Source of the DNA: Acidimicrobiales bacterium
Lineage (GTDB): Bacteria; Actinomycetota; Acidimicrobiia; Acidimicrobiales; MedAcidi-G1
Reading direction: 5' to 3'
Assembly (NCBI GenBank): GCA_016845305.1
Contig: JAERSW010000039.1
Coordinates: forward strand, 1-64,000
DNA length: 64,000 bases
The notes beneath the pieces were generated by a model. It saw only the letters and a list, made by a program, of their open reading frames with translations. It made no database searches and was not told where the DNA came from. Both the position numbers and the translations under genes were made by a program. How positions within the stretch are numbered: position 1 is the first letter of the stretch; every line of letters begins with the position of its first letter. Of the stretch, positions 1 through 64,000 are shown piece by piece.

Positions 1-4
1 GCCG

Positions 5-40
5 AAAAAAGGGCTCGGCGCCCCGAAGGGCGCCGAGCGG
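5..40 (-). terminator. Rho-independent terminator, leftward
   Basis: A perfect 10-bp inverted repeat (13-22 with 29-38) encloses a 6-base CTTCGG-type loop. Read on the minus strand it is followed, after CC, by six T. This is a textbook intrinsic terminator for leftward transcription. On the plus strand no T-run follows the stem. It lies about 190 bases past the nth stop and could end nth transcripts or the putative short transcript described next. Confidence 0.85.
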
Positions 41-136
41 GCGAGGTGGGTGGCGGGAACCCGTTCCTCGCGGGCCGGGTGGCGGGACCCGGCGAACCGA
101 AAACTAGTCACACCGGCACGCCCTAGAACATGTTCA
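5..136 (-). ncRNA. Possible small RNA, about 130 nt
   Basis: Between the nth stop and the terminator there is no credible open frame, yet a minus-strand TAGAAT hexamer (143-148) would start a transcript near 136 that runs straight into the strong terminator. Seen: promoter-like -10, no coding frame, terminator. Inferred: an independent short RNA. The alternative is simply a long 3' untranslated region of nth, and no family was recognised. Confidence 0.3.
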
Positions 137-142
137 GAACGG

Positions 143-165
143 ATTCTACTGTGACATCCGTCACA
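143..165 (-). promoter_or_regulatory. Crp-type palindrome upstream of a -10-like hexamer
   Basis: Positions 150-165 read TGTGA-N6-TCACA, a perfect match to the consensus of Crp/GlxR-type regulators. Next to it, on the minus strand, TAGAAT (143-148) could be a -10 element. The palindrome would then fall in the -10/-35 spacer, a position that usually represses. A second palindrome, GAACATGTTC (126-135), sits at the predicted transcript start. Binding by a Crp homologue is inference. Confidence 0.4.
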
Positions 166-227
166 CCACCGGTTTCCCACTCTGCGGGATGCTCGACCGG
201 CTCCCTTGCCGCACTTCGGGACGCCGG

Positions 228-869
228 TCAGACCTCGCTGGCCGGGCAGAAGTCCTGGAGCACGCACTCGCCGCACCGGGGCTTCCGGCTCGGACAGACC
301 CGCCGTCCGTGGAGGATGAGCCGCAGGCTGAACGTCCCACGCTCGTCCGCCGGCACCATCGGGTTCAGCTCGAACTCGACCTTCACCGGGTCGGTCTCCG
401 TCGTCATGCCCAGGCGCCGCGACAACCGTCCCACGTGGGTGTCCACGGGCAGGCCGGGCAGGTCGAGGGCCACGCTGCGCACCACGTTGGCCGTCTTGCG
501 GCCCACCCCGGGCAGCGACGTGAGGTCCTCCATGCTCCCGGGCACCACGCCGTCGTAGACCTCGACCAGGCGCTGGGCCATCCCCAGCAGGTTCTTCGCC
601 TTGCTGGCGTAGAAGCCGGTGGACCGGACGATCTCCTCCAGCTCGTGGGGCACCGCCCCGGCCAGGGCCTCCGGCGTCGGATAGGCGGCGAACAGGTTCG
701 GCGTCACCATGTTCACCCGCTTGTCGGTGCACTGCGCCGAGAGGATGGTGGCCGCCAGCAGCTGGAACGGGTCCTCGTGGTCCAGCTCGCACACGGCGTC
801 CGGGTACTCGTCGGCCAGACGACGGTGCGTCTCGGCGGCTCGGCCCTTCGGCGACCTCGGTCGTCCCAC
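228..869 (-). CDS. nth: Endonuclease III (DNA glycosylase/AP lyase)
   Basis: 213 aa, the normal length for endonuclease III. It excises oxidised pyrimidines and nicks the resulting abasic site in base-excision repair. A helix-hairpin-helix LPGVGRKTAN carries the catalytic lysine, VDTHVGR carries the catalytic aspartate, and the C-terminus has the iron-sulfur ligands C192-X6-C199-X2-C202-X5-C208. The GTG at 869 is chosen because TACCGT (878-883, minus strand) lies 8 bases upstream and no Shine-Dalgarno sequence is seen, which suggests a leaderless mRNA. It is divergent from the mycothiol synthase gene with only 26 bp between the starts. Confidence 0.96.
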   Translation of the reverse strand: MGRPRSPKGRAAETHRRLADEYPDAVCELDHEDPFQLLAATILSAQCTDKRVNMVTPNLFAAYPTPEALAGAVPHELEEIVRSTGFYASKAKNLLGMAQRLVEVYDGVVPGSMEDLTSLPGVGRKTANVVRSVALDLPGLPVDTHVGRLSRRLGMTTETDPVKVEFELNPMVPADERGTFSLRLILHGRRVCPSRKPRCGECVLQDFCPASEV

Positions 870-877
870 GGGGGCCG

Positions 878-887
878 ACGGTAGCCT
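878..887. promoter_or_regulatory. Overlapping divergent -10 elements (nth / mshD)
   Basis: The 10-mer ACGGTAGCCT contains two -10-like hexamers that share two bases: TACCGT on the minus strand (878-883) and TAGCCT on the plus strand (882-887). Each ends 8 bases before its start codon (869 and 896). Polymerase could hardly occupy both at once. The hexamers are seen; promoter activity is inferred. Confidence 0.5.
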
Positions 888-895
888 CGCCGACC

Positions 896-1650
896 ATGGC
901 CGACCTGACCGTCTCCGACGGGACCGACGCCGTCACCCTCACCGGCGACGCCGAACGCTGGCTGGTCGAGCTGTCCCTCGGCGACCTCGGCCGACCCGGG
1001 GAGCCGACCGACGAGCTGGGCACGGCGGCCGAACGGGGCCGTCGCATGCTCGAGGCCGCCACCCACGCCGTCGTCCTGGAGGGCGGCGGCCGCCTCGAGT
1101 ACTGGGTCGAACGGGTCGACGACCAGAGCGACGACGTCCCCACCAAGGCCGGCTTCGTCCCGTGGCGCGACCTGCTGCGCCTCCGCCGGGAGCTCCCGGC
1201 GCTGCCCACCGACCTGGCCGTCCGGGCCTACGCCGAGGCCGATGCCGAGGCCTTCCTGGACGTCAACAACCGGGCCTTCGACTGGCACCCCGAGCAGGGC
1301 GGGATGACGCTCGAGGACCTCGCCGCCAAGCAGGCCGAGCCCTGGTACGACCCCGAGGGCTTCCTGGTGCTCGAAGAGGACGCCGCCATCACCGGCTTCT
1401 GCTGGACGAAGGTCCACGCCGACGAGTCGCCGGCCCTCGGCGAGATCTACGCCATCGCCGTCGACCCCGAGCACCACGGCCGGGGACTGGGGCGCGAGCT
1501 CACGCTGGCCGGCCTGGCCCACCTCTCGTCGAAGGGCCTGCGCCACGCCATCCTCTACGTGGAGTCCGACAACCGGCCGGCCCGCCGGATGTACCGCGAC
1601 CTCGGGTTCGAGGTGGAGTTCACCAACCGGGCGTACCAGCGCTTCGTCCG

Positions 1651-1654
<4 letters not shown>
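896..1654 (+). CDS. mshD: Mycothiol synthase-like GNAT acetyltransferase
   Basis: 252 aa. The C-terminal half (from about residue 110) is the MshD-type GNAT domain, with an HPEQGGMTLEDL segment, FCWTKVH, the acetyl-CoA loop motif DPEHHGRGLGREL and LYVESDN. MshD transfers acetyl from acetyl-CoA to Cys-GlcN-Ins, the last step of mycothiol synthesis. It is shorter than the roughly 300 aa of typical MshD, with a reduced N-terminal GNAT-like half. Its stop overlaps the rlmN start (ATGA). TAGCCT lies 8 bases before the ATG. A related GNAT of other specificity cannot be excluded. Confidence 0.85.
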
Positions 1655-2754
<1,100 letters not shown>

Positions 2755-2760
2755 CAGACT
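2755..2760 (+). promoter_or_regulatory. -10-like CAGACT before the 2767 gene
   Basis: CAGACT sits 6 bases before the GTG at 2767. The same hexamer precedes menA, the NUDIX gene and rnpB in this window, which argues that it is a genuine -10 variant here. Confidence 0.4.
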
Positions 2761-2766
2761 GGCGAC

Positions 2767-3102
2767 GTGGAACGCCGCTGGATCAACCGCATGCACCCGC
2801 AGACGCTGGCCTCGGCCACGATGCTCCTGTACATCGAGGGCGTCTTCAACCTGGTGCGCGGCCAGCCGCTGTTCGTGGTCGGCCTCGCCATGTTCCCGGC
2901 GGCGTGGGCCATCGCCAACGACAAGCGGTGGGGCTGGCGCCTCGGCGTGGGCATGGCCTCGCTGGCCGTCCTCATCCGGCTGGCCTGGTACGGGCTGGCC
3001 AGCCCCCTGTCGCTGGCCTTCGCCCTGCTGTTCCCGGTGGTGCTGCTCGCCCTGCTGGTCCACCCCCAGAGCCGCGAGCACCAGCGGATCTGGTTCGACT
3101 GA
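2767..3102 (+). CDS. Small membrane protein, unknown function
   Basis: 111 aa. It is largely hydrophobic, with probable membrane helices around residues 35-50, 55-70 and 78-97, and ends in a polar HQRIWFD tail. I do not recognise the family. It lies between rlmN and menG with short gaps on the same strand, so it may be co-transcribed. The GTG start follows CAGACT by 6 bases and has no Shine-Dalgarno sequence, suggesting an extra leaderless start. Confidence 0.7.
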   Translation: MERRWINRMHPQTLASATMLLYIEGVFNLVRGQPLFVVGLAMFPAAWAIANDKRWGWRLGVGMASLAVLIRLAWYGLASPLSLAFALLFPVVLLALLVHPQSREHQRIWFD

Positions 3103-3149
3103 GCCGTCCGCTCCCCCGGCCCGATCCCCGGCTCTTCCCAGGCACGACC

Positions 3150-3863
3150 GTGACCGTCCCCTCCGGCATCCCCGATCCCGACCAGCCGCTGCCCACCGGC
3201 GAGGCCAAGGCCACCGCGGTGCGCTCGATGTTCGACGCCATCGCCCCCCGGTACGACCTGGTCAACCGGATCATGACCTTCCGCCTCGACGTCCGCTGGC
3301 GCAGGCGGACCGTGGAGCGCCTGAACCTCCCCGCAGGCTCGGCCGTCCTGGACCTGGCGTGCGGCACCGGCGACCTGTGCCGCGACCTGGCCGCCGCCGG
3401 GCACCGGCCCGTCGGCATGGACCTGTCGTGGGGGATGCTGGCGTCGGCCCGCACCGACGCCCCCCTCGTGCACGCCGACGCACTGCGCCTCCCGGTGGCC
3501 GACGGGTCGGTCGACGGCGTCACCTGCGGCTTCGCCCTCCGGAACCTGACCGGCCTCGAACCGTTCCTGGCCGAGCTGGCCCGGGTGCTGCGCCCCGGCG
3601 GGCGGATCGGACTGCTCGAGGTGGACCGGCCACGCAACCCGGTCCTGCGGATCGGCCACGGCGTCTACTTCGGGCGGATCGTCCCGCTGGTCGGCGGGCT
3701 CCTGTCCAACCGCGACGCCTACCGGTACCTCCCCCGGTCGGTGGCCTACCTGCCGCCCGAGGACGACCTGCTGGCCACCATCGCCGACGCCAGGTTCGTC
3801 GACGTGGCCAAGGACCGCTGCAGCGGCGGGATCGCCCAGCTCCTCACCGCCACCCGGGCCTGA
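3150..3863 (+). CDS. menG: Demethylmenaquinone methyltransferase
   Basis: 237 aa UbiE/MenG-family class I methyltransferase. The N-terminal FDAIAPRYDLVNRIMTF signature, SAM-binding LDLACGTGDL and the later CGFALRNLTG and LRPGGRIGLLEV segments are all present. It methylates demethylmenaquinone in the last step of menaquinone synthesis. The facing menA gene makes the immediate precursor, and no ubiquinone genes are seen. GTG 3150 is chosen because it starts just before the conserved domain; frame-open sequence upstream overlaps the previous gene. menA converges from 3884. Confidence 0.94.
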   Translation: MTVPSGIPDPDQPLPTGEAKATAVRSMFDAIAPRYDLVNRIMTFRLDVRWRRRTVERLNLPAGSAVLDLACGTGDLCRDLAAAGHRPVGMDLSWGMLASARTDAPLVHADALRLPVADGSVDGVTCGFALRNLTGLEPFLAELARVLRPGGRIGLLEVDRPRNPVLRIGHGVYFGRIVPLVGGLLSNRDAYRYLPRSVAYLPPEDDLLATIADARFVDVAKDRCSGGIAQLLTATRA

Positions 3864-3883
3864 CCCCGGCGGGGACCGCCCCC

Positions 3884-4747
3884 CTAGGCGGAGATGGCCA
3901 GGCCGACGGCCAGGAGCACGCCGGCCACCATCTGGGTCCGCCCGGTGCGACCCAGCACCTCGATCAACTCGGGACCGTCGGCCCCGCCGAGGACCCGGCG
4001 CACCGCCGGTCCGGCCAGCGCCCCGGCCAGCAGGACGATGACCGCCCACGGCCGGGCCAGCGCGCACAGCGAACCGACCACGAGGGCGCCGTCGAGCAGC
4101 ACCACGTAGAGCAGGCGGGCCCGACGGTCGCCGAGCCGCACGGCCAGGGTGCGCTTGCCGGCCACCTCGTCGCCGGGGCGGTCCCGCAGGTTGTTGACGG
4201 CCAGCAGGGCACACGCCAGCAGGCCCACGGCGACGGCCGCCGGCCACGCCACGCCGGGCACCTCGCGCTGGTGCACGTAGGCACTGCCCACGGTGGCCAC
4301 CAGCCCGAAGAAGGCGAACACGAACACCTCGCCGTAGCCGAGGTACCCGTAGGGGCGGGGCCCTCCGGTGTACAGCCAGCCGGCGGCGATGGACGCCGCC
4401 CCGACCAGCAGCAGCCACGGCGTGACGACCACGGCCAGCGCCAGACCGGCCACGGCGGCCACGGCGAAGGCGGCCAGCATGGCCAGGCGCACCTCGGCCG
4501 CCGACGCCAGCCCCGAGCCCACCAGGCGCACCGGTCCGACCCGCTGTTCGCCGTCGGTGCCGCGGAGCCCGTCGGACAGGTCGTTGGCGTAGTTGGTGGC
4601 CACCTGCAGGGCGAGGGCCACCACCAGGGCGGCGAAGGCCCGCCACCAGACGATGCCCGAGCCGGCGGCGACCGCCGTGCCGACGAGGACGGGGACCACG
4701 GCGGCGGGCAGGGTGCGGGGGCGCGCCCCGAGGATCCACCGTCGCAT
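3884..4747 (-). CDS. menA: 1,4-dihydroxy-2-naphthoate polyprenyltransferase
   Basis: 287 aa integral membrane UbiA-family prenyltransferase that attaches the isoprenoid tail to dihydroxynaphthoate in menaquinone synthesis. The first aspartate-rich motif is NYANDLSDG, and the second conserved region is [20 protein letters not shown]. About eight hydrophobic segments follow in UbiA order. It converges on menG, so the last two menaquinone enzymes are neighbours. On the minus strand CAGACT (4754-4759) lies 6 bases before the ATG. Confidence 0.94.
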
Positions 4748-4753
4748 CGGGCC

Positions 4754-4772
4754 AGTCTGCCCGCCGTAGGGT
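4754..4772. promoter_or_regulatory. Divergent -10-like elements (menA / YyaL gene)
   Basis: In a 32-bp gap between divergent starts, CAGACT on the minus strand (4754-4759) is 6 bases before the menA ATG, and TAGGGT on the plus strand (4767-4772) is 7 bases before the GTG at 4780. No Shine-Dalgarno sequence is seen for either gene. Confidence 0.45.
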
Positions 4773-4779
4773 CCCGGCC

Positions 4780-6789
<2,010 letters not shown>

Positions 6790-6811
6790 GCCGGCCCGAC
6801 CGAGGGCCCGG

Positions 6812-7609
6812 TCAGGACCGGAGCGAGTCGGACAGGGCGAGGGTCTCGGGCGAGGGTCGCACGCCGAGCTCGTCGGCGAGGACCGTCCGGCACCGGTCCA
6901 GGGCGCGCACCGCTGCCGCCCGGTCACCGCGGGCCACCTCGGCAGCGGCCAACAGCCGGTGTCCCACCTCGCGGAGGGGGTCGAGGTCGACCATGGCCTG
7001 GGCCTGGACGGCCGCCATGCCCGGATCGCCGCGGTCCAGCGCCCCCTGGGCGAGGACGGCCAGGCAGCGGTGGTGGATGGCCTCCAGACGGGCCCGCTGG
7101 TCGACGATCCACTCGCTCCACAGGCCCGACAGCAGGGGGCGCCGCAGGATGGCCGAGGCCACCACGGCGTCGGGGAGCGCCCGCTCGGGGTCGCCACGGC
7201 GGACCGCCGCCTCGGCCCGGTCGACCCGTCGGATGGCGTCCTCGACGTCGACCCAGGCGTCGCCGGGCAGGTGGACGGCGTACGCGCCGGCGTTGGACGC
7301 CAGCACCCGGGATCCGTCGAGGCCGGTCGAGGCCAGGCCGGCGCGCACCTTGGAGACCACGGCGGCCAGGGCGCCCTTCCACTTGGTCGGCGGCGCCCCG
7401 TCCCACAGCAGGTCGGCGAGGCGGTCGAACGACATCGGTGCCCGTTCCAACACGAGCGCCACGAGGGCCACCCGGGCCTGGGGGCCGGGCAGCTCCGCGC
7501 CATCGAGGCTGCCGCCGGGCCCCACAACCCGCAGGCCACCGGTGAGGTAGACACGGGTCGTGCCCGTCGTGCCCCCGTCCTGCGCCCCGTTCGTCATCCC
7601 GACGGCCAT
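6812..7609 (-). CDS. SARP-like regulator with bacterial transcriptional activator domain
   Basis: About 265 aa. The N-terminal half resembles the winged-helix DNA-binding domain of SARP/OmpR-type regulators (ALVALVLERAPMSFDRLADLLW). The C-terminal half is the all-helical BTAD repeat domain (VDRAEAAVRRGD through HRLLAAAEVARGDRAAAVRAL). Such proteins activate nearby genes, often in secondary metabolism. Starts at 7609 and 7597 are both possible. No ATPase or sensor domain follows, so it is a stand-alone regulator. The small protein gene at 7694 is divergent and is a possible target. Confidence 0.82.
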   Translation of the reverse strand: MAVGMTNGAQDGGTTGTTRVYLTGGLRVVGPGGSLDGAELPGPQARVALVALVLERAPMSFDRLADLLWDGAPPTKWKGALAAVVSKVRAGLASTGLDGSRVLASNAGAYAVHLPGDAWVDVEDAIRRVDRAEAAVRRGDPERALPDAVVASAILRRPLLSGLWSEWIVDQRARLEAIHHRCLAVLAQGALDRGDPGMAAVQAQAMVDLDPLREVGHRLLAAAEVARGDRAAAVRALDRCRTVLADELGVRPSPETLALSDSLRS

Positions 7610-7693
7610 TCTGGCCGACCCCGGGGCGCGGGCCAGCGGTTCGCCCATCGGTCGCCAACCATCCGCCAACCCGACCCGGCGAGGGTGGCGCCC

Positions 7694-7858
7694 GTGAGCG
7701 ACGAGACGGTGGGATTCCTCATCCAGTGCCCCTGCGGGGTGGTCCTGCGTGACGGCGACGAGGCGACGGTGGTCGCCAGGGCCCGCACCCACGCCGCCGA
7801 GGTCCACGAGATGGACCTCGGCGAGGACAACGCCCGGGCCATGGCGAGGCCCGCCTGA
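7694..7858 (+). CDS. DUF1059-type small protein
   Basis: 54 aa. It carries the compact pattern seen in DUF1059 proteins: a CPCG motif, an acidic stretch, then a helix RARTHAAEVHEMD. The function of the family is unknown. The GTG at 7694 starts the conserved region directly. A second protein with the same design follows 57 bp downstream, and a SARP-like regulator is divergent. Confidence 0.75.
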   Translation: MSDETVGFLIQCPCGVVLRDGDEATVVARARTHAAEVHEMDLGEDNARAMARPA

Positions 7859-7915
7859 CCGTCGACCACCCGCCCGCCGACCGGTGGGCGGACACCTCAG
7901 AGCGGGAGTTGACGG

Positions 7916-8089
7916 ATGAAGCAGTTCGCATGCGGAAGCGTGGTGCCGGGTTGTGACGGCGTGGTGCAGGGCGAGACGGTCGAGGACGTGATGGCCGCCG
8001 CCGCGGCGCACGCCGCCGAGGCCCACGGCATGGACTCGGTGCCCGACGACGTGGTCCAGGCCATCCAGGCCGGCATCACCGACGCCTGA
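7916..8089 (+). CDS. Second DUF1059-like small protein
   Basis: 57 aa, from an ATG preceded by AGCGGGAG about 7 bases upstream. It begins MKQFACGSVVPGCDG and has the helix AAAAAHAAEAHGMDSV. It shares the HAAEVHEMD/HAAEAHGMD tail with the protein encoded just upstream, while its cysteines are spaced more widely (C6, C13). The two look like divergent tandem paralogues. Function unknown; metal or redox binding by the cysteines is only a guess. Confidence 0.75.
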   Translation: MKQFACGSVVPGCDGVVQGETVEDVMAAAAAHAAEAHGMDSVPDDVVQAIQAGITDA

Positions 8090-8169
8090 GCCGAGTCGGC
8101 GGGAACCGGCGGGAAGCGTCGCCGGTCCGGGCGGTTCCCTTCAGCAGAGGACCCCGGGCCGGCGACGGC

Positions 8170-8198
8170 TTGCCCCCACCGCAGGTCCGATTCAGACT
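8170..8198 (+). promoter_or_regulatory. Promoter-like TTGCCC-N17-CAGACT
   Basis: TTGCCC (8170-8175) and CAGACT (8193-8198) are 17 bases apart, ideal for a housekeeping-sigma promoter. The gene at 8234 follows, with a GGGAGGA ribosome-binding site. Unlike most genes here, this one would have an untranslated leader. Confidence 0.55.
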
Positions 8199-8233
8199 CC
8201 GACCCCGGGAAACCGAGCGGGAGGAACCCCACC

Positions 8234-8833
8234 ATGGACAGCACCTACGAGGACGCCGTCGACCTGGCCGAGACGGCCATGCAGAGCGCCCAGGCGATCA
8301 TCGAACAGGTCGGCGCGGACCGGGACGGCCCGTGCCCCTGCGAGGGATGGACGGTGGCCACCCTCGTCGACAAGATGGTCACCGCTCCCCTCATGACGGC
8401 CAGCATCATGCGGGGAGATGCGCCAGACCCGAGCCTGAATCCCCTGTTCCCCACGCCCGTGGCCGGTGACGACCCGGGAACCACCCACGCCGCGGCCGCC
8501 GCCGACTGCGGTGTGGCCTTCCGGTCCGCTGACCCTTCTGCCGAGCCACCCGGTCCTCTCGGCACCCCGATGGGCATGGTCGACCAGGCAAACCTGCGGG
8601 CCATGGACGCCACGTTGAACACCTGGGACCTGGCCGAGGCACTCGGCGTGGAGCACGGCATCGGCACCGACCAGGCCGAACGGGTCCTCGCCTTCGCCTC
8701 CGACTTCCTGCCCCGGGTCCGCGCGAAGGACGCCGGCGGCCACACCCGCTTCGCCGAGGCCGCCGCCGCACCCACCGGCGACCCACTGGTCGACCTGGTC
8801 CTCCTCTCGGGCCGCCGCCTCGACTGGCGCTGA
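8234..8833 (+). CDS. DinB-superfamily TIGR03086-like protein, metal ligands replaced
   Basis: 199 aa. It resembles mycothiol-dependent maleylpyruvate isomerase-type proteins: PCEGWTVATLVDKMV near the N-terminus and TLNTWDLAEALG around residue 130. In the family these segments normally read like LVxHxV and HxWDLA, with histidines that bind the catalytic metal. Here the positions are K47 and N129, so the metal site looks lost. The fold is probably retained, as a non-metal or regulatory version. An mshD gene elsewhere in the window shows that mycothiol is probably made. Confidence 0.75.
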   Translation: MDSTYEDAVDLAETAMQSAQAIIEQVGADRDGPCPCEGWTVATLVDKMVTAPLMTASIMRGDAPDPSLNPLFPTPVAGDDPGTTHAAAAADCGVAFRSADPSAEPPGPLGTPMGMVDQANLRAMDATLNTWDLAEALGVEHGIGTDQAERVLAFASDFLPRVRAKDAGGHTRFAEAAAAPTGDPLVDLVLLSGRRLDWR

Positions 8834-8929
8834 CCCCCCCCTCGCCCTAGCCTCGCCGCCCACGGGCAGAGCGCCCGGGCGGAGGGCAGGCCTGGCGGGC
8901 ATGCTCCGGCGGAATGAATGGAGTGCAAC

Positions 8930-9337
8930 ATGTTGGGTGAGCATCTCGGGACGCTTTCCGGTCCCACCTCGATGAAGGCCCTCCCGGCGGTCGGTGGATT
9001 CCCGACCTTCGAGACGACGGTGGCCGGGATCCCCGGCACCCTCGCCGGTGCGGAGGTCGTGAGCTTCGCCACCTACTCGGCGACCATGCGCGCCGACGGG
9101 TCCTTCTACGGCGAGTGCCCCAACTCCGGCGTCATCATGACCGCCGACGGGGTCGCCACCTTCCGGGCCACCGGTACCGGCTCGCCCACCGAGGACGGTG
9201 GCATGTCGTTCAAGGGTGTCGTCTACTTCGAACCGTCCGCTCCGTCGCTGGCCTCCCTGGCCGGCGTCGCCGTCGTCTACGACTGGATCGTCGACCCCGA
9301 GGGCAACGCCACCTGGGACCTCTGGGAGTGGAACTAG
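8930..9337 (+). CDS. Hypothetical beta-rich protein
   Basis: 135 aa from the ATG at 8930, chosen because GGAG lies 6 bases upstream; an in-frame ATG at 8918 is less well placed. The sequence is rich in glycine, threonine and alternating hydrophobic residues (ATFRATGTG, MSFKGVVYFEPS) and ends WDLWEWN. This suggests a small beta-barrel like DUF3224 or allene-oxide-cyclase folds, but I do not recognise the family with certainty. No signal peptide. It overlaps the likely start of the serine hydrolase gene by 10 bases. Confidence 0.65.
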   Translation: MLGEHLGTLSGPTSMKALPAVGGFPTFETTVAGIPGTLAGAEVVSFATYSATMRADGSFYGECPNSGVIMTADGVATFRATGTGSPTEDGGMSFKGVVYFEPSAPSLASLAGVAVVYDWIVDPEGNATWDLWEWN

Positions 9338-10551
9338 TCCAGGATCCACCCACCCCTCCGGGTGGGAACCTGACGGAACGACTCGACGGGCTCCTGGCCG
9401 CCTCGGTCGACGGGGGGCGGGTGCCCGGCGTGGTCGCCGCGGTGGTCGACCGTGACGGCGTCGTCTACGAGGGGGCATTCGGCGTCCGCTCCACGGCCAC
9501 CGGCGACCCGATGACCGTCGACACGGTGCTGCAGGTGGCCTCCCAGACCAAGTCGCTGACCGGCATCGCCTGCCTGCAGGCCGTCGACGCGGGGCTGCTG
9601 GACCTCGACGCCCCGGCGTCCGAGGTGCTGCCGGAGCTCGGCGACCTCGAGGTCCTGGAGGGGTTCGACGGCGACGGGCAGCCGATCCTGCGACCGGCGG
9701 TCGGCCAGGTCACCCTGCGGCAGCTGCTCACCCACACGTCGGGGTTCGTCTACGAGTTCTGGAACGCCGACTGCCTCCGCTGGCTGGAGGCCACCGGGAC
9801 GCCGGGGCTGACCACCGGCCGGGTGGACAGCCTCCGGCGCCCGTTGGCCTTCGACCCGGGCACCGACGTGGGCTACGGGATCGGTCCCGAGTGGGCCGGC
9901 CGGGTGCTCGAGGCGGTCACCGGCCGACGCCTCGGCGAGGTCCTGGCCGACGGGATCCTCGGACCGTTGGGCATGGATGACACCGGCTACGCCGCCACCC
10001 CGTGGATGTCCGACCGTCTGGCCACCACCCACTTCGCGCCCTCTCCCGATGCCCGCACCGGCGACCTCATGCCGCTTCCGCCGACCGAGGAGCCATGGGA
10101 GTACGACTCGGGCGGAGCGGGCGTGTTGTCGACGGTCCCCGACTTCTGCCGGTTCGTGCGCATGGTGCTGAACGACGGTGTCCTCGACGACGGGGACCGG
10201 CCCAGGGAGCGGATCCTCGCCGCCGACACGCTGGCCGCGGCGTGCCGCAACAGCATCGGGGAGCTCCGGTTCATCCACGAGACCTCGGCCGTCGCAGCGG
10301 TCAGCAACGACTTCGAGTACCTACCCGGCGTCCCCAAGACGTGGGGTTTGAGCTGGGTGGTCAACGAGGAGGCGGGCCCGTCGGGTCGCTCACCGGACTC
10401 GGTGTTCGGCGCCGGCCTGTTCAACACGTGGTTCTGGGCCGACCGCACCACGGGCCTCGGCGGCGTGTTCGCAACCCAGATGCTCCCCTACTTCCACCCG
10501 CCCGCCTGGGACCTGTACTGCGCCTTCGAAGCCGAGGCGTACCGCCTCTGA
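9328..10551 (+). CDS. Class C beta-lactamase-like serine hydrolase
   Basis: About 407 aa. Serine beta-lactamase/esterase fold: catalytic SQTK (SxxK) about 70 residues in, LLTHTSG, a YGIGPEW segment in the place of the YxN motif, and a late TTGLGG region. Proteins like this hydrolyse esters or peptides; substrates cannot be predicted. There is no signal peptide, so it is probably cytoplasmic. GTG 9328 is taken as the start because no later start precedes the conserved N-terminus; CTG 9370 is an alternative. It overlaps the upstream gene and is probably co-transcribed with it. Confidence 0.85.
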   Translation: MELVQDPPTPPGGNLTERLDGLLAASVDGGRVPGVVAAVVDRDGVVYEGAFGVRSTATGDPMTVDTVLQVASQTKSLTGIACLQAVDAGLLDLDAPASEVLPELGDLEVLEGFDGDGQPILRPAVGQVTLRQLLTHTSGFVYEFWNADCLRWLEATGTPGLTTGRVDSLRRPLAFDPGTDVGYGIGPEWAGRVLEAVTGRRLGEVLADGILGPLGMDDTGYAATPWMSDRLATTHFAPSPDARTGDLMPLPPTEEPWEYDSGGAGVLSTVPDFCRFVRMVLNDGVLDDGDRPRERILAADTLAAACRNSIGELRFIHETSAVAAVSNDFEYLPGVPKTWGLSWVVNEEAGPSGRSPDSVFGAGLFNTWFWADRTTGLGGVFATQMLPYFHPPAWDLYCAFEAEAYRL

Positions 10552-10621
10552 CCACGGCCGGAGATCAACCCTGATGGCCGCTCTGGGTTGCCGGGGTCCG
10601 ATCCTCCCAGGATGACGTCCG

Positions 10622-10654
10622 GTCAGGCGGCCTTCTCGAGGATGCGGATGCTGC
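10622..10654 (-). repeat. Copy of thiolase 3' end (left direct repeat)
   Basis: The first 23 bases are identical to 11750-11772, the last bases of the thiolase gene including its stop. Similarity continues with scattered mismatches for about 10 more bases. Read on the minus strand it would encode a tail ending RILEKAA, like the thiolase ending HILEKAA. Together the two copies flank the methyltransferase gene. Confidence 0.8.
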
Positions 10655-10674
10655 GCTCCTCGGTTGGTCCTATG

Positions 10675-11715
10675 TCAGCGTGCCTCGGCCAGGATCAGTT
10701 CATACTCGGAGAACCTCGTCGGACGTCCCAGGGACCGACGAACCATCGAACGGGCGGCCCGGTTGGCTCGCGCCCGGAACGGCGGCGACTCCGTCAGCGG
10801 CAGAACCGCCGTCCGCCACGCGAAGTGGCGATCGAGAAGCGCACGAAGGTTCTCCTGCTCGACGTTCGCTTCCATGTTGAATGGACGATTGAAGGAGACC
10901 AGCGTGCCGGTCAGGTTCCGAGCGATGGTCGACAGGTAACCCGCCACCTGCTCCGACGTCATCTCCTGGAAGGACGCGATGTTGACCGCGAGGTCGATCG
11001 ATCGACCGTCGATCAGGTCCGCCCGATGATTCGGAACCAGGACGAAGGTGGCCGGCCCGTCGGCCAACTGCCTGATCGTCTCGGCAGGGTCGGCGGGATC
11101 ATGCACGTGCACGCTCTCGACCCCGTCGTGGATGATCAGGTAGGCGGCCGCCAGCAGGAGGACCTCGGGCAGGTCGACGATCACGTACCGATCCAGGTCT
11201 TCTCCCAGACATGCCGCGAGCTGGTGGGCGAATCCGCCGTAGCCACCACCGATCTCGACGACCGTGCCGGAGCCGGCACCGCCGACCTGGTCCAGGATTC
11301 CCTCGTCGCGCAGGGCGATCACGAGGCGCTGGAAGCGGAGGAGGTCCGTGTTGACGACTGATCCCCCGATCTCCAGACCGAACGTCCGTTCTGGCTCGGA
11401 GAGGCGATACCGGTCCGGCAGACCATCCCAGAGCTTCCCGAATGCGTCCTCCAGTCGACTGCGGTAACCGGCCTCCAATGGAGGCAGGTAACGGTTGTAG
11501 ACGTCCCCGGTGATCTGCCAGGTGTGGTCCCTGACGCGGAGGAAGTGTTCGTTGTCGAGCCCCGTGAGGTACTGGAGGCGCTCGCAATACCCCGACCAGT
11601 AGACCGAGGGATCCGTTTCCTCGCCGCCGGCACCTGCCCGGTCGACGAGATTCGCCAGGATCCTGCGCTTGGCCTCCGTGAGCGCATCGTCCGTCCGCTG
11701 GTCCAACTTCAGCAC
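10675..11715 (-). CDS. Putative sugar/small-molecule O-methyltransferase (acquired)
   Basis: About 346 aa. The C-terminal two thirds is a class I methyltransferase fold: VVEIGGGYGGFAHQLA binds SAM, YVIVDLPEVL and VNIASFQEM follow. It resembles the putative sugar O-methyltransferase group found in surface-polysaccharide clusters, but its substrate is unknown. The GTG at 11715 follows GGAGG at 10 bases. Base composition is unlike its neighbours: 10861-10920 is 57% GC, against 75% for 11821-11880 in the thiolase gene. It sits between direct repeats of the thiolase gene end, which points to insertion by transfer. Confidence 0.75.
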   Translation of the reverse strand: MLKLDQRTDDALTEAKRRILANLVDRAGAGGEETDPSVYWSGYCERLQYLTGLDNEHFLRVRDHTWQITGDVYNRYLPPLEAGYRSRLEDAFGKLWDGLPDRYRLSEPERTFGLEIGGSVVNTDLLRFQRLVIALRDEGILDQVGGAGSGTVVEIGGGYGGFAHQLAACLGEDLDRYVIVDLPEVLLLAAAYLIIHDGVESVHVHDPADPAETIRQLADGPATFVLVPNHRADLIDGRSIDLAVNIASFQEMTSEQVAGYLSTIARNLTGTLVSFNRPFNMEANVEQENLRALLDRHFAWRTAVLPLTESPPFRARANRAARSMVRRSLGRPTRFSEYELILAEAR

Positions 11716-11749
11716 CCTGCCATGTCCTCCCGCTCCCGACGAAGGATCT

Positions 11750-11782
11750 GTCAGGCGGCCTTCTCGAGGATGTGGATGCCGC
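11750..11782 (-). repeat. Thiolase 3' end (right direct repeat)
   Basis: The intact end of the thiolase gene, of which 23 bases recur exactly at 10622-10644. The arrangement (gene end, inserted gene, repeated gene end) is what site-specific integration or a recombination-borne insertion at a gene's 3' end leaves behind. Confidence 0.8.
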
Positions 11783-12944
11783 ACGCCGAGCCGAGGCCGA
11801 TGACGTGGGCCAGGCCCACCTTCGCGCCCTCGACCTGGCGGTCGCCGGCCTCGCCCCGCAAGTGGGTGGCCACCTCGTAGACGTTGGCCACGCCGGTGGC
11901 CCCGATCGGGTGCCCCTTGGAGATCAGGCCGCCCGACACGTTCACCGGGGTCCGGCCGTCGCGGAAGGGCCCGCCCGAGTCGATGAAGTCGCCGGCTCCG
12001 CCCCGCTCGCACAGGCCGAGGTTGTCGTAGTGGATCAGCTCGGCGGTGGCGAAACAGTCGTGCAGCTCGACGAGGTCGAGGTCCTCGGGGCCCACGCCGG
12101 CCGTCTCGTACGCCTGAGTGGCCGCGTTGCGGGTCAGGGTGTTCACGTCGGGCTGGACTTGGCCGCTCTCCACCCACGGATCGCTGGTCAGCACCGAGGC
12201 CGAGATCTTCACGGCCCGCTTCTGCACCTCGTCGGGCATGGAGCGCAGGCGCTCCTCGGACACCAGCACGGCCGCCGCGGCGCCGTCGCCGGTCGGGCAG
12301 CACATGAGCAGGGTGTTGGGGTAGCTCTGCACTGGCGAGCCCATGATCTCCTCCATGGAGAACTCCTTGCGGTACTGGGCCAGCGGGTTCAGCGTGGAGT
12401 GCAGGTGGTTCTTGTACGCCACCCGGGCGAACTGCTCGAAGCCGACGCCGGCGTTCTCGTAGGCGTACTCCATGCCCGCCTGGGCGAACACGCCCGGCAT
12501 CGTCTCGGTGCCGAGGATCCCGTCGACGGCGGTCACCGCCCCATGGCGGCCCGACGGCTCGTACACGTTGGCGTCGCTCTTCGAGCCGCCCCGCAGCAGG
12601 CCCATCTTGCCCATCTGCTCGACCCCGACGGCCAGGCCCATCTCCGCCTCACCGGCCTTGATGGCCAGGTGCACCGTGCGGATGGCCGTGGCCCCGGTGG
12701 CGCACGCGTTGGTCACGTTGTACACCGGGATGCCGGTCTGGCCGATCTGCTTCTGGAGGCGCTGACCCATCCCCGACTGCTGGAACAGCGTGCCGGCGGC
12801 CAGGATGTCCATGTCGTGGATGGTCACCCCGCCGTCGGCGAGCGCGTCCATGCTGGCCTGCGCGGCCAGGTCCACCGCGTCGAGGTCCGGGTACCGCCCG
12901 AACCGGGTCATGCTCGTCCCGAGCACCCACACTGCGTCACCCAT
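11751..12944 (-). CDS. Thiolase, SCP-2/acetyl-CoA acetyltransferase type
   Basis: About 397 aa thiolase-fold protein. The nucleophile segment is NVTNACATGATAIR, the His segment is ELHDCFATAE, and SKGHPIGATG is near the C-terminus, all matching SCP-x/lipid-transfer-type thiolases. Such enzymes cleave 3-oxoacyl-CoA, often from branched or sterol side chains. The preceding gene encodes a DUF35 protein, the usual partner of this subgroup. GGGAG lies 8 bases before ATG 12944; ATG 12950 is possible. The substrate is not known. Confidence 0.88.
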   Translation of the reverse strand: MGDAVWVLGTSMTRFGRYPDLDAVDLAAQASMDALADGGVTIHDMDILAAGTLFQQSGMGQRLQKQIGQTGIPVYNVTNACATGATAIRTVHLAIKAGEAEMGLAVGVEQMGKMGLLRGGSKSDANVYEPSGRHGAVTAVDGILGTETMPGVFAQAGMEYAYENAGVGFEQFARVAYKNHLHSTLNPLAQYRKEFSMEEIMGSPVQSYPNTLLMCCPTGDGAAAAVLVSEERLRSMPDEVQKRAVKISASVLTSDPWVESGQVQPDVNTLTRNAATQAYETAGVGPEDLDLVELHDCFATAELIHYDNLGLCERGGAGDFIDSGGPFRDGRTPVNVSGGLISKGHPIGATGVANVYEVATHLRGEAGDRQVEGAKVGLAHVIGLGSACGIHILEKAA

Positions 12945-13006
12945 CGTCATCTCTCCCGTCTCTCGTTCCGTCTCTTGGCCGTCTCTTCGTCCTGGCGGCG
13001 GGCCGG

Positions 13007-13432
13007 TCAGGCGGCGGCGTAGCCGAAGGCCACGCACTCCGTCCCATTGTCGTCGGTCCCGCACCCGTAGGTGGTGAGCGTCAGCCGCATGCCGAGGGCC
13101 GCCTTCATCGGGTCGTCGAGGCCGACCACGTTGGACCGCACCGAGGTGCCGTCGTCGGTGCGCACGATGGCCGACACGTACGGCACCGGGATTCCGGGGG
13201 CGGCCCGGTGCACCACGCTGAAGGACCGCAGCGTCGCCGCGTTGTCGACCCGCACGGAGGCGAACTCGCCCTGACCGCACCTGGCGCACGCGTTGCGCCG
13301 GTCGAAGTAGCGGGCCTCACAGCCGGTGCACTCGTTGGCAACCAGGTGGGGGTCGTCGCCCAGGACCAGGTAGTCCACGATGGGCAGGTGCGTCGGCACC
13401 TCGGCCGGCGCCTCGTTCTCTTCGTCGCTCAT
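13007..13432 (-). CDS. DUF35 zinc-ribbon/OB-fold protein
   Basis: 141 aa. An N-terminal rubredoxin-like zinc ribbon has C35-X2-C38 and C49-X2-C52, followed by an OB-fold. DUF35 proteins form complexes with SCP-2-type thiolases or aldolases and can channel or position acyl-CoA; the thiolase gene follows directly, supporting such a pair. TACGTT (13441-13446, minus strand) lies 8 bases before the ATG, so the pair probably has its own leaderless promoter. Confidence 0.88.
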   Translation of the reverse strand: MSDEENEAPAEVPTHLPIVDYLVLGDDPHLVANECTGCEARYFDRRNACARCGQGEFASVRVDNAATLRSFSVVHRAAPGIPVPYVSAIVRTDDGTSVRSNVVGLDDPMKAALGMRLTLTTYGCGTDDNGTECVAFGYAAA

Positions 13433-13478
13433 GGCCGTGGAACGTACCGGTGGACCGTCGGAGGGTCCCAACCCGGGT

Positions 13479-14084
13479 TCAGGCCCAACCACCCCGGTGG
13501 AGGACCTCGTCGAGGGGGCGGCGCCCCCGGACCGTCGACCCGCTGGGTCGGGCGCCGGTCGGATCCGGGTACCCGAGGGCGATCGTGCCCACCGCCCGGG
13601 CGTCGTCGGGCAGCCCGAAGCGTGCGACCACCGCCGCCTCGTGCTCGAACAGGCCGAAGAAGCAGCACCCCAGCCCGGCCTCCACGGCCAGCAGTTGCAA
13701 CGCCATGGCGGCGAAGGCGGCGTCGACCAGCCAGTACGGCACCGTCCAGTCGTCGGCCGACGTGCCGAGGCCGGCATGCGCCTTGTCGTCCTCGGCGTAC
13801 CGCTCCACGTAGCGGTCGGCCATCCCGCAGGGCACCACCAGCGCCGGGGCCCGCAGCAGGCCCGGCCACGGGAACGCGGCCCGACGCTCCGGGGGAAGCG
13901 TGACGTCCCAGTAGGCGGCCACGTCGGCGCCCTCGAGGACCAGGAACTCGACGCCCTGGCTGTTGCCGGCCGACGGGGTACGGCGGGCCCGGTCGACGAG
14001 GTCGTCGACCACGCCATCGGCCAGGGGCTCGTCGGTGAAGGACCGACAGGAACGCCGGTCCCGCAGGGCGTCGGCGACGGTCAC
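13479..14084 (-). CDS. Nitroreductase-family FMN protein
   Basis: 201 aa. The N-terminal RRSCRSFTDEPL and the RTPSAGNSQGVEFLVL segment are the FMN-binding hallmarks of nitroreductases; GLGCCFFGLFEHE and AVGTIALGYPDP fit the C-terminal half. It is probably an NAD(P)H-dependent flavin reductase acting on an unknown electrophile; F420-type relatives cannot be ruled out. GTG start at 14084. It lies upstream of the DUF35-thiolase pair on the same strand with a 46-bp gap. Confidence 0.85.
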   Translation of the reverse strand: MTVADALRDRRSCRSFTDEPLADGVVDDLVDRARRTPSAGNSQGVEFLVLEGADVAAYWDVTLPPERRAAFPWPGLLRAPALVVPCGMADRYVERYAEDDKAHAGLGTSADDWTVPYWLVDAAFAAMALQLLAVEAGLGCCFFGLFEHEAAVVARFGLPDDARAVGTIALGYPDPTGARPSGSTVRGRRPLDEVLHRGGWA

Positions 14085-14115
14085 GTGGCAGGTCCGGGAC
14101 GTCCCGGAGCCGGGC

Positions 14116-14784
14116 TCAGAGGAGCTTCTCGAGGTCCTCGGCCAGGGCCCAGCCGGTGGCCACCAGCACGTCGCCCTTGGCCACGTCCAGCTTGGCGAAG
14201 AAGGCGGCCACGTCGGCGTCGATCTTCTCCGGCTTGAGGCTGGTGTGGTCCAGCACGCAGGCCTGGGTGCCCTTGCCCGGGGAGGTGAAGCGCTTCTCGT
14301 CGTAGGCCAGCGTCGACAGGCCGAAGCGCTTCACGAAACGCCGGCCCCACGCCCGCTCCTCGCCCGACGACTTGTGATCGGGACGGGGGACGATGTCGGT
14401 CAGCACCTTGAAGGCCTCGAAGCCGGACGGCTCGTTGAACCGGGCACCGACCACGACGTCCTCGTCGGGGAAGGCCAGCACGGAGCGACGCAGCTGCTCG
14501 GTCACCAGGGCCCGCAGCACGGTGTCGCGCTTGGAGGTGCGGTGGACCGAGGCGAGGCCGACGATGATCGCCGGCGTCCCGCCGATCCGCTCCAGGGTGA
14601 AGAAGGCGAAGCCCTTCAGGCGACCGCCCTCGCGGGCGGTGCTGATGAGGACCCACTCCTCGGTCTGCTTGGAGATCAGGCCGATGCCGAACGGGTTCGG
14701 ACCCTCGGCGCACAGGTCGGCCATCTCCTCGATCTCGGCATCGCCGAGCATCGTGCAGTCCTTGGTCTCGACCTCGATCGCCAT
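14116..14784 (-). CDS. Conserved hypothetical protein, GNAT-like pattern
   Basis: 222 aa. A mixed alpha/beta protein with a central GFAFFTLERIGGTPAIIVGL strand pair, VHRTSKRDTVLRALVTEQLRR helix and VVVGARFNEPSGFEAF, which loosely recalls GNAT acetyltransferases. I do not recognise a named family. GGAGG lies about 10 bases before the ATG. It is followed by the nitroreductase gene (31-bp gap), perhaps in one transcript. Confidence 0.75.
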   Translation of the reverse strand: MAIEVETKDCTMLGDAEIEEMADLCAEGPNPFGIGLISKQTEEWVLISTAREGGRLKGFAFFTLERIGGTPAIIVGLASVHRTSKRDTVLRALVTEQLRRSVLAFPDEDVVVGARFNEPSGFEAFKVLTDIVPRPDHKSSGEERAWGRRFVKRFGLSTLAYDEKRFTSPGKGTQACVLDHTSLKPEKIDADVAAFFAKLDVAKGDVLVATGWALAEDLEKLL

Positions 14785-14947
14785 GCCCGGGTGCCTCCGC
14801 TCTCGACCGTTCCTCGGTGCGACGGGCCGGCCGCTCGAGGCGACGGGACCCCCACCGGGATCCCTCCATTTTGCCCGGGACCCCGGACCATCCCAACCCG
14901 CGCCGTGCGGGAGGGACCGCCCGGGCCGGCCGGGCCGACGGTTCGCG

Positions 14948-17900
14948 TCAGGCGGCCAGGACGGAGTCGGCGCCGAGGAGCACCCGGATCTCGGCCACCA
15001 GCCCGCCGGCCGGGTCCACCGAGTAGTCGTCGGGCAGGCGCAGCACCTGCCGGTCGCCGAGGTGGAGGAAGACCTCGGAGTCCCCCGGATGGGCGGCCAG
15101 CAGGACCTTCAACTCGTCGATGGTCTCCGGTCGCACCTGCTCGACGGGGAGCTTCACGCGGATGGGTCGGGCCTGCTCCAGCTCGGTGGTCTGGAGGACC
15201 TCCACCTCCTGGCAGATCAGCTTGGGCAGGTCCTCGCGCCGGTCGATCCGACCCTTGACCAGCACGATCACGTCGTCGGCCAGCTTGTGGCCGTGCTCGG
15301 CCATGGTCTTGGGGAAGACCATCACCTCCATCGAACCGGCCAGGTCCTCGAGGACGAACACGGCCATCAGGTCACCCCGACGGGTCCACTTCTTGTCGAG
15401 GTTGGTGACCACCCCGCCGACGACGCGGAACGACCCGTCCTCCACCTCCTCCAACTCGGTGATCGAGGCGTCGCACCGGCGACGCAGGGCCGCCTCGTAG
15501 CCGTTCAACGGGTGGTCGGAGACGTAGAGGCCCAGCATCTCCTTCTCGAAGGCCAGGCGGGTCGTCTTGTCGAACTCCACGTCGGCGATGGCGGCCCGCT
15601 CGTCGAACGCCGGCCCATCCCCCTCGGCGACGCCGAACAACGACTGGACGCCCATGTCGTGTTCCTTCCGGCGGGCCACCGTGTGGTCGATGATCTGCTC
15701 GTGGGCGTGCAGCAGGCCCTGGCGGGCATGCCCCATGGCGTCGAACGCCCCGGCCTTGACGAGCGACTCCACCGTCCGCTTGTTGAGCACCGAGGTGTCG
15801 CACCGCTCGCAGAAGTCGTAGAAGTCGACGAACGGGCCGTTGGCGTCGCGTTCGGCCACGATCAGCTCGACGAGGCCCTCGCCGACGTTGCGGACGGCCG
15901 AGAGGCCGAACACGATCCGTCCGGATGTCCCGTCGCCCCGCTGTCCGTTCTGGGCCGACCCGTCCCCGGCCGCGAGGTTCGGCACCGGCTCGAAGTCGGA
16001 GCGGGCCACGTTCACGTCGGGCACCGCCACCTCGATGTCGAGCACCCGGCACTCGTTCAGGTACACCGCCGCCTTGTCCAGGTTGGACTTCACGCTGGTC
16101 AACAGGGCAGCCAGGTACTCGACCGGATGGTGGGCCTTCAGCCAGGCGATCTGGTAGGCGATGTAGCCGTAGCCGTACGAGTGGCTCTTGTTGAAGGCGT
16201 AGTCGGCGAACTGCTCGATGACGTCGAACAGCTCCTCGCCGAGCGCCATCCCGTACCCGGTGTCCTCGCAGCCGGTGACGAAGGCCTGCCGCTCCTTCGC
16301 CATCAGCTCGCGGATCTTCTTGCCGCAGGCCTTGCGCAGGTTGTCGGCGTCGGCCAGCGAGTAGCCGGCGAACTTCTGCGCGACCCGCATCACCGACTCC
16401 TGGTAGATCATCAGGCCGTAGGTGTCGGCCAGGAGCTCCTCGGCGTCCGGGTGGAAGAACTCGACGGCCTTGCGGCCGTTCTTCCGATCGGCGTAGTCGT
16501 TGTGCATGTTGGCGGCCATCGGACCCGGCCGGTACAGCGCCACGAGGGCCGCCACGTCCTCGAAGGTCGACGGGGCCAGGGACCGCATCAGGGCCCGCAT
16601 CGGCGTCGACTCCAGCTGGAACACCCCGATGGAGTCGCCGCGGGCCAGCATCTCGTAGGTCGGTCGGTCGTCGAGGTCGACGGCGTCGATGTCGACCACG
16701 GTGCCCGTCGTCCGCTCGATGAGGGCCAGGGCGTCGGTGATGACGTCCAGGTTCCGCAGGCCCAGGAAGTCCATCTTCAGGAGGCCCAGGTCCTCGACCC
16801 CGTGCATCTCGTACTGGGTGACGACCGGGGCGTCCTCGGGGTCCTGCCCCGACTCGGGCTTGCGTTGGATGGGCAGGTAATCGGTCAACGGCTCCCGGGT
16901 GATGACCACCGCCGCGGCGTGGATGCCGTCCTGGCGGCGCAGGCCCTCGAGGCCCCGGGCCACGTCGACCACGGCCTTCACGTCCTGGTCGTCCCGGTAC
17001 ATCTCGCGCAGGTCGGCGGCCATCTTGTAGCCGTCGGCATGCTTCTCGGTCTCTTCCAGGCAGGCCGCCAACGGCGTGTCCCGACCCATGATGAGCGGCG
17101 GCATGGCCTTGGCCACCTTGTCGCCCACCACGTACGGATAGCCCAGCACCCGGGCCGCATCGCGCACCGCTGCCCGGGCCTTGATCTGGGAGAACGTCAC
17201 GATCTGGGCCACGTGGTCGCGGCCGTACTTCTCGGCCGCGTAGCGGATCATCTCGTCCCGGAACCGGGAGTCGAAGTCCATGTCGATGTCCGGCATGGAG
17301 ATCCGGCTGGGGTTCAGGAACCGCTCGAACAGCAGGTCGTACCGGATCGGGTCGAGGTCGGTGATCCAGAGGCAGTAGGCCACGGCGCACCCGGCAGCGC
17401 TCCCCCGTCCCGGCCCGACCCGGATGTCCTTGTCCCGGGCGTGGCGGATGAGGTCCCAGGTGATGAGGAAGTACGACGAGAACCCCATGTCGCGGATCGT
17501 CGTCAGCTCGTAGGCGAGGCGCTCCACGACCTCGTCGGCCAGCCGGTCGCCCCACCGCTTCCGGGCCCCTTCGAACGTCAGGTGCTCCAGGTAGGCGTCG
17601 GCGCCGTCGAAGCCCTCGGGGATCGGGAAGTCGGGCAGCTGCGGGTTGCCGAACTCGATCTCCACGTCGCACCGCTCGGCGATCCACAGCGTGTTGTCGC
17701 ACGCCGAGGGCACGTCGCGGAACAGGTCGCGCATCTCGGCGGCCGTCTTCAGGTAGTGCTCCTCGCCGGAGAACTTGAAGCGGTCCGGGTCGCTCATCAG
17801 CGAGCCGGTCTGCACGCACAACAGGGCGTCGTGGGCCTTGGCGTCGTCGCGGTGCGTGTAGTGGCTGTCGTTGGTGGCCAGCAGGGGCGCCCCCAGGTCG

Positions 17901-18526
17901 GCGGCCAGGCGCTCCAACTGCGGGTTGGTCCGGTGCTGCTCGGGGATGCCCTGGTCCTGCAGCTCGATGAACAGGTTGTCCTTCCCGAAGATGTCCTGGA
18001 GGCGGGCGGCCTTGATGCGGGCGTCGTCGTAGTCGTCGCGCATCAGGGACTGGAGGACGTGCCCGCCGAGGCAGCCGGTGGTGGCGATCAGGCCGTCGGC
18101 GTGGTCGGCCAGGACGTCCCAGTCGACGCGGGGCTTGTAGTAGTAGCCCTCCAGGAACGCCCGACTGGCCACCTGGATGAGGTTCCGGTACCCCACGTCG
18201 CTCTCGGCGAGCAGGGTGAGGTGGTACATGAGCTTGCGGCCGCCGTCGGTCTCGCCGCCCGAGTCGTCGACCCGACCCCGCCGCGACGGCCGCTCGAACC
18301 GGGTGTCGTGGGCCATGTAGGCCTCGGTGCCGAGGATCGGCTTGACCCCCCGGTCCCGGCAGGCCCGGTAGAAGTCGAGGATCCCGTACATGTTGCCGTG
18401 GTCGGTGATCCCCAACGCCGTCTGGCCGTCGGCCACCGCGGCGTCGACGAGGTCGCCGATCCGGGCCGCCCCGTCGAGCATGGAGAACTCGGTGTGGACG
18501 TGGAGGTGCGTGAAGCCGGCGCTCAT
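14948..18526 (-). CDS. dnaE: DNA polymerase III alpha subunit
   Basis: 1192 aa, matching actinobacterial DnaE1. The N-terminal PHP domain begins HLHVHTEFSMLDG and contains GITDHGNMYG. The polymerase catalytic aspartates are in MPDIDMDFDSRF (D413, D415). A helix-hairpin-helix, an OB-fold (DLMAVFVLEDLAGSMEVMVF) and a C-terminal region complete the replicative form. The PHP metal ligands look intact, so it may carry its own proofreading exonuclease as in mycobacteria. ATG 18526 is chosen because the domain starts at once; its frame runs open further upstream without similarity. Its start region is 22 bp from the bpa stop. Confidence 0.97.
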   Translation of the reverse strand: MSAGFTHLHVHTEFSMLDGAARIGDLVDAAVADGQTALGITDHGNMYGILDFYRACRDRGVKPILGTEAYMAHDTRFERPSRRGRVDDSGGETDGGRKLMYHLTLLAESDVGYRNLIQVASRAFLEGYYYKPRVDWDVLADHADGLIATTGCLGGHVLQSLMRDDYDDARIKAARLQDIFGKDNLFIELQDQGIPEQHRTNPQLERLAADLGAPLLATNDSHYTHRDDAKAHDALLCVQTGSLMSDPDRFKFSGEEHYLKTAAEMRDLFRDVPSACDNTLWIAERCDVEIEFGNPQLPDFPIPEGFDGADAYLEHLTFEGARKRWGDRLADEVVERLAYELTTIRDMGFSSYFLITWDLIRHARDKDIRVGPGRGSAAGCAVAYCLWITDLDPIRYDLLFERFLNPSRISMPDIDMDFDSRFRDEMIRYAAEKYGRDHVAQIVTFSQIKARAAVRDAARVLGYPYVVGDKVAKAMPPLIMGRDTPLAACLEETEKHADGYKMAADLREMYRDDQDVKAVVDVARGLEGLRRQDGIHAAAVVITREPLTDYLPIQRKPESGQDPEDAPVVTQYEMHGVEDLGLLKMDFLGLRNLDVITDALALIERTTGTVVDIDAVDLDDRPTYEMLARGDSIGVFQLESTPMRALMRSLAPSTFEDVAALVALYRPGPMAANMHNDYADRKNGRKAVEFFHPDAEELLADTYGLMIYQESVMRVAQKFAGYSLADADNLRKACGKKIRELMAKERQAFVTGCEDTGYGMALGEELFDVIEQFADYAFNKSHSYGYGYIAYQIAWLKAHHPVEYLAALLTSVKSNLDKAAVYLNECRVLDIEVAVPDVNVARSDFEPVPNLAAGDGSAQNGQRGDGTSGRIVFGLSAVRNVGEGLVELIVAERDANGPFVDFYDFCERCDTSVLNKRTVESLVKAGAFDAMGHARQGLLHAHEQIIDHTVARRKEHDMGVQSLFGVAEGDGPAFDERAAIADVEFDKTTRLAFEKEMLGLYVSDHPLNGYEAALRRRCDASITELEEVEDGSFRVVGGVVTNLDKKWTRRGDLMAVFVLEDLAGSMEVMVFPKTMAEHGHKLADDVIVLVKGRIDRREDLPKLICQEVEVLQTTELEQARPIRVKLPVEQVRPETIDELKVLLAAHPGDSEVFLHLGDRQVLRLPDDYSVDPAGGLVAEIRVLLGADSVLAA

Positions 18527-18548
18527 CGGGCCGGCCCCGGACCGCAGG

Positions 18549-19088
18549 TCACAGGTAGGTCCCGGGACGGGACTCGGGACCCGGGACGTCGCCCGGCTCC
18601 AGCTCACCGCGGCGCATGCCGGCCAGCTGCTGCTGGGCGGCCATCTGCTGGGCGAACAGCGTGGCCTGGATGCCCTGGATGAGGCCCTCCAGCCAGCCCA
18701 CCAGCTGGGCCTGGGCGATCCGCAACTCGTCGGCCGACGGGGCGGCGTCCTCGGCGAACGGCAGGGCCAGGCGGCCCAGCTCCTCGCGCAGGTCTGGCGA
18801 GAGCGCCGAGCCCAGCTCGGCCACCGAGGTGGCGTAGATGTCCCGCAGGCGGTCGCGGCTGGCCTCGTCGAGGGAGGCCGATCGGACCTCCTCGAGCAGT
18901 TGGCGCATCATCGTCCCGACCCGCATGACCTTGGCCGGATGCTCGATCGACTCGTCGACCTCGTCGTCGTCACCCTCGTCGACGCCTCCGTCGACACCGG
19001 TACCCGCGGCGTCGACCGGCGCGGGAATGACCTCCGGATCGACCGGCCCTTCGGGGTGGTCGGGGGTCTCGGCGGCCTCGTCGTCCAT
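18549..19088 (-). CDS. bpa: Bacterial proteasome activator
   Basis: 179 aa. After an acidic N-terminus, the segment EHPAKVMRVGTMMRQLLEEV through RIAQAQLVGWLEGLIQGIQ matches the four-helix Bpa (PafE) family. These dodecameric rings open the 20S proteasome gate without ATP. The family ends in GQYL, which docks into proteasome alpha rings; here the end is PGTYL, keeping Gly, Tyr and Leu. The gene implies a 20S proteasome elsewhere in the genome. TAGAGT (19097-19102) sits 8 bases before the ATG. Confidence 0.92.
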   Translation of the reverse strand: MDDEAAETPDHPEGPVDPEVIPAPVDAAGTGVDGGVDEGDDDEVDESIEHPAKVMRVGTMMRQLLEEVRSASLDEASRDRLRDIYATSVAELGSALSPDLREELGRLALPFAEDAAPSADELRIAQAQLVGWLEGLIQGIQATLFAQQMAAQQQLAGMRRGELEPGDVPGPESRPGTYL

Positions 19089-19096
19089 CGGTTCGG

Positions 19097-19102
19097 ACTC
19101 TA
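19097..19102 (-). promoter_or_regulatory. -10-like TAGAGT before bpa
   Basis: TAGAGT on the minus strand with an 8-base gap to the ATG, again without a Shine-Dalgarno sequence. This fits a leaderless bpa transcript that could also read into dnaE. Confidence 0.45.
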
Positions 19103-19169
19103 GGCCGGACCGGTGACGCCGCGGAGGCGATCCACGACGGTGCTGCCGGGGCCCGCCCCGGGGGCCGAC

Positions 19170-20351
19170 TCAGGTGAGCGCGGCGAGGGCCGGGACGTCC
19201 AGCTCGGCGTCGGTCAGGCCCCCGTGGCGGCCGATCAGGTGGATCGAGGTGTGCTCGGCGGCGTCGACGAAGGCCACCGGCTCCCGGGCCACCAGCGCCA
19301 CGTCGCCGAGGCGGCGCCGGGCCGCGTCGGTCACCACCGGACCCAGCCAGCCGTCGGCCAGTACCCGGTCGACGCCGACCACCCAGGCCAGGTCGCCGAA
19401 GGCCTCCTCGCAGGCCACCCGGAGTTCGGTCGCCGAGCCGGGGCGGGCGTGCAGCCACCGGAACCGGGCCTCGCCGCTCTGCCCGTCGACCAGCGAGGTC
19501 ACCTCCGACGGGAGCTCGACGAGGCGGTCGTCGACGTGGACCTGGCCGTGGTCGGCGGTCACCACCAGGGCCGTGCCGGCCGGGAGCCGGTCCAACAGGT
19601 CGGCCACCATGGCGTCGCAGGCCGCCAGCTCGGCGTCGTAGCGGTCGCCCAGGCCGAACTCGTGGGCCGTGCGGTCCACGTCGTCCCAGTAGGCGTAGGT
19701 GAACGGCTCGCCGGACCCCACGCACGCCAGCACCGCGTCGACCAGGCCACTGCGGTCCCGGTAGCCGACGAGGCGGGCGTCGGACAGGTGGGCGGCGGTG
19801 AAGCCCGAGCCGAGGAAGGCCTCGCGGGTCACCACGGGCGGCCACTGGTCCTCGAAGAGCGGGCACGGCTGGAAGGCCCTCGGATCGTGCCGGTGTCGGG
19901 CATCGCCGCCTCCGGTGCTCCACCGCAGGGCGTTCAGGACCTCGTCGTGGGGTGCCGCTCCCCCACCCACGGCGATCCGGTAGCCGACCACCCCGTGCTC
20001 GCCCGGCGGCACCCCCGTGGAGATGGAGGTGAGGGCGGCGGCCGTGGTGGTGGGCGCCACGGTGGTGATCGGACCACCGGCCATACCGGCCAGCGTGGGG
20101 GCGACCGCACGCCGCGCCCGGAGCTGGTGCCATCCCAGGCCGTCGAGGACCAGCAGGACCGTCCGGGACGCTCCGGCCACCTCGGCGGGGAGCCACGACG
20201 GCCACCCCCCGGCGACCTCCGGCCCGTCGACCAGGGCGGGGACGAGGCGGGTCACGCAGGCATCGCCGTAGTCGGGCAGGCGGGGCCCGTCGGGCGCCGC
20301 CCCGTTCTCGGGCGTCCGGCCCGCGGGGCCCGTCGACACATCCGGCTCCAT
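19170..20351 (-). CDS. Type I phosphodiesterase/nucleotide pyrophosphatase-like hydrolase
   Basis: 393 aa alkaline-phosphatase-superfamily protein. VLLVLDGLGWHQL supplies the first metal Asp, TTVAPTTTAAALTSISTG the nucleophile Thr region, YWDDVDRTAHEFG and VVTADHGQVHVDD the remaining Asp/His ligands. No signal peptide is visible. It probably hydrolyses a phosphodiester or pyrophosphate; the substrate is unknown. It is divergent from the Rrf2 gene over 37 bp, with TACCTT 9 bases before its own ATG. Confidence 0.88.
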   Translation of the reverse strand: MEPDVSTGPAGRTPENGAAPDGPRLPDYGDACVTRLVPALVDGPEVAGGWPSWLPAEVAGASRTVLLVLDGLGWHQLRARRAVAPTLAGMAGGPITTVAPTTTAAALTSISTGVPPGEHGVVGYRIAVGGGAAPHDEVLNALRWSTGGGDARHRHDPRAFQPCPLFEDQWPPVVTREAFLGSGFTAAHLSDARLVGYRDRSGLVDAVLACVGSGEPFTYAYWDDVDRTAHEFGLGDRYDAELAACDAMVADLLDRLPAGTALVVTADHGQVHVDDRLVELPSEVTSLVDGQSGEARFRWLHARPGSATELRVACEEAFGDLAWVVGVDRVLADGWLGPVVTDAARRRLGDVALVAREPVAFVDAAEHTSIHLIGRHGGLTDAELDVPALAALT

Positions 20352-20360
20352 GCGCCTGCG

Positions 20361-20380
20361 AAGGTAGCGGCGCCTAGGAT
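20361..20380. promoter_or_regulatory. Divergent -10-like elements (phosphodiesterase / Rrf2)
   Basis: Minus-strand TACCTT (20361-20366) is 9 bases before the ATG at 20351, and plus-strand TAGGAT (20375-20380) is 8 bases before the GTG at 20389. An Rrf2 protein bound here could control both directions; no clear operator palindrome was found. Confidence 0.4.
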
Positions 20381-20388
20381 CGACCGCC

Positions 20389-20829
20389 GTGAAGGTCTCG
20401 ACGCGGGGCGACTACGCCAGCCGCGCCCTCCTGTCGCTCGCCCTCCACGGCGACGACCAGACGCCCCGCTCGGTCCGCGACGTGGCCGATCGGACCGGCC
20501 TCCCCCAGCCCTACCTTGAGCAGATCCTGCTCGCCCTGAAGGGCGCCGGCCTGGTGCGGTCCAAGCGGGGGGTGGGCGGCGGGTACGTCCTCGCCCGGGA
20601 ACCGTCGACCATCCTGCTGTCGCAGATCGTCGCCGCCGTGGACGGCCCCATCGTGGCCGGCGACTTCGGCGACCCGCACACCGGTGGCGCCTGCGACCAC
20701 GAGGGCCAGTGCGTGCTGCTGTCCATCTGGGCCGGGGTCGGCGACCACATGCAGGCCTACCTCGACTCGTTCACGCTGGCCGACATCGCCGAGATGGCCC
20801 GCGGCGAGGCCGCCTGGCCCGGCGCCTGA
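20389..20829 (+). CDS. Rrf2-family transcriptional regulator
   Basis: 146 aa. The N-terminal winged helix has KVSTRGDYASRALLSLA, LPQPYLEQILLALKGAGLV and KRGVGGGYVLAR, typical of Rrf2/IscR. The usual cluster-binding segment has three cysteines; here C102 and C108 remain (ACDHEGQC) but the third is absent. It could bind an iron-sulfur cluster with another ligand, or act as a thiol switch. GTG start, leaderless pattern. Confidence 0.92.
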   Translation: MKVSTRGDYASRALLSLALHGDDQTPRSVRDVADRTGLPQPYLEQILLALKGAGLVRSKRGVGGGYVLAREPSTILLSQIVAAVDGPIVAGDFGDPHTGGACDHEGQCVLLSIWAGVGDHMQAYLDSFTLADIAEMARGEAAWPGA

Positions 20830-20833
20830 TCCG

Positions 20834-20876
20834 GCACCCGATCCAGCGCCCGGTCCAGCACCCGATCCAGCATCGG
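20834..20876. repeat. 12-bp tandem repeat, three copies
   Basis: Three 12-bp units (consensus GCACCCGATCCA; the middle copy has two changes) and a partial fourth lie just after the Rrf2 stop, between convergent genes. No T-run follows, so it is not an obvious terminator. Confidence 0.7.
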
Positions 20877-20897
20877 GCCCACATCGACCCCCGGGGT

Positions 20898-21863
20898 TCA
20901 GGAGGGGCCGTCGGGTGCGCCGAGACCGTCCAGCAGTTCGGCCAGGTCGGCGGGAAGCGGCGATTCGACGCTGATTCGGTTTCCCCCGGAGGGATGGTCG
21001 AACGCCAGGTGGGCGGCGTGCAGGAACGGCCGCTCCAGCGACGCCACCCGGCCCCCGCCCGGTCGACCGGTCCGATCGCCTCCGTAGGCGGCGTCGCCGA
21101 CCAGGGGATGGCCGATGGCCGACAGGTGGACCCGGATCTGGTGGGTCCGGCCGGTCTCCAGCCGGCACTCCAGCAGCGACACCTCCGGTGGGCCCGTCCA
21201 GGCCTGCGCCTGCTCGTAGCGGGTCCGGGCCGGTCGTCCCGACGACATGACGGCCATCCGGGTCCGGTCGCGTCCCGAGCGGCCGATCGGACCGTCGACC
21301 ACCCCGGTGGGTGACTCCGGCCGCCCCCAGACCAACGCCCGGTACCGGCGCCCCACCGTCCGGTCGGCCAACTGGGCCACCAGGGAGGCATAGGCCGCCT
21401 CGGTGCGGGCCACGGCGAGCGCCCCCGAGGTGCCCTGGTCGAGGCGGTGCACGATGCCCGGGCGGGCCGCCGAGCCCACGCCGGCCAGGTCCGGCCACCG
21501 GGCCAGCAGGCCGTTGACCAGCGTGCCCTCGAGGTTGCCGGCACCCGGATGGACCACCAGGCCCGCCGGCTTGTCGACCACCAGCACCTGGTCGTCCTCG
21601 TGGAGGACCTCGACGGCCACCGACGGATCGGCCTGCGGCACGTGGTCGGCCTCGCGCCCCAGGTCGGCCACCACCAGCTCCTCGCCCTCGGCGACCCGCC
21701 GGGACCGCAACTCGACCACCGAGCCGTCGAGGCTGACCTGGCCCCGGTCGACGGCGTCGCCGGCCCGGCTCCGGCTCACGTCGGCCAGCAGGGCCACCAC
21801 GCGGTCGATCCGCTCGCCGGCCAGGACGGCCGGCACCACCTCCCGGAGGGCGGGCCCGGTCAC
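20898..21863 (-). CDS. rluD: RluD-type RNA pseudouridine synthase
   Basis: 321 aa. An N-terminal S4-like domain (DRGQVSLDGSVV) is followed by the RluA/RluD catalytic domain: VVDKPAGLVVHPG, the catalytic Asp in GIVHRLDQGTSGAL, and ETGRTHQIRVHL. It converts uridines in large-subunit rRNA to pseudouridine. The GTG at 21863 overlaps the lspA stop (GTGA), a common lspA-rluD pairing. The choice of RluD over other RluA-family members rests on this context. Confidence 0.93.
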   Translation of the reverse strand: MTGPALREVVPAVLAGERIDRVVALLADVSRSRAGDAVDRGQVSLDGSVVELRSRRVAEGEELVVADLGREADHVPQADPSVAVEVLHEDDQVLVVDKPAGLVVHPGAGNLEGTLVNGLLARWPDLAGVGSAARPGIVHRLDQGTSGALAVARTEAAYASLVAQLADRTVGRRYRALVWGRPESPTGVVDGPIGRSGRDRTRMAVMSSGRPARTRYEQAQAWTGPPEVSLLECRLETGRTHQIRVHLSAIGHPLVGDAAYGGDRTGRPGGGRVASLERPFLHAAHLAFDHPSGGNRISVESPLPADLAELLDGLGAPDGPS

Positions 21864-22333
21864 GGGGTCCGCCGCCCACGGAGGACGACGACCACGCCGC
21901 CCACCACGATCACCGCGTCGGCCAGGTTGAACACCGGCCACCACTGCAGGTCGACCATGTCGACCACCGCCCCGCTGAGCAGGCCGTCGTCGGCCCGGAA
22001 GGCCCGGTCGACCAGGTTGCCCAGCGCCCCACCGACCACCGCGCCGACCACGACCCGGGCCACCGCGTCCCGGGAGGTGGCCGCCATCCGGACGAGCACG
22101 GCGACCACGACGAGGACCAGGACGGCCAGCAGCGGGCCCCAGCCCTGACCGCGGCCGAAGGCGGCACCCGAGTTGTGGACGAGGTGGAGCCGCAGCGTCC
22201 AGACCAGGTCGATGGTGCGGTCGTCAAGGGCCTGCAGCGCCCACCACTTGGTGGCCTGGTCCAGGACCAGGACGACGACGCCGGCCAGGACCGGCGCCCG
22301 CCACCGGCCGCCGCGGCCGGTCGGGACGGTCAC
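21860..22333 (-). CDS. lspA: Lipoprotein signal peptidase
   Basis: 157 aa, four membrane helices. It cleaves the signal peptide of prolipoproteins after lipidation. The catalytic aspartates are in GALGNLVDR and FNLADAVIVVG, and LVHNSGAAFG is the other conserved loop. Two lipoprotein candidates in the window (LpqB and a TAP-type hydrolase) would be substrates. GTG start overlapping the preceding stop (GTGA). Confidence 0.96.
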   Translation of the reverse strand: MTVPTGRGGRWRAPVLAGVVVLVLDQATKWWALQALDDRTIDLVWTLRLHLVHNSGAAFGRGQGWGPLLAVLVLVVVAVLVRMAATSRDAVARVVVGAVVGGALGNLVDRAFRADDGLLSGAVVDMVDLQWWPVFNLADAVIVVGGVVVVLRGRRTP

Positions 22334-23058
22334 CGGCGACCCAGGCCCCCGGCCTTGAACTCGACCCGCTCGGCGGCCCACGGAATGGCCTTGAGGCGTT
22401 CCTTGGGGACGTTCTTGCCCGACACCACGCACACGCCGTAGACGCCGCGGCGGATGCGGTCCAGCGCGGCGTCGATCTCGTCCACGGCGGCGCGGGCCTG
22501 GGCGCTCAGGGCCAGGTCGAGGTCCCGTTCGACGGCCAGGGTGTCGCCCTCGCCCGACTCGTCGTCGAACTGGACGTCGCCGGGGTCGCGGTCCTCGAGC
22601 AGGGCGTCGGCCTCGGCCTGGAGGTTGTCGGCGCTCTGCACGTACCGGGCCCGCTCGGCCAGCAGGGCCTTCTTCTGCTCGTCGAGGAACACCTTCCCGA
22701 ACGGCGACTTTGCCTTTTTCGGAGGGGCCTTCTTGGTGGGGGCCGGCTTCTTGGCCGGTGCCGCCGTCTTCGCCGCCGGCTTCTTCGCTGGCGCCTTCTT
22801 GGCCGGTGCAGCCTTCTTCGCGGGGGCCGCCTTCTTCGCCGCCGGCTTCTTCGCAGCAGCCTTCTTCACGGGGGCCTTCTTGGCGGGGGCCGCCTTCTTC
22901 GCCGCCGGCTTCTTCGCAGCAGCCTTCTTCACGGGGGCCTTCTTGGCGGGGGCCGCCTTCTTCGCCGCCGGCTTCTTGGCCGGGGCCTTCTTGGCGGGGG
23001 CCGCCTTCTTCGCCGCCGGCTTCTTCGCAGCAGCCTTCTTCGCCGCCTTCTCGGCCAT
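22330..23058 (-). CDS. TraR/DksA-like protein with Lys/Ala-rich N-terminal tail
   Basis: 242 aa. Residues 1-115 are a low-complexity Lys/Ala/Pro tail like those of histone H1-like and HupB C-terminal tails, likely to bind nucleic acid. The C-terminal part has the DksA/TraR coiled coil (ALLAERARYVQSADNLQAEA, RAAVDEIDAALDRI) and the YGVCVVSGKNVPKERL segment. The normal four zinc cysteines are reduced to one. It may bind RNA polymerase or the chromosome, but loss of zinc makes a classical DksA role uncertain. It sits between divIVA and lspA. Confidence 0.8.
   Translation of the reverse strand: MAEKAAKKAAAKKPAAKKAAPAKKAPAKKPAAKKAAPAKKAPVKKAAAKKPAAKKAAPAKKAPVKKAAAKKPAAKKAAPAKKAAPAKKAPAKKPAAKTAAPAKKPAPTKKAPPKKAKSPFGKVFLDEQKKALLAERARYVQSADNLQAEADALLEDRDPGDVQFDDESGEGDTLAVERDLDLALSAQARAAVDEIDAALDRIRRGVYGVCVVSGKNVPKERLKAIPWAAERVEFKAGGLGRR
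22821..23043 (-). repeat. 63-bp tandem repeats encoding the Lys/Ala tail
   Basis: Near-identical 63-bp units (21 codons) start at 22821, 22884 and 22947, with a shorter 48-bp step to a fourth at 22995. Each encodes blocks of the KKAPAKKAAAKKPA type. Such in-frame repeats expand and contract easily, so tail length may vary among strains. Confidence 0.9.
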
Positions 23059-23151
23059 GGCACTCTTCTCCTCGGGGAAGCGGTCGACCGACCGGTTCCG
23101 ATGGGCCGGGGAGCGTACCGGGTTCGGAACCCGACGCCGTGGACGCTCCGG

Positions 23152-23937
23152 TCAGGAACCGTCGTCGGCGAAGAAGGCGTCCAGGTCGGCGTCGTCGCCC
23201 ACCACGTCGCCATCCGGAGGTCGCTGGTCGACGGGTCGGATCGGGGTGACCACGTCGGAGGCCAGCCGGGCCTGCTCGGACCAACGGGGCTCGGGAAGCT
23301 CCGCCTCGGTCGACGGCACCTGGGAGGCGCGTGACGGCAGCGGGGGCAACGGAGCGTCCTCGGGCGCCGTCGAGGCCACGGGAGCCGGCCCGACTGACGC
23401 CGTCGGGGCGGGCGCCACGCCGGTGGGTCGCTCGTCGATGCCCTCCACCAGGTCCTGGAGGTCGGCGATGGCCCGCAGGAGGCGGGCACGGTGTGCGGCC
23501 ACGTGGCCAGCGGTCACGTCGACCTCCTCCAGCACGCGGTCCCGACGACCCTCCGCCTCGGCCACCTCGGCATCCATCCGGACCCGGCCCGATTCGATGA
23601 CGGCACGGACCTCGTCCTCGGCGGCCGACCTCAGCTCGGCTACCTCGGCCCGGGCATCGGCCACGATGCGGGCCGCCTCGGCCTCCGCGGTGGCGATGCC
23701 GGCCTCGGCGGTGGCCCGGGCGGCACGGGCCACCTCGAGCTCCTCCTCCAGTTGGCGCTCGGCCAACGTGGCCCGCTCGTCGGCCCGTCGGGCCGAGGCG
23801 CGCAGGTCGGCCAGCGCACGAGCCGAGCGGTCCAGGAGGGCGTCGACCTCCGTGGGGTCGTAGCCCCGCATCTTCGTCCCGAACTGCCCGTCCTCCAGCT
23901 CGTGGAGAAGGTCATCGAGCGCCTGACGGCCATCCAT
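23152..23937 (-). CDS. divIVA: DivIVA/Wag31-like polar growth protein
   Basis: 261 aa. The N-terminal lipid-binding DivIVA motif is FGTKMRGYDPTEVDALLD (residues 19-36), followed by a long Ala/Glu-rich coiled coil to about residue 165 and an acidic, proline-rich tail ending DADLDAFFADDGS. It probably marks curved membrane at poles or septa and recruits wall synthesis, consistent with its place beside sepF and yggT. TAGCCT (23944-23949) is 6 bases before the ATG, so a local promoter is likely. Confidence 0.9.
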   Translation of the reverse strand: MDGRQALDDLLHELEDGQFGTKMRGYDPTEVDALLDRSARALADLRASARRADERATLAERQLEEELEVARAARATAEAGIATAEAEAARIVADARAEVAELRSAAEDEVRAVIESGRVRMDAEVAEAEGRRDRVLEEVDVTAGHVAAHRARLLRAIADLQDLVEGIDERPTGVAPAPTASVGPAPVASTAPEDAPLPPLPSRASQVPSTEAELPEPRWSEQARLASDVVTPIRPVDQRPPDGDVVGDDADLDAFFADDGS

Positions 23938-24089
23938 TCCCTCAGGCTACCGCCCACCCTCCCCGGGATCGGGGCACCCCACCGCTGGGTGTTCCGTCGG
24001 GCCACGGCACCCGCCGTGGGGCGTCCGTGCAGGTCCGACGGGGTTTCGGCGGTCTGGAACACCCGACCGGGACGCCGGACCGGGACGCG

Positions 24090-24344
24090 TCAGCAGCCCA
24101 GGATCCCCATCAGGATCGACAGGCCGAAGAAGGCCACGATGGGCGACAGGTCGAGCGCCATGCCACCCATGCGGACCGGCGGCAGGAGCCGTCGGAGCGG
24201 CAGCAGGACCGGGTCGGTGATCGTGTACAGGAAGCCGGCCACCGGGGCCATGGCGCCGTCCGCCGAGATGGGGAACCAGCTCAACAGGACCCGGACCACG
24301 AGGACCAGCAGGTAGAGCTGGAGCAGGATGCACACCACCGCCAT
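24090..24344 (-). CDS. yggT: YggT-family membrane protein
   Basis: 84 aa with two hydrophobic helices. LSWFPIS, DPVLLPLRRLLPP and LDLSPIVAFFGLSIL are the family hallmarks. YggT proteins are encoded next to sepF and divIVA in most Gram-positive bacteria and are thought to act in division or osmotic adaptation; the mechanism is not known. It follows sepF by 27 bp. Confidence 0.93.
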   Translation of the reverse strand: MAVVCILLQLYLLVLVVRVLLSWFPISADGAMAPVAGFLYTITDPVLLPLRRLLPPVRMGGMALDLSPIVAFFGLSILMGILGC

Positions 24345-24371
24345 CGGACCGCTCCCCTTCCCCGCCGAGCC

Positions 24372-24875
24372 TCAGTCCGCGAAGCGCCGGCGGTCCTCGT
24401 CCGACACCTCGACGTCGGACGGGGTCAGCAGGTACACCTGGTTGGTGATCCGCTCCATCTGGCCCTCGGCGCCGTAGCAGACACCGCTGGCGAAGTCGAT
24501 GATCCGGCGGGACAACTCGGCGTCGACGCCCTGGAGGTTGACGATGACCGGCTGGCCGGCCTTGAAGCGGTCGGCCATCTCCTGCACGTCGTTGAACGAC
24601 CCCGGCGTGACCGTGGACGGCCGGGCCGCGGTGGCCGGCTTGAGCGGGCGGACCGTACCGGTGGGCTCGGCGGGCAGCATCCGCACCGTCCGCGACTGCT
24701 CCACCGGCGCCTGGACGGGTGTCAGGATCGGACGCGCCGTGCCGTCGTCCTCCGCAGCGGCGCGCGCCTCGGCGAACTCGGTCGACGACAGCGGCCCCCG
24801 GAGCAGGGGCTCCTCGGCGAGGTCGCCGTAGGCGTCGTCCGATCCGAGGCCCAGCCACATCATGAGCTTCTTCAT
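24372..24875 (-). CDS. sepF: Cell division protein SepF
   Basis: 167 aa. The N-terminal amphipathic segment MKKLMMWLGLG anchors to the membrane, a variable linker follows, and the C-terminal SepF domain has FKAGQPVIVNLQG and RRIIDFASGVCYG. SepF polymers tether FtsZ to the membrane; actinobacteria lack FtsA and use SepF instead. The C-terminal FtsZ peptide it would bind is intact in the ftsZ product of this locus. Confidence 0.95.
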   Translation of the reverse strand: MKKLMMWLGLGSDDAYGDLAEEPLLRGPLSSTEFAEARAAAEDDGTARPILTPVQAPVEQSRTVRMLPAEPTGTVRPLKPATAARPSTVTPGSFNDVQEMADRFKAGQPVIVNLQGVDAELSRRIIDFASGVCYGAEGQMERITNQVYLLTPSDVEVSDEDRRRFAD

Positions 24876-24897
24876 GGTCGCCCGATGGTACCCGTCG

Positions 24898-25599
24898 TCA
24901 CGCGCCCGGCCGCGGCGGCCGGTCGCCGAACAGGGCCCGGCCGACCCTGACCATCGTGGAGCCGTGCTCGACGGCGAGGTCCAGGTCGTCCGTCATGCCC
25001 ATGGAGAGCTCGTCGAGCCCGAGGTCGGCGGCCAGACGGGCCACCGTGGCGAAGCAGGTGGCCGTGGCCGTGGGATCGTCCTGGACTCCGACGGTCATGA
25101 GCCCGGCCACCACGAGCCCGCCGTCGGTGGCCCGTTCGACCAGGTCGGCCACCCCGGCCGGCGGGCAGCCCCCCTTGTCGGGCGACCCGGCGGGATCGAC
25201 CTGGACCAGGATGCGGGCGCCCGGCACCCGCTTCGCCAACTCGTCGACCAGCGACGTCCGGTCGACCGTCTGCCAGAGCGAGACCAGCGATCCGAGTTGG
25301 CGGACCTTCTTCCGTTGGACGCCGCCGATCATGTGCCATTCCAACGTCGCATCGGTGCCGGCGCCGTCCGATGCGGCCATCTCCCCGGCCTTGCCCAACA
25401 GTTCCTGGGCGTAGTTCTCGCCCACCGCCCGGTGCCCGGCGGCCACGACGGCCCGCACGGCGTCGACCCCGAAGGCCTTGGTCACGGGCAGCAGGCGGGT
25501 CCGTCCGCCGCTGGCCGACCGGAGGCGGGCCTCCACCTCGCCGATCCGGTCGGCGACCCGTTCCCGGTCCACGGGCCCGGCGGCGCCGTCGGCGGTCAT
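24898..25599 (-). CDS. YggS/PLPBP-type pyridoxal phosphate homeostasis protein
   Basis: 233 aa single-domain alanine-racemase fold. The lysine that carries PLP is in LLPVTKAF; GENYAQELLGKA, WHMIGGVQRKKVRQL, GLMTVG and SMGMTDDLDLAVEHGSTMVRVG follow. The usual HxIGxLQxNK is GGVQRKK here. It binds PLP and buffers its pool without known catalysis. The ATG overlaps the pgeF stop (ATGA). Confidence 0.94.
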   Translation of the reverse strand: MTADGAAGPVDRERVADRIGEVEARLRSASGGRTRLLPVTKAFGVDAVRAVVAAGHRAVGENYAQELLGKAGEMAASDGAGTDATLEWHMIGGVQRKKVRQLGSLVSLWQTVDRTSLVDELAKRVPGARILVQVDPAGSPDKGGCPPAGVADLVERATDGGLVVAGLMTVGVQDDPTATATCFATVARLAADLGLDELSMGMTDDLDLAVEHGSTMVRVGRALFGDRPPRPGA

Positions 25600-26348
25600 C
25601 CCGCGGTCTCCCGTGCCGGTTCCATCCAGGCCAGCATCGCCTGTCGGCACGTCGTGCCGGTGGCCCGGAACGACCAATGGCGGTCGTCGCAGGACGTGCA
25701 GGTCCCGTCGAACGCGGCGGTCACGCCCCGCCGCCCGAGGGCCACGGCCACCGCTGCGGCGAGGTCCAGGGCCGGTCGACCATCGACGGTCTCGGCGGCC
25801 ACCTCGGCACCGAAGGTCGCCACGAGGTCGGCCAGGTCGTCCGCGCCGAACTCGTAGCAGCAGGGCCCGATGTGCGGGCCCACCACCGCCACCACTCCCC
25901 CGGCGTCCGGTCCGTCCCACCCCCCGTCGAGATCGGCGAGTGCGTCGAGGGCGGCGTCGAGGACGCCAGAGGCCAGGCCACGCCAACCGGCATGGACGGC
26001 GGCGATCGCCGAGCCCCCGAGGAGGGCCACGGGCACGCAGTCGGCCACCCGGATCGACAGGGCGACGCCCGGCCGATCGGTCACCGCCGCGTCGGCCGGC
26101 ACCCCGGAGGCTGCACCCGCTCGGTCGACCACGGCCACGGTGGCCCCGTGCACCTGATCGAGGGCCGTCCAGGGACGGGGGGCGTCGGCCAACAGGCCGG
26201 CCGGCGGGATGCCGTCAGTGGCAGGCAGGCGTCCCGGGCCACCGACGGCGACGTCACCCGGAGCGACGTCGCCGTCGGCGACCTCGGACATGACGACCAG
26301 GGCGGTCTGGCCCGACGGGAGACTCCGCCGGGCCAGTTCCCGGGCCAT
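25596..26348 (-). CDS. pgeF: PgeF/YfiH-type peptidoglycan editing factor
   Basis: 250 aa. Copper/zinc-site motifs of the YfiH (laccase-domain) family are present: LDQVHGATV, VADCVPVAL and AVHAGWRGLASGVL, then GPHIGPCCYEFG. In E. coli PgeF removes wrongly incorporated residues from UDP-MurNAc peptides; its position directly after ftsZ suits a role in wall precursor quality. It lies 6 bp after the ftsZ stop. Confidence 0.92.
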   Translation of the reverse strand: MARELARRSLPSGQTALVVMSEVADGDVAPGDVAVGGPGRLPATDGIPPAGLLADAPRPWTALDQVHGATVAVVDRAGAASGVPADAAVTDRPGVALSIRVADCVPVALLGGSAIAAVHAGWRGLASGVLDAALDALADLDGGWDGPDAGGVVAVVGPHIGPCCYEFGADDLADLVATFGAEVAAETVDGRPALDLAAAVAVALGRRGVTAAFDGTCTSCDDRHWSFRATGTTCRQAMLAWMEPARETAG

Positions 26349-26354
26349 CGGCCC

Positions 26355-27419
26355 CTACCTGAGGAAGCTCGGCACGTCGAGGTCGTCGTCGCCGGCCGCG
26401 GCGAACGCCTCGCCGAGGGCGTCGTCGCCCCGCAACGGCTGCGCCGGGGTGGCCGCCGGACGGTCGCCGTCCCAGCGGTCGAAGCCGGCGGCGATCACCG
26501 TGACGCGGACGTCGTCCCCCATCTCGTCGTCCACGACGGCGCCGAAGATGATGTTGGCGTCGGGGTGGGCCACGCCGTGGACGACCTCGGCGGCCTCGTT
26601 GACCTCGAACAGGCCCAGGTCGCGCGGACCGGAGATGTTCAGCAGGATGCCCCGGGCGCCCTCGATGGAGGCCTCCAGCATGGGGCTGGAGATGGCCTTG
26701 CGGGCCGCGTTCAGCGCCCGACCCTCGCCGGTGGCCTGTCCCACACCCATGAGCGCCGAGCCGGCCCCCTGCATGACGGTGCGGACGTCGGCGAAGTCGG
26801 TGTTGATGAGGCCGGGCGTGGTGATCAGGGTGGTGATGCCCTGGACGCCCTGGAGGAGGACCTCGTCCGCCGTGTCGAAGGCGTTCAGCAGCGGGGTCTT
26901 GTCGTCGGAGACGTCGAGCAGACGGTCGTTGGGGATGACGATCTGGGTGTCGACCTTCTCCTTGAGCTGGACGATGCCCTGCTCGGCCTGGACCGAACGG
27001 CGCCGGCCCTCGAAGGTGAACGGTCGGGTGACCACGCCGATGGTCAGGGCGCCGGAGGCCCGGGCCACCTCGGCCACGATGGGGGCGCCACCGGTGCCGG
27101 TTCCGCCGCCCTCGCCGGCGGTGATGAACACCATGTCGGCGCCGTCCAGGGCCTCCTCGATCTCGGCACGATGGTCCTCGGCGGCCTGGCGGCCGATGTC
27201 CGGATCACTGCCCGCACCGAGGCCACGGGTGAGTTCGCGGCCGATGTCCAGCTTGACGTCGGCGTCGCTCATCAGGAGCGCCTGGGCGTCGGTGTTCACG
27301 GCGATGAACTCGACGCCCTTGAGCCCGGCGTCGATCATCCGGTTCACGGCGTTGACGCCGGCCCCGCCGACGCCCACCACCTTGATCACGGCCAGGTAGT
27401 TCTGCGGGTTCCCCACCAT
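26355..27419 (-). CDS. ftsZ: Cell division GTPase FtsZ
   Basis: 354 aa tubulin homologue that forms the cytokinetic ring. [16 protein letters not shown] is the N-terminal nucleotide loop, the tubulin signature GGGTGTG is at 104-110, and [11 protein letters not shown] is the T7 region. The C-terminal tail is short and ends in [11 protein letters not shown], the conserved peptide bound by SepF and FtsW. Start ATG 27419 has an excellent AGGAGG five bases upstream; open frame beyond it lies in the promoter region. Confidence 0.98.
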
Positions 27420-27480
27420 CGTTGCCTCCTGCTGTCCTGCTCGATCCTGGTTGGTCCTGCAACCGGTGGGCACGCGGAGT

Positions 27481-27499
27481 AACCCTCAAGTCGAGGTTT
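27481..27499. promoter_or_regulatory. Imperfect palindrome in the ftsZ leader
   Basis: AACCCTC and GAGGTTT flank AAGTC, matching as an inverted repeat except at one base pair. It lies between the ftsZ promoter and the ribosome-binding site, where an operator or RNA hairpin could act. No regulator is assigned. Confidence 0.4.
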
Positions 27500-27535
27500 A
27501 GAGTTGGGATCAGTCGACCCCGATCAGTGGTCGGA

Positions 27536-27565
27536 AGACTACGGCGAGTGGTCGTCGAACGTCAA
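27536..27565 (-). promoter_or_regulatory. ftsZ promoter TTGACG-N18-TAGTCT
   Basis: On the minus strand TTGACG (27560-27565) and TAGTCT (27536-27541) are 18 bases apart, the best housekeeping-type promoter in the division locus. It would give a leader of about 110 bases. ftsZ can thus be transcribed apart from the long mraZ-ftsQ unit. Confidence 0.65.
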
Positions 27566-27607
27566 CCCTCTGCGGAAGCCCCGTCAGCGGCCCCGTCAGA
27601 AGCCCCG

Positions 27608-28441
27608 TCAGCCGCAGCGTGCCTCATCGCGTCGGACCACCGGGCTGGCGTGGATCGAGACGTCGATCTCGACGATGCACGCCAGCTCCACCCGGGTCAG
27701 GACGGTGGCCAGGGAGCGGAACTCGTCGTGGTAGTCCTCACCGTGGCCGAGCACCGCCTCCACCCCGCCGACCAGCTCGGCGACCACGCCGGAGGCCGCC
27801 GGCACCAGGGCCACGATCCACGGGTCCAGTTCGGGCGTCATGGCGTCGACCGCCCGGAGCAGCGGAGCCAGGCCGGCCATCCGAGTGCCCGCCCGGCCCA
27901 GGCGCTCCACGCGCACCACGGGGAGGCCGTCGACCGGGCGCGACCGGTGCTCCAGCACCGTGCCCTCGGCGTCCAGGACGGCCACCGCCGCCGACGGGTC
28001 CAGCGCGTTGGCGACCGGGACGCGTCGACGGACCCACACCTCCACCGTTCCCGGCCACCGTCGGTCGACCTCGACGGACGCGACCCACGGTTCGGCCGCC
28101 ACCCGTCGGACCGCCTCGTGGACGTCGACGCCGAGCATCGGGCTCCCCACCTCGATCCCCGTGGCCACCACCAGGTCCCCGGCCGACGGGCCCCAACCGC
28201 CATCGGCGGCGGGCCCGACGACGCGGACCTCGTCCACGTCCAGGAGCTCCGACCGACTCAGCACGAAGCCCCCCACGCCGACCACCACGACGGCCAGCGC
28301 GATCCACGCCATCACCAGCCGTCGGGACCGCCCCGCCTCCCGTGTCCCCGCCGGCGTCCCGGCCGGCGTCCCAACGGGCGTCCCGGCCGGCGGTCCGGGG
28401 TCCCGGGCCTCCCCCTCGCCGGGGGGCGCCGGATCCGTCAT
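27608..28441 (-). CDS. ftsQ: Cell division protein FtsQ
   Basis: 277 aa. A proline/glycine-rich cytoplasmic tail with TPVGTPAGTPAG repeats, one membrane helix (VMAWIALAVVVVGVGGFVL, about residues 37-55), the POTRA domain (LLDVDEVRVVG, PWVASVEVDRRWPGTVEV) and the beta domain follow the FtsQ/DivIB plan. It links FtsL/FtsI to the ring. The ATG overlaps the murB stop (ATGA). It is the last gene of the dense unit; three direct GCCCCGTCAG repeats lie at its 3' end. Confidence 0.93.
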   Translation of the reverse strand: MTDPAPPGEGEARDPGPPAGTPVGTPAGTPAGTREAGRSRRLVMAWIALAVVVVGVGGFVLSRSELLDVDEVRVVGPAADGGWGPSAGDLVVATGIEVGSPMLGVDVHEAVRRVAAEPWVASVEVDRRWPGTVEVWVRRRVPVANALDPSAAVAVLDAEGTVLEHRSRPVDGLPVVRVERLGRAGTRMAGLAPLLRAVDAMTPELDPWIVALVPAASGVVAELVGGVEAVLGHGEDYHDEFRSLATVLTRVELACIVEIDVSIHASPVVRRDEARCG

Positions 28442-29370
28442 CCGAAGCCGACGAGGACGGTCTCCGGGACGAGGGACACCCCGTGGACCTCCAGGACCCG
28501 ACGGGCCACCTCGTCCATCAGGGCGGCCACGTCGTCGGCCGAACCGTCCTCGTCGGCCTGGATGAAGTTGGCGTGCCGCTGCGAGACCTCGGCCGTCCCA
28601 TGACGCAGGCCCCGGCACCCGGCGGCGTCCACCAGGCGACCGGCCGAGTCGTCCTCCGGGTTGGTGAACACCGACCCGGCGTTCTGGCCTCCCGGCTGGT
28701 TCTCCCGCCGCCACCGGACCACCTCGGCCAGGCGTGCCTCACCGGCGGACCGCTCCCCCACGGCCAGGGAGAGGCGGGCCGCGACCACCACCTCGTGGTC
28801 GCCGACCGACGACGTCCGGTAGCCGAGGCCCAGACCGTCCACCGGCCGCTCGTCGATCGTCCCGGCGGCCAGGTCCAGCACGGTGGCCGAGGCCAGGATG
28901 GCGGCCAGGTCGGCCCCGTGCCCGCCGGCGTTCATGCGGACCGCCCCACCGATCGACCCCGGGACGCCGACCGCCCACTCGAAGCCGGTCAGCCCGGAGG
29001 CCACGGTCCGGCGGGCCACCACCGGGAGGCTGGCCGCCCCGCCGGCCACCACAGCCGACCCGTCGACCTCCACGGCCTCGAAGCCCGGTCCCAGCTGGAC
29101 GGCCAGGCCGCCGAAGCCGCCATCGGACACCAGCAGGTTGGACCCGCGGCCCAGGACGAGGGCCGGAACGTCGGACGACCCGATCACCGCGGCGACGGCC
29201 TCGAGCTCGGCCATGTCCGCCGGGCGGACGAAGAGCGCCGCGGACCCACCCACCCGGTAGGTGGTCAACGGTCCGATCGGATGGTCCCGCCGGACGCCCT
29301 CCACCAGGCCCAGGCCGTCGAGGCCGCGGGCCACCGTGCCGAGGAGGTCCCCGGCCGGGTCAGCCTCCAT
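28438..29370 (-). CDS. murB: UDP-N-acetylenolpyruvoylglucosamine reductase
   Basis: 310 aa from ATG 29370. FAD-binding motifs are TTYRVGGSAALF and LVLGRGSNLLVSD; AVGVPGSIGGAVRMNAGGHG and a C-terminal GSVFTNPEDD region with the catalytic serine place it in the shorter type II MurB group. It reduces enolpyruvyl-UDP-GlcNAc to UDP-MurNAc with NADPH. ATG 29394 is an alternative start. It overlaps the murC end by 11 bases. Confidence 0.95.
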   Translation of the reverse strand: MEADPAGDLLGTVARGLDGLGLVEGVRRDHPIGPLTTYRVGGSAALFVRPADMAELEAVAAVIGSSDVPALVLGRGSNLLVSDGGFGGLAVQLGPGFEAVEVDGSAVVAGGAASLPVVARRTVASGLTGFEWAVGVPGSIGGAVRMNAGGHGADLAAILASATVLDLAAGTIDERPVDGLGLGYRTSSVGDHEVVVAARLSLAVGERSAGEARLAEVVRWRRENQPGGQNAGSVFTNPEDDSAGRLVDAAGCRGLRHGTAEVSQRHANFIQADEDGSADDVAALMDEVARRVLEVHGVSLVPETVLVGFG

Positions 29371-30802
29371 CGGTCGCCCCGACTCCCCCGGCATCCCGCT
29401 CGCCGGCCAGGCGGGCACGCACCTCGTCGGGAACCGAGGTGAGGTCGCCGGCTCCCATGGTCAGGCACAGGTCCCCAGGGGCCAGCTCGGCCACCAGCCC
29501 CTCGACCAGGTCGTCGCGCCGGGGGGCGTAGCGGACGTCGAGGTCGGGGAGGTCGCGGGACACGGCGTCCACCACCAACTGGCCGGACACGCCGGGCCGG
29601 GCCGCCTCGCCCGAGGGGTACACGTCGGTCACGAACAGGACGTCCACCCCCTCGAAGGCCGGGCCGAACGACGACCAGAGCGCCTCGGTCCGGCTGTACC
29701 GGTGGGGCTGGAAGGCGGCCACCAGGCGGTCGAAGCCCCCGGTGCCCGCCGCGTCCACGGTCACCGCCACCTCCGTGGGCAGGTGGGCGTAGTCGTCCAC
29801 GAAGGCCACGCCGGCCGTCCGACCCCGGTGCTCGAAGCGACGGGCCACGCCGCCGAAGCGGCCCAGCGCGGCGACGGCCCGTCCGGGGTCGGCTCCGGCG
29901 AGGACGGCCGCCGCGATGGCCGCCGCCGCGTTGCGGGCGTTGTGCCGGCCGGGCACGGGCAGGACCACGGCGAGAGGCCCGCCGTCCACCCACCCGTCGG
30001 GAGCCACCAGGTCGAAGGCCACGCCGCTCCAGGCGTTCCGCACGTCGGCCAGGCGCCAGTCGGCCTCGACCGACTCGCCCACCGTCGCCACCTCCGAACC
30101 GGCCGCCCGGGACCGCTCGGCCAAAGCCGCCCCCTCCGGGTCGTCGATGCCGACCAGCGTCGGACCGGCCACGCCGGTCACGAAGGCGTCGAAGGCGTCG
30201 CGCAGGGCGTCGAACCCCCCGTGGTGCTCGAGGTGGTCGGGCTCCACGTTGGTCACCACGCCGATCCGGGGCGCCAGGTGGAGGAAGGACCCGTCGCTCT
30301 CGTCGGCCTCCACCACGAACAGGTCGCCCTCGTCCCAAGCCGCACCCGACCCGATCTCGTTCACGTCGCCACCGATCACGAAGGACGGACGGAGGCCGGC
30401 GTCGCGCAGGGCGAGGGCCAGCATCGACGACGTCGTGGTCTTGCCGTGCGTCCCGGCCACGGCCACCGTGGGGCGCACCGTGGTGATGGCTCCCAGCACC
30501 TCGGCCCGACTCAACACGGGCACGCCGGCCTCCCGGGCCGCTCGGACCTCCGGATTGGCGTCGGGCACGGCGGTGGAGCGGGTCACCACCCGGGCGTCGG
30601 CCAGGTGGGCGGCATCGTGGCCGACGTGGACCGCCACCCCGAGGGCGGCCAGGCGTTCCAGGCCGGCCGAGGCCTTCAGGTCGGACCCCGACACCCGGTG
30701 TCCCATGGTGGCCAGCACCTCGGCGATGGCGCTCATCCCGGCACCACCGATGCCCACCACGTGGATCCGGGTCGGGACCCGGGGATCCAGGGCGCCGCTC
30801 AT
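29360..30802 (-). CDS. murC: UDP-N-acetylmuramate-L-alanine ligase
   Basis: 480 aa Mur ligase. VVGIGGAGMSAIAEV is the N-terminal UDP-sugar domain, VAVAGTHGKTTTSSML the ATP P-loop, EADESDGSF and the PHRYSRTEALW segment the MurC signature. It adds the first residue, L-Ala, to UDP-MurNAc. The ATG overlaps the murG stop (ATGA). Confidence 0.97.
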   Translation of the reverse strand: MSGALDPRVPTRIHVVGIGGAGMSAIAEVLATMGHRVSGSDLKASAGLERLAALGVAVHVGHDAAHLADARVVTRSTAVPDANPEVRAAREAGVPVLSRAEVLGAITTVRPTVAVAGTHGKTTTSSMLALALRDAGLRPSFVIGGDVNEIGSGAAWDEGDLFVVEADESDGSFLHLAPRIGVVTNVEPDHLEHHGGFDALRDAFDAFVTGVAGPTLVGIDDPEGAALAERSRAAGSEVATVGESVEADWRLADVRNAWSGVAFDLVAPDGWVDGGPLAVVLPVPGRHNARNAAAAIAAAVLAGADPGRAVAALGRFGGVARRFEHRGRTAGVAFVDDYAHLPTEVAVTVDAAGTGGFDRLVAAFQPHRYSRTEALWSSFGPAFEGVDVLFVTDVYPSGEAARPGVSGQLVVDAVSRDLPDLDVRYAPRRDDLVEGLVAELAPGDLCLTMGAGDLTSVPDEVRARLAGERDAGGVGATDGG

Positions 30803-31995
30803 CGGCCGGCCTCCGCCACCGCGTCGGCCACCAGATCGGCCACCCGCTCGGCGGCGTCGGGCCGGCCGAGGGAACGGGCCGCCGCCCCCATCGACCCGAG
30901 GGCCACCCGGTCGGCCAGCATCTCGCCCAGCACCCCGGACAGCAGCGCGCCGTCCATCTCCGCATCGGCCACCACCCGGGCCGCTCCCACCCCGGCCAGG
31001 CCCTCGGCGTTGGCCGTCTGGTGGTCGCCGGGGGCACCCGGCAACGGCACGAGGATCGACGGGACGCCGAGGACCGACAGCTCGGCCACCGTGGTCGCCC
31101 CGGCCCGGCACACCACCACGTCGGCGGCGCTCAGCACGGACGGCATGTCCGCCTCGTACTCCACCGGTCGATAGTCCACCGAGACCGGCACCACCCCGGC
31201 CCGTTCCCCCGTTCCGTCGGGGCCGCCCGTGCCGTCGGGATCGAGCGCCCATCCGCGAGGCCCCACGACGTGCTGGACGACCACCGGACCACCCGTCCAG
31301 TCTTCCACCGCGGCGGCCACCGCCCGGTTGATCCGCCGGGCCCCCAGCGAACCGCCGAAGGCCACCACGAAGGGACGGTCGTCGAGCCCGAAGCGGTCCC
31401 TGACCACCCGACGCGCGGAGGCGTCCGCGGCGGCCGACCGGACCTCGGATCGGACCGGGTTCCCGGTCACCACCGCCCGGGGCAGGCGGGTCCCGGGGAA
31501 GGACACCGCGCACGACCGGGCGAAGCGACCCAGCAGGCGGTTGGCGGCGCCCGGCACGGCGTTCTGCTCGGCCACCACCACGGGGATCCGCAGGGCGACG
31601 GCCGCCAGGCCACACGGCACGCTGGCGTAGCCACCGAGGACGACGACCGCGTCGGGCCGGCGGCGGACCAGCAGCAGGACGGCCCGGACCAGCGCCACCA
31701 GCAGGCCGGCCGCGGCCACCGCGTTGGCCGGGGTGAGCCGACGCTGGATCCCCCGCCCGGGCAGGAGCCGCAGGCCGAATCCGGTCGGCGGCACCAGGTC
31801 GGCCTCGATGCCGCGGGCGCTCCCCACCATCACCACCGAACCCCGGTCGGCGGCCAGTCCCCGGTCGACGAGCGCCTCGGCGATGGCCAGGCCGGGCAGG
31901 ACGTGGCCGGCCGTCCCACCGCCGGCCACCACGATCCGGCCGCGGGCGCGCCGGCGCCCCGACCCGCGGGACCCCGTCGCCCGGCCCCCGGTCAC
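30799..31995 (-). CDS. murG: UDP-GlcNAc:lipid I GlcNAc transferase MurG
   Basis: 398 aa GT28 glycosyltransferase making lipid II at the inner membrane face. GGGTAGHVLPGLAIAEAL is the N-terminal glycine loop, GGYASVPCGLAA and AEQNAVPGAANRLL follow, and the donor-binding half has GGSLGARRIN and CRAGATTVAELSVLGVPSILVPLP. GTG 31995 overlaps the ftsW stop (GTGA). There is a 20-residue Arg/Gly-rich N-terminal extension. Confidence 0.96.
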   Translation of the reverse strand: MTGGRATGSRGSGRRRARGRIVVAGGGTAGHVLPGLAIAEALVDRGLAADRGSVVMVGSARGIEADLVPPTGFGLRLLPGRGIQRRLTPANAVAAAGLLVALVRAVLLLVRRRPDAVVVLGGYASVPCGLAAVALRIPVVVAEQNAVPGAANRLLGRFARSCAVSFPGTRLPRAVVTGNPVRSEVRSAAADASARRVVRDRFGLDDRPFVVAFGGSLGARRINRAVAAAVEDWTGGPVVVQHVVGPRGWALDPDGTGGPDGTGERAGVVPVSVDYRPVEYEADMPSVLSAADVVVCRAGATTVAELSVLGVPSILVPLPGAPGDHQTANAEGLAGVGAARVVADAEMDGALLSGVLGEMLADRVALGSMGAAARSLGRPDAAERVADLVADAVAEAGR

Positions 31996-33113
31996 GGCGT
32001 CTGCCGGGCGATGTTGAGGAGCACGCCGTAGGCGGTGAGGGTCACGATCATGGAACTCCCACCGTAGGAGAGGAAGGGCAGCGGGATGCCGGTGATGGGC
32101 AGCAGCCCCAGGACCGCCCCGACGTTCACGTAGGCCTGGAGCACGATCCACGTGGTGATGCCGGCGGCCAACAGCTGCCCGAAGCGGTCCGGGGCCCGCA
32201 GCGCGGTGTGGAGGCCGATGATCCCGATGGCCAGGAAGGCGAGGACGACGAGGAGGGCGGCGACGAAGCCCAGCTCCTCGGCCAGGATGGCGAAGATGAA
32301 GTCGGTCTGGGCGTACGGCAGGAAGCCCCACTTGGCCCGGCTGGCGCCCAGGCCCATCCCCCACAGGCCGCCGTTGGACATGGCCACCCCGGCCTGGATG
32401 GCCTGCCAGCCGGTGTGCAACGGGTCGCTCCACGGATCGAACAAGGAGAGGAGGCGTTGGCGCCGGTAGCCCGCCGTCATGGCCAGGCCGGCCAGCACCG
32501 CCACGCCCAGCGCACCACCGCCCACCACCACGAAGAGGCGCAGGCCCGCGAAGAAGAGGACCGAGGCCCCGATGGCCACCAGGACGGCCGCCGTGCCCAT
32601 GTCCGGCTCGAGGTAGACCAACCCGCCGACCAGGCCGAGGACCAGCATGAGGGGTAGCTGGGTCCGTCGGAGGTCGTCGACGTCCCGGTCGGGCGCCGAC
32701 AACAGGACCGCGGCGTAGAGGATCACCGTCAGCTTGGCCAGCTCCGACGGCTGGAAGGTGGCGGGACCGGCGCCCAGCCAACGCGACGAGCCGTTGGCCT
32801 CGATGCCGATGCCGGGCACGAACACCAGCACCAGGAGCACGATGGTGGCCACCAGCATCGACGGGGCGATGCCCCGCAACCGCCGGTAGTCGATCCGCAG
32901 CATGGTCACCAGGCCCGCCATGCCCACCGCGATCCACACCACCTGTCGACGCACGTGGTGCCAGGCGTCGCCGTGGACCCGCAGGTCCTGGACCGAGGCG
33001 GCCGACAGGACCATCACCACGCCGAGGAGGACCAGCACGGCGGCCAGCGCCCCCAGGACCGGTGCCCGGACCGAACGCTGGATGGGTCGGGTGGTCGGGC
33101 GCCGGACGTCCAT
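31992..33113 (-). CDS. ftsW: SEDS glycosyltransferase FtsW
   Basis: 373 aa, about ten membrane helices. SEDS motifs include NGSSRWLGAGPATFQPSELAK, YLEPDMGTA (the conserved Asp region) and GIPLPFLSYGGSSM. It polymerises septal peptidoglycan from lipid II with the class B penicillin-binding protein encoded upstream. Its ATG shares one base with the murD stop (TGATG). Confidence 0.96.
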   Translation of the reverse strand: MDVRRPTTRPIQRSVRAPVLGALAAVLVLLGVVMVLSAASVQDLRVHGDAWHHVRRQVVWIAVGMAGLVTMLRIDYRRLRGIAPSMLVATIVLLVLVFVPGIGIEANGSSRWLGAGPATFQPSELAKLTVILYAAVLLSAPDRDVDDLRRTQLPLMLVLGLVGGLVYLEPDMGTAAVLVAIGASVLFFAGLRLFVVVGGGALGVAVLAGLAMTAGYRRQRLLSLFDPWSDPLHTGWQAIQAGVAMSNGGLWGMGLGASRAKWGFLPYAQTDFIFAILAEELGFVAALLVVLAFLAIGIIGLHTALRAPDRFGQLLAAGITTWIVLQAYVNVGAVLGLLPITGIPLPFLSYGGSSMIVTLTAYGVLLNIARQTP

Positions 33114-34417
33114 CAGCCGGCCAGCGCGGCCACGATCCGCTGGAAGTCCCGTCCGCGCTCGGCGTACGAGGCGTACCAGTCGAACGACGCACAGGACGGC
33201 GACAGGAGCACCGAGCCCGAACCGTCGGCCAGGCGCCCGGCAGCCGAAACCGCGGCCTCCATGGAGTCGGCGACCTCCACCGGGCACCGCCCGGCGAACG
33301 CCTCGGCCACCTCCTCGGCCGCCTCGCCGATGGCCACCACGGCACGCGGTCGGGCCGCGGCCAACGGGGACAGGTCGACCCCCTTGTTGCGGCCGCCGGC
33401 GATGAGGACGGCGCCGGGGAGGCCGGCCAGGGCGGTCAGGGTGGCATGCGGGGTGGTGGCCTTGCTGTCGTCCACGTAGCGGACGCCGTCCACCTCGGCC
33501 ACCAGGGCCATGCGGTGGGCCAGCCCCGAGAAGCCGGCCAGCGTGTCCCGGCAGGCGTCCCGGTCGGCGCCGGCCCGCAGGGCCACCGCGGTGGACGCCA
33601 GGGCGTTCTCGAGGTCGTGGGGTAGCGAACGGGCCAGATCGGCCACGTCCATCAACGGGTGGTCGTCGACCACCAGCGTCCCGTCCTCGACCCGGCAGGA
33701 TGCGTCGGGCCCGCCGAAGAAGGTGGCGCCGACCGGGGCCCGGGCGGCCACCACCGGGTCGGCCGCGTTGGCCACCGCGTCCGACGGCGTGGCCACGCCC
33801 TCGAAGACCCGGGCCTTGGCGTCCTCGTAGGCGGCGAGGTCGCGGTGGACGTCGAGGTGGTCGGGGGCGAAGTTCAACCAGGCGGCCGGCGAGGCCGCGA
33901 AGGACGCGGCGTGGGCCAGGCGGAACGACGACGCCTCGACCACGAACACCTCGGCCTCCGGGTCGTCGATGGCCGCCACCAGCGGCGTGTCGGTGTTGCC
34001 CGATGGGAGGGCCCGAATCCCCGAGCGTTCGAGCATGTCGGCCACCAGGGTCACCACGGTGGTCTTGCCGTTGGTGCCGGTCACCGCGCAGCGGGGGCGG
34101 TCGTCCCACCGGGCGGCCAGGTCGGTCTCGTCGACGACCGGCACCCCGGCCCGACGGGCCGCGGCGTGGCTCGGGTGGGCGTCGGGGACCCCGGGCGCCA
34201 TGGCCACCTCGTCCACGCCGGCCAGGAGGGACGGCCAGTCACCGGCACCCGGCGACTCGACCAGGTCCACGCCGTGGCGCTCCACGGCGGCGCGGGCGGC
34301 GTCGCCCGGCCGGTCGTCCACGGCCACCACGTCGACCCCGCGGCGGACGAGGGCGTCGAGGACGGCCCGTCCGGCCACCCCGAGGCCGAGGACCAGGGTG
34401 GTCCCCCGGCTACTCAC
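33113..34417 (-). CDS. murD: UDP-N-acetylmuramoylalanine-D-glutamate ligase
   Basis: 434 aa Mur ligase. VLGLGVAGRAVLDAL at the N-terminus, P-loop VTGTNGKTTVVTLV, EASSFRL and LNFAPDHLDVH in the centre, and VDDSKATTPHATLTAL with GGRNKGVDL in the C-terminal domain are typical of MurD. It adds D-glutamate. GTG 34417 overlaps the mraY stop (GTGA). Confidence 0.96.
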   Translation of the reverse strand: MSSRGTTLVLGLGVAGRAVLDALVRRGVDVVAVDDRPGDAARAAVERHGVDLVESPGAGDWPSLLAGVDEVAMAPGVPDAHPSHAAARRAGVPVVDETDLAARWDDRPRCAVTGTNGKTTVVTLVADMLERSGIRALPSGNTDTPLVAAIDDPEAEVFVVEASSFRLAHAASFAASPAAWLNFAPDHLDVHRDLAAYEDAKARVFEGVATPSDAVANAADPVVAARAPVGATFFGGPDASCRVEDGTLVVDDHPLMDVADLARSLPHDLENALASTAVALRAGADRDACRDTLAGFSGLAHRMALVAEVDGVRYVDDSKATTPHATLTALAGLPGAVLIAGGRNKGVDLSPLAAARPRAVVAIGEAAEEVAEAFAGRCPVEVADSMEAAVSAAGRLADGSGSVLLSPSCASFDWYASYAERGRDFQRIVAALAG

Positions 34418-35460
34418 CCTCCGGCCCCGTCCACCACGCCGGATCCCAGCGAGTCGGCGTAGAAGATGCCCAGGCCGGCCGCCGTGCACAACCCGGCCAG
34501 GATCCAGAAGCGGATGATGACCGTGGTCTCCGGCCACCCGCCCAACTCGAAGTGGTGGTGGACGGGCGCCATCCGGAAGACCCGCCGACCGCCGAACAGG
34601 CGGTAGCTGCCCACCTGGACGATGACCGACAGGGTCTCGGCCACGAACAGGCCGGCCACGATGGGCAGGAGCAACTGGGTCCCGGTGGCCAGGGACAGGG
34701 CGGCCAGGCCGGTGCCGATGGCCAGCGATCCGGTGTCGCCCATGAAGATCCGGGCCGGCGCCGCGTTCCACCACAGGAAGCCGAGGCACCCGCCGGCCAT
34801 GGCGGCGGCCACCACGGCCAGGTCCAGGGCGTGGGCCACGTCGTACGCCTCGGGATACCGGAACTGCCAGAAGGCGATCACCGTGTAGGCACCGAAGCAG
34901 AAGGTGCCGGCACCGGCGGCCAGGCCGTCGAGGCCGTCGGTCAGGTTCACCGCGTTGGCCGATCCGGTGATGAGCAGGACCGCCCACGCCGTCCACAGTG
35001 CCGATCCCAGCTCGATCCCGGGCAGGTCGGCCCTGGTGAACGACAGCGTGGTGTGGGTCGGGGCGTACTCCAGCATGAGCACGGCGAAGGTGACGGCCAC
35101 GGCGAGGAGGCCGAACATCTTGGCCTGCTTGTTGAGGCCGAGGTTCCGCTCCCGGACCACCTTGATCCAGTCGTCGAGGAGGCCGACCGCGCCGCCGCTG
35201 ACGATGGCCAGCATCACGAAGATCCCGGTCCGGGTGTAGATGCCCCGGTACAGGTCGCTGAGGACGTAGCCGAGGACGGCCCCGCCCACGATGGCCAGGC
35301 CACCCATGGTGGGGGTCCCGGCCTTGGTGGCGTGGCCCTCCGGGCCGTCGTCGCGGATGGGCTGACCCAGGCGCAGTCGGGTCAGCCACCCGATCAGGAC
35401 GCGGGTCCCGACGAGCGAGGCGACCATGGCGATGGCCGCGGCGAGCAGGAGGCGGATCAC
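34414..35460 (-). CDS. mraY: Phospho-MurNAc-pentapeptide transferase
   Basis: 348 aa membrane enzyme forming lipid I on undecaprenyl phosphate. GHATKAGTPTMGG, VGLLDDWIKV (the Asp pair), NAVNLTDGLDGLAAG and MAPVHHHFELGGWPET are the MraY signatures, and about ten helices are present. GTG 35460 overlaps the murE stop (GTGA), leaving no room for murF, which usually lies here. Confidence 0.97.
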   Translation of the reverse strand: MIRLLLAAAIAMVASLVGTRVLIGWLTRLRLGQPIRDDGPEGHATKAGTPTMGGLAIVGGAVLGYVLSDLYRGIYTRTGIFVMLAIVSGGAVGLLDDWIKVVRERNLGLNKQAKMFGLLAVAVTFAVLMLEYAPTHTTLSFTRADLPGIELGSALWTAWAVLLITGSANAVNLTDGLDGLAAGAGTFCFGAYTVIAFWQFRYPEAYDVAHALDLAVVAAAMAGGCLGFLWWNAAPARIFMGDTGSLAIGTGLAALSLATGTQLLLPIVAGLFVAETLSVIVQVGSYRLFGGRRVFRMAPVHHHFELGGWPETTVIIRFWILAGLCTAAGLGIFYADSLGSGVVDGAGG

Positions 35461-36932
35461 GGGGTCATTCCCCTTGTTCGGCCCCCGATCCGGCCCCCGA
35501 GCCGGGCCCATTCCTCGGCCACCACGGTGCGGTCGTCGAAGGGCACGGTTCCGCCCGCCACCTCCTGGACCGACTCGTGGCCGCGGCCGGCCACCACCAC
35601 CAGGTCGTCGGGTCCCGCGGACCGCAGGGCCTCGGCGATGGCGCGCCGGCGGTCCGGCTCCACGTGGTCAGGCGTTCCATCCATCCCCGACAGGATGTCC
35701 GCGATGACCACCTCGGGTGGTTCACCCCTCGGGTTGTCCGAGGTCACCACCACCCGATCGGCGCCCGCCTCGGCCACCCGACCCATCTCGGGACGCTTGC
35801 CGCGGTCCCGGTCGCCCCCGCACCCGAAGGCCACCACCAGGCGCCCGCCGGCAGGGACCGCCCGTCGGGCGGCGTCCAGGACGGCGGCCAGGGCGTCGGG
35901 CGTGTGGGCGTAGTCCACGACCACGCCGGGCCCCCCCGCCAGGTCGACCGGCTCGAAGCGACCGGGAACCGGGGGCGCCGCGGCCAGGCCCTCGGCCACG
36001 TCGGCCGGGTCCACGCCGAGCAGCACGGCCAACTCGGCGGCCACCAGGGCGTTGGCCGCCGTGAAGGCCCCGCCGGTGGCCAGCGACACCGACCGGTCCC
36101 GCCACCGCATCTCGGTGCCGGTGGCGGTCGGGCGGGCGTCGCAGGCCGTCGGATCGACGGCCACCACCTCCATCCCGTGGCGTTCGGCCCCCGCGGCCAT
36201 CCGTCGCCCGGCCTCGTCGCCGACGGCCACCACGCCGCGACCGGCGAAGGTGCCGTCGAAGAGTCGGGCCTTGGCCGCCTCGTAGTCGTCCATGGTCCCG
36301 TGGAAGTCCAGGTGGTCGCGCCCGAGCGTGGTGAAGGCCACGGCGGAGAACCGGGTGCCGTCGACGCGGTGCTGGGCCAGGGCGTGGGAGGAGACCTCCA
36401 TCGCCGCCGCAGCCACCCCCTCCGACGCCCAGCCGGACAGCGTCGCCTGGAGGTCGGTCGACTCGGGCGTGGTCCGTGCCCCCGCGAGCGTCCCCCACGT
36501 GGCGGTCCGGAGGCCGGCCGACTCGAGAACCGCACCCAGCAGGTGGACGACGCTGGTCTTCCCGTTGGTCCCGGTCACCCCCACCAGGTCGATTAACCCG
36601 GAGGGGTGGCCGTGCAGGGCGGCGGCCAACAGCGGCATGGCCCGCCGCACCGACGGGACGACCACCACGGGAACCCCCGGCGCCGGGGAGCGGTCGTCGT
36701 GGAGGGGGCGTTCGGCGAGGAGGGCGACCGCCCCGGCCGCCACGGCGGACGCCGCGTGGTCGTGCCCGTCGTGGACGGCCCCCGACACGCAGCAGAAGAG
36801 GTCGCCGGGCCGGACCGCTCGGGAGTCGTGGCTGATCCCCGACACGTCCACGGAGCCCCCCTCTGGGCCCCCCTCTGGGCCCGGACCGGTCCGGGTCTCG
36901 GAGAGGGCGGCGAGCAGGTCGCCGAGGCGCAC
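35457..36932 (-). CDS. murE: UDP-MurNAc-tripeptide synthetase MurE (diaminopimelate type)
   Basis: 491 aa from the GTG at 36932, one base after the ftsI stop. The P-loop is GVTGTNGKTSVVHLL, the carbamylated-Lys region is TTLGRDHLDFHGTMDDYEAAK, and the substrate-specificity motif is DNPR (SDNPRGEPP), which in the family denotes meso-diaminopimelate as the added residue. This gives DAP-type peptidoglycan. It is followed directly by mraY, not murF. Confidence 0.96.
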   Translation of the reverse strand: MRLGDLLAALSETRTGPGPEGGPEGGSVDVSGISHDSRAVRPGDLFCCVSGAVHDGHDHAASAVAAGAVALLAERPLHDDRSPAPGVPVVVVPSVRRAMPLLAAALHGHPSGLIDLVGVTGTNGKTSVVHLLGAVLESAGLRTATWGTLAGARTTPESTDLQATLSGWASEGVAAAAMEVSSHALAQHRVDGTRFSAVAFTTLGRDHLDFHGTMDDYEAAKARLFDGTFAGRGVVAVGDEAGRRMAAGAERHGMEVVAVDPTACDARPTATGTEMRWRDRSVSLATGGAFTAANALVAAELAVLLGVDPADVAEGLAAAPPVPGRFEPVDLAGGPGVVVDYAHTPDALAAVLDAARRAVPAGGRLVVAFGCGGDRDRGKRPEMGRVAEAGADRVVVTSDNPRGEPPEVVIADILSGMDGTPDHVEPDRRRAIAEALRSAGPDDLVVVAGRGHESVQEVAGGTVPFDDRTVVAEEWARLGGRIGGRTRGMTP

Positions 36933-36933
36933 G

Positions 36934-38811
36934 TCAGCCTCCGGCGGGAACGGCGGACGCCGTCTCGTCCACGGCAACCGCAGCCTCGGCCTCGGCGACG
37001 AGGCGTCGGTGTCCGGCCGTCACGGCCTGTACACGTCCGTCGGCCTCCAGGCCGATGCGCTCGGACTCGGACGGGATGCGGAGTCGCCGGACGGCGAAGT
37101 CGGCGAAGTCGGCGAAGATCGGCGCTGCGGCCCGGCCACCCGAGTAGTGGGCGAGGTCCGGCTCGTCGACCACCACGATGATGGCCAGGCGGGGGTCCTC
37201 GGCCGGGAGGAACCCGGCGAAGCTGGCCACGTAGTCCCGATCGCCGTCGTCGCCGTAGCCGCCTTCGGGCCGAGCCTTCCAGGCGGTGCCCGTCTTGCCG
37301 GCCACCCGGTAGCCGGGCACCGCGGCCCGGGTGCCGGTGCCATCGAGGACCACGCCCTCCATCATGGCGGTGACCTCGGCGGCCACCGCCGCGGGCACCA
37401 CCGTGGTGGTCCGTCCGGGCCGGCTGGGTGTGAACACACCCCCATCGTCCCTCGTGCCGAGCACCAGGGTGGGCGCGGGCCGGATCCCGCCGTTGGCCAG
37501 GGTGGCGTAGGCGGTGAGCATCTGGATGGGCGTGGTGGCGACGCCCTGGCCGATGGCGATGGTGGGCAGCGAGGTCCCCGACCACCGGTGGAGGGACCGG
37601 AGGGAACCGGCCGACTCGCCCGGGAAGTCCAGCGCCGAGACCCGCCCGAGGCCGAACTCCATCAGCGTGGCGTGCAATGCCTCCGCCCCGAGGTCCGAGG
37701 CCCACAGGATGGTCCCCACGTTGGAGGAACGCCGGACCACGTCGGCCACCGAGAGGGCCTCCGACGAGTAGCGGGGCGGCGGATCGGAGAACGTGCTGCC
37801 GTGGACCTCGACCCGGATCGGCACGTCGCGGACGGTGGCCGGGGCGGCCACGGCCGCTTCCAGGACGGCGGAGAAGGTCAGGGGCTTGATAATCGAGCCG
37901 GGCTCGTAGGTCCAGGTGACCCCCTGGTGCTCACCCGACGTGGCGACCCGACCGTCGGCGTCGCGCACCACGGTGGCCGAGGCCAGGACCTCGCCGGTCC
38001 GCGGGTCCATGGCCATCAGGGTTCCGCCCCGACCACCGGCGGCCTCCACCCCGAGGCGCAGCAACCGCTCGGCCTCGAACTGCAGCGACCGGTCCAGGGT
38101 CAGCACCAGGGTCCGACCGTCAGTGGCCGGCTCGACGGAGTACTCCCCCCGAGGGATGGTCGAACCGTCGAGGGCCGACTCCACCACCTTCTCGCCGTCC
38201 ACGCCCGACAGGAGGCCGTCGTACACCAGCTCCAGGCCGCTGATCCCGTTTCCGTCGACGTCGGTCCGACCCAGGACCGCCAGGCCCGAGGCCTCGCCAG
38301 GGCGAACCCGGGCCTGCTCCTCGCGGACGGACACCCCGGCGAGGCCGAGTGCCGTGACCCGGTCGGCCACCGCAGGCGGGACCTGCCGCTGGAGGTTGGC
38401 GAACGCACTGTCCCGACCGAGGCGGTCCGCCATCACGGCCACGTCGGTGTCGAGCACCGTGGCCAGGCGGCGGGCCGTCAGGTCGGGGTCCTCCACCTGG
38501 CGCGGGTTGCCCACGATCGACGGCAGGGGAAGCGAGAGGGCGAGGTCGACGCCGTTGCGGTCCACGATGGCCCCCCGGCTGGCCTGCAGCGGCACGGTCC
38601 GGATCGACTGGGAGGCGCCCCGGGCCAGGTACCGGTCGGGTTCCAGGACCTGGACGACCATCAGGCGCCATCCGATGAAGCCGGCACCGAGGACCAGGAG
38701 CGCGCCGACGGCCAGCAGTCGACGCCGAAGGCGGATGTGGGTGCTACGGAGGGGGACGTCCCGACCCGTGCCTCGGCCGGTGGTGCGGCCCGGTTCGGGA
38801 CGCCGGCTCAT
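36934..38811 (-). CDS. ftsI: Septal class B penicillin-binding protein FtsI/PbpB
   Basis: 625 aa. One N-terminal membrane helix (residues about 32-50), a pedestal domain starting SRGAIVDRNGVDLA, and the transpeptidase domain with SxxK in EPGSIIKP (Ser about 306), SxN in RRSSNVG and KTG in AGKTGTAWK. It cross-links septal peptidoglycan with FtsW. The ATG overlaps the ftsL stop (ATGA). Confidence 0.96.
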   Translation of the reverse strand: MSRRPEPGRTTGRGTGRDVPLRSTHIRLRRRLLAVGALLVLGAGFIGWRLMVVQVLEPDRYLARGASQSIRTVPLQASRGAIVDRNGVDLALSLPLPSIVGNPRQVEDPDLTARRLATVLDTDVAVMADRLGRDSAFANLQRQVPPAVADRVTALGLAGVSVREEQARVRPGEASGLAVLGRTDVDGNGISGLELVYDGLLSGVDGEKVVESALDGSTIPRGEYSVEPATDGRTLVLTLDRSLQFEAERLLRLGVEAAGGRGGTLMAMDPRTGEVLASATVVRDADGRVATSGEHQGVTWTYEPGSIIKPLTFSAVLEAAVAAPATVRDVPIRVEVHGSTFSDPPPRYSSEALSVADVVRRSSNVGTILWASDLGAEALHATLMEFGLGRVSALDFPGESAGSLRSLHRWSGTSLPTIAIGQGVATTPIQMLTAYATLANGGIRPAPTLVLGTRDDGGVFTPSRPGRTTTVVPAAVAAEVTAMMEGVVLDGTGTRAAVPGYRVAGKTGTAWKARPEGGYGDDGDRDYVASFAGFLPAEDPRLAIIVVVDEPDLAHYSGGRAAAPIFADFADFAVRRLRIPSESERIGLEADGRVQAVTAGHRRLVAEAEAAVAVDETASAVPAGG

Positions 38812-39212
38812 CGGGACCCGCCGGCAAAGGGGTTCCCGTCGGGAGGTCGGAGGGTCGGGGCGGGGTCGCCCGGCGCCACGACGGCCAGGTGGACCCGCTC
38901 CCCCGGCGGCACCAGGCCCAGTCGGCCCTCGGCGACGGCGAGGATGCGGTCGGGACTCTCCAGGCGGGCCACCTCGTTGCGCAGCACCTGGGCCCGCTGG
39001 TGGCCGTCGTCGAGGCGCTGCTGGAGGCGGTCGAACTCGAACTGTTCGTCGATGACGACACTGTGGAACGAGGCCACCCCGAAGAGCACCAGGAAGAAGG
39101 CCAGCACGGCCACGACGCCCATCCGGCCCAGCGACAGGACCCCCGGCAGCGCGCGGGCCGGCACGGCGCCCGTCGGCTGGACGGTCCGCGGCGGACGGAG
39201 GACGGCGGTCAC
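38808..39212 (-). CDS. ftsL: FtsL-like septum protein
   Basis: 134 aa. A short basic cytoplasmic part, one membrane helix (MGVVAVLAFFLVLFGVASFH) and an extracytoplasmic coiled coil (FDRLQQRLDDGHQRAQVLRN) followed by SPDRILAVAEGRLGLVPPGE match FtsL/DivIC-type proteins. FtsL sequences are poorly conserved, so position between rsmH and ftsI is the strongest evidence. The GTG overlaps the rsmH stop (GTGA). Confidence 0.88.
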   Translation of the reverse strand: MTAVLRPPRTVQPTGAVPARALPGVLSLGRMGVVAVLAFFLVLFGVASFHSVVIDEQFEFDRLQQRLDDGHQRAQVLRNEVARLESPDRILAVAEGRLGLVPPGERVHLAVVAPGDPAPTLRPPDGNPFAGGSR

Positions 39213-40198
39213 CCGACGTCTCCCGCGTCGATGCGCTCGAGGACCCGGAGGCGGGCACTGGCCGCCCGGGGGTTGCGCTCGGACTCGGCGGCGGCCGGGG
39301 TCCGACCGGAGCGTCGGGCCAGGGTGGCCACGGGGACGGCCCCGCAGGCGCACGGGAGCCGGGGCGGGCAGGCGCACCCCCCGGTCGCCGCGTGGTCGAA
39401 GCGCGCCTTCACGATCCGGTCCTCCCCGGAGTGGTAGGAGAGCACCGCTCCGCGCCCGCCGGGACGGAGCCGGCCGATGGCCTCGTCGAGGGCGCCGGCC
39501 AGCTGGCCCAGCTCGTCGTTGACCTCAATGCGGATGGCCTGGAAGGTGCGTTTGGCCGGATGGCCGCCCGTCCGGCGGGCCGGGGCCGGGATGGCGGAGC
39601 GGACGAGGTCGGCCAGGGCCGCGGTGTCGCGGACCGGGCGGGCGGCCACCACGGCCCGGGCGATGCGGCGGGCATGGCGCTCGTCGGCGTTCCGGACCAG
39701 GAGGCGGGCCAGGTCGTCCTCGGGGTAGCCGTTGACCACGTCGTCGGCGGTGAGGGGCTGGCGACGGTCCATCCGCATGTCCAGCGGGCCGGCCTCCCGG
39801 TAGCTGAAGCCGCGGTCGGCCACGTCGAGCTGCGGCGAGGAGACGCCGAGGTCGAAGAGGAAGCCGGACAGCGGCCCCACCCCGAGTCCGTCGAGGGCCG
39901 CGCCCAACTCGCCGAACGCCGACCGGTGGAGGAGGACACGGGAACCGAACGGCGCCAGGCGGTCACCGCTGGCCGCCAGCGCGACGTCGTCACGGTCCAG
40001 TCCCACCACGGTGAGGTCGGGTCGCGCATCGAGCAGGAGGGCGGCATGGCCTCCCCCTCCGACGGTGGCGTCCAGCACCGGACCGGGTGGACACGGGGCT
40101 AGCGCGTCGAGGACCTCGACGGCCATCACCGGTTCGTGCCGGAACGTGGCGGGGTCGCCCCCGCCCGCCTGCCGTACCTCAGCCTCTGGGTCCGTCAT
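39209..40198 (-). CDS. rsmH: 16S rRNA cytosine-1402 N4-methyltransferase
   Basis: 329 aa. HEPVMAVEVLDAL, the SAM site VLDATVGGGGHAALLL, FDLGVSSPQLD, RGFSYREAGPLDMRMD and FQAIRIEVNDEL are the RsmH/MraW hallmarks. It methylates N4 of C1402 in the 16S P site. ATG 40198 gives a 20-residue leader before the domain. It follows mraZ after about 250 bp without a visible gene. Confidence 0.96.
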   Translation of the reverse strand: MTDPEAEVRQAGGGDPATFRHEPVMAVEVLDALAPCPPGPVLDATVGGGGHAALLLDARPDLTVVGLDRDDVALAASGDRLAPFGSRVLLHRSAFGELGAALDGLGVGPLSGFLFDLGVSSPQLDVADRGFSYREAGPLDMRMDRRQPLTADDVVNGYPEDDLARLLVRNADERHARRIARAVVAARPVRDTAALADLVRSAIPAPARRTGGHPAKRTFQAIRIEVNDELGQLAGALDEAIGRLRPGGRGAVLSYHSGEDRIVKARFDHAATGGCACPPRLPCACGAVPVATLARRSGRTPAAAESERNPRAASARLRVLERIDAGDVG

Positions 40199-40449
40199 GT
40201 CCCGTGCCGCCGACCCGAGGGCGGACGCCGGACGCAGGTGGCGGCTCCCGGTGGCCCGTCCCTCGACCGTCCCCCGACCGGCGGGCGCCCGTCGGGATGT
40301 CTCCCCGAGTCGGGCTGGATGGCAAGCGGGCGGAGTAGGGGCCTCCCATCCTGCCGACCGGGGGACGGTCCAGGGACGGACCGGCACGGGGCCGTCCGTC
40401 GCGTTCGTCGTCTGTCGTCGGGTGCTCGCCTCTCTCCTCGGGCAGTCCG
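40199..40449. other. Gap between mraZ and rsmH, no gene seen
   Basis: About 250 bp with no credible reading frame, hairpin terminator or repeat. Other genes of this unit overlap, so this gap is unusual; an internal promoter for rsmH is possible but no good hexamer pair was seen. Confidence 0.5.
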
Positions 40450-40875
40450 TCAGATCCCGCCACCGCGCAGGAGGGCGTCGGCCACCGTGCGGTCCAGGTC
40501 CGGGACCCGGGTGGCCCAGATGGCCGCGTCCCACACCTCGATGCGGTCGATGGCGCCGCAGACCACGACCTCGCGATCCAGCGAGGCCAGGGTCCGGAGT
40601 CGTTCGGGGACGGTGACCCGACCCTGGGCGTCGGGCCGGACCTCCTCGGAACCGGCGGCCAGCCCGCTCAGGACCAGGGCGTCCACCTCGCCGGTCCGGA
40701 CCTGCCCGGTCAGGCGCTCCACCATCTGCTCGAAGCGCTCGGCCGGCCAGAGGGCCACGCAGCCCGCGCCCGGCGCCAGGTAGGCGGCCTCGGCGAAGTG
40801 GGTCCGGTACTTGGCCGGGAGGACGAAGCGTCCCTTGTCGTCCAACGCGTGGTCGTGGGTTCCCACGAGGACCAT
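40450..40875 (-). CDS. mraZ: Transcriptional regulator MraZ
   Basis: 141 aa. Two SpoVT-AbrB-like halves: GTHDHALDDKGRFVLPAKYR and VRPDAQGRVTVPERLR. MraZ rings bind TGGG-type repeats ahead of their own gene and usually repress the division locus. ATG 40875 has GGGAGG seven bases upstream. It begins the long dcw unit on the minus strand. Confidence 0.96.
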   Translation of the reverse strand: MVLVGTHDHALDDKGRFVLPAKYRTHFAEAAYLAPGAGCVALWPAERFEQMVERLTGQVRTGEVDALVLSGLAAGSEEVRPDAQGRVTVPERLRTLASLDREVVVCGAIDRIEVWDAAIWATRVPDLDRTVADALLRGGGI

Positions 40876-40952
40876 GGCTTCGCCTCCCTTCTCGTCGCTC
40901 TTCTCGTCGTGCTGGCCGTCGTTCTGGCCAGGGTGCGGTCCGAAAGCCGGTT

Positions 40953-40977
40953 CCACCCGACTCCCCACTACTCCCCA
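40953..40977 (-). promoter_or_regulatory. Three MraZ-type direct repeats
   Basis: On the minus strand TGGGG (40973-40977), TGGGG (40963-40967) and GGTGG (40953-40957) repeat at exact 10-bp steps, one helical turn. MraZ is known to bind TGGGN repeats with this spacing. They lie about 10 bases downstream of the predicted -10, so binding would block transcription: autoregulation of the dcw unit. Confidence 0.8.
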
Positions 40978-40986
40978 TAGCGCTCC

Positions 40987-41017
40987 ACTCTAGACCACTT
41001 TCCCCCACACCGTGCAA
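40987..41017 (-). promoter_or_regulatory. mraZ (dcw) promoter candidate
   Basis: Minus-strand TAGAGT (40987-40992) as -10 and TTGCAC (41012-41017) as -35, spacer 19 bases. The position just upstream of the MraZ repeats supports it. Confidence 0.55.
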
Positions 41018-41134
41018 GCCGTCCTCCCTCGGGGCGCGGCGGTTCGCCATCGGTTCCCATCAGGGGGGCCATCAGGGGGACACGACGCCGGGAACGGCGA
41101 CGGTCGTGCAGGCCGACCGGCCGGTCGGCCGAAC

Positions 41135-41863
41135 TCAGCGGGCGGCGGCCCCCAGCGCCCGGAGGAAGGCCTCGAGCAGGGCGTCGGGCGGGGCCTCGAT
41201 CCAGCCCACGACGGCCCGGAGCCCGGTGGCCAGCTCGTCGTCGGACGCCCCATCCGACCAGGGGCCCAGGAGCCCGACGAGGGGCACCACGCTCGCCTCC
41301 ACCGCATCGGGCCCGACCAGCGCGGCGCACTGGAAGCGGGCGCCGTACCGGTCACGCCGCTGGCTCACCCCGACCACCTTCCGGCCCCCCACCAGCACCT
41401 CGCCGACCGCCCGACCGGCGAAGCAGACCGAGCGGCCGACCGCGCCACAGGACATCCGGTCGACCACCTCGGCGGCCACGCCCACCGCCTCCAGCGCGTC
41501 CCGCCACGCCTCCCCCAGCCAGACCGCCGACCGACCCACGTCGTCGTCCCACAGCGGGTCGCCCCGGGGCACCAGGACGTCCACCCACCAGACCGGTCCG
41601 GGCACGACCAGGACCGCTCCGCCTCCCGACCGCCGGCGGACCACCGCCAGGCCAGCCGCATCCGCCCGCGCCGACAACCCGTCGTCCACCCGCTGTCCGC
41701 TGCCCAGGACCAGCGCCGGGCCGACGGGCTCATGGCACAGCACCGTCCGGGCGTCGAAGGCCCCTACCGGACCGTGGCCGTCGGCCACCGAGCCGCGGCG
41801 GACCTCGACCCGCCACCCTCCGGAGGACGCCGGAGGGGTCAGCCCGGGAATCGGCGGGACCAC
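41135..41863 (-). CDS. Lipoate-protein ligase-like (BPL/LPL domain) protein
   Basis: About 242 aa. The fold signature is visible in RRRSGGGAVLVVPG, WWVDVLVPRGDPLW and GRKVVGVSQRR, the last carrying the lysine that activates lipoyl or octanoyl groups in LplA/LipB enzymes. The family transfers lipoate or octanoate to carrier proteins; the exact substrate here is unclear because it is shorter than LplA (about 330 aa) and lacks the small accessory domain. GTG 41863 overlaps the upstream 82-codon gene by 25 bases. Confidence 0.75.
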   Translation of the reverse strand: MVPPIPGLTPPASSGGWRVEVRRGSVADGHGPVGAFDARTVLCHEPVGPALVLGSGQRVDDGLSARADAAGLAVVRRRSGGGAVLVVPGPVWWVDVLVPRGDPLWDDDVGRSAVWLGEAWRDALEAVGVAAEVVDRMSCGAVGRSVCFAGRAVGEVLVGGRKVVGVSQRRDRYGARFQCAALVGPDAVEASVVPLVGLLGPWSDGASDDELATGLRAVVGWIEAPPDALLEAFLRALGAAAR

Positions 41864-42087
41864 TCCAACCACACCAGGACGTCGTCGACCGTGGGCAGGG
41901 CGTCGGACCGGCCGTACTGCGTGGTGGCCCGGAAGGCCGCCAGCGGTCGTGCGGGAACGGGCAGGAAGGGCGGTCGGGCCCACCAGCGCCGCCCGGCCAT
42001 CCGGTGGGCCTGGCGCAGCGCCACCCACCACAGCCGGGGCCGCACGGCCACCGCCGCCACCATCCGCAACATCCACGAGGCGCCCAT
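41839..42087 (-). CDS. Hypothetical basic protein
   Basis: 82 aa. Rich in Arg and Trp in the first half (RPRLWWVALRQAHRMAGRRWW), ending TVDDVLVWLEWSRRF. I recognise no family. Its ATG shares a base with the ROK stop (TGATG) and its end overlaps the lipoate-ligase-like gene, so it is translationally tied to both. It might be an accessory or regulator of the ligase; this is only inferred from overlap. Confidence 0.6.
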   Translation of the reverse strand: MGASWMLRMVAAVAVRPRLWWVALRQAHRMAGRRWWARPPFLPVPARPLAAFRATTQYGRSDALPTVDDVLVWLEWSRRFPG

Positions 42088-43028
42088 CACCCACCATCCT
42101 CGCCGCCGGCGTTCCCCAGGTGGTGCCACACGGCGGCCGCTCCCACCAGGGGGCCGTCGGGGCCCAGCCCGGCGGGGACGATCCGGGCACCCCGGGTGAA
42201 CGACAGCCCGCAGGCCCGATCCAGGGCGGCCTGGGCGGCGTCGAAGAAGTCGTCACCGAAGCCGAGGGCCACCGAGCCGGCCACCACGGCCAGGCCCAGG
42301 TCGAGCAGGTTCACCACCGCGCCGACCGCCCGGCCCACCCGGTCGCCCACCTCCCGGCGAACCGCCACGGGCGCCTCGGCCGACGGCCGACCGGTCCGCC
42401 GGGCGATGGCCGGGCCGGAGGCCACCGCCTCCAGGCAGCCCCGGGCCCCGCAGGCACACGGCGGCCCGTCGGGTTCGACCATCACGTGGCCGACGTGCCC
42501 GGCATTGCCCGAGGCCCCGTCGAGCAGCCGACCGTCGAGGACCACCCCACCGCCCACCCCGGTCGACACGACCATGGCCAGGAAGTCCCGGCAGCCCGCC
42601 GCGGTCCCGCACCAGCCCTCGCCCAGGGCCAGGGCCTTGGCGTCGTTGTCCACCACGGCGGGCAGACCCGTCGCCTCGGCCAGTCGCCCCGCCAACGGGA
42701 AGTCGCGCCACTGGACGATGTTCAGCGGGGACACCAGCCGGTCGTCCGGTGGTCCCGACATCGGGCCGCCACACCCCACCCCCACGCCGACCGGCCGGAC
42801 CGGGGCGTCGTCGAGCACCACCCCGACCAGGTCGGCGAGACGACCGAAGAGCTCCTCGGCGTCCCGCCCGGTCGTGGCCGCCCGCTCCTCGGCGAGGATC
42901 GCACCGTGGCCGTCGACGAGGCCGACGGCGAGCTTGGTGCCACCGACGTCGACGGCCAGCACGGCCGGACGGTCGACGGGCGGGTCCTGTGCGGAACGGG
43001 ACCCGGCCGGGTCAGATCCGGCCGTCAC
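42087..43028 (-). CDS. ROK-family sugar kinase (glucokinase-like)
   Basis: 313 aa. ATP-binding LAVDVGGTKLAVGLVD, catalytic VDNDAKALALGE, VSTGVGGGVV, and the ROK zinc motif CACGARGCLE (preceded by GHVGHV in place of the usual GHxxV/I). The usual substrates are glucose or related sugars. The GTG at 43028 overlaps the DUF3040 gene by 17 bases; the frame upstream has no similarity. Confidence 0.9.
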   Translation of the reverse strand: MTAGSDPAGSRSAQDPPVDRPAVLAVDVGGTKLAVGLVDGHGAILAEERAATTGRDAEELFGRLADLVGVVLDDAPVRPVGVGVGCGGPMSGPPDDRLVSPLNIVQWRDFPLAGRLAEATGLPAVVDNDAKALALGEGWCGTAAGCRDFLAMVVSTGVGGGVVLDGRLLDGASGNAGHVGHVMVEPDGPPCACGARGCLEAVASGPAIARRTGRPSAEAPVAVRREVGDRVGRAVGAVVNLLDLGLAVVAGSVALGFGDDFFDAAQAALDRACGLSFTRGARIVPAGLGPDGPLVGAAAVWHHLGNAGGEDGG

Positions 43029-43407
43029 CCCGCCGGAACCGCTCGCGCATCCGGTCGCGCACGCGGCCGGTGGAGCCGCCCACCGCATCGCGCAACGACG
43101 CGGCACGGCCACTCTCCGAGGCCTGGCGGAGGCCGGTCCGACCCACCACCCGGGCGTTCCTCTCCAGGCGGAGCGCCGCGCCCAGCATGACGAGGAAGCC
43201 CGCGAAGGCCAGCAGGTACGAGGTGGACAGCGTCAGGACCATGAGCGCCACCCCGGCCACGAAGCCCGCCACCGCCCACTTCATGCTGCGCAGCGGCTGC
43301 GTGTAGACGGTGGTCTCCGAGACCTCCTTGACGAGACGCGGGTCGCTCGCCTGGAGGTGCTCCTCCATCTCGCTGAGGATGCGTTCCTCGTCCTCCGACA
43401 GTGGCAA
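43012..43407 (-). CDS. DUF3040 membrane protein
   Basis: 131 aa. It starts PLSEDEERILSEMEEHL, the DUF3040 signature, followed by DPRLVKEVSETTVYT and two adjacent membrane helices (SMKWAVAGFVAGVALMVL, SYLLAFAGFLVMLGAAL) and a basic tail. Function unknown; the family is actinobacterial. TTG 43407 is chosen because it precedes PLSED and has AAGGGA about 7 bases upstream. Its frame runs open upstream only because the 14-bp repeat contains no stop. Confidence 0.85.
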   Translation of the reverse strand: MPLSEDEERILSEMEEHLQASDPRLVKEVSETTVYTQPLRSMKWAVAGFVAGVALMVLTLSTSYLLAFAGFLVMLGAALRLERNARVVGRTGLRQASESGRAASLRDAVGGSTGRVRDRMRERFRRGDGRI

Positions 43408-43502
43408 CTGCGGTCCCTTCCCGCTCGAATCCCGACCGGTCGGGAGGGCCGACCGGCGCCCTCCAGCATCGCACAGGCCCGCGCGAGCGACAACGCGCCC
43501 CG

Positions 43503-43746
43503 AACACGACACCCGAGACACGATGCCCGGGACACGATGCCCGGGACACGATGCCCGGGACACGACGCCCGGGACACGACGCCCGGGACACGACGCCCGG
43601 GACACGACGCCCGGGACACGACGCCCGGGACACGACGCCCGGGACACGACGCCCGGGACACGACGCCCGGGACACGACGCCCGGGACACGACGCCCAGGA
43701 CACGACGCCCAGGACACGACGCCCGGGACACGACGCCCAGGACAGG
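43503..43746. repeat. 14-bp minisatellite, about 17 units
   Basis: Sixteen 14-bp units (consensus GACACGACGCCCGG) start every 14 bases from 43517 to 43727, with one degenerate unit before and a partial one after. The first units have GATG for GACG, and several of the last have CCCAGG for CCCGGG, so variants sit at the edges. Each junction holds a CCCGGG palindrome. The unit is not a multiple of three and no frame in it resembles a protein. It fills the gap between the dinB stop and the DUF3040 start. Confidence 0.95.
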
Positions 43747-43749
43747 GGG

Positions 43750-45036
43750 TCAGACGTCGGGACCCCACTGGGAGTCGCCGCGCTCCTTGGGCCGCACGCC
43801 CTCGTCGCCCACGGTGGTGGCCGGGGCGATGGCCCCGGAGCCGAAGCGGTCCCGGATCCGGTCCACGGCCTCCTCGGCCGCGGCGCGTCCGGGCGAGGCT
43901 CCTCCCCGGCCCGATCGCTCCGACGTCGCCGACCCGGCCGGCGCCTCGTCGAGGCGGAGCTGGCGGACCGAGGCGTCCCGCAGGCCCCCCATCGACACCC
44001 CGAGCAGGCGGACGCCGGCCGAGACGTCGACCGAGGCCAGAAGCCCCTCGGCCTCCCGGAGGATCTCCAGGGGGAGGTCGGTGGCGTCGGCCAGCGTGCT
44101 GCTGCGGGCCACCGTGGTGAAGTCGGGCGACCGCACCTTGACGGTGACCGTGCGGCCGGCCACCCCCGACTCTCGGAGGCGCCGGGCCACCCCGTCCACC
44201 ATCCGGACCAACTGGCGGTGCACCTCGTCCGGATGCACCAGGTCGCGGGAGAACGTCTCCTCGTGGCCGATGCTCCGGGCCTCCCGATCGACCTCGACGC
44301 GACGGTCGTCGATGCCCCGGGCGAGGCGCCACAGCTGGGTGCCGACCGCCTGTCCCAACGACGTCACCAGGGTGGCCTCCGGCACCTCGCGCAGGTCGGC
44401 CACCGTGGAGACCCCGAAGCCCCGGAGCCGCTCCAGCGTGCGCGGCCCGACGCCCCACACGGCCGACACGGGCAGCGGATCGAGGAAGGCCTGCACCCCG
44501 TCGGCGGGTACCACCAGCACGCCGGGCCCCGGGGTCGGCCCGCCCGGTCCGGCCACCGGCTTGGCCCGGCCGCTGGCCAGCTTGGCCAGGAACTTGTTGG
44601 GCGCCACGCCCACGCTGCACGGCAGGGACTCCTCGGCCAGCACGTCGGCCCGGATCGATGCCGCCACCTCGGTCGGCGTCCCGTGGAGGCGCTCGACGCC
44701 ACCCACGTCCAGGAAGGCCTCGTCCAGCGACAACGGCTCGACGAGCGGCGTGTAGCGACGGAAGACCGCCATCACCCGCCGGCTCACCTCGGCGTACAGC
44801 CGATGGTCGCCCCGCAGGAAGACCAGGTCGGGGCACAGGCGGCGAGCCCGGCTGGACGGCAGGGCCGAATGGACCCCGTGGGCCCGAGCCTCGTAGGAGG
44901 CGGCGGCCACCACGCCGCGTCCCCCCTCGCCACCGACCACCACCGGCCGCCCCCGCAGGTCCGGTCGGCGCAGCAACTCCACCGACACGAAGAAGGCGTC
45001 CATGTCCACGTGGAGGATGGGGGTCGCCGGGCTCAT
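43750..45036 (-). CDS. dinB: DNA polymerase IV (Y family)
   Basis: 428 aa. HVDMDAFFVSVE and PLSLDEAFLDV carry the catalytic carboxylates; SVGVAPNKFLAKLASG, WGVGPRTLERLRGFG (helix-hairpin-helix) and the little-finger domain follow. The tail is Gly/Ser-rich and there is no canonical C-terminal clamp-binding motif that I can point to. It performs error-prone bypass of damaged bases. The ATG overlaps the NUDIX stop (ATGA). No LexA box was found upstream. Confidence 0.95.
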   Translation of the reverse strand: MSPATPILHVDMDAFFVSVELLRRPDLRGRPVVVGGEGGRGVVAAASYEARAHGVHSALPSSRARRLCPDLVFLRGDHRLYAEVSRRVMAVFRRYTPLVEPLSLDEAFLDVGGVERLHGTPTEVAASIRADVLAEESLPCSVGVAPNKFLAKLASGRAKPVAGPGGPTPGPGVLVVPADGVQAFLDPLPVSAVWGVGPRTLERLRGFGVSTVADLREVPEATLVTSLGQAVGTQLWRLARGIDDRRVEVDREARSIGHEETFSRDLVHPDEVHRQLVRMVDGVARRLRESGVAGRTVTVKVRSPDFTTVARSSTLADATDLPLEILREAEGLLASVDVSAGVRLLGVSMGGLRDASVRQLRLDEAPAGSATSERSGRGGASPGRAAAEEAVDRIRDRFGSGAIAPATTVGDEGVRPKERGDSQWGPDV

Positions 45037-45578
45037 CCGTCCGGGTCCACCCGCTCGACGACCAACGAGCCGGGATCGATGCCCCGGGCCACGTAGGCGA
45101 ACCCCTCCGACCCGCCGGACCCCCGACCCCCCAGACGAGAGCCCACCGGCTCCCGCACCCACCGGGGAGCCGTCTCCAGCAGGTCGGCCGCCTCGTCCGG
45201 GGCCACGAAGCGGGCGTCCTCGACGATGCCGTCCGGGTCCTCCAGGCGGAACGTCCCGGCGTACGACCGGGCCTCGTGGACCTCGACGGACAGGTGCATG
45301 GCCCGGTCCGGGAAGTCCACCGCCACCCGATAGGCGGGGCCGTCCCAGACGTCGACCACCAGGCCGGTCTCCTCGACCAGCTCACGACCCAGCGCCCCCA
45401 CCATGTCCTCGCCGGGGTCCACCACCCCACCGGGCGGCGTCCACTCGACCCGGCCACCCCGGCGGCGGTTGGCCACCAGGAGGAGCCGACCCGCGTCGTC
45501 CCAGACCAGCCCTCCGGCCACCCGCCACCGGTGGACGGAACCATCGGATGAGCCCATCGACGCGGCACCCCCGGACAC
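45033..45578 (-). CDS. NUDIX hydrolase
   Basis: About 181 aa. The Nudix box runs from GGVVDPGED to RELVEETGL with all catalytic glutamates. It hydrolyses a nucleoside-diphosphate derivative; a 8-oxo-dGTP-like substrate would suit its coupling to dinB but is not shown. GTG 45578 is chosen because CAGACT lies 7 bases upstream; ATG 45557 is the alternative. Confidence 0.88.
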   Translation of the reverse strand: MSGGAASMGSSDGSVHRWRVAGGLVWDDAGRLLLVANRRRGGRVEWTPPGGVVDPGEDMVGALGRELVEETGLVVDVWDGPAYRVAVDFPDRAMHLSVEVHEARSYAGTFRLEDPDGIVEDARFVAPDEAADLLETAPRWVREPVGSRLGGRGSGGSEGFAYVARGIDPGSLVVERVDPDG

Positions 45579-45585
45579 GTCGGCC

Positions 45586-45620
45586 AGTCTGGCACCCGCC
45601 CCGCGGAGCACCGGTAGCGT
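45586..45620. promoter_or_regulatory. Divergent -10-like elements (NUDIX-dinB / 45629 gene)
   Basis: Minus-strand CAGACT (45586-45591) is 7 bases before GTG 45578, and plus-strand TAGCGT (45615-45620) is 8 bases before GTG 45629. Both fit leaderless starts. Confidence 0.45.
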
Positions 45621-45628
45621 GCGGACCC

Positions 45629-45940
45629 GTGGATGCCCCGACACCTCCCACCGGCCCGACCGGCGACCTCCCCTCGGCCGCCCCGCCGACGACCGCCCGC
45701 GTCCTGGCCCTGGCGGCCATCGTGGTGGCCGGAGCCTGTGGCGGCCTGGTGGGCCACGCGGTGACCGACCTGCAGTGCACCGACGGCTGTACGGCGCTGG
45801 CCGGGTCCATGGGCCTGCTCGGCGCGGTGCTGGCCGCCGTCGGGGTGGGCATCGTCGCCGTCCTCGCCCTGCGGGCCATGGCCGAATGGCGGACCAACGA
45901 ACTCCAGCAGGCGGCCCGGGACCACCACCCGGTCGACTGA
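45629..45940 (+). CDS. Small membrane protein, unknown function
   Basis: 103 aa. A Pro/Thr-rich N-terminus, then two helices (VLALAAIVVAGACGGLVGHAV and MGLLGAVLAAVGVGIVAVL) separated by a loop with two cysteines (LQCTDGCTAL), and a polar tail. The loop cysteines could form a disulfide outside the membrane. No family recognised. The inositol monophosphatase gene follows 26 bp later. Confidence 0.65.
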   Translation: MDAPTPPTGPTGDLPSAAPPTTARVLALAAIVVAGACGGLVGHAVTDLQCTDGCTALAGSMGLLGAVLAAVGVGIVAVLALRAMAEWRTNELQQAARDHHPVD

Positions 45941-45966
45941 CCCGACGCCCCTCCCCGGCCGACCCC

Positions 45967-46857
45967 GTGTCCAGCCCCTCACCCGGCACCCTCACCGGCT
46001 CCCCGGCCGATCCCGCCGAACTCCGGGACCTCGCCCTCCGGGTGGCCCGCACGGTGGCCCCCGAGATCCTCCGCCGCTCCGGCCACGTGGCCGTGGCGTC
46101 CACCAAGTCCACCGCCACCGACCTGGTGACCGAGGTCGACCGCTGGTCCGAGACCCGGATCGTCGAAGGCCTGCTGGATGCCAGACCCGATGACTCCGTC
46201 GTCGGCGAGGAAGGCACCGGGGTGGTGGGCACCAGCGGGGTGCGCTGGGTCGTCGACCCCATCGACGGCACCACCGACTTCGTGTACCGGCACCCCGGGT
46301 TCTCCGTGTCCATCGCCGCGGAGGTCGACGGCCGTCCGGTGTCCGGCGTGGTCGTCGACCCGCTGGGTGGCGACGAGTTCTGCGCTGCGACCGGCCACGG
46401 CACGACCCGCAACGGCCGCCCGGTCCGTGTCTCCACCGTGGACGACCCGGCACGGGCGCTGGTGGCCACCGGCTTCTCCTACGACCCGGACGAGCGTCGC
46501 CGCCAGGCCTCGGTGCTGGTCGAGGTCCTCCCCCGCATCCGGGACGTCCGACGCATGGGCGGAGCGGCCACCGACCTCGCCTCGGTGTCCTGCGGGCGGG
46601 TGGACGCCTACTACGAACGGGGCATCAACCACTGGGACCGGGCCGCCGGAGCCCTCCTGGTCACCGAGGCCGGCGGCCGGGTCACCGACCTCGACAGCCA
46701 CGACCTGGTCGGCCCACGCCTCGTATCGGCCCCGGTCACCGTGGCCGCCCCGGCCGCCCTGCACGGTCCCCTGCTGGACCTCCTCCGTCGAGCCGACGCC
46801 GGTCAGGACGGGCCCTCGGGGCAGGAGGCCCCTCCATGGGGCAGCATCTCCCCATGA
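45967..46857 (+). CDS. Inositol monophosphatase-family phosphatase
   Basis: 296 aa. Metal-binding motifs GEEG, DPIDGTTDFVYRHPGFSVS and the late INHWDRAAGALL are intact, as is STKSTATDLVTEVD. It may dephosphorylate inositol-1-phosphate for phosphatidylinositol and mycothiol, histidinol phosphate or another sugar phosphate; sequence alone does not decide. It overlaps the start of the response regulator gene by 22 bases. Confidence 0.9.
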   Translation: MSSPSPGTLTGSPADPAELRDLALRVARTVAPEILRRSGHVAVASTKSTATDLVTEVDRWSETRIVEGLLDARPDDSVVGEEGTGVVGTSGVRWVVDPIDGTTDFVYRHPGFSVSIAAEVDGRPVSGVVVDPLGGDEFCAATGHGTTRNGRPVRVSTVDDPARALVATGFSYDPDERRRQASVLVEVLPRIRDVRRMGGAATDLASVSCGRVDAYYERGINHWDRAAGALLVTEAGGRVTDLDSHDLVGPRLVSAPVTVAAPAALHGPLLDLLRRADAGQDGPSGQEAPPWGSISP

Positions 46858-47567
46858 CGCAGCCACCTCCGGCGTCCCCACAGCCCGCCACCACGCGCAT
46901 CCTGACCGTGGAGGACGACGAGCGCATCCGGACCGCGGTGCGCCTCGCCCTCGAGGAGGAGGGCTGGGAGGTGTCCGAGACGGCCAGCGGCGAGGAGGCC
47001 CTCGAGTCGTTCGGCACCCGCGGCGCCGACGTCGTCCTCATCGACATCATGCTCCCCGGCATCGACGGCTTCGAGGTGTGCCGCAGCATCCGCCGGCTCG
47101 GCGACGTCCCCATCGTCATGGTCACCGCCCGGTCCGACAGCCACGACGTGGTGGCCGGGCTGGAGGCCGGAGCCGACGACTACCTCCGCAAGCCGTTCGA
47201 CCCCAAGGAACTCTCGGCCCGCATCCGTGCCCTGCTCCGACGGTCCCGACCCGACGAGACCCGGCCCACCCGGATCGAGATCGGCGGCCTGGAGATCCTC
47301 GCCGAGGAGGGCGTGGTCCGCCACGAGGGGACCGACCTCCACCTCACCCGGACCGAGTTCCGCCTCCTGGTGGAGCTGGCCACCGCCGAGGGGCGGGTCC
47401 TCAGCCGGGAGGACCTCCTCGAGAAGGTCTGGGGCTACGACTACTTCGGCGACGGCCGCCTGGTGGACGTCCACGTGCGTCGACTCCGGACCAAGGTCGA
47501 GCCCGATCCCGCCAACCCCCGGTACGTGGTGACCGTCCGCGGCATGGGCTACAAGCTCCAGGCCTGA
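46836..47567 (+). CDS. mtrA: OmpR-family response regulator, MtrA-like
   Basis: 243 aa. Receiver domain (ILTVEDDERIR, phosphoacceptor D70 in VLIDIMLPG, K119 in RKPFD) and an OmpR-type winged helix ending RRLRTKVEPD and VRGMGYKL. ATG 46836 is chosen for the AGGAGG seven bases upstream; ATG 46854 is also in frame. The following kinase and GerMN lipoprotein genes identify it as the MtrA position, a regulator of cell wall and division in actinobacteria. Confidence 0.9.
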   Translation: MGQHLPMTQPPPASPQPATTRILTVEDDERIRTAVRLALEEEGWEVSETASGEEALESFGTRGADVVLIDIMLPGIDGFEVCRSIRRLGDVPIVMVTARSDSHDVVAGLEAGADDYLRKPFDPKELSARIRALLRRSRPDETRPTRIEIGGLEILAEEGVVRHEGTDLHLTRTEFRLLVELATAEGRVLSREDLLEKVWGYDYFGDGRLVDVHVRRLRTKVEPDPANPRYVVTVRGMGYKLQA

Positions 47568-47589
47568 GCGGGCGCCCCGTCCACGGACC

Positions 47590-49026
47590 ATGCCGGAGCC
47601 GACCACCGACCCCGGACGGGGCGCCGACCACCCACCCAGCCTGGGGCTCGGCACCCGGATCGCCGTCCTCTTCGCGGTGGGCGGGCTCCTCGTCTCGCTG
47701 GGCATCGCCGGCGCCACGATGGCCCTGACCCGCCGACAGCTGGTTGAGGCCCGCGAGCAGACGGCAACGGTCGTCGCGGTCAGCAACGCCACCCGGCTCA
47801 GCAACCAGCTCACCCCGGAGTCCACCATCGAGGACCTCCCCACGGTGGTCGACTCCCTGACCAAGGTGGAGGGTGGCCAGCGCATCATCCGGCTCGGCGA
47901 CGACTGGCTCCCCGCCCCCGAGCTGGACCACGACGACCTGCCCCCCGACCTGGTGGCCCGCCTGGACGCACGGCTCGGAGGACGGCTGGTGACCGAGGTC
48001 CGCGGCGCACCCCACGTGGTGGTCGGGATCCCGCTGTCGGCCTTCGACGCCGACTACTACGCTGTTGTCGACCTGGCGGGGATCACCCACACCCTGGACA
48101 ACCTGCAGTACGTCCTGCTGGGTGCGGGCGCGGCCACCACCGTGCTGGCCGCCCTCCTGGGCTCGTGGGCCAGCAGGCGCACGCTGCGGCCCCTGCGACG
48201 GGTCCGAGGGGCCGCCGAGGCCATCGCCGGCGGGCGGCTCGACACCCGCCTCGGCCCCCAGTCCGACCCGGACCTGGACCGCCTGTCCGACTCGTTCAAC
48301 GAGATGGCCCGCGCCCTGGAGGCCCGGATCCACCGCGACGCCCGCTTCGCCTCCGACGTCAGCCACGAGCTGCGCAGCCCGCTGACCACCCTGATGGCCG
48401 GCGTGGGGGTGCTGGAGGCCCGCCGCGACGAACTGTCCGACCGCTCCCAGACCGCCCTCGACCTGCTGGTCCAGGACCTGGAGCGCTTCAACCGGCTGGT
48501 CAACGAGCTGCTGGAGATCTCCGGCTACGACGCCGGCGTGGCCGACCTCGACCTCACCGAGGTGAACGTGGCCCAGTTCCTCTCGGCCACGGTGGCCGGG
48601 ATGGACGGCATCCGCCTGGACCTGCCCAGGGACGGCCACGGCCTGGTCATCGAGGCCGACAAGCGGCGCCTGGCCCGGGTCATGGCCAACCTCCTGGACA
48701 ACGCCCGCCGCTACGGCGGTGGGGCGACGACCGTGTCCCTCGAATGCGGCGAGGAACTGGTCATCGCTGTGGAGGACGACGGCCCCGGGGTCCCCGACAC
48801 CGAGCGCACCGCCATCTTCGACCGGTTCTCGCGCGGATCGGCCGGTGGGCGACGGGGTGCCGACGGCGGCACCGGTCTCGGGCTCAGCCTCGTGGTCGAG
48901 GACCTCCGACTCCACGGTGGACGGGCCGCCGTCGAGGATCGCCCCGACGGCCGTCCCGGTGCCCGCTTCACGCTTCGGCTCCCCCGTCCCACCCCGCACG
49001 ACACGACGGAGGACGACGGTCGATGA
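47590..49026 (+). CDS. mtrB: Sensor histidine kinase, MtrB-like
   Basis: 478 aa. Membrane helices near residues 20-42 and 172-195 flank an extracytoplasmic sensor; a HAMP linker follows, then the phosphoacceptor H259 (SDVSHELRSPLT), N box NLLDNARRYGG, and EDDGPGVPD and GGTGLGLSLV of the ATPase. It phosphorylates the adjacent regulator. Its stop overlaps the lipoprotein start (ATGA). Confidence 0.92.
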   Translation: MPEPTTDPGRGADHPPSLGLGTRIAVLFAVGGLLVSLGIAGATMALTRRQLVEAREQTATVVAVSNATRLSNQLTPESTIEDLPTVVDSLTKVEGGQRIIRLGDDWLPAPELDHDDLPPDLVARLDARLGGRLVTEVRGAPHVVVGIPLSAFDADYYAVVDLAGITHTLDNLQYVLLGAGAATTVLAALLGSWASRRTLRPLRRVRGAAEAIAGGRLDTRLGPQSDPDLDRLSDSFNEMARALEARIHRDARFASDVSHELRSPLTTLMAGVGVLEARRDELSDRSQTALDLLVQDLERFNRLVNELLEISGYDAGVADLDLTEVNVAQFLSATVAGMDGIRLDLPRDGHGLVIEADKRRLARVMANLLDNARRYGGGATTVSLECGEELVIAVEDDGPGVPDTERTAIFDRFSRGSAGGRRGADGGTGLGLSLVVEDLRLHGGRAAVEDRPDGRPGARFTLRLPRPTPHDTTEDDGR

Positions 49027-49733
49027 GGCGCACGCGATCCTCCCGGCAGGAGCCCACCCGGCGGGAGCCCACTCATCAGAAGCCCACCCATCAGAAGTTG
49101 GGCGTCCTCGCCGCGACGACGCTGCTCGGTGTGGCGGCCGCCTGCGGCATCCCATTGGACGACGGACCCCGGGACCTCGCGGTGGACCTCCCCGACGCCC
49201 TCCTCCCGGCGGCGTCCACGACCACCGAGGAACCCGTTCCGCCGGCCATCGAGACCGAGGTCGTCCAGATCTACCTGGCCCGGGCCGACGAGGACGACCG
49301 CATGGTCCTGCACCCCGTCGACCGGGAGATCCAGGGCGACGGCTCCATCAACGTGATCCTGGCCGAGGTGTTCGCCGGGCCCAGCGCGGACGAGCAGGAG
49401 GCCGAGTACGTGTCGCCGTTCGCCGAGGGCAGCACGGTGGTGGGAACGGTGCTGGAAGCCGGCCTGCTGGAGATCCACCTCGATTCCCTGGACGGCTTCC
49501 CGCAGGACGACAGCACCGGCAACCGGCTCGCCTTCGCCATGCTGGTCTGCACGGCGGTGGACCTGGTGGTGGGCGCCGAGATCGACCGGGTGGCCATCCT
49601 CCTCGACGGCGAGCAGGGCCTGGAGCCCATCAACGCACCGGTCAGCGACGGCGATCCCCCGGTGGACGGGTCCCCGGTGACCTGCGACAACTACGCCGCC
49701 TTCCGGACGACGCCGGTCGAACTGGACGCCTGA
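49023..49733 (+). CDS. lpqB: GerMN-domain lipoprotein, LpqB-like
   Basis: 236 aa. A basic N-terminus with a PTHQKPTHQK repeat, a hydrophobic stretch and lipobox LGVAAAC (C41) mark a lipoprotein. The rest is one GerMN domain (VQIYLARADED, INVILAEVFAGPSADEQ, GNRLAFAMLV). In mycobacteria LpqB binds the sensor part of MtrB and tunes it; here the C-terminal beta-propeller of full LpqB (about 580 aa) is missing. It is translationally coupled to mtrB. Confidence 0.82.
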   Translation: MRRTRSSRQEPTRREPTHQKPTHQKLGVLAATTLLGVAAACGIPLDDGPRDLAVDLPDALLPAASTTTEEPVPPAIETEVVQIYLARADEDDRMVLHPVDREIQGDGSINVILAEVFAGPSADEQEAEYVSPFAEGSTVVGTVLEAGLLEIHLDSLDGFPQDDSTGNRLAFAMLVCTAVDLVVGAEIDRVAILLDGEQGLEPINAPVSDGDPPVDGSPVTCDNYAAFRTTPVELDA

Positions 49734-49760
49734 CGCCGCGGAACCGGTCAGCCGCCGCGG

Positions 49761-50219
49761 TCAGCCAGTAGTGGTGCCCACCTCGATGCGGGCCTTGAGG
49801 TCGTCGATGGCGGCGTGCACCACCTTGGCCTCCAGCCGGCGCCGGACGAAGCCGGGCAGGCGGATCAGAAGGTCCACGTCGAGGTCGTAGACCACCTGGG
49901 TGGCCGACGGATCGCCCTCGACGGCCACGAACTCGTATTCACCGCTCATCCGCTCCAGCAGGTCGCCCTCGACCAGCCGCCACGAGATGCGCAACGGGTT
50001 GGAGCCGTAGCTGTAGCGGAGGGTGTAGCTGGTGCTGCGGCCCATGGCCGCGGCCCGGAAGGCCACGTCGCCGGGACGGCCCTGGTCGTCACGGACCAGC
50101 ACCCGGGCCTCCTTGATGTCCGGCGCCCACTCCGGCAGGCGTTCGACGTCGAGCACCGTCTCGTAGCACTGCTCGGGCGTCGCCCGCACGATGGCCCGCT
50201 GGCTGGCGTGGTCGGTCAT
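49761..50219 (-). CDS. SRPBCC (START-like) domain protein
   Basis: 152 aa. RAIVRATPEQCYETVLDVERLPEWAPD is the usual start of coenzyme-Q-binding/polyketide-cyclase-type SRPBCC proteins, and the helix-grip fold continues to DDLKARIE. It probably binds a hydrophobic ligand. ATG 50219 has AGGAGG six bases upstream. It converges on lpqB. Confidence 0.88.
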   Translation of the reverse strand: MTDHASQRAIVRATPEQCYETVLDVERLPEWAPDIKEARVLVRDDQGRPGDVAFRAAAMGRSTSYTLRYSYGSNPLRISWRLVEGDLLERMSGEYEFVAVEGDPSATQVVYDLDVDLLIRLPGFVRRRLEAKVVHAAIDDLKARIEVGTTTG

Positions 50220-50242
50220 GGTCCGCCTCCTCGCCGCCGACA

Positions 50243-50734
50243 CTACCGGTCGTCGAACCGGCCGTGGTGCGCCCCCCAGAGGCCGGCCAGGCCCAGCCCG
50301 TAGACCGGGACGAGCACCGAGGCGGCGACCGCCGTGTAGGGAACGGCCGAGGCGGCCGCCACCCCGACCACCACCTGGGCGGCCAGCAGCCCCATCATCC
50401 GACGCCGGACCGGCCGGGGGGCACACCCGGCCAGGAAGTAGAGGCCGCCAATCCCGATGGCGGTGGTCCGGCTCCGGTCGAGGGCCACGGCGAAGGCCCA
50501 CAGGAAGGCACCACAGCCGAGGGCGAACAGGCCGAGGTCGACGGCCACCGCGACGGCCCGCGGTACCCCGTCGGAGAAAACGGCCACGACGCTGGCCACC
50601 ACGAAGACCACCGTGCCGACGGTCGAGACCCGCACGATTGCCGGTCCCGTCGGTCCACCCCCCGGCAGGCCGTCCCGATCGGCGCCGTCCCCACCGCCGG
50701 GTCCGGACTCCGGCTCAGGCGAGGAGTTCGACAC
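50243..50734 (-). CDS. Four-helix membrane protein, unknown function
   Basis: 163 aa. A Gly/Pro-rich N-terminus (30 residues) then four hydrophobic segments (about 37-53, 60-85, 92-103 with LYFLAGCAP, and 115-155). No family is assigned. Its GTG overlaps the end of the glycosyltransferase gene by 20 bases, so the two are probably coupled; a role in the same envelope pathway is inference. Confidence 0.75.
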   Translation of the reverse strand: MSNSSPEPESGPGGGDGADRDGLPGGGPTGPAIVRVSTVGTVVFVVASVVAVFSDGVPRAVAVAVDLGLFALGCGAFLWAFAVALDRSRTTAIGIGGLYFLAGCAPRPVRRRMMGLLAAQVVVGVAAASAVPYTAVAASVLVPVYGLGLAGLWGAHHGRFDDR

Positions 50735-51848
50735 CGTCGATCCCCCTCCGGAGCCGGTCGGCCAGCACGTCGTACGAGAACTCGGCCTCGGCCCGTCGAC
50801 GTGCCGCCCGCCCCATCTCGGTCCGGCGACCCTCGTCGGCCAGCAGGTCGACCAGGGCGTCGGCCACCCGCGCCGGGGCGTCGGGACGCCGCACGACCAC
50901 GCCGGTCTCGCCGTCGGCCACCGCCTCGGCCGAGCCGCCGCTGTCGCCGGCCACCGACGGCACGCCCGCCGCCGCGGCCTCCACGAACACGATGCCGAAC
51001 CCCTCCTGCTCCAGCCCGCCCCACCGGTTGCGGCACAGCATGGAGAACACGTCGCCGCACCCGTAGAGCCCCGGGAGGAGCTCGTCGGGGACGCGCCCGA
51101 GGAGGCGGATCGGCGCCCCGGTGGAGGCCACCAGGCCCTCGAGGCGGGCCCGGTCCCGCCCCGAACCGGCGATGGCCACGACGGCTTCGGGCACCACCGT
51201 CCGGAGGCGGGCCGCGGCCCGGACCAGGGTGTCCATGCCCTTTCGGGGCACCAGTCGACTGACGGAGACGACCAACGGGGCGTCCACCGGGAGGTCCAAC
51301 TCGCCGCGGACCGTGGCCCGCTCGGCGGCGTCCAGCGGCCGGAACCGGGTGGTGTCCACCCCGGGCGGCACGATCACGGTGGGAAGCGAGCAACCGGCCG
51401 CCCGCTCGGCCTCGGCGGCCGGGTAGTGGCCGGCGCACACCACCAGCGAGGCGTGGCGCAGCACCCGACGGAGCAGCGAACGGGTGCCGGGTAGGCGGCC
51501 GGGCACCGTCACCTCGGCCCCGTGGAGCACCACGGCGTAGGGGCGGTCCAGCCGCGGTGCGGCCAGGCCCACCGGGAGCGCCGGGTCCCAGACCACGAGC
51601 TCGGCGTCGTGGTCGGCGGCGAGGCGGTCGACCCGTCGAGCCAGCGAATGGGTGGGCAGGAGCCACGGCTCCCTGCTCCGGGTGACGACGTGGTCCTGCT
51701 CGGCGTCGAAGCGTCCGGCGTCGCGGTGTGGCGTGGTGTGCACGGCCACGTCGTCGGCGGGCAGGCGTCGCCAGAGCTCCCACAGGTAGGACTGGATGCC
51801 TCCGACCTTCGGGGGGTAGTCGTTGGTGACCAGGAGGTGGCGCCTCAC
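50715..51848 (-). CDS. pimB: PimB-like GT4 glycosyltransferase
   Basis: 377 aa GT-B enzyme. HLLVTNDYPPKVGGIQSYLWEL at the N-terminus closely follows the mannosyltransferase PimB pattern, then VIVPPGVDTTRFRP, SRLVPRKGMDTL and the EX7E-type EQEGFGIVFVEA. PimB adds the second mannose of phosphatidylinositol mannosides. Assignment beyond GT4 is by pattern memory. GTG 51848 overlaps the queG stop (GTGA). Confidence 0.82.
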   Translation of the reverse strand: MRRHLLVTNDYPPKVGGIQSYLWELWRRLPADDVAVHTTPHRDAGRFDAEQDHVVTRSREPWLLPTHSLARRVDRLAADHDAELVVWDPALPVGLAAPRLDRPYAVVLHGAEVTVPGRLPGTRSLLRRVLRHASLVVCAGHYPAAEAERAAGCSLPTVIVPPGVDTTRFRPLDAAERATVRGELDLPVDAPLVVSVSRLVPRKGMDTLVRAAARLRTVVPEAVVAIAGSGRDRARLEGLVASTGAPIRLLGRVPDELLPGLYGCGDVFSMLCRNRWGGLEQEGFGIVFVEAAAAGVPSVAGDSGGSAEAVADGETGVVVRRPDAPARVADALVDLLADEGRRTEMGRAARRRAEAEFSYDVLADRLRRGIDGVELLA

Positions 51849-52957
51849 GATCCCACCCTGCCGTCGGACCGTCGGAGTTCCTCGGCCACCGTCGGATCGC
51901 CGTCCGGGCCCCGGTCCGGGTGGTCGACCAGGAGGTCGGTCCGACCCAGTCGGGCGACCGCCCACACGGCGTGGGCGCGCAACAGGGCATCGGGATGGGC
52001 CAGGTGGTCGGCCAGGAGGCGGACGGTGGCCGGATCGTCGCCCGACCCCGTGTTCCCCAGCGCGACCAGCGCGTTGCGGCGCAGGTACCGGGGGTCGCGC
52101 TCGGCCACGTACCAGCGCCCGAAGCGCTCCATCACCTCATCGTCAGACGCCTCGAGGACCGCGAGCGCCTCGACGTCGGCGGCCGGGTCGACGGTGCCGT
52201 CCGCGGCGCGCTCCGGACGCCCCACCGGGCAGGCCTCCTGGCAGTCGTCGCAGCCGTACAGGCGCCCGCCGAGGGCCTCGCGGAACTCCCGTGGGATGGG
52301 GCCGGGCGCCTGGACCAGCCAGGCCAGGCAGCGGCGGGCGTCGACCACGCCGCCGTCGAGGATGGCACCCGTCGGACAGAGGTCGAGGCAGCGCCGGCAG
52401 GTGCCGCACCCGTCGGCCACCGGCTCCGACGCGGGCAGCGAGGCGTCGGTGACCACCGAGCCGAGGACGAACCAGCTCCCCCGGCCGGGCAGCAGCACGT
52501 TGGCGTTGCGCCCCCACCAGCCGATCCCGGCACGCACCGCGGCCGCCCGGTCGACGAGGGCGTTGTCGTCGGCCACCACCCGGGCCGTCCACCCGTCGAC
52601 CCGCAGTCGGTCGGCCACCACCTCCAGCCCCTGACGGAGCGTGGCGTAGTGGTCGTGGCGGGCGTAGGCGGCGATCCGCATCCGCCCCGCGGCCACGTCG
52701 GCCAGGCGGGGCGCCGGCGTCCGCAGCGCCCCGACGACCAGGGACCGGGCACCGGGGACGATCCGCCCGGGGTCGGTCGACCGTGCCGGATTGCGGAAGG
52801 TGAACTGCATGCCACCGTGCAGCCCGGCGTCCCGACGGCGTTCGATCTCGGCCCGGACGTCGTCGAACGGCTCGGCCGACGCCACCCCGACCGCATCGAG
52901 GCCCGCCCGGGCCCCGAGGTCGGCCAGGTCGGAGGCCAGGAGGTCCAGCGGCGACAC
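51845..52957 (-). CDS. queG: Epoxyqueuosine reductase QueG
   Basis: 370 aa. Two 4Fe-4S clusters are supplied by CGTCRRCLDLCP and the later YGCDDCQEACPVG; IGWWGRNANVLLPGRGSWFVLG is the QueG core, and the C-terminal HEAT-like part (RRNALVALGNTG, LLRAHAVWAVARLG) is usual. It reduces epoxyqueuosine to queuosine in tRNA with cobalamin. GTG start. Confidence 0.93.
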   Translation of the reverse strand: MSPLDLLASDLADLGARAGLDAVGVASAEPFDDVRAEIERRRDAGLHGGMQFTFRNPARSTDPGRIVPGARSLVVGALRTPAPRLADVAAGRMRIAAYARHDHYATLRQGLEVVADRLRVDGWTARVVADDNALVDRAAAVRAGIGWWGRNANVLLPGRGSWFVLGSVVTDASLPASEPVADGCGTCRRCLDLCPTGAILDGGVVDARRCLAWLVQAPGPIPREFREALGGRLYGCDDCQEACPVGRPERAADGTVDPAADVEALAVLEASDDEVMERFGRWYVAERDPRYLRRNALVALGNTGSGDDPATVRLLADHLAHPDALLRAHAVWAVARLGRTDLLVDHPDRGPDGDPTVAEELRRSDGRVGS

Positions 52958-52988
52958 GCCGCCAGCCTCCCATGCGGGACCCCGACGG

Positions 52989-53237
52989 TCAGGTCCCGGC
53001 GTCGCCCTCCACCGTGTGGCGCAGCGGGGGCACCAGGCCCGACTCTCCGATGACCCGCAGGGCCCGGAACTCGTCGAGCTCGACCACCACCGCGTCGCCG
53101 GGCTGGCGCCCGCAGAGGAAGGTGACCATGCAGTCGTCGCAGGTCTCCGTTCCCTGCTGCGAGCACTCGTCGCAGTCGATCACGAGGGTGTCGCCCCCCG
53201 TGCCATCCCGGGCGTCCCGGGTTCTCTTCGCATCCAT
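52989..53237 (-). CDS. Small cysteine-rich protein
   Basis: 82 aa. Two CxxC pairs, C22/C25 (DCDEC) and C33/C36 (TCDDC), plus C42, suggest a zinc or iron-sulfur knuckle; the C-terminal half (DEFRALRVIGESGLVPPLRH) is predicted soluble. No named family recognised. CAGGAT (53245-53250, minus strand) is 7 bases before the ATG. It is divergent from the LexA-box nuclease fusion over 94 bp. Confidence 0.75.
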   Translation of the reverse strand: MDAKRTRDARDGTGGDTLVIDCDECSQQGTETCDDCMVTFLCGRQPGDAVVVELDEFRALRVIGESGLVPPLRHTVEGDAGT

Positions 53238-53296
53238 GGTCGACATCCTGACGAGGGGGTGTGACAGCCGTCCCCGGACGGCCCTTCCGAGATGAC

Positions 53297-53325
53297 TTGA
53301 CGGGCGAACGCCTGTTCGATTCACT
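53297..53325 (+). promoter_or_regulatory. LexA-type SOS box inside a promoter
   Basis: CGAAC-GCCT-GTTCG (53305-53318) is a perfect palindrome of the Gram-positive LexA type. It lies exactly in the 17-bp spacer between TTGACG (53297-53302) and a weak -10 TTCACT (53320-53325). Transcription would begin about at the ATG, so the mRNA is probably leaderless and repressed by LexA until DNA damage. Confidence 0.8.
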
Positions 53326-53331
53326 GGAGGG

Positions 53332-55092
53332 ATGGGCCGCTCCCCCGCCGCCGGTTCCCCCTCCCAGCGGGCCAGTCCCCGGCAGGCCAGTCCCCGCCAG
53401 ATCGACCACAGACAGGCCAGCCTCGACGATCTGGGGCTCCCGCTGGCCGACGTCCCGTTCTGCGTGGTCGACCTGGAGACCACCGGGACGTCGCCCGAGG
53501 GCTGTGCCATCACCGAGGTGGGCGCCGTCCGCCTCCGCGGCGGCCGGTGCGAGGGCACCTTCCAGACCCTCGTCGACCCGGGCTGCGGCATCCCCCCGTC
53601 CATCACCGTGCTGACCGGGATCACCGAGTCCATGGTCGTCGACGCCCCCCGGATCGAAGCCGTCCTCCCCTCCCTCCTGAAGTTCCTGGGCGACGCGGTG
53701 GTGGTCGGCCACAACGTCCGCTTCGACCTCGGCTTCCTGAACGCCGCTCTGCGGGCCGACGGTCGACCCGCCCTGGCCAACCGGTCGATCGACACCTGCG
53801 CACTGTCCCGCCGCCTGCTCCGCGACGAGGTCCCCAACCACAAGCTGGGCACGCTGTCCACCCACCTCCGCCTCGACCACCAGCCGTCCCACCGGGCCCT
53901 CGACGACGCCCTGGCCACCGGCGACCTGCTCCACCTCCTGCTGGAACGGGCCGGGTCGCTGGGGGTGACCGGCCTCGAGGACCTGCTCGTCCTGCCCCGG
54001 CTGGCCGGCCACGCGCAGGCGGCCAAGCTCCGCCTCACCGAGGGCCTCCCCCGGCGCCCCGGGGTCTACCTGTTCCGCGGACGCCGGGGCGAGGTGCTCT
54101 ACGTGGGGCGGGCCACCGACCTCCGGGCCCGGGTCCGCAGCTACTTCTCGTCCGACCAGCGCCGGAAGGTGCACCAGCTGTTGCGGGAGACCGAACGGAT
54201 CGACCACCGGGAATGCCGCGACGCCCTGGAGGCGGCGGTGGCCGAGATCCGGCTCATCCACGAACACGAGCCCCGCTTCAACCGGCAGGGCACCACGTGG
54301 CGCCGCTACGCCTACGTGAAGCTGTCCCTCGGCGAGAGGTTCCCCCGCCTGTCGGCGGCCCGGGTGGTGCGCGACGACGGCGCCCTGTACGTCGGACCGG
54401 TGGCCTCGACGTCGGCGGCCCGACGGATCATCGAGGCCGTGGAGACCGTCGTGCCACTGCGCCGCTGCACCGGTCGACCGGGCCGGACCCCGAGGACCGG
54501 AGCGTGCGTCCCGGCGCAACTGGGCGTGGCCACGTGCCCCTGTGCCGGCGACGTCGCCGAGGAGGACTACGCGGTCCTCGTGGAACGGGCCCGACGGGGC
54601 CTGACCACCGATCCCGGCTCGCTGCTGCGGCCGCTGGCCGACCGCATGGCCCGCCTCGCCGACGAGGAACGCTTCGAAGAGGCCGCCGAGACCCGCGACC
54701 GGGCCGCCGCCCTGTCCGACGCCGTGACGCGGCACCGTCGCCTCGCCGCGCTCCGTTCGTCGGGACGCCTGGTGGTCCACCATGCCGGTCGGACCACCGC
54801 CGAGTTCCACCACGGCACCCTGATCGCCGTCGGCGACCGGACCGACCGCGACGCCGACCCGGCCCTCCCCTTCGCCCCCCGGGCGGCGCCCACCGGCACC
54901 ACCGGAAAGCAGGAGGCCGACGAGCTGTACTGCGTGGCCTCGTGGCTGCACGCCGAGGCCGACCGGCTGGTCGTCGGGCACTGCGACGGGCTCCTCGCCG
55001 AACCCGCCGACCGACCTCCGGGGTTCACCGCGTCCCGGGCCACCCGACGAGCCTCCCGGCAGGCGACCCGGTCGGCGTCCCCACCGGCCTGA
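53332..55092 (+). CDS. DEDD exonuclease / UvrC-like GIY-YIG endonuclease fusion
   Basis: 586 aa. Residues about 40-205 are a DnaQ-type exonuclease (VVDLETTG with D47 and E49; GHNVRFDLGFL; SHRALDDALAT). Residues about 235-330 are a UvrC N-terminal GIY-YIG nuclease (PGVYLFRGRRGEVLYVGRATDL). A UVR-like motif (EERFEEAAETRDRAAAL) lies near 440-460. The C-terminal UvrC endonuclease and helix-hairpin-helix are missing, as in Cho. Such fusions are known in actinobacteria. ATG 53332 is the first start after an in-frame stop at 53293 and has no useful Shine-Dalgarno sequence. Confidence 0.92.
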   Translation: MGRSPAAGSPSQRASPRQASPRQIDHRQASLDDLGLPLADVPFCVVDLETTGTSPEGCAITEVGAVRLRGGRCEGTFQTLVDPGCGIPPSITVLTGITESMVVDAPRIEAVLPSLLKFLGDAVVVGHNVRFDLGFLNAALRADGRPALANRSIDTCALSRRLLRDEVPNHKLGTLSTHLRLDHQPSHRALDDALATGDLLHLLLERAGSLGVTGLEDLLVLPRLAGHAQAAKLRLTEGLPRRPGVYLFRGRRGEVLYVGRATDLRARVRSYFSSDQRRKVHQLLRETERIDHRECRDALEAAVAEIRLIHEHEPRFNRQGTTWRRYAYVKLSLGERFPRLSAARVVRDDGALYVGPVASTSAARRIIEAVETVVPLRRCTGRPGRTPRTGACVPAQLGVATCPCAGDVAEEDYAVLVERARRGLTTDPGSLLRPLADRMARLADEERFEEAAETRDRAAALSDAVTRHRRLAALRSSGRLVVHHAGRTTAEFHHGTLIAVGDRTDRDADPALPFAPRAAPTGTTGKQEADELYCVASWLHAEADRLVVGHCDGLLAEPADRPPGFTASRATRRASRQATRSASPPA

Positions 55093-55114
55093 CCGTCGGG
55101 CCGGACCGGCTCAC

Positions 55115-55120
55115 TACCGT
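55115..55120 (+). promoter_or_regulatory. -10-like TACCGT before the 55128 gene
   Basis: TACCGT followed by 7 bases and GTG 55128. It partly overlaps a possible earlier GTG (55119), which would then not be transcribed in full; this favours 55128 as the start. Confidence 0.4.
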
Positions 55121-55127
55121 GGACGGC

Positions 55128-56591
55128 GTGCGACGTCCGGCCACGGCAGCCCGCCCGGGGGCGACCCTCCGCCGGGCCGCCATCCTGCTGGTCGGCGCGG
55201 CGATCCTCGGCGGGGTCGTGGCCTGCTCCGACGAACCCGCGGGGCCCGCCGCCCTGCCCGCGGTTCGGTGCCCCGAGCCGGCCGTGCCCACGGAACTGGC
55301 GGTGACCTGCCACCGGGTGGAGGTGGACGGCGCCTCCCTGGCCGTGGCCGTCCTCCACGCCGAGGACCCCACCGGCCACCCCGTCCTCCACCTGCACGGC
55401 GGACCCGGAGGCCGGGCGGTGGCCGACCGGCACCGGTGGCTGGCCCCCCGGTCGCCGCTGCTGGCCCACCACGACGTGGTCCTCGTCGACCAGCGGGGAG
55501 GCGGCCGCTCCACCCCGTCCCTGGACTGCCCGGAGGTCGACGGCTCGACCACGCCCGAACCCGGCCTCCACCGGGCCTGCCGGGACCGACTCGACGCCGC
55601 GGGCATCGACCGTTCGTCGGTCACCGTGGCCCGCCTCGCCGAGGACCTGGTGGCGGTCCGCGAGGCCCTCGGCGTCGGGCGCTGGCACCTGCACGGCACC
55701 TCCTACGGCACCCGGGTGGCCCTGGAGCTGCTCCGCACCGACGGCGACGCCGTGGCGTCGGTGGTCCTCGACTCGGTGGTCCCCCCGGACGTGGCCACCC
55801 ACGACGAGCTCCCCGGCGGCGTGGTCGAGGCGGTGAGCGCCCTGGGACGGTGGTGTACGGCCCCGGCCCGGTCGTGTCCGGTCGACGTCGGCGACCGCCT
55901 CGGCGTCGTGCTCGGACGGCTGGCCGACGAGCCGGCCACGGTGACCGTCCGGTCGGGCGACACCGTCCGGTTGGACGACGGGACCTTCCTCCGCCTCGTC
56001 ACCGGCGTCCTGGCCGGCCCCGCGCCCCATGGCCCCGCCATCGCCGCCCGGGCCATCGACGTGGCGGCGACGTCGCCGGCCGAGGCCGCCGCCCTCCTCC
56101 TCGACGCCACCGCTGCGTCCGGCTCCGTCGAGAGCCGGACGGTGGGCGACCCGGTGGCCGAGGGGGCCCAGCTGTCGGTGGAATGCGCCGACGAGCTCCC
56201 GGGCAACGACTTCGGCGTCCCCGAGGACCTCGAGCCGCAGGCCTGGGAGGACCGCGTCGCCGCGGCGGTCCGGGAGCGATGGCTGGACGTCCGCACCCTG
56301 TGCGCCCTGTGGGGCGTGGACCCCTCCCCGGCAGCGACCCGCCGGGAGGTCCGGTCCGACGTCCCGGTGCTGGTGCTGGCCGGGCTCCTCGATCCGGTGA
56401 CGCCGGTCCGGTGGGCCCGCCACCTGGTCCGGGACTCCGGTGGCCTGGCCGACGCCGTGCTGGCCACCTCCGGGGGATGGAGCCACGTGCCGTCGATGTC
56501 CGACCCGTGCGCCGCGGCGCTGGTCGCGGACTTCCTCGACGACGGGACGCGGCCGGCACCCGGTCCCGTGGACTGCCCCGTCCCGAACTGA
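55128..56591 (+). CDS. TAP-family alpha/beta hydrolase, lipoprotein
   Basis: About 487 aa. A signal peptide ends in the lipobox LGGVVAC (C33). The alpha/beta hydrolase part has HLHGGPGG (oxyanion), VDQRGGGRS, the nucleophile elbow LHGTSYGTRVAL, the late VLAGLLDPVTPV Asp region and a final His segment SGGWSHVP. The C-terminal arrangement matches tripeptidyl-peptidase/prolyl aminopeptidase-like secreted enzymes. It probably hydrolyses peptides at the cell surface. Confidence 0.88.
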   Translation: MRRPATAARPGATLRRAAILLVGAAILGGVVACSDEPAGPAALPAVRCPEPAVPTELAVTCHRVEVDGASLAVAVLHAEDPTGHPVLHLHGGPGGRAVADRHRWLAPRSPLLAHHDVVLVDQRGGGRSTPSLDCPEVDGSTTPEPGLHRACRDRLDAAGIDRSSVTVARLAEDLVAVREALGVGRWHLHGTSYGTRVALELLRTDGDAVASVVLDSVVPPDVATHDELPGGVVEAVSALGRWCTAPARSCPVDVGDRLGVVLGRLADEPATVTVRSGDTVRLDDGTFLRLVTGVLAGPAPHGPAIAARAIDVAATSPAEAAALLLDATAASGSVESRTVGDPVAEGAQLSVECADELPGNDFGVPEDLEPQAWEDRVAAAVRERWLDVRTLCALWGVDPSPAATRREVRSDVPVLVLAGLLDPVTPVRWARHLVRDSGGLADAVLATSGGWSHVPSMSDPCAAALVADFLDDGTRPAPGPVDCPVPN

Positions 56592-56619
56592 CCGGACCGG
56601 ACTGGCCGGCCCGGGGGCT

Positions 56620-57651
56620 TCAGTCCCGGGCGATGGAGGCCAGCGCGGCGGCGGCCGACCCGTCGGAGATGGCCGCCATGGCCCGCTCCAGACCGTCGGC
56701 GATGCCGTCGGCGATCCCGGCCACCACCAGACCGGCACCCGCGTTCAGGGCCACGATGTCGCGACGCGGCCCGGTCTCGGAGCCGTCGAGGATGGCCCGG
56801 GCGATCGCCGCGTTCTCCTCAGGCCCGCCGCCGGCCAGCGCCGAGGCGTCGACCACCGACAGGCCCAGGTCGGCCGGGTCCAGCACCCACTCGGACACCT
56901 CGCCGTCGAACAACTCGAGGACCCTCGTGGGTCCCGTCAGGGCGATCTCGTCCAGGCCGCCGTCGCCGGTCACGATCAGGGAGTGCACCGATCCCCTCGT
57001 CCGGAACACCTCGACCATCCGGTCGGCCAGGGCGGCCTCGGCCGCTCCGATCACCTGGCGCTTCGGCTGGCCGGGGTGCGACAACGGCCCCAGCACATTG
57101 AAGACCGTGGGAATGCCCAGGCCGGCCCGGATGGGCCCGGCGAAGCGCATCGCCGGGTGGTAGGTGCGGGCGAAGGCGAAGCCGATCCGGTGCTCGGCCA
57201 CCTGGGCGGCCAGCGCCTCGGACCCCATCTCGATCTCGACGCCCAGAAGCTCCAGCAGGTCGAACGACCCCGAGGTGGACGACGCCTTCCGGTTGCCGTG
57301 CTTGCAGACCGTGGCCCCACCACCCACGGCCACGAAGCAGGCCATGGTCGACACGTTGAGCGCCGCGTCGCGACGACCCCTCACGCCCCCGGTCCCGACG
57401 ATGTCGATGGTGCCGTCGGGGAGCTCCAACGGCTCAGCGGCCGCCACCATGGCCCGCACGAGGCCCTCGGTCTCGATGGCCGTCTCGCCCTTGACCTTCA
57501 GGCCGACGAGGAACCCGGCGATCTGGGCCGGCTCGGCCTCGCCCTCCAGGATCTCGGTGAGGACGGCCTCGGCCTCGTCGGCCGACAGGTCGTCACCGGC
57601 GCACAACCGGTCAAGCAGCCCCGGCCAGCCGCCGTACGCCTCCAGTGCCAC
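56620..57651 (-). CDS. trpD: Anthranilate phosphoribosyltransferase (TrpD-like)
   Basis: About 343 aa. VCKHGNRKASSTSGSFDLLELLG, KRQVIGAAE and the metal motif GLDEIAL match TrpD, which joins anthranilate to PRPP in tryptophan synthesis. The PRPP loop reads GTGGVRGRRDAALNVST: the Asp-Gly that normally follows GTGG is gone and about three residues are added. Activity may be altered, or this may be a paralogue. No other trp gene is near. GTG 57651 is chosen for lack of a better start; CTG 57666 is possible. Confidence 0.82.
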   Translation of the reverse strand: MALEAYGGWPGLLDRLCAGDDLSADEAEAVLTEILEGEAEPAQIAGFLVGLKVKGETAIETEGLVRAMVAAAEPLELPDGTIDIVGTGGVRGRRDAALNVSTMACFVAVGGGATVCKHGNRKASSTSGSFDLLELLGVEIEMGSEALAAQVAEHRIGFAFARTYHPAMRFAGPIRAGLGIPTVFNVLGPLSHPGQPKRQVIGAAEAALADRMVEVFRTRGSVHSLIVTGDGGLDEIALTGPTRVLELFDGEVSEWVLDPADLGLSVVDASALAGGGPEENAAIARAILDGSETGPRRDIVALNAGAGLVVAGIADGIADGLERAMAAISDGSAAAALASIARD

Positions 57652-57662
57652 GTCGGTTCGGA

Positions 57663-57977
57663 TCAGGCGGTGCGACGACGCCGCAGGATCCGGCGACGCT
57701 CGCGTTCGGTGGTCCCGCCCCAGATGCCCGTCGTCTCCCGGCGGGTCAGGGCGTGGTCCAGGCAGGCGTCGAGCACCGCGCACCCGGAGCAGACCTCCAG
57801 GGCCCGGGCCACGTCGGCCTCGCTGTCGGGGTCCGGATAGAACACCGCCGACTCGAGGCCCCGGCAGGCCCCCCGCAGATACCACTGGGCCGGCGACGGT
57901 TGGGTCGGGACGGCGACCGGTGAGCCGGTCACGGGCGCCGTCGGGGCGGCGGGGGCGGTGTCGAGCAGCGTCTCCAT
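57663..57977 (-). CDS. whiB: WhiB-family iron-sulfur regulator
   Basis: 104 aa. Four cluster ligands C38, C63-X2-C66-X5-C72, the G(I/V)WGG turn (GIWGGTT) and a basic C-terminal tail (RERRRILRRRRTA). WhiB proteins bind sigma factor and respond to nitric oxide, oxygen or redox stress; which one of the subclasses this is cannot be told. It lies 12 bp upstream of trpD on the same strand. Confidence 0.94.
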   Translation of the reverse strand: METLLDTAPAAPTAPVTGSPVAVPTQPSPAQWYLRGACRGLESAVFYPDPDSEADVARALEVCSGCAVLDACLDHALTRRETTGIWGGTTERERRRILRRRRTA

Positions 57978-57987
57978 GTCCCGAGTG

Positions 57988-58016
57988 TTGCTAGTGCCCG
58001 CGAACGTGCTGCGCAA
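57988..58016 (-). promoter_or_regulatory. whiB promoter TTGCGC-N17-TAGCAA
   Basis: Minus-strand TTGCGC (58011-58016) and TAGCAA (57988-57993), 17 bases apart, would start transcription about 4 bases before the whiB ATG. Confidence 0.5.
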
Positions 58017-58078
58017 GGGGGAAAACCGGCTGGCGACCCGGCCTCGGGACGGCGGTTTCCCCTCGCTCCGCCACCGGC

Positions 58079-58084
58079 CAGACT
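58079..58084 (+). promoter_or_regulatory. rnpB -10-like CAGACT
   Basis: CAGACT followed by exactly 8 bases places a transcript start at about 58093, the base where the P1 helix of RNase P RNA begins. This is the strongest support for CAGACT as a -10 in this genome. Confidence 0.55.
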
Positions 58085-58092
58085 GGTCGGCG

Positions 58093-58467
<375 letters not shown>

Positions 58468-58539
58468 CACCCACCTCCCCCAGCCGCTCCCGCCCCTCGG
58501 GACGCGGGACAGGCCGACGGAGACGGCCGTGCCGGGCCG

Positions 58540-59454
58540 CTAGACGCCGAGGGCGAAGCAGACCACGGCGGCGACGCCGAAGAGTCCGCCGACGGCCTGG
58601 ATCCGGTACAGCCGCTCGCCGAGGAACCGCCACGACACCAGCACGCTCACCGCCGGGGCCATGGCGATCATCGCGGTGACGACGGCCGCCGAACCCCGCA
58701 GGTAGGCGGCCGTGCTCAACACGAACGCCGTCGCACTGGAGATGCCGAGCACAGCGCCGTAGCGGCGCACCACCCGCTCCGGCCATCGCAGCCCACCCTG
58801 GGCGCGGGCGGCCAACGGCAGCACGACGGCCCCGGTGGCCACGACCAGGAACGCGGGCAGCTCACCCGACTCCGGCGCCGGCTGCGTGAGGAACACGCCG
58901 GCCATGCCGATGCTGGTGCCCACGAGCACCGCCAGCCCGATCACCGGGCTGCGGACGAACTCGCCGACGCTGGGCAGCCGCCCCTCGCCCGACAGGAACA
59001 CGACGGCCGGGACGGCGAGCAGCATGCCGAGCACCTCGACGGGCTGGGGGTCCTGGCCGATGAACGGACCCACGATCGCCGGGACCACGATCAACGTCAG
59101 CCCGAAGCCGGGGGCGAACACCGCCACGGGACCCCGTGCCATCCCCAGGTACAGGAGGGGGCGCGTCGCCGCCATCATGAGGCCGGCGGCGACCGGCCAG
59201 GCCACGTCGGCGAACGCCACGGCCTCCGGGGGGCGCACCAGCAGGACCACTCCGATCGCCACTGCGCCGACCGTGCTGGCCACCATGGCCACGGCGATGG
59301 GTGCCCCCCGCCGGTCGGCCCGACGGATGGCGACGCCCCCGAGGAGGTCGCCGAGGCCGAACACGATGGCCGACAGGCCGGCGAGGAGGACGGGCACCGG
59401 CGAATGCTGCCCGACGCCACCGGCGGAACCACCGTCGGGATCCGGGAACCCCAT
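58540..59454 (-). CDS. EamA/DMT-type transporter
   Basis: 304 aa from ATG 59454 (GTG 59397 is possible). About ten hydrophobic helices in two similar halves are typical of the drug/metabolite transporter superfamily; the second half ends SVLVSWRFLGERLYRIQAVGG, the EamA hallmark. The substrate is unknown. It converges with rnpB and is divergent from the pentapeptide gene. Confidence 0.88.
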   Translation of the reverse strand: MGFPDPDGGSAGGVGQHSPVPVLLAGLSAIVFGLGDLLGGVAIRRADRRGAPIAVAMVASTVGAVAIGVVLLVRPPEAVAFADVAWPVAAGLMMAATRPLLYLGMARGPVAVFAPGFGLTLIVVPAIVGPFIGQDPQPVEVLGMLLAVPAVVFLSGEGRLPSVGEFVRSPVIGLAVLVGTSIGMAGVFLTQPAPESGELPAFLVVATGAVVLPLAARAQGGLRWPERVVRRYGAVLGISSATAFVLSTAAYLRGSAAVVTAMIAMAPAVSVLVSWRFLGERLYRIQAVGGLFGVAAVVCFALGV

Positions 59455-59533
59455 CCGGGAACCCCGACCGGGAGCACCGACCGGGAAACAGGCGCCGGGC
59501 GCATCGCCTAGCCTCGGCGTGGTGGAGGGGACG

Positions 59534-60229
59534 ATGCGGGTACACGGCCACGAGATCGGCGCGGGTGCAGATCTGGCCGGAGCCGACCTCACCGACGCCG
59601 ACCTGCGCTCCGCCGACCTGAGCGGTTCGTGGCTGGGTGGCGCCGTGCTGAGCGGCTCGGACCTGTCCGACGCCCGGCTGGTGGGTGCCGACCTGCGCCA
59701 CGCCATCTGCCGGGCCACCGTCTTCGCCGACGCCGACCTGCACCACGCCAACCTGTGGAACGCCGACCTGACCGGGGCCCGCCTGGGCGGGGCGACCCTC
59801 AGCCGCTCGTGGCTGGGCAACGCCCGGATGGAGGGCGTCGACCTGCGCAGCGCCGAGCTGGGCGGCGCCTGGCTGACCGCGGCGGACCTGACTGGGGCCA
59901 CCCTCGGGGCGGCCAGCCTGGCCGGCACCTGCCTGACCCGGACCTGCATGCGCGAGGCCGACCTGACCGGCGTCTTCGCCGGGGGCGCCGACCTGCGCAG
60001 CGCCATGCTCAACGGAGCCACCATCCGGGCCGCCAACCTCTCGGGGGCCATCCTGCGGGGCGCCTCGCTCATCGGCGCCGACCTCGGGCTGTCCGACCTG
60101 GTGGGGGCCGACCTGACCGACGCCCAACTCGATGGCGTGTCCCTCGACGGGATCCGGCACGATGACACCACCCGCTGGCCCGACGGCTTCACGCCGCCGT
60201 CGTCCGGCGGCCTGGACGACCACGACTGA
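59534..60229 (+). CDS. Pentapeptide-repeat protein
   Basis: 231 aa, nearly all A(D/N)Lxx repeats (ADLTGADLTDADL-type) from residue 10 to about 205, forming a right-handed quadrilateral beta-helix. Some such proteins mimic DNA and protect gyrase (Qnr/MfpA), but most have no known role. ATG 59534 has GGAGG at 5 bases; GTG 59522 would be the leaderless start after TAGCCT (59509-59514). Confidence 0.88.
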   Translation: MRVHGHEIGAGADLAGADLTDADLRSADLSGSWLGGAVLSGSDLSDARLVGADLRHAICRATVFADADLHHANLWNADLTGARLGGATLSRSWLGNARMEGVDLRSAELGGAWLTAADLTGATLGAASLAGTCLTRTCMREADLTGVFAGGADLRSAMLNGATIRAANLSGAILRGASLIGADLGLSDLVGADLTDAQLDGVSLDGIRHDDTTRWPDGFTPPSSGGLDDHD

Positions 60230-60299
60230 CCGACCACCCGACCCACAGGCCCTCCGACCCGACGACGGGCGGCGAGGCGACACAGGAGGACGACCACCC

Positions 60300-61610
60300 A
60301 TGAGCAGCGACTGGGGCTTCGAGACCCGCCAGATCCACGCCGGACAGGAGCCGGACCCGGCCACCGGCAGCCGGGCCGTCCCCATCTACCAGACCACCTC
60401 GTACGTGTTCCGGGACTCGGAGCACGCCGCCAACCTCTTCGCCCTGGCCGAGGTCGGCAACATCTACACCCGGATCATGAACCCCACCCAGATGGTGCTC
60501 GAGGCCCGCCTACAGGCCCTCGAGGGCGGGACCGACACGGCCATCGGCATCCCCGGGGCGCTCGCCGTCGCCTCGGGCCAGGCCGCCGAGACGCTGGCCA
60601 TCCTGAACCTGGCCGAGTCCGGTGACCACGTGGTGTCCTCGGCGTCGCTGTACGGCGGCACCTACAACCTGCTGCACTACACGCTGCCCAAGATGGGCAT
60701 CGAGGTCTCGTTCATCGACGACCCCGACGACCTCGACGCCTGGCAGGCCGCCATCCAGCCGAACACCAAGGCCTTCTACGGCGAGACGATCGGCAACCCG
60801 AAGAACGACTGCCTGGACGTCTCGGCCGTGGCGGCCATCGCCCACGAGGCCGGCATCCCCCTCATCGTCGACAACACCGTGGCCTCGCCGTACCTGATCA
60901 ACCCGCTGGCCCACGGCGCCGACATCGTCGTCCACTCGATGACCAAGTTCATCGGCGGCCACGGCAACTCGATCGGCGGCGCCATCATCGACGGTGGCAC
61001 GTTCGACTACGGCGCCAGCGCCCGGTTCCCGAACTTCACCGAGCCCGACCCCAGTTACCACGGCCTCGCCTACTGGCCGGCGCTCGGCCACGGCGCCTAC
61101 ATCATCAAGGCCCGCGTGCAGTTGCTGCGCGACATCGGCGCCGCGGTGACCCCGCACAACAGCTTCTACTTCCTCCAGGGCCTGGAGACGCTCAGCCTCC
61201 GGATGGAGCGGCACTGCGCCAACGCCATGGCGGTCGCCGAGTACCTCGACGGCCACGACCAGGTGGAGACCGTGCAGTACGCCGGGCTGGCGTCCAGCCC
61301 GTGGCACGAGCGCACGGCGCGCTACGCCGGCGGGAAGGGCTTCGGTTCGGTTCCGGCGTTCACCATCGCCGGTGGCCGCGACGCCGGCGAGAAGTTCGTG
61401 AACGGCCTCGAGCTGCACAGCCACGTGGCCAACATCGGGGACGTGCGCAGCCTGGCCATCCACCCGGCGTCGACCACCCACTCGCAGCTCACCCCGGAGG
61501 AGCAGGCCTCGACCGGCGTCGATCCGTCGCTGGTGCGCCTCTCGGTCGGCCTCGAGACGCTCGACGACATCATCGCCGACCTCGAGACGGGCTTCGCCGC
61601 CGCTCGCTGA
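60300..61610 (+). CDS. metY: O-acetylhomoserine sulfhydrylase
   Basis: 436 aa Cys/Met-metabolism PLP enzyme. SMTKFIGGHGNS carries the PLP lysine (about K216); GFETRQIHAGQEPDP at the start and IGDVRSLAIHPASTTHSQL near the end are the MetY pattern. It makes homocysteine from O-acetylhomoserine and sulfide. AGGAGG lies 10 bases before the ATG. No SAM riboswitch or S-box-like structure was found in the 70-bp gap ahead. Confidence 0.95.
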   Translation: MSSDWGFETRQIHAGQEPDPATGSRAVPIYQTTSYVFRDSEHAANLFALAEVGNIYTRIMNPTQMVLEARLQALEGGTDTAIGIPGALAVASGQAAETLAILNLAESGDHVVSSASLYGGTYNLLHYTLPKMGIEVSFIDDPDDLDAWQAAIQPNTKAFYGETIGNPKNDCLDVSAVAAIAHEAGIPLIVDNTVASPYLINPLAHGADIVVHSMTKFIGGHGNSIGGAIIDGGTFDYGASARFPNFTEPDPSYHGLAYWPALGHGAYIIKARVQLLRDIGAAVTPHNSFYFLQGLETLSLRMERHCANAMAVAEYLDGHDQVETVQYAGLASSPWHERTARYAGGKGFGSVPAFTIAGGRDAGEKFVNGLELHSHVANIGDVRSLAIHPASTTHSQLTPEEQASTGVDPSLVRLSVGLETLDDIIADLETGFAAAR

Positions 61611-61626
61611 GAGCACGGGCAGCGAC

Positions 61627-62721
61627 ATGGGCGACCACGGCTTCCCCACCTCGGCCGACGGGCTGACCGCCGCCTGGCTCACCGACGTCCTCACCGGGGC
61701 CGGCGAGCTCGACGGTGGCCGGGTGGCCGGCTTCGAGGTCGAACCCATCGGACAGGGGGTCGGCCTCATGGGCCTCCTCCACCGCGTCACGCCCGCCTAC
61801 GAGGGTGGGGCGGGGCCGGCGTCGGTGGTCCTGAAGTCGCCGGTCGACCACGAGCAGACGCGCTTCGTGACCCGGACGTTCGAGTTCTACCGCAAGGAGG
61901 TGGCCTTCTACCGGACCGCCGCCGACCTCAGCCCGCTGGCCACGCCGAGGTGCCTGGCCGCCGAGCACGACCCGGAGAGCGACGACTTCGTCCTGCTCCT
62001 CGAGGACCTGTCGGACGCCACCGTCCACAGCCAGTTGGACGGGTGCCCGCCGGACCTCGCCGAGTACGCCGTCCGGGCCCTGGCCCGACACCACGCCGCG
62101 TTCTGGGAGAGCCCGACGTTCGCCGACGAGCTGTCGTGGCTGCCGTTCGGCTGGGATCCACCCATGCCCATGGGCGTCCAGCACGGCGTGGCCACCTCGT
62201 GGGAGCCGTTCCTGGCCGCCTTCGGCGACCGCGTCGGCGACGACATCCGGGCCATCGGCGAGCGCTTCCCGGCCGTGACCGCCGAGATGATGACCTTCCC
62301 GGAACGCCAGACCACCCTGTGCCACGCCGACTACCGCCTCGACAACCTGTTCTTCCGGGACGGCGACGGCGGCGTACCCGAGGTCGTGGCCATCGACTGG
62401 CAGATCTGCGTCAAGACCGTCGGCGCCTATGACCTCGGCTACTTCCTCAGCCAGAGCCTCACCGTCGACGACCGCCGGACGCATGAGGCACGGCTCCTGG
62501 AGGCCTACCGGGACACGCTGGCCGAGTCGGGCATCGACTACCCGATGGACGCCCTCTGGGAGGACTACCGGCGCACCGCCCTGTTCTGCCTGTGCTACCC
62601 GATCCAGGCCGGGGGCGGCGTGGAGCTGGTCAACGAGCGGGCCATCCGCCTCGTCGGCGACATGCTCGACCGCGTCGTGACGACGATCCGGGACCTGGAC
62701 GCCGCCGAACTCATGCCCTGA
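61627..62721 (+). CDS. Aminoglycoside phosphotransferase/EcKinase-like protein
   Basis: 364 aa. Kinase-like fold of the APH/choline-kinase/DUF1679 group: catalytic LCHADYRLDNLFF (HxDxxxxN) and metal Asp in VVAIDWQICVKTVGAYDLGYFL. ASVVLKSP has the ATP lysine. Actinobacterial relatives often act on acyl or steroid substrates, but no substrate can be named. It follows metY by 16 bp. Confidence 0.88.
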   Translation: MGDHGFPTSADGLTAAWLTDVLTGAGELDGGRVAGFEVEPIGQGVGLMGLLHRVTPAYEGGAGPASVVLKSPVDHEQTRFVTRTFEFYRKEVAFYRTAADLSPLATPRCLAAEHDPESDDFVLLLEDLSDATVHSQLDGCPPDLAEYAVRALARHHAAFWESPTFADELSWLPFGWDPPMPMGVQHGVATSWEPFLAAFGDRVGDDIRAIGERFPAVTAEMMTFPERQTTLCHADYRLDNLFFRDGDGGVPEVVAIDWQICVKTVGAYDLGYFLSQSLTVDDRRTHEARLLEAYRDTLAESGIDYPMDALWEDYRRTALFCLCYPIQAGGGVELVNERAIRLVGDMLDRVVTTIRDLDAAELMP

Positions 62722-62748
62722 CGCCCTGCTGCCCTGACCGGGGGTTCC

Positions 62749-63339
62749 TCAGCGAACCGCCGACAGGTGGCTGGTGTCGTTGAAGCCCCGGAGCGATGGA
62801 CCCGCCGGGCCCGCCCCGATGGTCATGACCGAGGCCGGGGCCACGAAGGTCCGCCACGCCACCTCGTCGCCGACACCGAGCGTCCACGCCAGCGCCGCCT
62901 TGATCGGCGACACGTGGGTGACCACTACCACCTCGGCGGTGCGGGACGCCTCGAACAGGTCGTCCAACGCCGCCCGCACCCGCCGGCCCAGCGACCGGTG
63001 GGACTCGCCGCCCGGTGGCGCCCAGTCCAGGTCGGCCCGCCAGGCCGCCCACGTGGCGGGCTCGACGTCGGCCACCGGGCGACCGTCGAACTCGCCGTAG
63101 TCCATCTCGATCCACCGCTCGTCCACCTCGACGGCTCCGGCGCCGGACACCGCGAACGCCTCGGCGGTGCGCCGGGTCCGCAGCAACGGGCTGGACACCA
63201 CCCGGTCGACCGGGCCGACCGCCGCGGCGACGGCCGCGGCCTGCCGCTCGCCCACCTCGTCCAGGTCGGGATCGAGCCGACCCAGCAGCAGGCCCGACGC
63301 GTTGGCCTCGGTGCGGCCGTGGCGGACCACGTGCAGCAT
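62749..63339 (-). CDS. Histidine phosphatase family protein
   Basis: 196 aa. VVRHGRTEANASGLL has the catalytic RHG, SSPLLRTRRTAEAF the second Arg, EMDYGEFDGRP and VVVTHVSPIKAAL the general acid and second His. Members include cofactor-dependent phosphoglycerate mutases and broad phosphatases; the size fits a phosphatase. Its ATG shares a base with the upstream stop (TGATG). Confidence 0.92.
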   Translation of the reverse strand: MLHVVRHGRTEANASGLLLGRLDPDLDEVGERQAAAVAAAVGPVDRVVSSPLLRTRRTAEAFAVSGAGAVEVDERWIEMDYGEFDGRPVADVEPATWAAWRADLDWAPPGGESHRSLGRRVRAALDDLFEASRTAEVVVVTHVSPIKAALAWTLGVGDEVAWRTFVAPASVMTIGAGPAGPSLRGFNDTSHLSAVR

Positions 63340-63824
63340 CAGCTCCGCCCCAGGGCGGTCAGGCGACCCTCGCGCAGGAACGCCCGTCGGGCCTCGGGGC
63401 GGTCCAGGCCGAAGCGTCGCCACGCCCAGAGCCCCAGCGCGAGGCCGGCCACCTCCAGCACCACGCCGGTCGCCGCACGGTCGAACTCGGGGATCGGCCC
63501 GTCCCCCAGCGCGTCGAGGCCGGCGAACGGCCACCAGAACACCCCGGTGTCGGCCCAGGTCCCGTCGAGCACCAGGTGGGCCAGGAGGCCGATGGGCACG
63601 CCCAGCCACCGCCGCTGGACCAGCCGTCGGCCCCGCGCCACCAGCATCACGGCGGCCAGGGTCGCCACCCCGAACGCCGGCGTGTGCAGGACCCAGGGCC
63701 CGCCGACCAGGCCCTCGGCGACCGGCAGCAGGGCACCGACCATCACGAGGCGCATGTCCATCGCCGCGCTCTCGAACACGAGCGCCACGGCGACGACCGC
63801 GCCGACGGCGAACCAGACGAACAT
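63339..63824 (-). CDS. YdjM-like membrane protein (metal-dependent hydrolase group)
   Basis: 161 aa with about four hydrophobic segments and conserved-looking LHTPAF and LLAHLVLDGTW (His, His, Asp), the spacing seen in membrane-bound DUF457/YdjM proteins. Function unknown. It ends at the start of the phosphatase gene and is followed upstream by the zinc-ribbon gene 27 bp away. Confidence 0.7.
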   Translation of the reverse strand: MFVWFAVGAVVAVALVFESAAMDMRLVMVGALLPVAEGLVGGPWVLHTPAFGVATLAAVMLVARGRRLVQRRWLGVPIGLLAHLVLDGTWADTGVFWWPFAGLDALGDGPIPEFDRAATGVVLEVAGLALGLWAWRRFGLDRPEARRAFLREGRLTALGRS

Positions 63825-63851
63825 CCCGTGGCTCCGGTCGTGGCGGTCGGG

Positions 63852-64000
63852 TCAGCGGGCCACGAGGCGGCCGCACTCGCTGCAGTCGGCCAGCGTGCCC
63901 TCGGGCAGCCGACGGACCCGATCGGCCTCCACGGCCGGCATCGACGACGGGCACCCACTGCAGTCCGACCCCGAGAAGCCGACCACCGTGCTCGGCCCAT
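63852..64000 (-). CDS. Zinc-ribbon protein, C-terminal part (COG1579 type)
   Basis: Only the last 49 codons are in the window; the gene continues past the right end. They read GPSTVVGFSGSDCSGCPSS then MPAVEADRVRRLPEGTLADC and SECGRLVAR. Two CxxC pairs and the PAVExDRxRR link match the C-terminal zinc ribbon of COG1579 proteins, which have a long coiled coil before it. It is thought to bind nucleic acid. Confidence 0.8.
   Translation of the reverse strand, partial: GPSTVVGFSGSDCSGCPSSMPAVEADRVRRLPEGTLADCSECGRLVAR

Follow-up and report, generated by a model that had tools for sequence, protein, structure and literature searches.

The 26-bp gap between the divergent genes nth and mshD appears to constitute one symmetric bidirectional housekeeping promoter from which both genes would be transcribed as leaderless mRNAs, rather than a switch between them, a reading to which we assign a probability of roughly 0.8. 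It draws on the geometry of the junction, its conservation, the leaderless signal across the genome and the recurrence of the arrangement, all of which were observed directly. An earlier note on this DNA had claimed that two overlapping leaderless promoters share -10 bases here, and conservation together with the genome-wide leaderless signal now supports that claim well. The relevant features of the window, by which we mean the whole stretch of 64,000 nucleotides analyzed, are given below.

870-895, no strand: intergenic gap between the nth and mshD start codons (sequence; junctions of relatives)
882-887, plus strand: -10-like hexamer TAGCCT of mshD, with 888-895 as the 8 nt to the ATG (sequence)
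883-878, minus strand: -10-like hexamer TACCGT of nth, with 877-870 as the 8 nt to the GTG (sequence)
882-883, no strand: TA dyad common to both hexamers (sequence)
877-888, no strand: invariant 12-mer GACGGTAGCCTC (13 of 13 same-genus junctions)
228-869, minus strand: nth, endonuclease III, 213 aa, GTG start (TIGR01083, 239.4 bits; cut-off 211.7)
896-1654, plus strand: mshD, mycothiol synthase-type GNAT acetyltransferase, 252 aa (TIGR03448, 199.4 bits; cut-off 163.1)
1651-2754, plus strand: rlmN, in ATGA overlap with the mshD stop (TIGR00048, 338 bits; cut-off 290)
13-38, minus strand: terminator-like hairpin with a T-run, downstream of nth (consensus scan only)

The GTG of nth occupies 869-867 on the minus strand and the ATG of mshD 896-898 on the plus strand. 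Between them, the -10-like elements of the two strands overlap in a symmetric core, the 10-mer ACGGTAGCCT at 878-887, and T882-A883 are the bases that both hexamers share. The length of the gap, the 10-mer and the 8 bases to each start had been given in the earlier note and agree exactly with the sequence. The CGG that precedes TAGCCT agrees with the SRN/CGN context described in M. tuberculosis, GGC precedes TACCGT on its own strand, and a C directly follows each hexamer, again read on its own strand. Both hexamers match TATAAT at 3 of 6 positions (T, A and T only) and are thus weak. Inspection by eye of both upstream stretches revealed no GGAGG-like Shine-Dalgarno run before either start, and a consensus scan of the junction found no consensus -35 element. 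From the hexamers and start codons, the two transcription starts are predicted to lie 23-27 bp apart; if both fell exactly on the start codons, the distance would be 27 bp, whereas 23 bp would need 2-nt leaders.

The names nth and mshD proposed earlier hold, with both proteins scoring above the curated TIGR cut-offs. The nth start is backed by a conserved N-terminus in an alignment of 10 proteins, and GTG and ATG replace each other between species at this same position, as expected for true starts. Given the ATGA overlap of mshD with rlmN, these two genes are probably co-transcribed and the rightward transcript is probably polycistronic. Matches in the same genome to the model of MshC, another mycothiol-pathway protein, fell below the cut-off (447 bits vs 485). 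They involve two adjoining genes at G000:C32:17490-19944, which score 447 and 312 bits and which we take to be, probably, an mshC-like and a cysS-like gene.

We analyzed the spacing of -10-like elements at 338 genes in 374 kb of this genome (the window and 20 further stretches), with genes called by codon usage alone and no information on promoters or ribosome-binding sites. TANNNT stood 6, 7, 8 and 9 nt upstream of the start codon in 27, 13, 14 and 8 genes, respectively (62 of 338), and each of the remaining spacings between 0 and 49 nt was seen in only 0-2 genes. This peak, judged from start-codon positions, is the leaderless-promoter signature of the genome, and the 8-nt spacers on both sides of the nth/mshD junction lie inside it. 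In an alignment of the 62 TANNNT promoters no clear -35 signal was seen, S-R-N preceded the hexamer in 37, and a C directly followed it in 66%. Gaps of 22-28 bp were shared in 3 of 3 cases, and sharing was found in 5 of 6 cases in pattern-chosen stretches and in 1 of 2 in the rest, all of these figures being biased upward by the choice of stretches, 6 of the 20 having been picked because they held shared-TA pattern sites. A divergent pair at 20351-20389 of the window, whose genes lie 37 bp apart, each with a leaderless hexamer of its own (spacers 9 and 8), is the unshared counterpart of the nth/mshD arrangement.

Within the genus, mshD is present in 14 of 17 genomes and the nth/mshD junction is intact in 13; the remaining locus, L022 (G009), stands outside the junction set, contig ends breaking it. 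In each of the 13 the TA is shared and the spacers measure 7 or 8, and all 13 are identical over positions 877-888, while 12 of the 14 other positions of the gap vary. In the same comparison, only 1 of 75 four-fold degenerate sites in nth was invariant. Conservation and the spacing statistics rule out chance hexamers; position and conservation, not the bare frequency of the pattern, exceed chance. In L011 (G011), ATGACC repeats at the mshD start produce three in-frame ATG codons, and the hexamer is spaced for the first of them. Three same-genus genomes (G001, G013 and G014, one of them 96% complete) are without nth, mshD and rlmN together; the entire region has been lost, or else these assemblies have a gap in common.

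We propose that a single TA step would supply positions 1 and 2 of two -10 elements lying back to back (ANNNTANNNT), the rightward one driving mshD, probably with rlmN, and the leftward one nth. Each element is spaced for a transcription start at, or a couple of bases from, the start codon. Both mRNAs would be leaderless, and the gap would leave no room for anything else. In either direction, the holoenzyme would open the DNA at the shared TA and start transcription at about the start codon. The free bases of one TANNNT would form the -13 to -15 context of the other -10 element, a double use that may explain why the whole 12-mer is frozen; every base of 877-888 would then serve one direction or both. 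Given leaderless transcription both ways, the entire intergenic region, 870-895 in full, is probably a single putative core promoter, and given that the transcription start would be the start codon, promoter geometry would fix the length of the gap. The transcription starts, leaderless translation, promoter strength and absence of a regulator at nth/mshD are all predictions from the DNA, the likely outcome being that both genes are expressed constitutively at a low level and that polymerases in the two directions occasionally exclude each other.

We then compared this junction with those of an order-wide set (taken as Acidimicrobiales) of 123 junction loci, 93 of them with both starts assigned. 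Dropped were 19 loci without a start codon at aligned nth residue 1 and 13 without an mshD-like ORF within 160 bp, two sets that overlap. For additional coverage, 60 further nth loci were taken, about one per genus, and 8 of the 30 resulting loci were used, the unused ones being mostly duplicates of genomes already included, with some g41 relatives also left out; six named loci were added to the set, and L065-L138 were left out of the analysis. The nth hexamer was present in 80 of the 93 junctions, a count unconditioned by motif, nth starts having been set by protein alignment, and the mshD hexamer in 89 of 93, a count conditioned on a choice of start that favored the one having a hexamer. Both hexamers occurred in 76 junctions; the TA is shared in 19 of them and the hexamers are separate in the other 57. 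The 19 shared-TA junctions span 7 genera and 5 families, and their gaps are all 22-26 bp. Six of these loci lie outside the genus, in genera g18, g30, g115, g127, g196 and g202, namely L046 (G048, f13), L054 (G060, f25), L208 (G202, f27) and L179, L187 and L213 in three genera of f20; their gaps are 22-25 bp and other letters surround the TA.

This comparison also bears on whether only one promoter is real, most likely the CGGTAGCCTC of mshD, with A878 a coincidence and nth transcribed from elsewhere. The mshD hexamer and its GG/CGG context are near-constant in much of the family, including at junctions whose hexamers lie apart. Moreover, five junctions with short gaps of 19-23 bp (L043, L044, L048, L195 and L225) carry the mshD hexamer and no nth hexamer, which indicates that a short gap is not always a two-way promoter. 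However, G877 and A878 do not vary in any of the 13 same-genus junctions, and nth has its own TANNNT 6-9 nt before its start in 78 of the 93 order-wide junctions, separate cases included, as compared to a total of 6 at all other spacings from 0 to 33 nt. We thus consider it unlikely that transcription from the gap runs in one direction only.

Less likely still is a functional switch, in which occupancy in one direction would materially repress the other and couple DNA repair to mycothiol supply. The earlier note had proposed such an either/or link between DNA repair and mycothiol synthesis, reasoning that polymerase can engage only one direction at a time. That part of the proposal stands, since it follows from overlapping footprints and is stated for bidirectional promoters in the passages of PMC12825309 that we draw on; footprints that overlap rule out simultaneous binding of two polymerases, as would be true of any promoters this close. 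According to the same passages, strong activation in one direction can repress the other in E. coli, and competition appeared only under that condition. When one direction was weakened in the five bidirectional promoters of E. coli that were tested, the other was barely affected, an outcome explained by a basal occupancy too low for competition (PMC12825309). At the nth/mshD junction the hexamers are weak and the consensus scan found no -35. The sister genera g2, g3, g4 and g6, which belong to the same family, keep nth and mshD divergent at a distance of 46-92 bp, and there each gene has a hexamer of its own 6-8 nt from its start; the shared arrangement is absent from these genera, and the architecture recurs on unrelated gene pairs. 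The nth-mshD neighborhood is widely conserved and the shared promoter is not. The switch itself is therefore unsupported. Since both hexamers are weak and neither a -35 nor a regulator site is evident, nth and mshD would more likely be co-expressed at a low level. The arrangement is no proof that DNA repair and mycothiol synthesis are linked, and a functional pairing of the two genes would be hypothetical.

We next searched the 2.92-Mb genome for the pattern CAY-N6-9-ANNNTANNNT-N6-9-RTG and found it at 11 places. The bare pattern is not clearly enriched, a first-order Markov model giving a mean of 8.0 in 6 simulations, so enrichment was dropped as an argument and the case rests on position only. 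ORFs of at least 150 aa run both ways at 6 of the 11 places, as opposed to 0 of 2 for an AT-centered decoy. A reversed-pattern control, with 4 places in this genome, was set aside as support because it equals or exceeds the forward count in several same-genus genomes among the matches listed. The six two-way places comprise nth|mshD, RDD|PhyH, uracil-DNA glycosylase|histidine phosphatase, polyketide-cyclase-like|MFS, GpsA|CofC and DUF4395|pyridoxal-dependent decarboxylase. The genome thus has at least five further divergent pairs with a shared TA and a predicted double-leaderless geometry (loci L229, L231, L232, L234 and L236, around 1501-1531), and all ten products of these pairs match Pfam families. 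Among the matches listed, several of the pattern sites recur in other same-genus genomes. No functional link is evident between the pairs that the architecture joins in this genome. The CofC/GpsA core, ACCCTAGGGT, is a perfect palindrome. These sites also speak to the least probable alternative, that the invariant 12-mer is a regulator binding site with promoters elsewhere or overlapping it: although all 12 bases are frozen, beyond the demands of TANNNT alone, the 12-mer is far from a full palindrome, and the other sites in this genome and in other families keep only ANNNTANNNT while their letters differ, as would be expected of a core promoter rather than of a specific operator.

The symmetric promoter that we propose combines features of two known systems. 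Bidirectional promoters with a shared -10 element have been described in E. coli and other prokaryotes by Warman, Grainger, Wade and colleagues, with preferred start spacings of 10, 18 and 23 bp and small variation, about a quarter of them lying between divergent genes (Warman et al., 2026; PMC12825309, in part). As in those promoters, the nth/mshD junction has one pseudo-symmetric shared -10 and two divergent starts, here predicted, and from its geometry the back-to-back sharing of TA would match their 23-bp class. Unlike them, both nth and mshD mRNAs are predicted to be leaderless, the promoter would be the entire intergenic region, and its geometry would dictate the distance between the start codons. 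The five E. coli examples in those passages have -35 elements, and several have regulators. In M. tuberculosis, TANNNT occurs without a conserved -35, many mRNAs are leaderless, closely juxtaposed divergent promoters are common, and one divergent pair is leaderless both ways (PMC3898074, in part). The nth/mshD promoters resemble the leaderless promoters of that organism in TANNNT, the lack of a conserved -35, S-R-N or C-G-N before the hexamer and a predicted start at the start codon; the passages of PMC3898074 that we draw on describe no single -10 common to two leaderless genes and no conservation across families. Our literature search, which covered titles and the openings of abstracts, with subscription papers mostly outside it, found no shared -10 for two leaderless genes recurring at one pair in several families. 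As bidirectional and leaderless promoters are both known, we provisionally classify nth/mshD as a bidirectional promoter of a variant type.

More generally, we give even odds to the idea that in leaderless-rich actinobacteria, divergent pairs repeatedly collapse onto one symmetric -10, producing a quantized minimum gap in which a TA step sets the starts of both transcription and translation. If so, the gap would equal 10 bp plus two spacers of 6-9 nt, here 22-26 bp, and promoters of this kind would be minimal units for two genes, recurrent and possibly convergent, that lack both a regulator and an untranslated region. By joining symmetric bidirectional promoters with leaderless mRNAs, it may be the smallest arrangement that starts two genes, and the start codons of divergent genes in such genomes would be predictable from promoter geometry.

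A single gene pair supplies natural variants in which the promoter is shared, split or one-sided, making the costs and benefits of sharing a -10 testable. In the nth tree, G048, a shared-TA genome of another family, grouped with the family to which the window belongs (support 99/94). Three loci of g2 (L034, L035 and L036) carry ACAGTAGCCT, the ten-mer of G048, at the nth promoter and a second mshD hexamer further downstream; this ACAGTAGCCT is possibly the remnant of a former shared promoter. Taken together, the grouping of G048 and the ACAGTAGCCT of g2 make both fusion in the genus and splitting in its sister genera possible, and we give no number of origins. Locus L203 (G088) was considered as a shared case and left uncounted, its first ATG beginning only a short frame whose stop lies at the start of mshD. 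This frame, in the first 60 bp past the nth start, is about 11 codons long, ends in an ATGA overlapping the mshD start and may be a leaderless upstream ORF coupled to mshD.

Follow-up and report, generated by a model that had tools for sequence, protein, structure and literature searches.

A fusion nuclease of Acidimicrobiales with a predicted LexA-controlled leaderless promoter, and a probable change of damage regulator among its relatives

Nucleases of the GIY-YIG kind include E. coli Cho, which is SOS-induced, and M. tuberculosis Rv2191, which we take to be a member of the type named 'Cho-like+Exo'. That type is described as an Actinobacteria-specific GIY-YIG subfamily in which a UvrB-binding domain replaces the Cho C-terminus, and digestion by the exonuclease is proposed there to start at the GIY-YIG incision and to run through the lesion (Dunin-Horkawicz 2006, PMC1564403). 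The family was described no later than 2006, and no regulator is assigned to it in the literature searched, where no study of Rv2191 regulation was found (supplementary regulon tables may list Rv2191). In its main text, the S. venezuelae LexA study mentions neither UvrC nor an exonuclease among the targets. In mycobacteria the RecA-NDp motif is the route by which PafBC activates damage genes (PMC6789036, PMC8223512), and in M. tuberculosis the gene divergent from lexA is under PafBC (PMC8151990).

The locus described here is in the window, the whole stretch of 64,000 nucleotides analysed from an Acidimicrobiales bacterium. New here, to judge from promoter sequences, is that in Actinomycetia the orthologues have no LexA box and in its position a PafBC (RecA-NDp) promoter, a predicted clean handover of the gene between regulators, and that a Cys4 protein without a family is putatively linked to the damage response.

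The fusion nuclease and its predicted leaderless promoter

The gene at 53332–55092 (+ strand) encodes 586 aa, and its parts, in the order DEDDh exonuclease, GIY-YIG, Cys region and UVR motif, make it an exonuclease-UvrC fusion ('Cho-like+Exo'). The Pfam matches are to RNase_T (8.7e-31), GIY-YIG (7.2e-6) and, weakly, UVR (9.3e-5), and the protein belongs to NCBIfam NF005907, 'DEDD exonuclease domain-containing protein' (5.2e-167; 556.8 bits against a cut-off of 454). Orthodox Cho is ruled out as its identity by the UVR and RNase_T matches, and so is orthodox UvrC, since Pfam gave no match to the RNase H-like or HhH domain of the latter and the uvrC equivalog model scores 155 bits, below its cut-off of 285. 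A separate UvrC-like paralogue is also encoded in the genome, and the fusion nuclease is thus regarded as an accessory enzyme. Across an alignment of 14 relatives, residues D47, E49, D132, H187 and D192 of the exonuclease and Y246, Y257, R265, E305 and N317 of the GIY-YIG domain are invariant. Most of the exonuclease, GIY-YIG and UVR helices are modelled with good confidence (structure model, pLDDT 76 overall).

A function other than nucleotide excision repair, for instance the processing of branched or crosslinked DNA with no need of UvrB, is rather unlikely for the nuclease. The weakness of the UVR match, the existence of the UvrC-like paralogue and the presence of recombination genes among those sharing the damage motifs (see below) would all suit such a role; however, the UVR region has residues conserved across the same 14 relatives and the domain set matches the N-terminal half of UvrC. 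A role in excision repair is the one preferred here.

Three further observations concern the protein and its surroundings. The Cys region (residues 379–404; 54466–54543) has four cysteines, C379, C392, C402 and C404, the third being shifted relative to the UvrC spacing. In residues 479–551 (54766–54984) the model continues past the UVR helices with three strands followed by a helix and one more strand, much as an RNase H-like fold begins; this part could be what is left of the endonuclease domain of UvrC. A trpD-like gene is 3′ of the nuclease (56620–57885, - strand), and the neighbourhood is presumably similar to that of Rv2191 and trpD in M. tuberculosis.

Sequence reading and motif search place a perfect LexA (SOS) box, CGAACGCCTGTTCG, at 53305–53318. 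It is between a −35 TTGACG at 53297–53302 and a −10 TTCACT at 53320–53325 (both + strand; the latter is a weak −10 match, and the pair of elements is conserved in relatives) and is included in the 17-bp promoter spacer (53303–53319). Six bases separate TTCACT from the ATG at 53332, as befits a leaderless gene. The sequence-only reading had claimed just such a perfect palindrome in the spacer before a leaderless ATG, and the positions are as it gave them and the arrangement recurs in relatives. The box is the sole perfect CGAACN4GTTCG within the window (0.13 expected from shuffles) and, read on the opposite strand, is identical to the recA box.

The genome (2.92 Mb in 136 contigs) has nine perfect boxes and no site for the reversed control pattern. 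The boxes are at recA/msrB, lexA with its divergent LysM gene, an imuA'-like gene (a label from sequence reading only, Pfam giving no match), an alkB-like 2OG-Fe(II) oxygenase gene and the window nuclease gene, with one more at the end of a contig, another within a phage-like region and two inside genes. LexA domains were confirmed in the lexA product, and LexA is thus encoded in the genome. Upstream of recA (L001, G000:C21:7956-8058) the LexA box is accompanied by TGTCACAGGCCCTTCCTAGGTT, and this arrangement with two promoters is reminiscent of recA in mycobacteria.

Conservation of the box is extensive. It is perfect in 14 of the 15 orthologues of the window's family that have an intact 5′ end, the common layout being TTGAC or TTGC, a few nt, the box, a TTCACT-like element, 6–7 nt and the start codon, and a check for the box and the small divergent gene beside orthologues found both within this family. 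In a scan of the order, window family included, the box is perfect at 73 of 100 loci and has at most one mismatch at 88 (far-off hits given by a few truncated loci were not counted as promoter boxes). Phylum-wide, with duplicates removed and the search confined to the 300 bp before D47, a perfect box is upstream of 132 of 263 orthologues; coding control windows at the same 263 loci contain none, and shuffled upstreams give 0.10. In 64 of the 132 the box is enclosed by a TTG...16-19...NANNNT pair (0.9% at random positions), and the commonest class of boxed orthologues has its first in-frame start 13–16 nt past the box; the enclosing pair and the short start distance together point to a leaderless promoter whose −35 and −10 flank a repressor site. 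LexA (SOS) control of the nuclease from such a promoter is a well supported prediction. The idea of an SOS-induced Cho-like nuclease, the main claim made from the window alone, is strongly supported by the conservation of the predicted box and stands, as a prediction, more firmly than when first stated.

Against damage control throughout, neither a LexA box nor a PafBC motif is present at 24 of 83 order-level orthologues, and the phylum families f77, f80, f83 and f91 (L298-L315, L324-L326) have no perfect LexA box and no PafBC motif. One nuclease, 59% identical to the acidimicrobial one, is on a MAG contig titled Bifidobacterium breve (L182, CAMCTY010000013.1), which is probably mislabelled or contaminated.

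LexA and PafBC promoters across Actinomycetota

Among named loci of the public genome set, 12 of 15 Acidimicrobiia nuclease loci have the LexA box. It is at none of the 58 Actinomycetia loci (Geodermatophilus, Nocardioides, Actinomadura, Cellulomonas and Micromonospora are among the genera sampled), where TGTC(G/A)(G/C)-N9..11-TANNNT, the RecA-NDp motif of PafBC, is instead at the same place in 48. The Fisher p for this split is 2.7e-22, on rows that are not independent. Further genomes of the phylum divide by family in the same way, and for the 263 orthologues the LexA box is present at 132, the PafBC motif at 59 and both at none.

When the two states are mapped on the tree of the protein (261 rows), 2 changes suffice, whereas shuffled labels need at least 45. 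One of the changes accounts for a single clade of 69 rows (58 with the PafBC motif and 11 with neither) and the other for one isolated row, L181, in which the only motif could be a chance match. As one clade and one doubtful row explain the split, the nuclease seems to have been handed once between two damage regulators. LexA control, being found in several separate lineages, would be the simpler ancestral state. Loss of PafBC from the acidimicrobial lineage as the cause of LexA control there is ruled out, as pafBC is present in the genome. The promoters would mark the nuclease as a core damage-response gene across Actinomycetota, and a single handover between unrelated sensors, a LexA repressor and a PafBC activator, would be a natural case of regulon rewiring in which the gene is kept.

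The divergent small gene and a variant PafBC-type motif

Divergent from the nuclease gene is one for a cysteine-rich 82-aa protein (52989–53237, - strand). Both genes and the 94-bp gap between them (53238–53331) are as had been claimed from the window; both promoters in the gap are conserved in the family and the 27–87 bp between them is not. The protein has the Cys pattern CxxC-x7-CxxC, with C21, C24, C32 and C35 invariant in 50 homologues, and an iterated HMM gave 122 homologous loci with a common GLVPPLR-type tail. No curated Pfam or NCBIfam family matched it when homologues were also searched. A zinc-finger or Fe-S assignment was set aside, the Pfam matches being weak (best 0.002) and scattered over families, and a MYND finger was rejected, the match to one PDB sequence (E 0.13) being taken as chance. 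Its structure model is weak (pLDDT 73, pTM 0.41) and so no fold is assigned; a fold search with it gave no match under E 8. An inverted repeat, CCGTCC-CC-GGACGG, is between the divergent promoters of the window (53268–53281) and is not conserved in relatives. An Actinomycetospora MAG (L261:1493-2875, - strand) has a YacP-like NYN-domain gene between the small gene and the nuclease.

The promoter of the small gene is its own: TGTCACACCCCCTCGTCAGGAT, at 53245–53266 (- strand), 7 nt before the ATG and 38 bp from the LexA box, which we infer to be PafBC-type. It takes the form TGTCAC-N10-CAGGAT, so that in comparison with TGTC(G/A)(G/C)-N10-TANNNT the first T of TANNNT is absent. A TGTCACA element and a downstream −10, facing away from the nuclease, are in all 14 boxed family members, and TGTCACA-N-NCC is at 16 of 30 family small-gene loci. 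Most of the family members without the nuclease keep the TGTCACA element and have no LexA box. Among Actinomycetia and others of the phylum, 33 of 43 small genes have a RecA-NDp motif of their own, often kilobases from the nuclease.

The suggestion that the small gene shares the LexA control is contradicted by this conserved promoter and by its retention, with no box, where the nuclease is missing. That one LexA operator in a 94-bp bidirectional promoter governs both divergent genes is very unlikely: though the box in boxed family members is always 19–192 bp upstream of the conserved Cys motif of the small gene, an unconserved spacer of 27–87 bp parts it from the small gene's conserved promoter, in members that have no nuclease the small gene is retained, for the most part with its promoter, and the box is missing, and when the two genes are kilobases apart the box remains with the nuclease. 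Membership of both genes in the damage response is supported; what did not stand is a common control, the promoters pointing to two regulators, LexA for the nuclease and a PafBC-type one for the small gene.

Canonical TGTCGGTG-N8-TANNNT (RecA-NDp) has zero sites in this genome, and the absence of any PafBC regulon that this had seemed to mean was overturned by the finding of a variant motif. This, TGTCACANNCC-N6-A-NNN-T, has 11 sites in the genome and 76 in ten Acidimicrobiia genomes; the reversed control pattern gave none, and two Actinomycetia-type genomes have none. Its targets in these genomes, named by sequence reading, include recA, recN-like, radA, rmuC-like and ftsK-like genes, a XerC/D-like gene and the small gene, and further some DUF222/HNH-like genes and, in relatives, the LysM gene next to lexA. 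Genes for pafA, a WYL/WCX protein and an HTH_PafC/WYL/WCX protein are consecutive in the genome, i.e. pafA-pafB-pafC. As these are present with no canonical RecA-NDp site, and on the strength of motif similarity and the target genes, TGTCACACCCC-N6-A-NNN-T is apparently the acidimicrobial variant of the PafBC motif and is read as the PafBC promoter of the lineage. The small protein is likely the product of a damage-response gene, and the derived motif leads one to expect an entire second damage regulon in Acidimicrobiia.

Several individual sites may be added. The LysM gene divergent from lexA (L009, minus strand, ~1390-1440) has TGTCACATCCCATCGTCAGAATGG, the same variant motif as the small gene of the window, before its start and adjoining LexA boxes. 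The DUF222/HNH-like genes at G000 loci L363, L389 and L392 start 6 nt after a TGTCACACCCC motif, which suggests that they may be under damage control. At G022:C49:30649-31054 (L395) three TGTCACACCCCGGGTGAAGAAT copies at a spacing of 192 bp fall within an open frame that is itself repeated; this tandem repeat bears a promoter-like motif.

How close the association of the two genes is can be seen in 248 genomes of the order, of which 152 have the small gene, 86 the nuclease and 73 both (odds ratio 5.9; the p of 1e-8 is overstated as the genomes are related). With 79 genomes having the small gene and no nuclease, it is not a strict partner. These 79, and the queG gene that follows the small gene in the window, favour its being an unrelated housekeeping neighbour (queG-linked, for example) kept beside a damage-induced nuclease by slow decay of gene order. 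This is nevertheless unlikely, given the RecA-NDp motif at 33 of 43 loci in Actinomycetia and others of the phylum and TGTCACA-N-NCC at 16 of 30 family loci, and given that, of the 56 same-contig pairs of the order, 52 have the small gene upstream of the nuclease and divergent from it, mostly within 10 kb. The divergent neighbourhood is, moreover, conserved phylum-wide. It is tentatively possible, though doubtful, that the Cys4 protein is an unrecognised phylum-wide damage-response factor acting with the nuclease, the two genes of the module being under different regulators (LexA and PafBC) in Acidimicrobiia and both under PafBC in Actinomycetia after a single handover. Physical partnership of the two proteins, like the suggested metal delivery, is hypothetical. 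With the Cys4 protein placed beside the nuclease under damage-type promoters, its role is now directly testable, laboratory mycobacteria included.

Proposed mechanism and comparison with known systems

The locus very probably encodes an SOS-regulated accessory excision-repair nuclease with a PafBC-type small gene beside it, the regulator of the nuclease changing from LexA to PafBC by lineage. In undamaged cells LexA on the box between −35 and −10 would block the leaderless promoter, and on damage RecA filaments would trigger LexA self-cleavage so that the nuclease is made. The GIY-YIG domain, possibly recruited by UvrB via the UVR motif, would then cut on the 3′ side of the lesion, after which the DnaQ-type exonuclease would digest its way past the lesion, leaving a primer end; both the incision and the exonuclease step are read from the domains and from the published proposal (PMC1564403). 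The divergent Cys4 gene would be a second damage-response gene, switched on via its own PafBC-type promoter and not by the LexA box. Through all this the nuclease would have kept its damage control while changing master, being under LexA in Acidimicrobiia and several other lineages and under PafBC in Actinomycetia.

The closest known counterpart is 'Cho-like+Exo', with the same order of exonuclease, GIY-YIG, Cys region and UvrB-binding motif in the passages that describe it (PMC1564403) and a related NCBIfam set, NF005903-NF005907. Regulation is not discussed in those passages, whereas here much of the family has predicted LexA boxes and another branch has predicted PafBC promoters. E. coli Cho is, like the window nuclease, a UvrC-related accessory GIY-YIG nuclease, and LexA control is predicted for the latter. 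However, Cho has no exonuclease domain, has a Cho-specific C-terminal domain and not a UvrB-binding motif (according to the same passages of PMC1564403), and its LexA box is of a different type. The mycobacterial PafBC/RecA-NDp system (PMC6789036, PMC8223512, PMC8151990) has its likeness here in pafA-pafB-pafC and in similar promoters at recA and beside lexA, but the motif differs, being canonical TGTCGGTG-N8-TANNNT in mycobacteria and TGTCACACCCC-N6-A-NNN-T in the acidimicrobial lineage.
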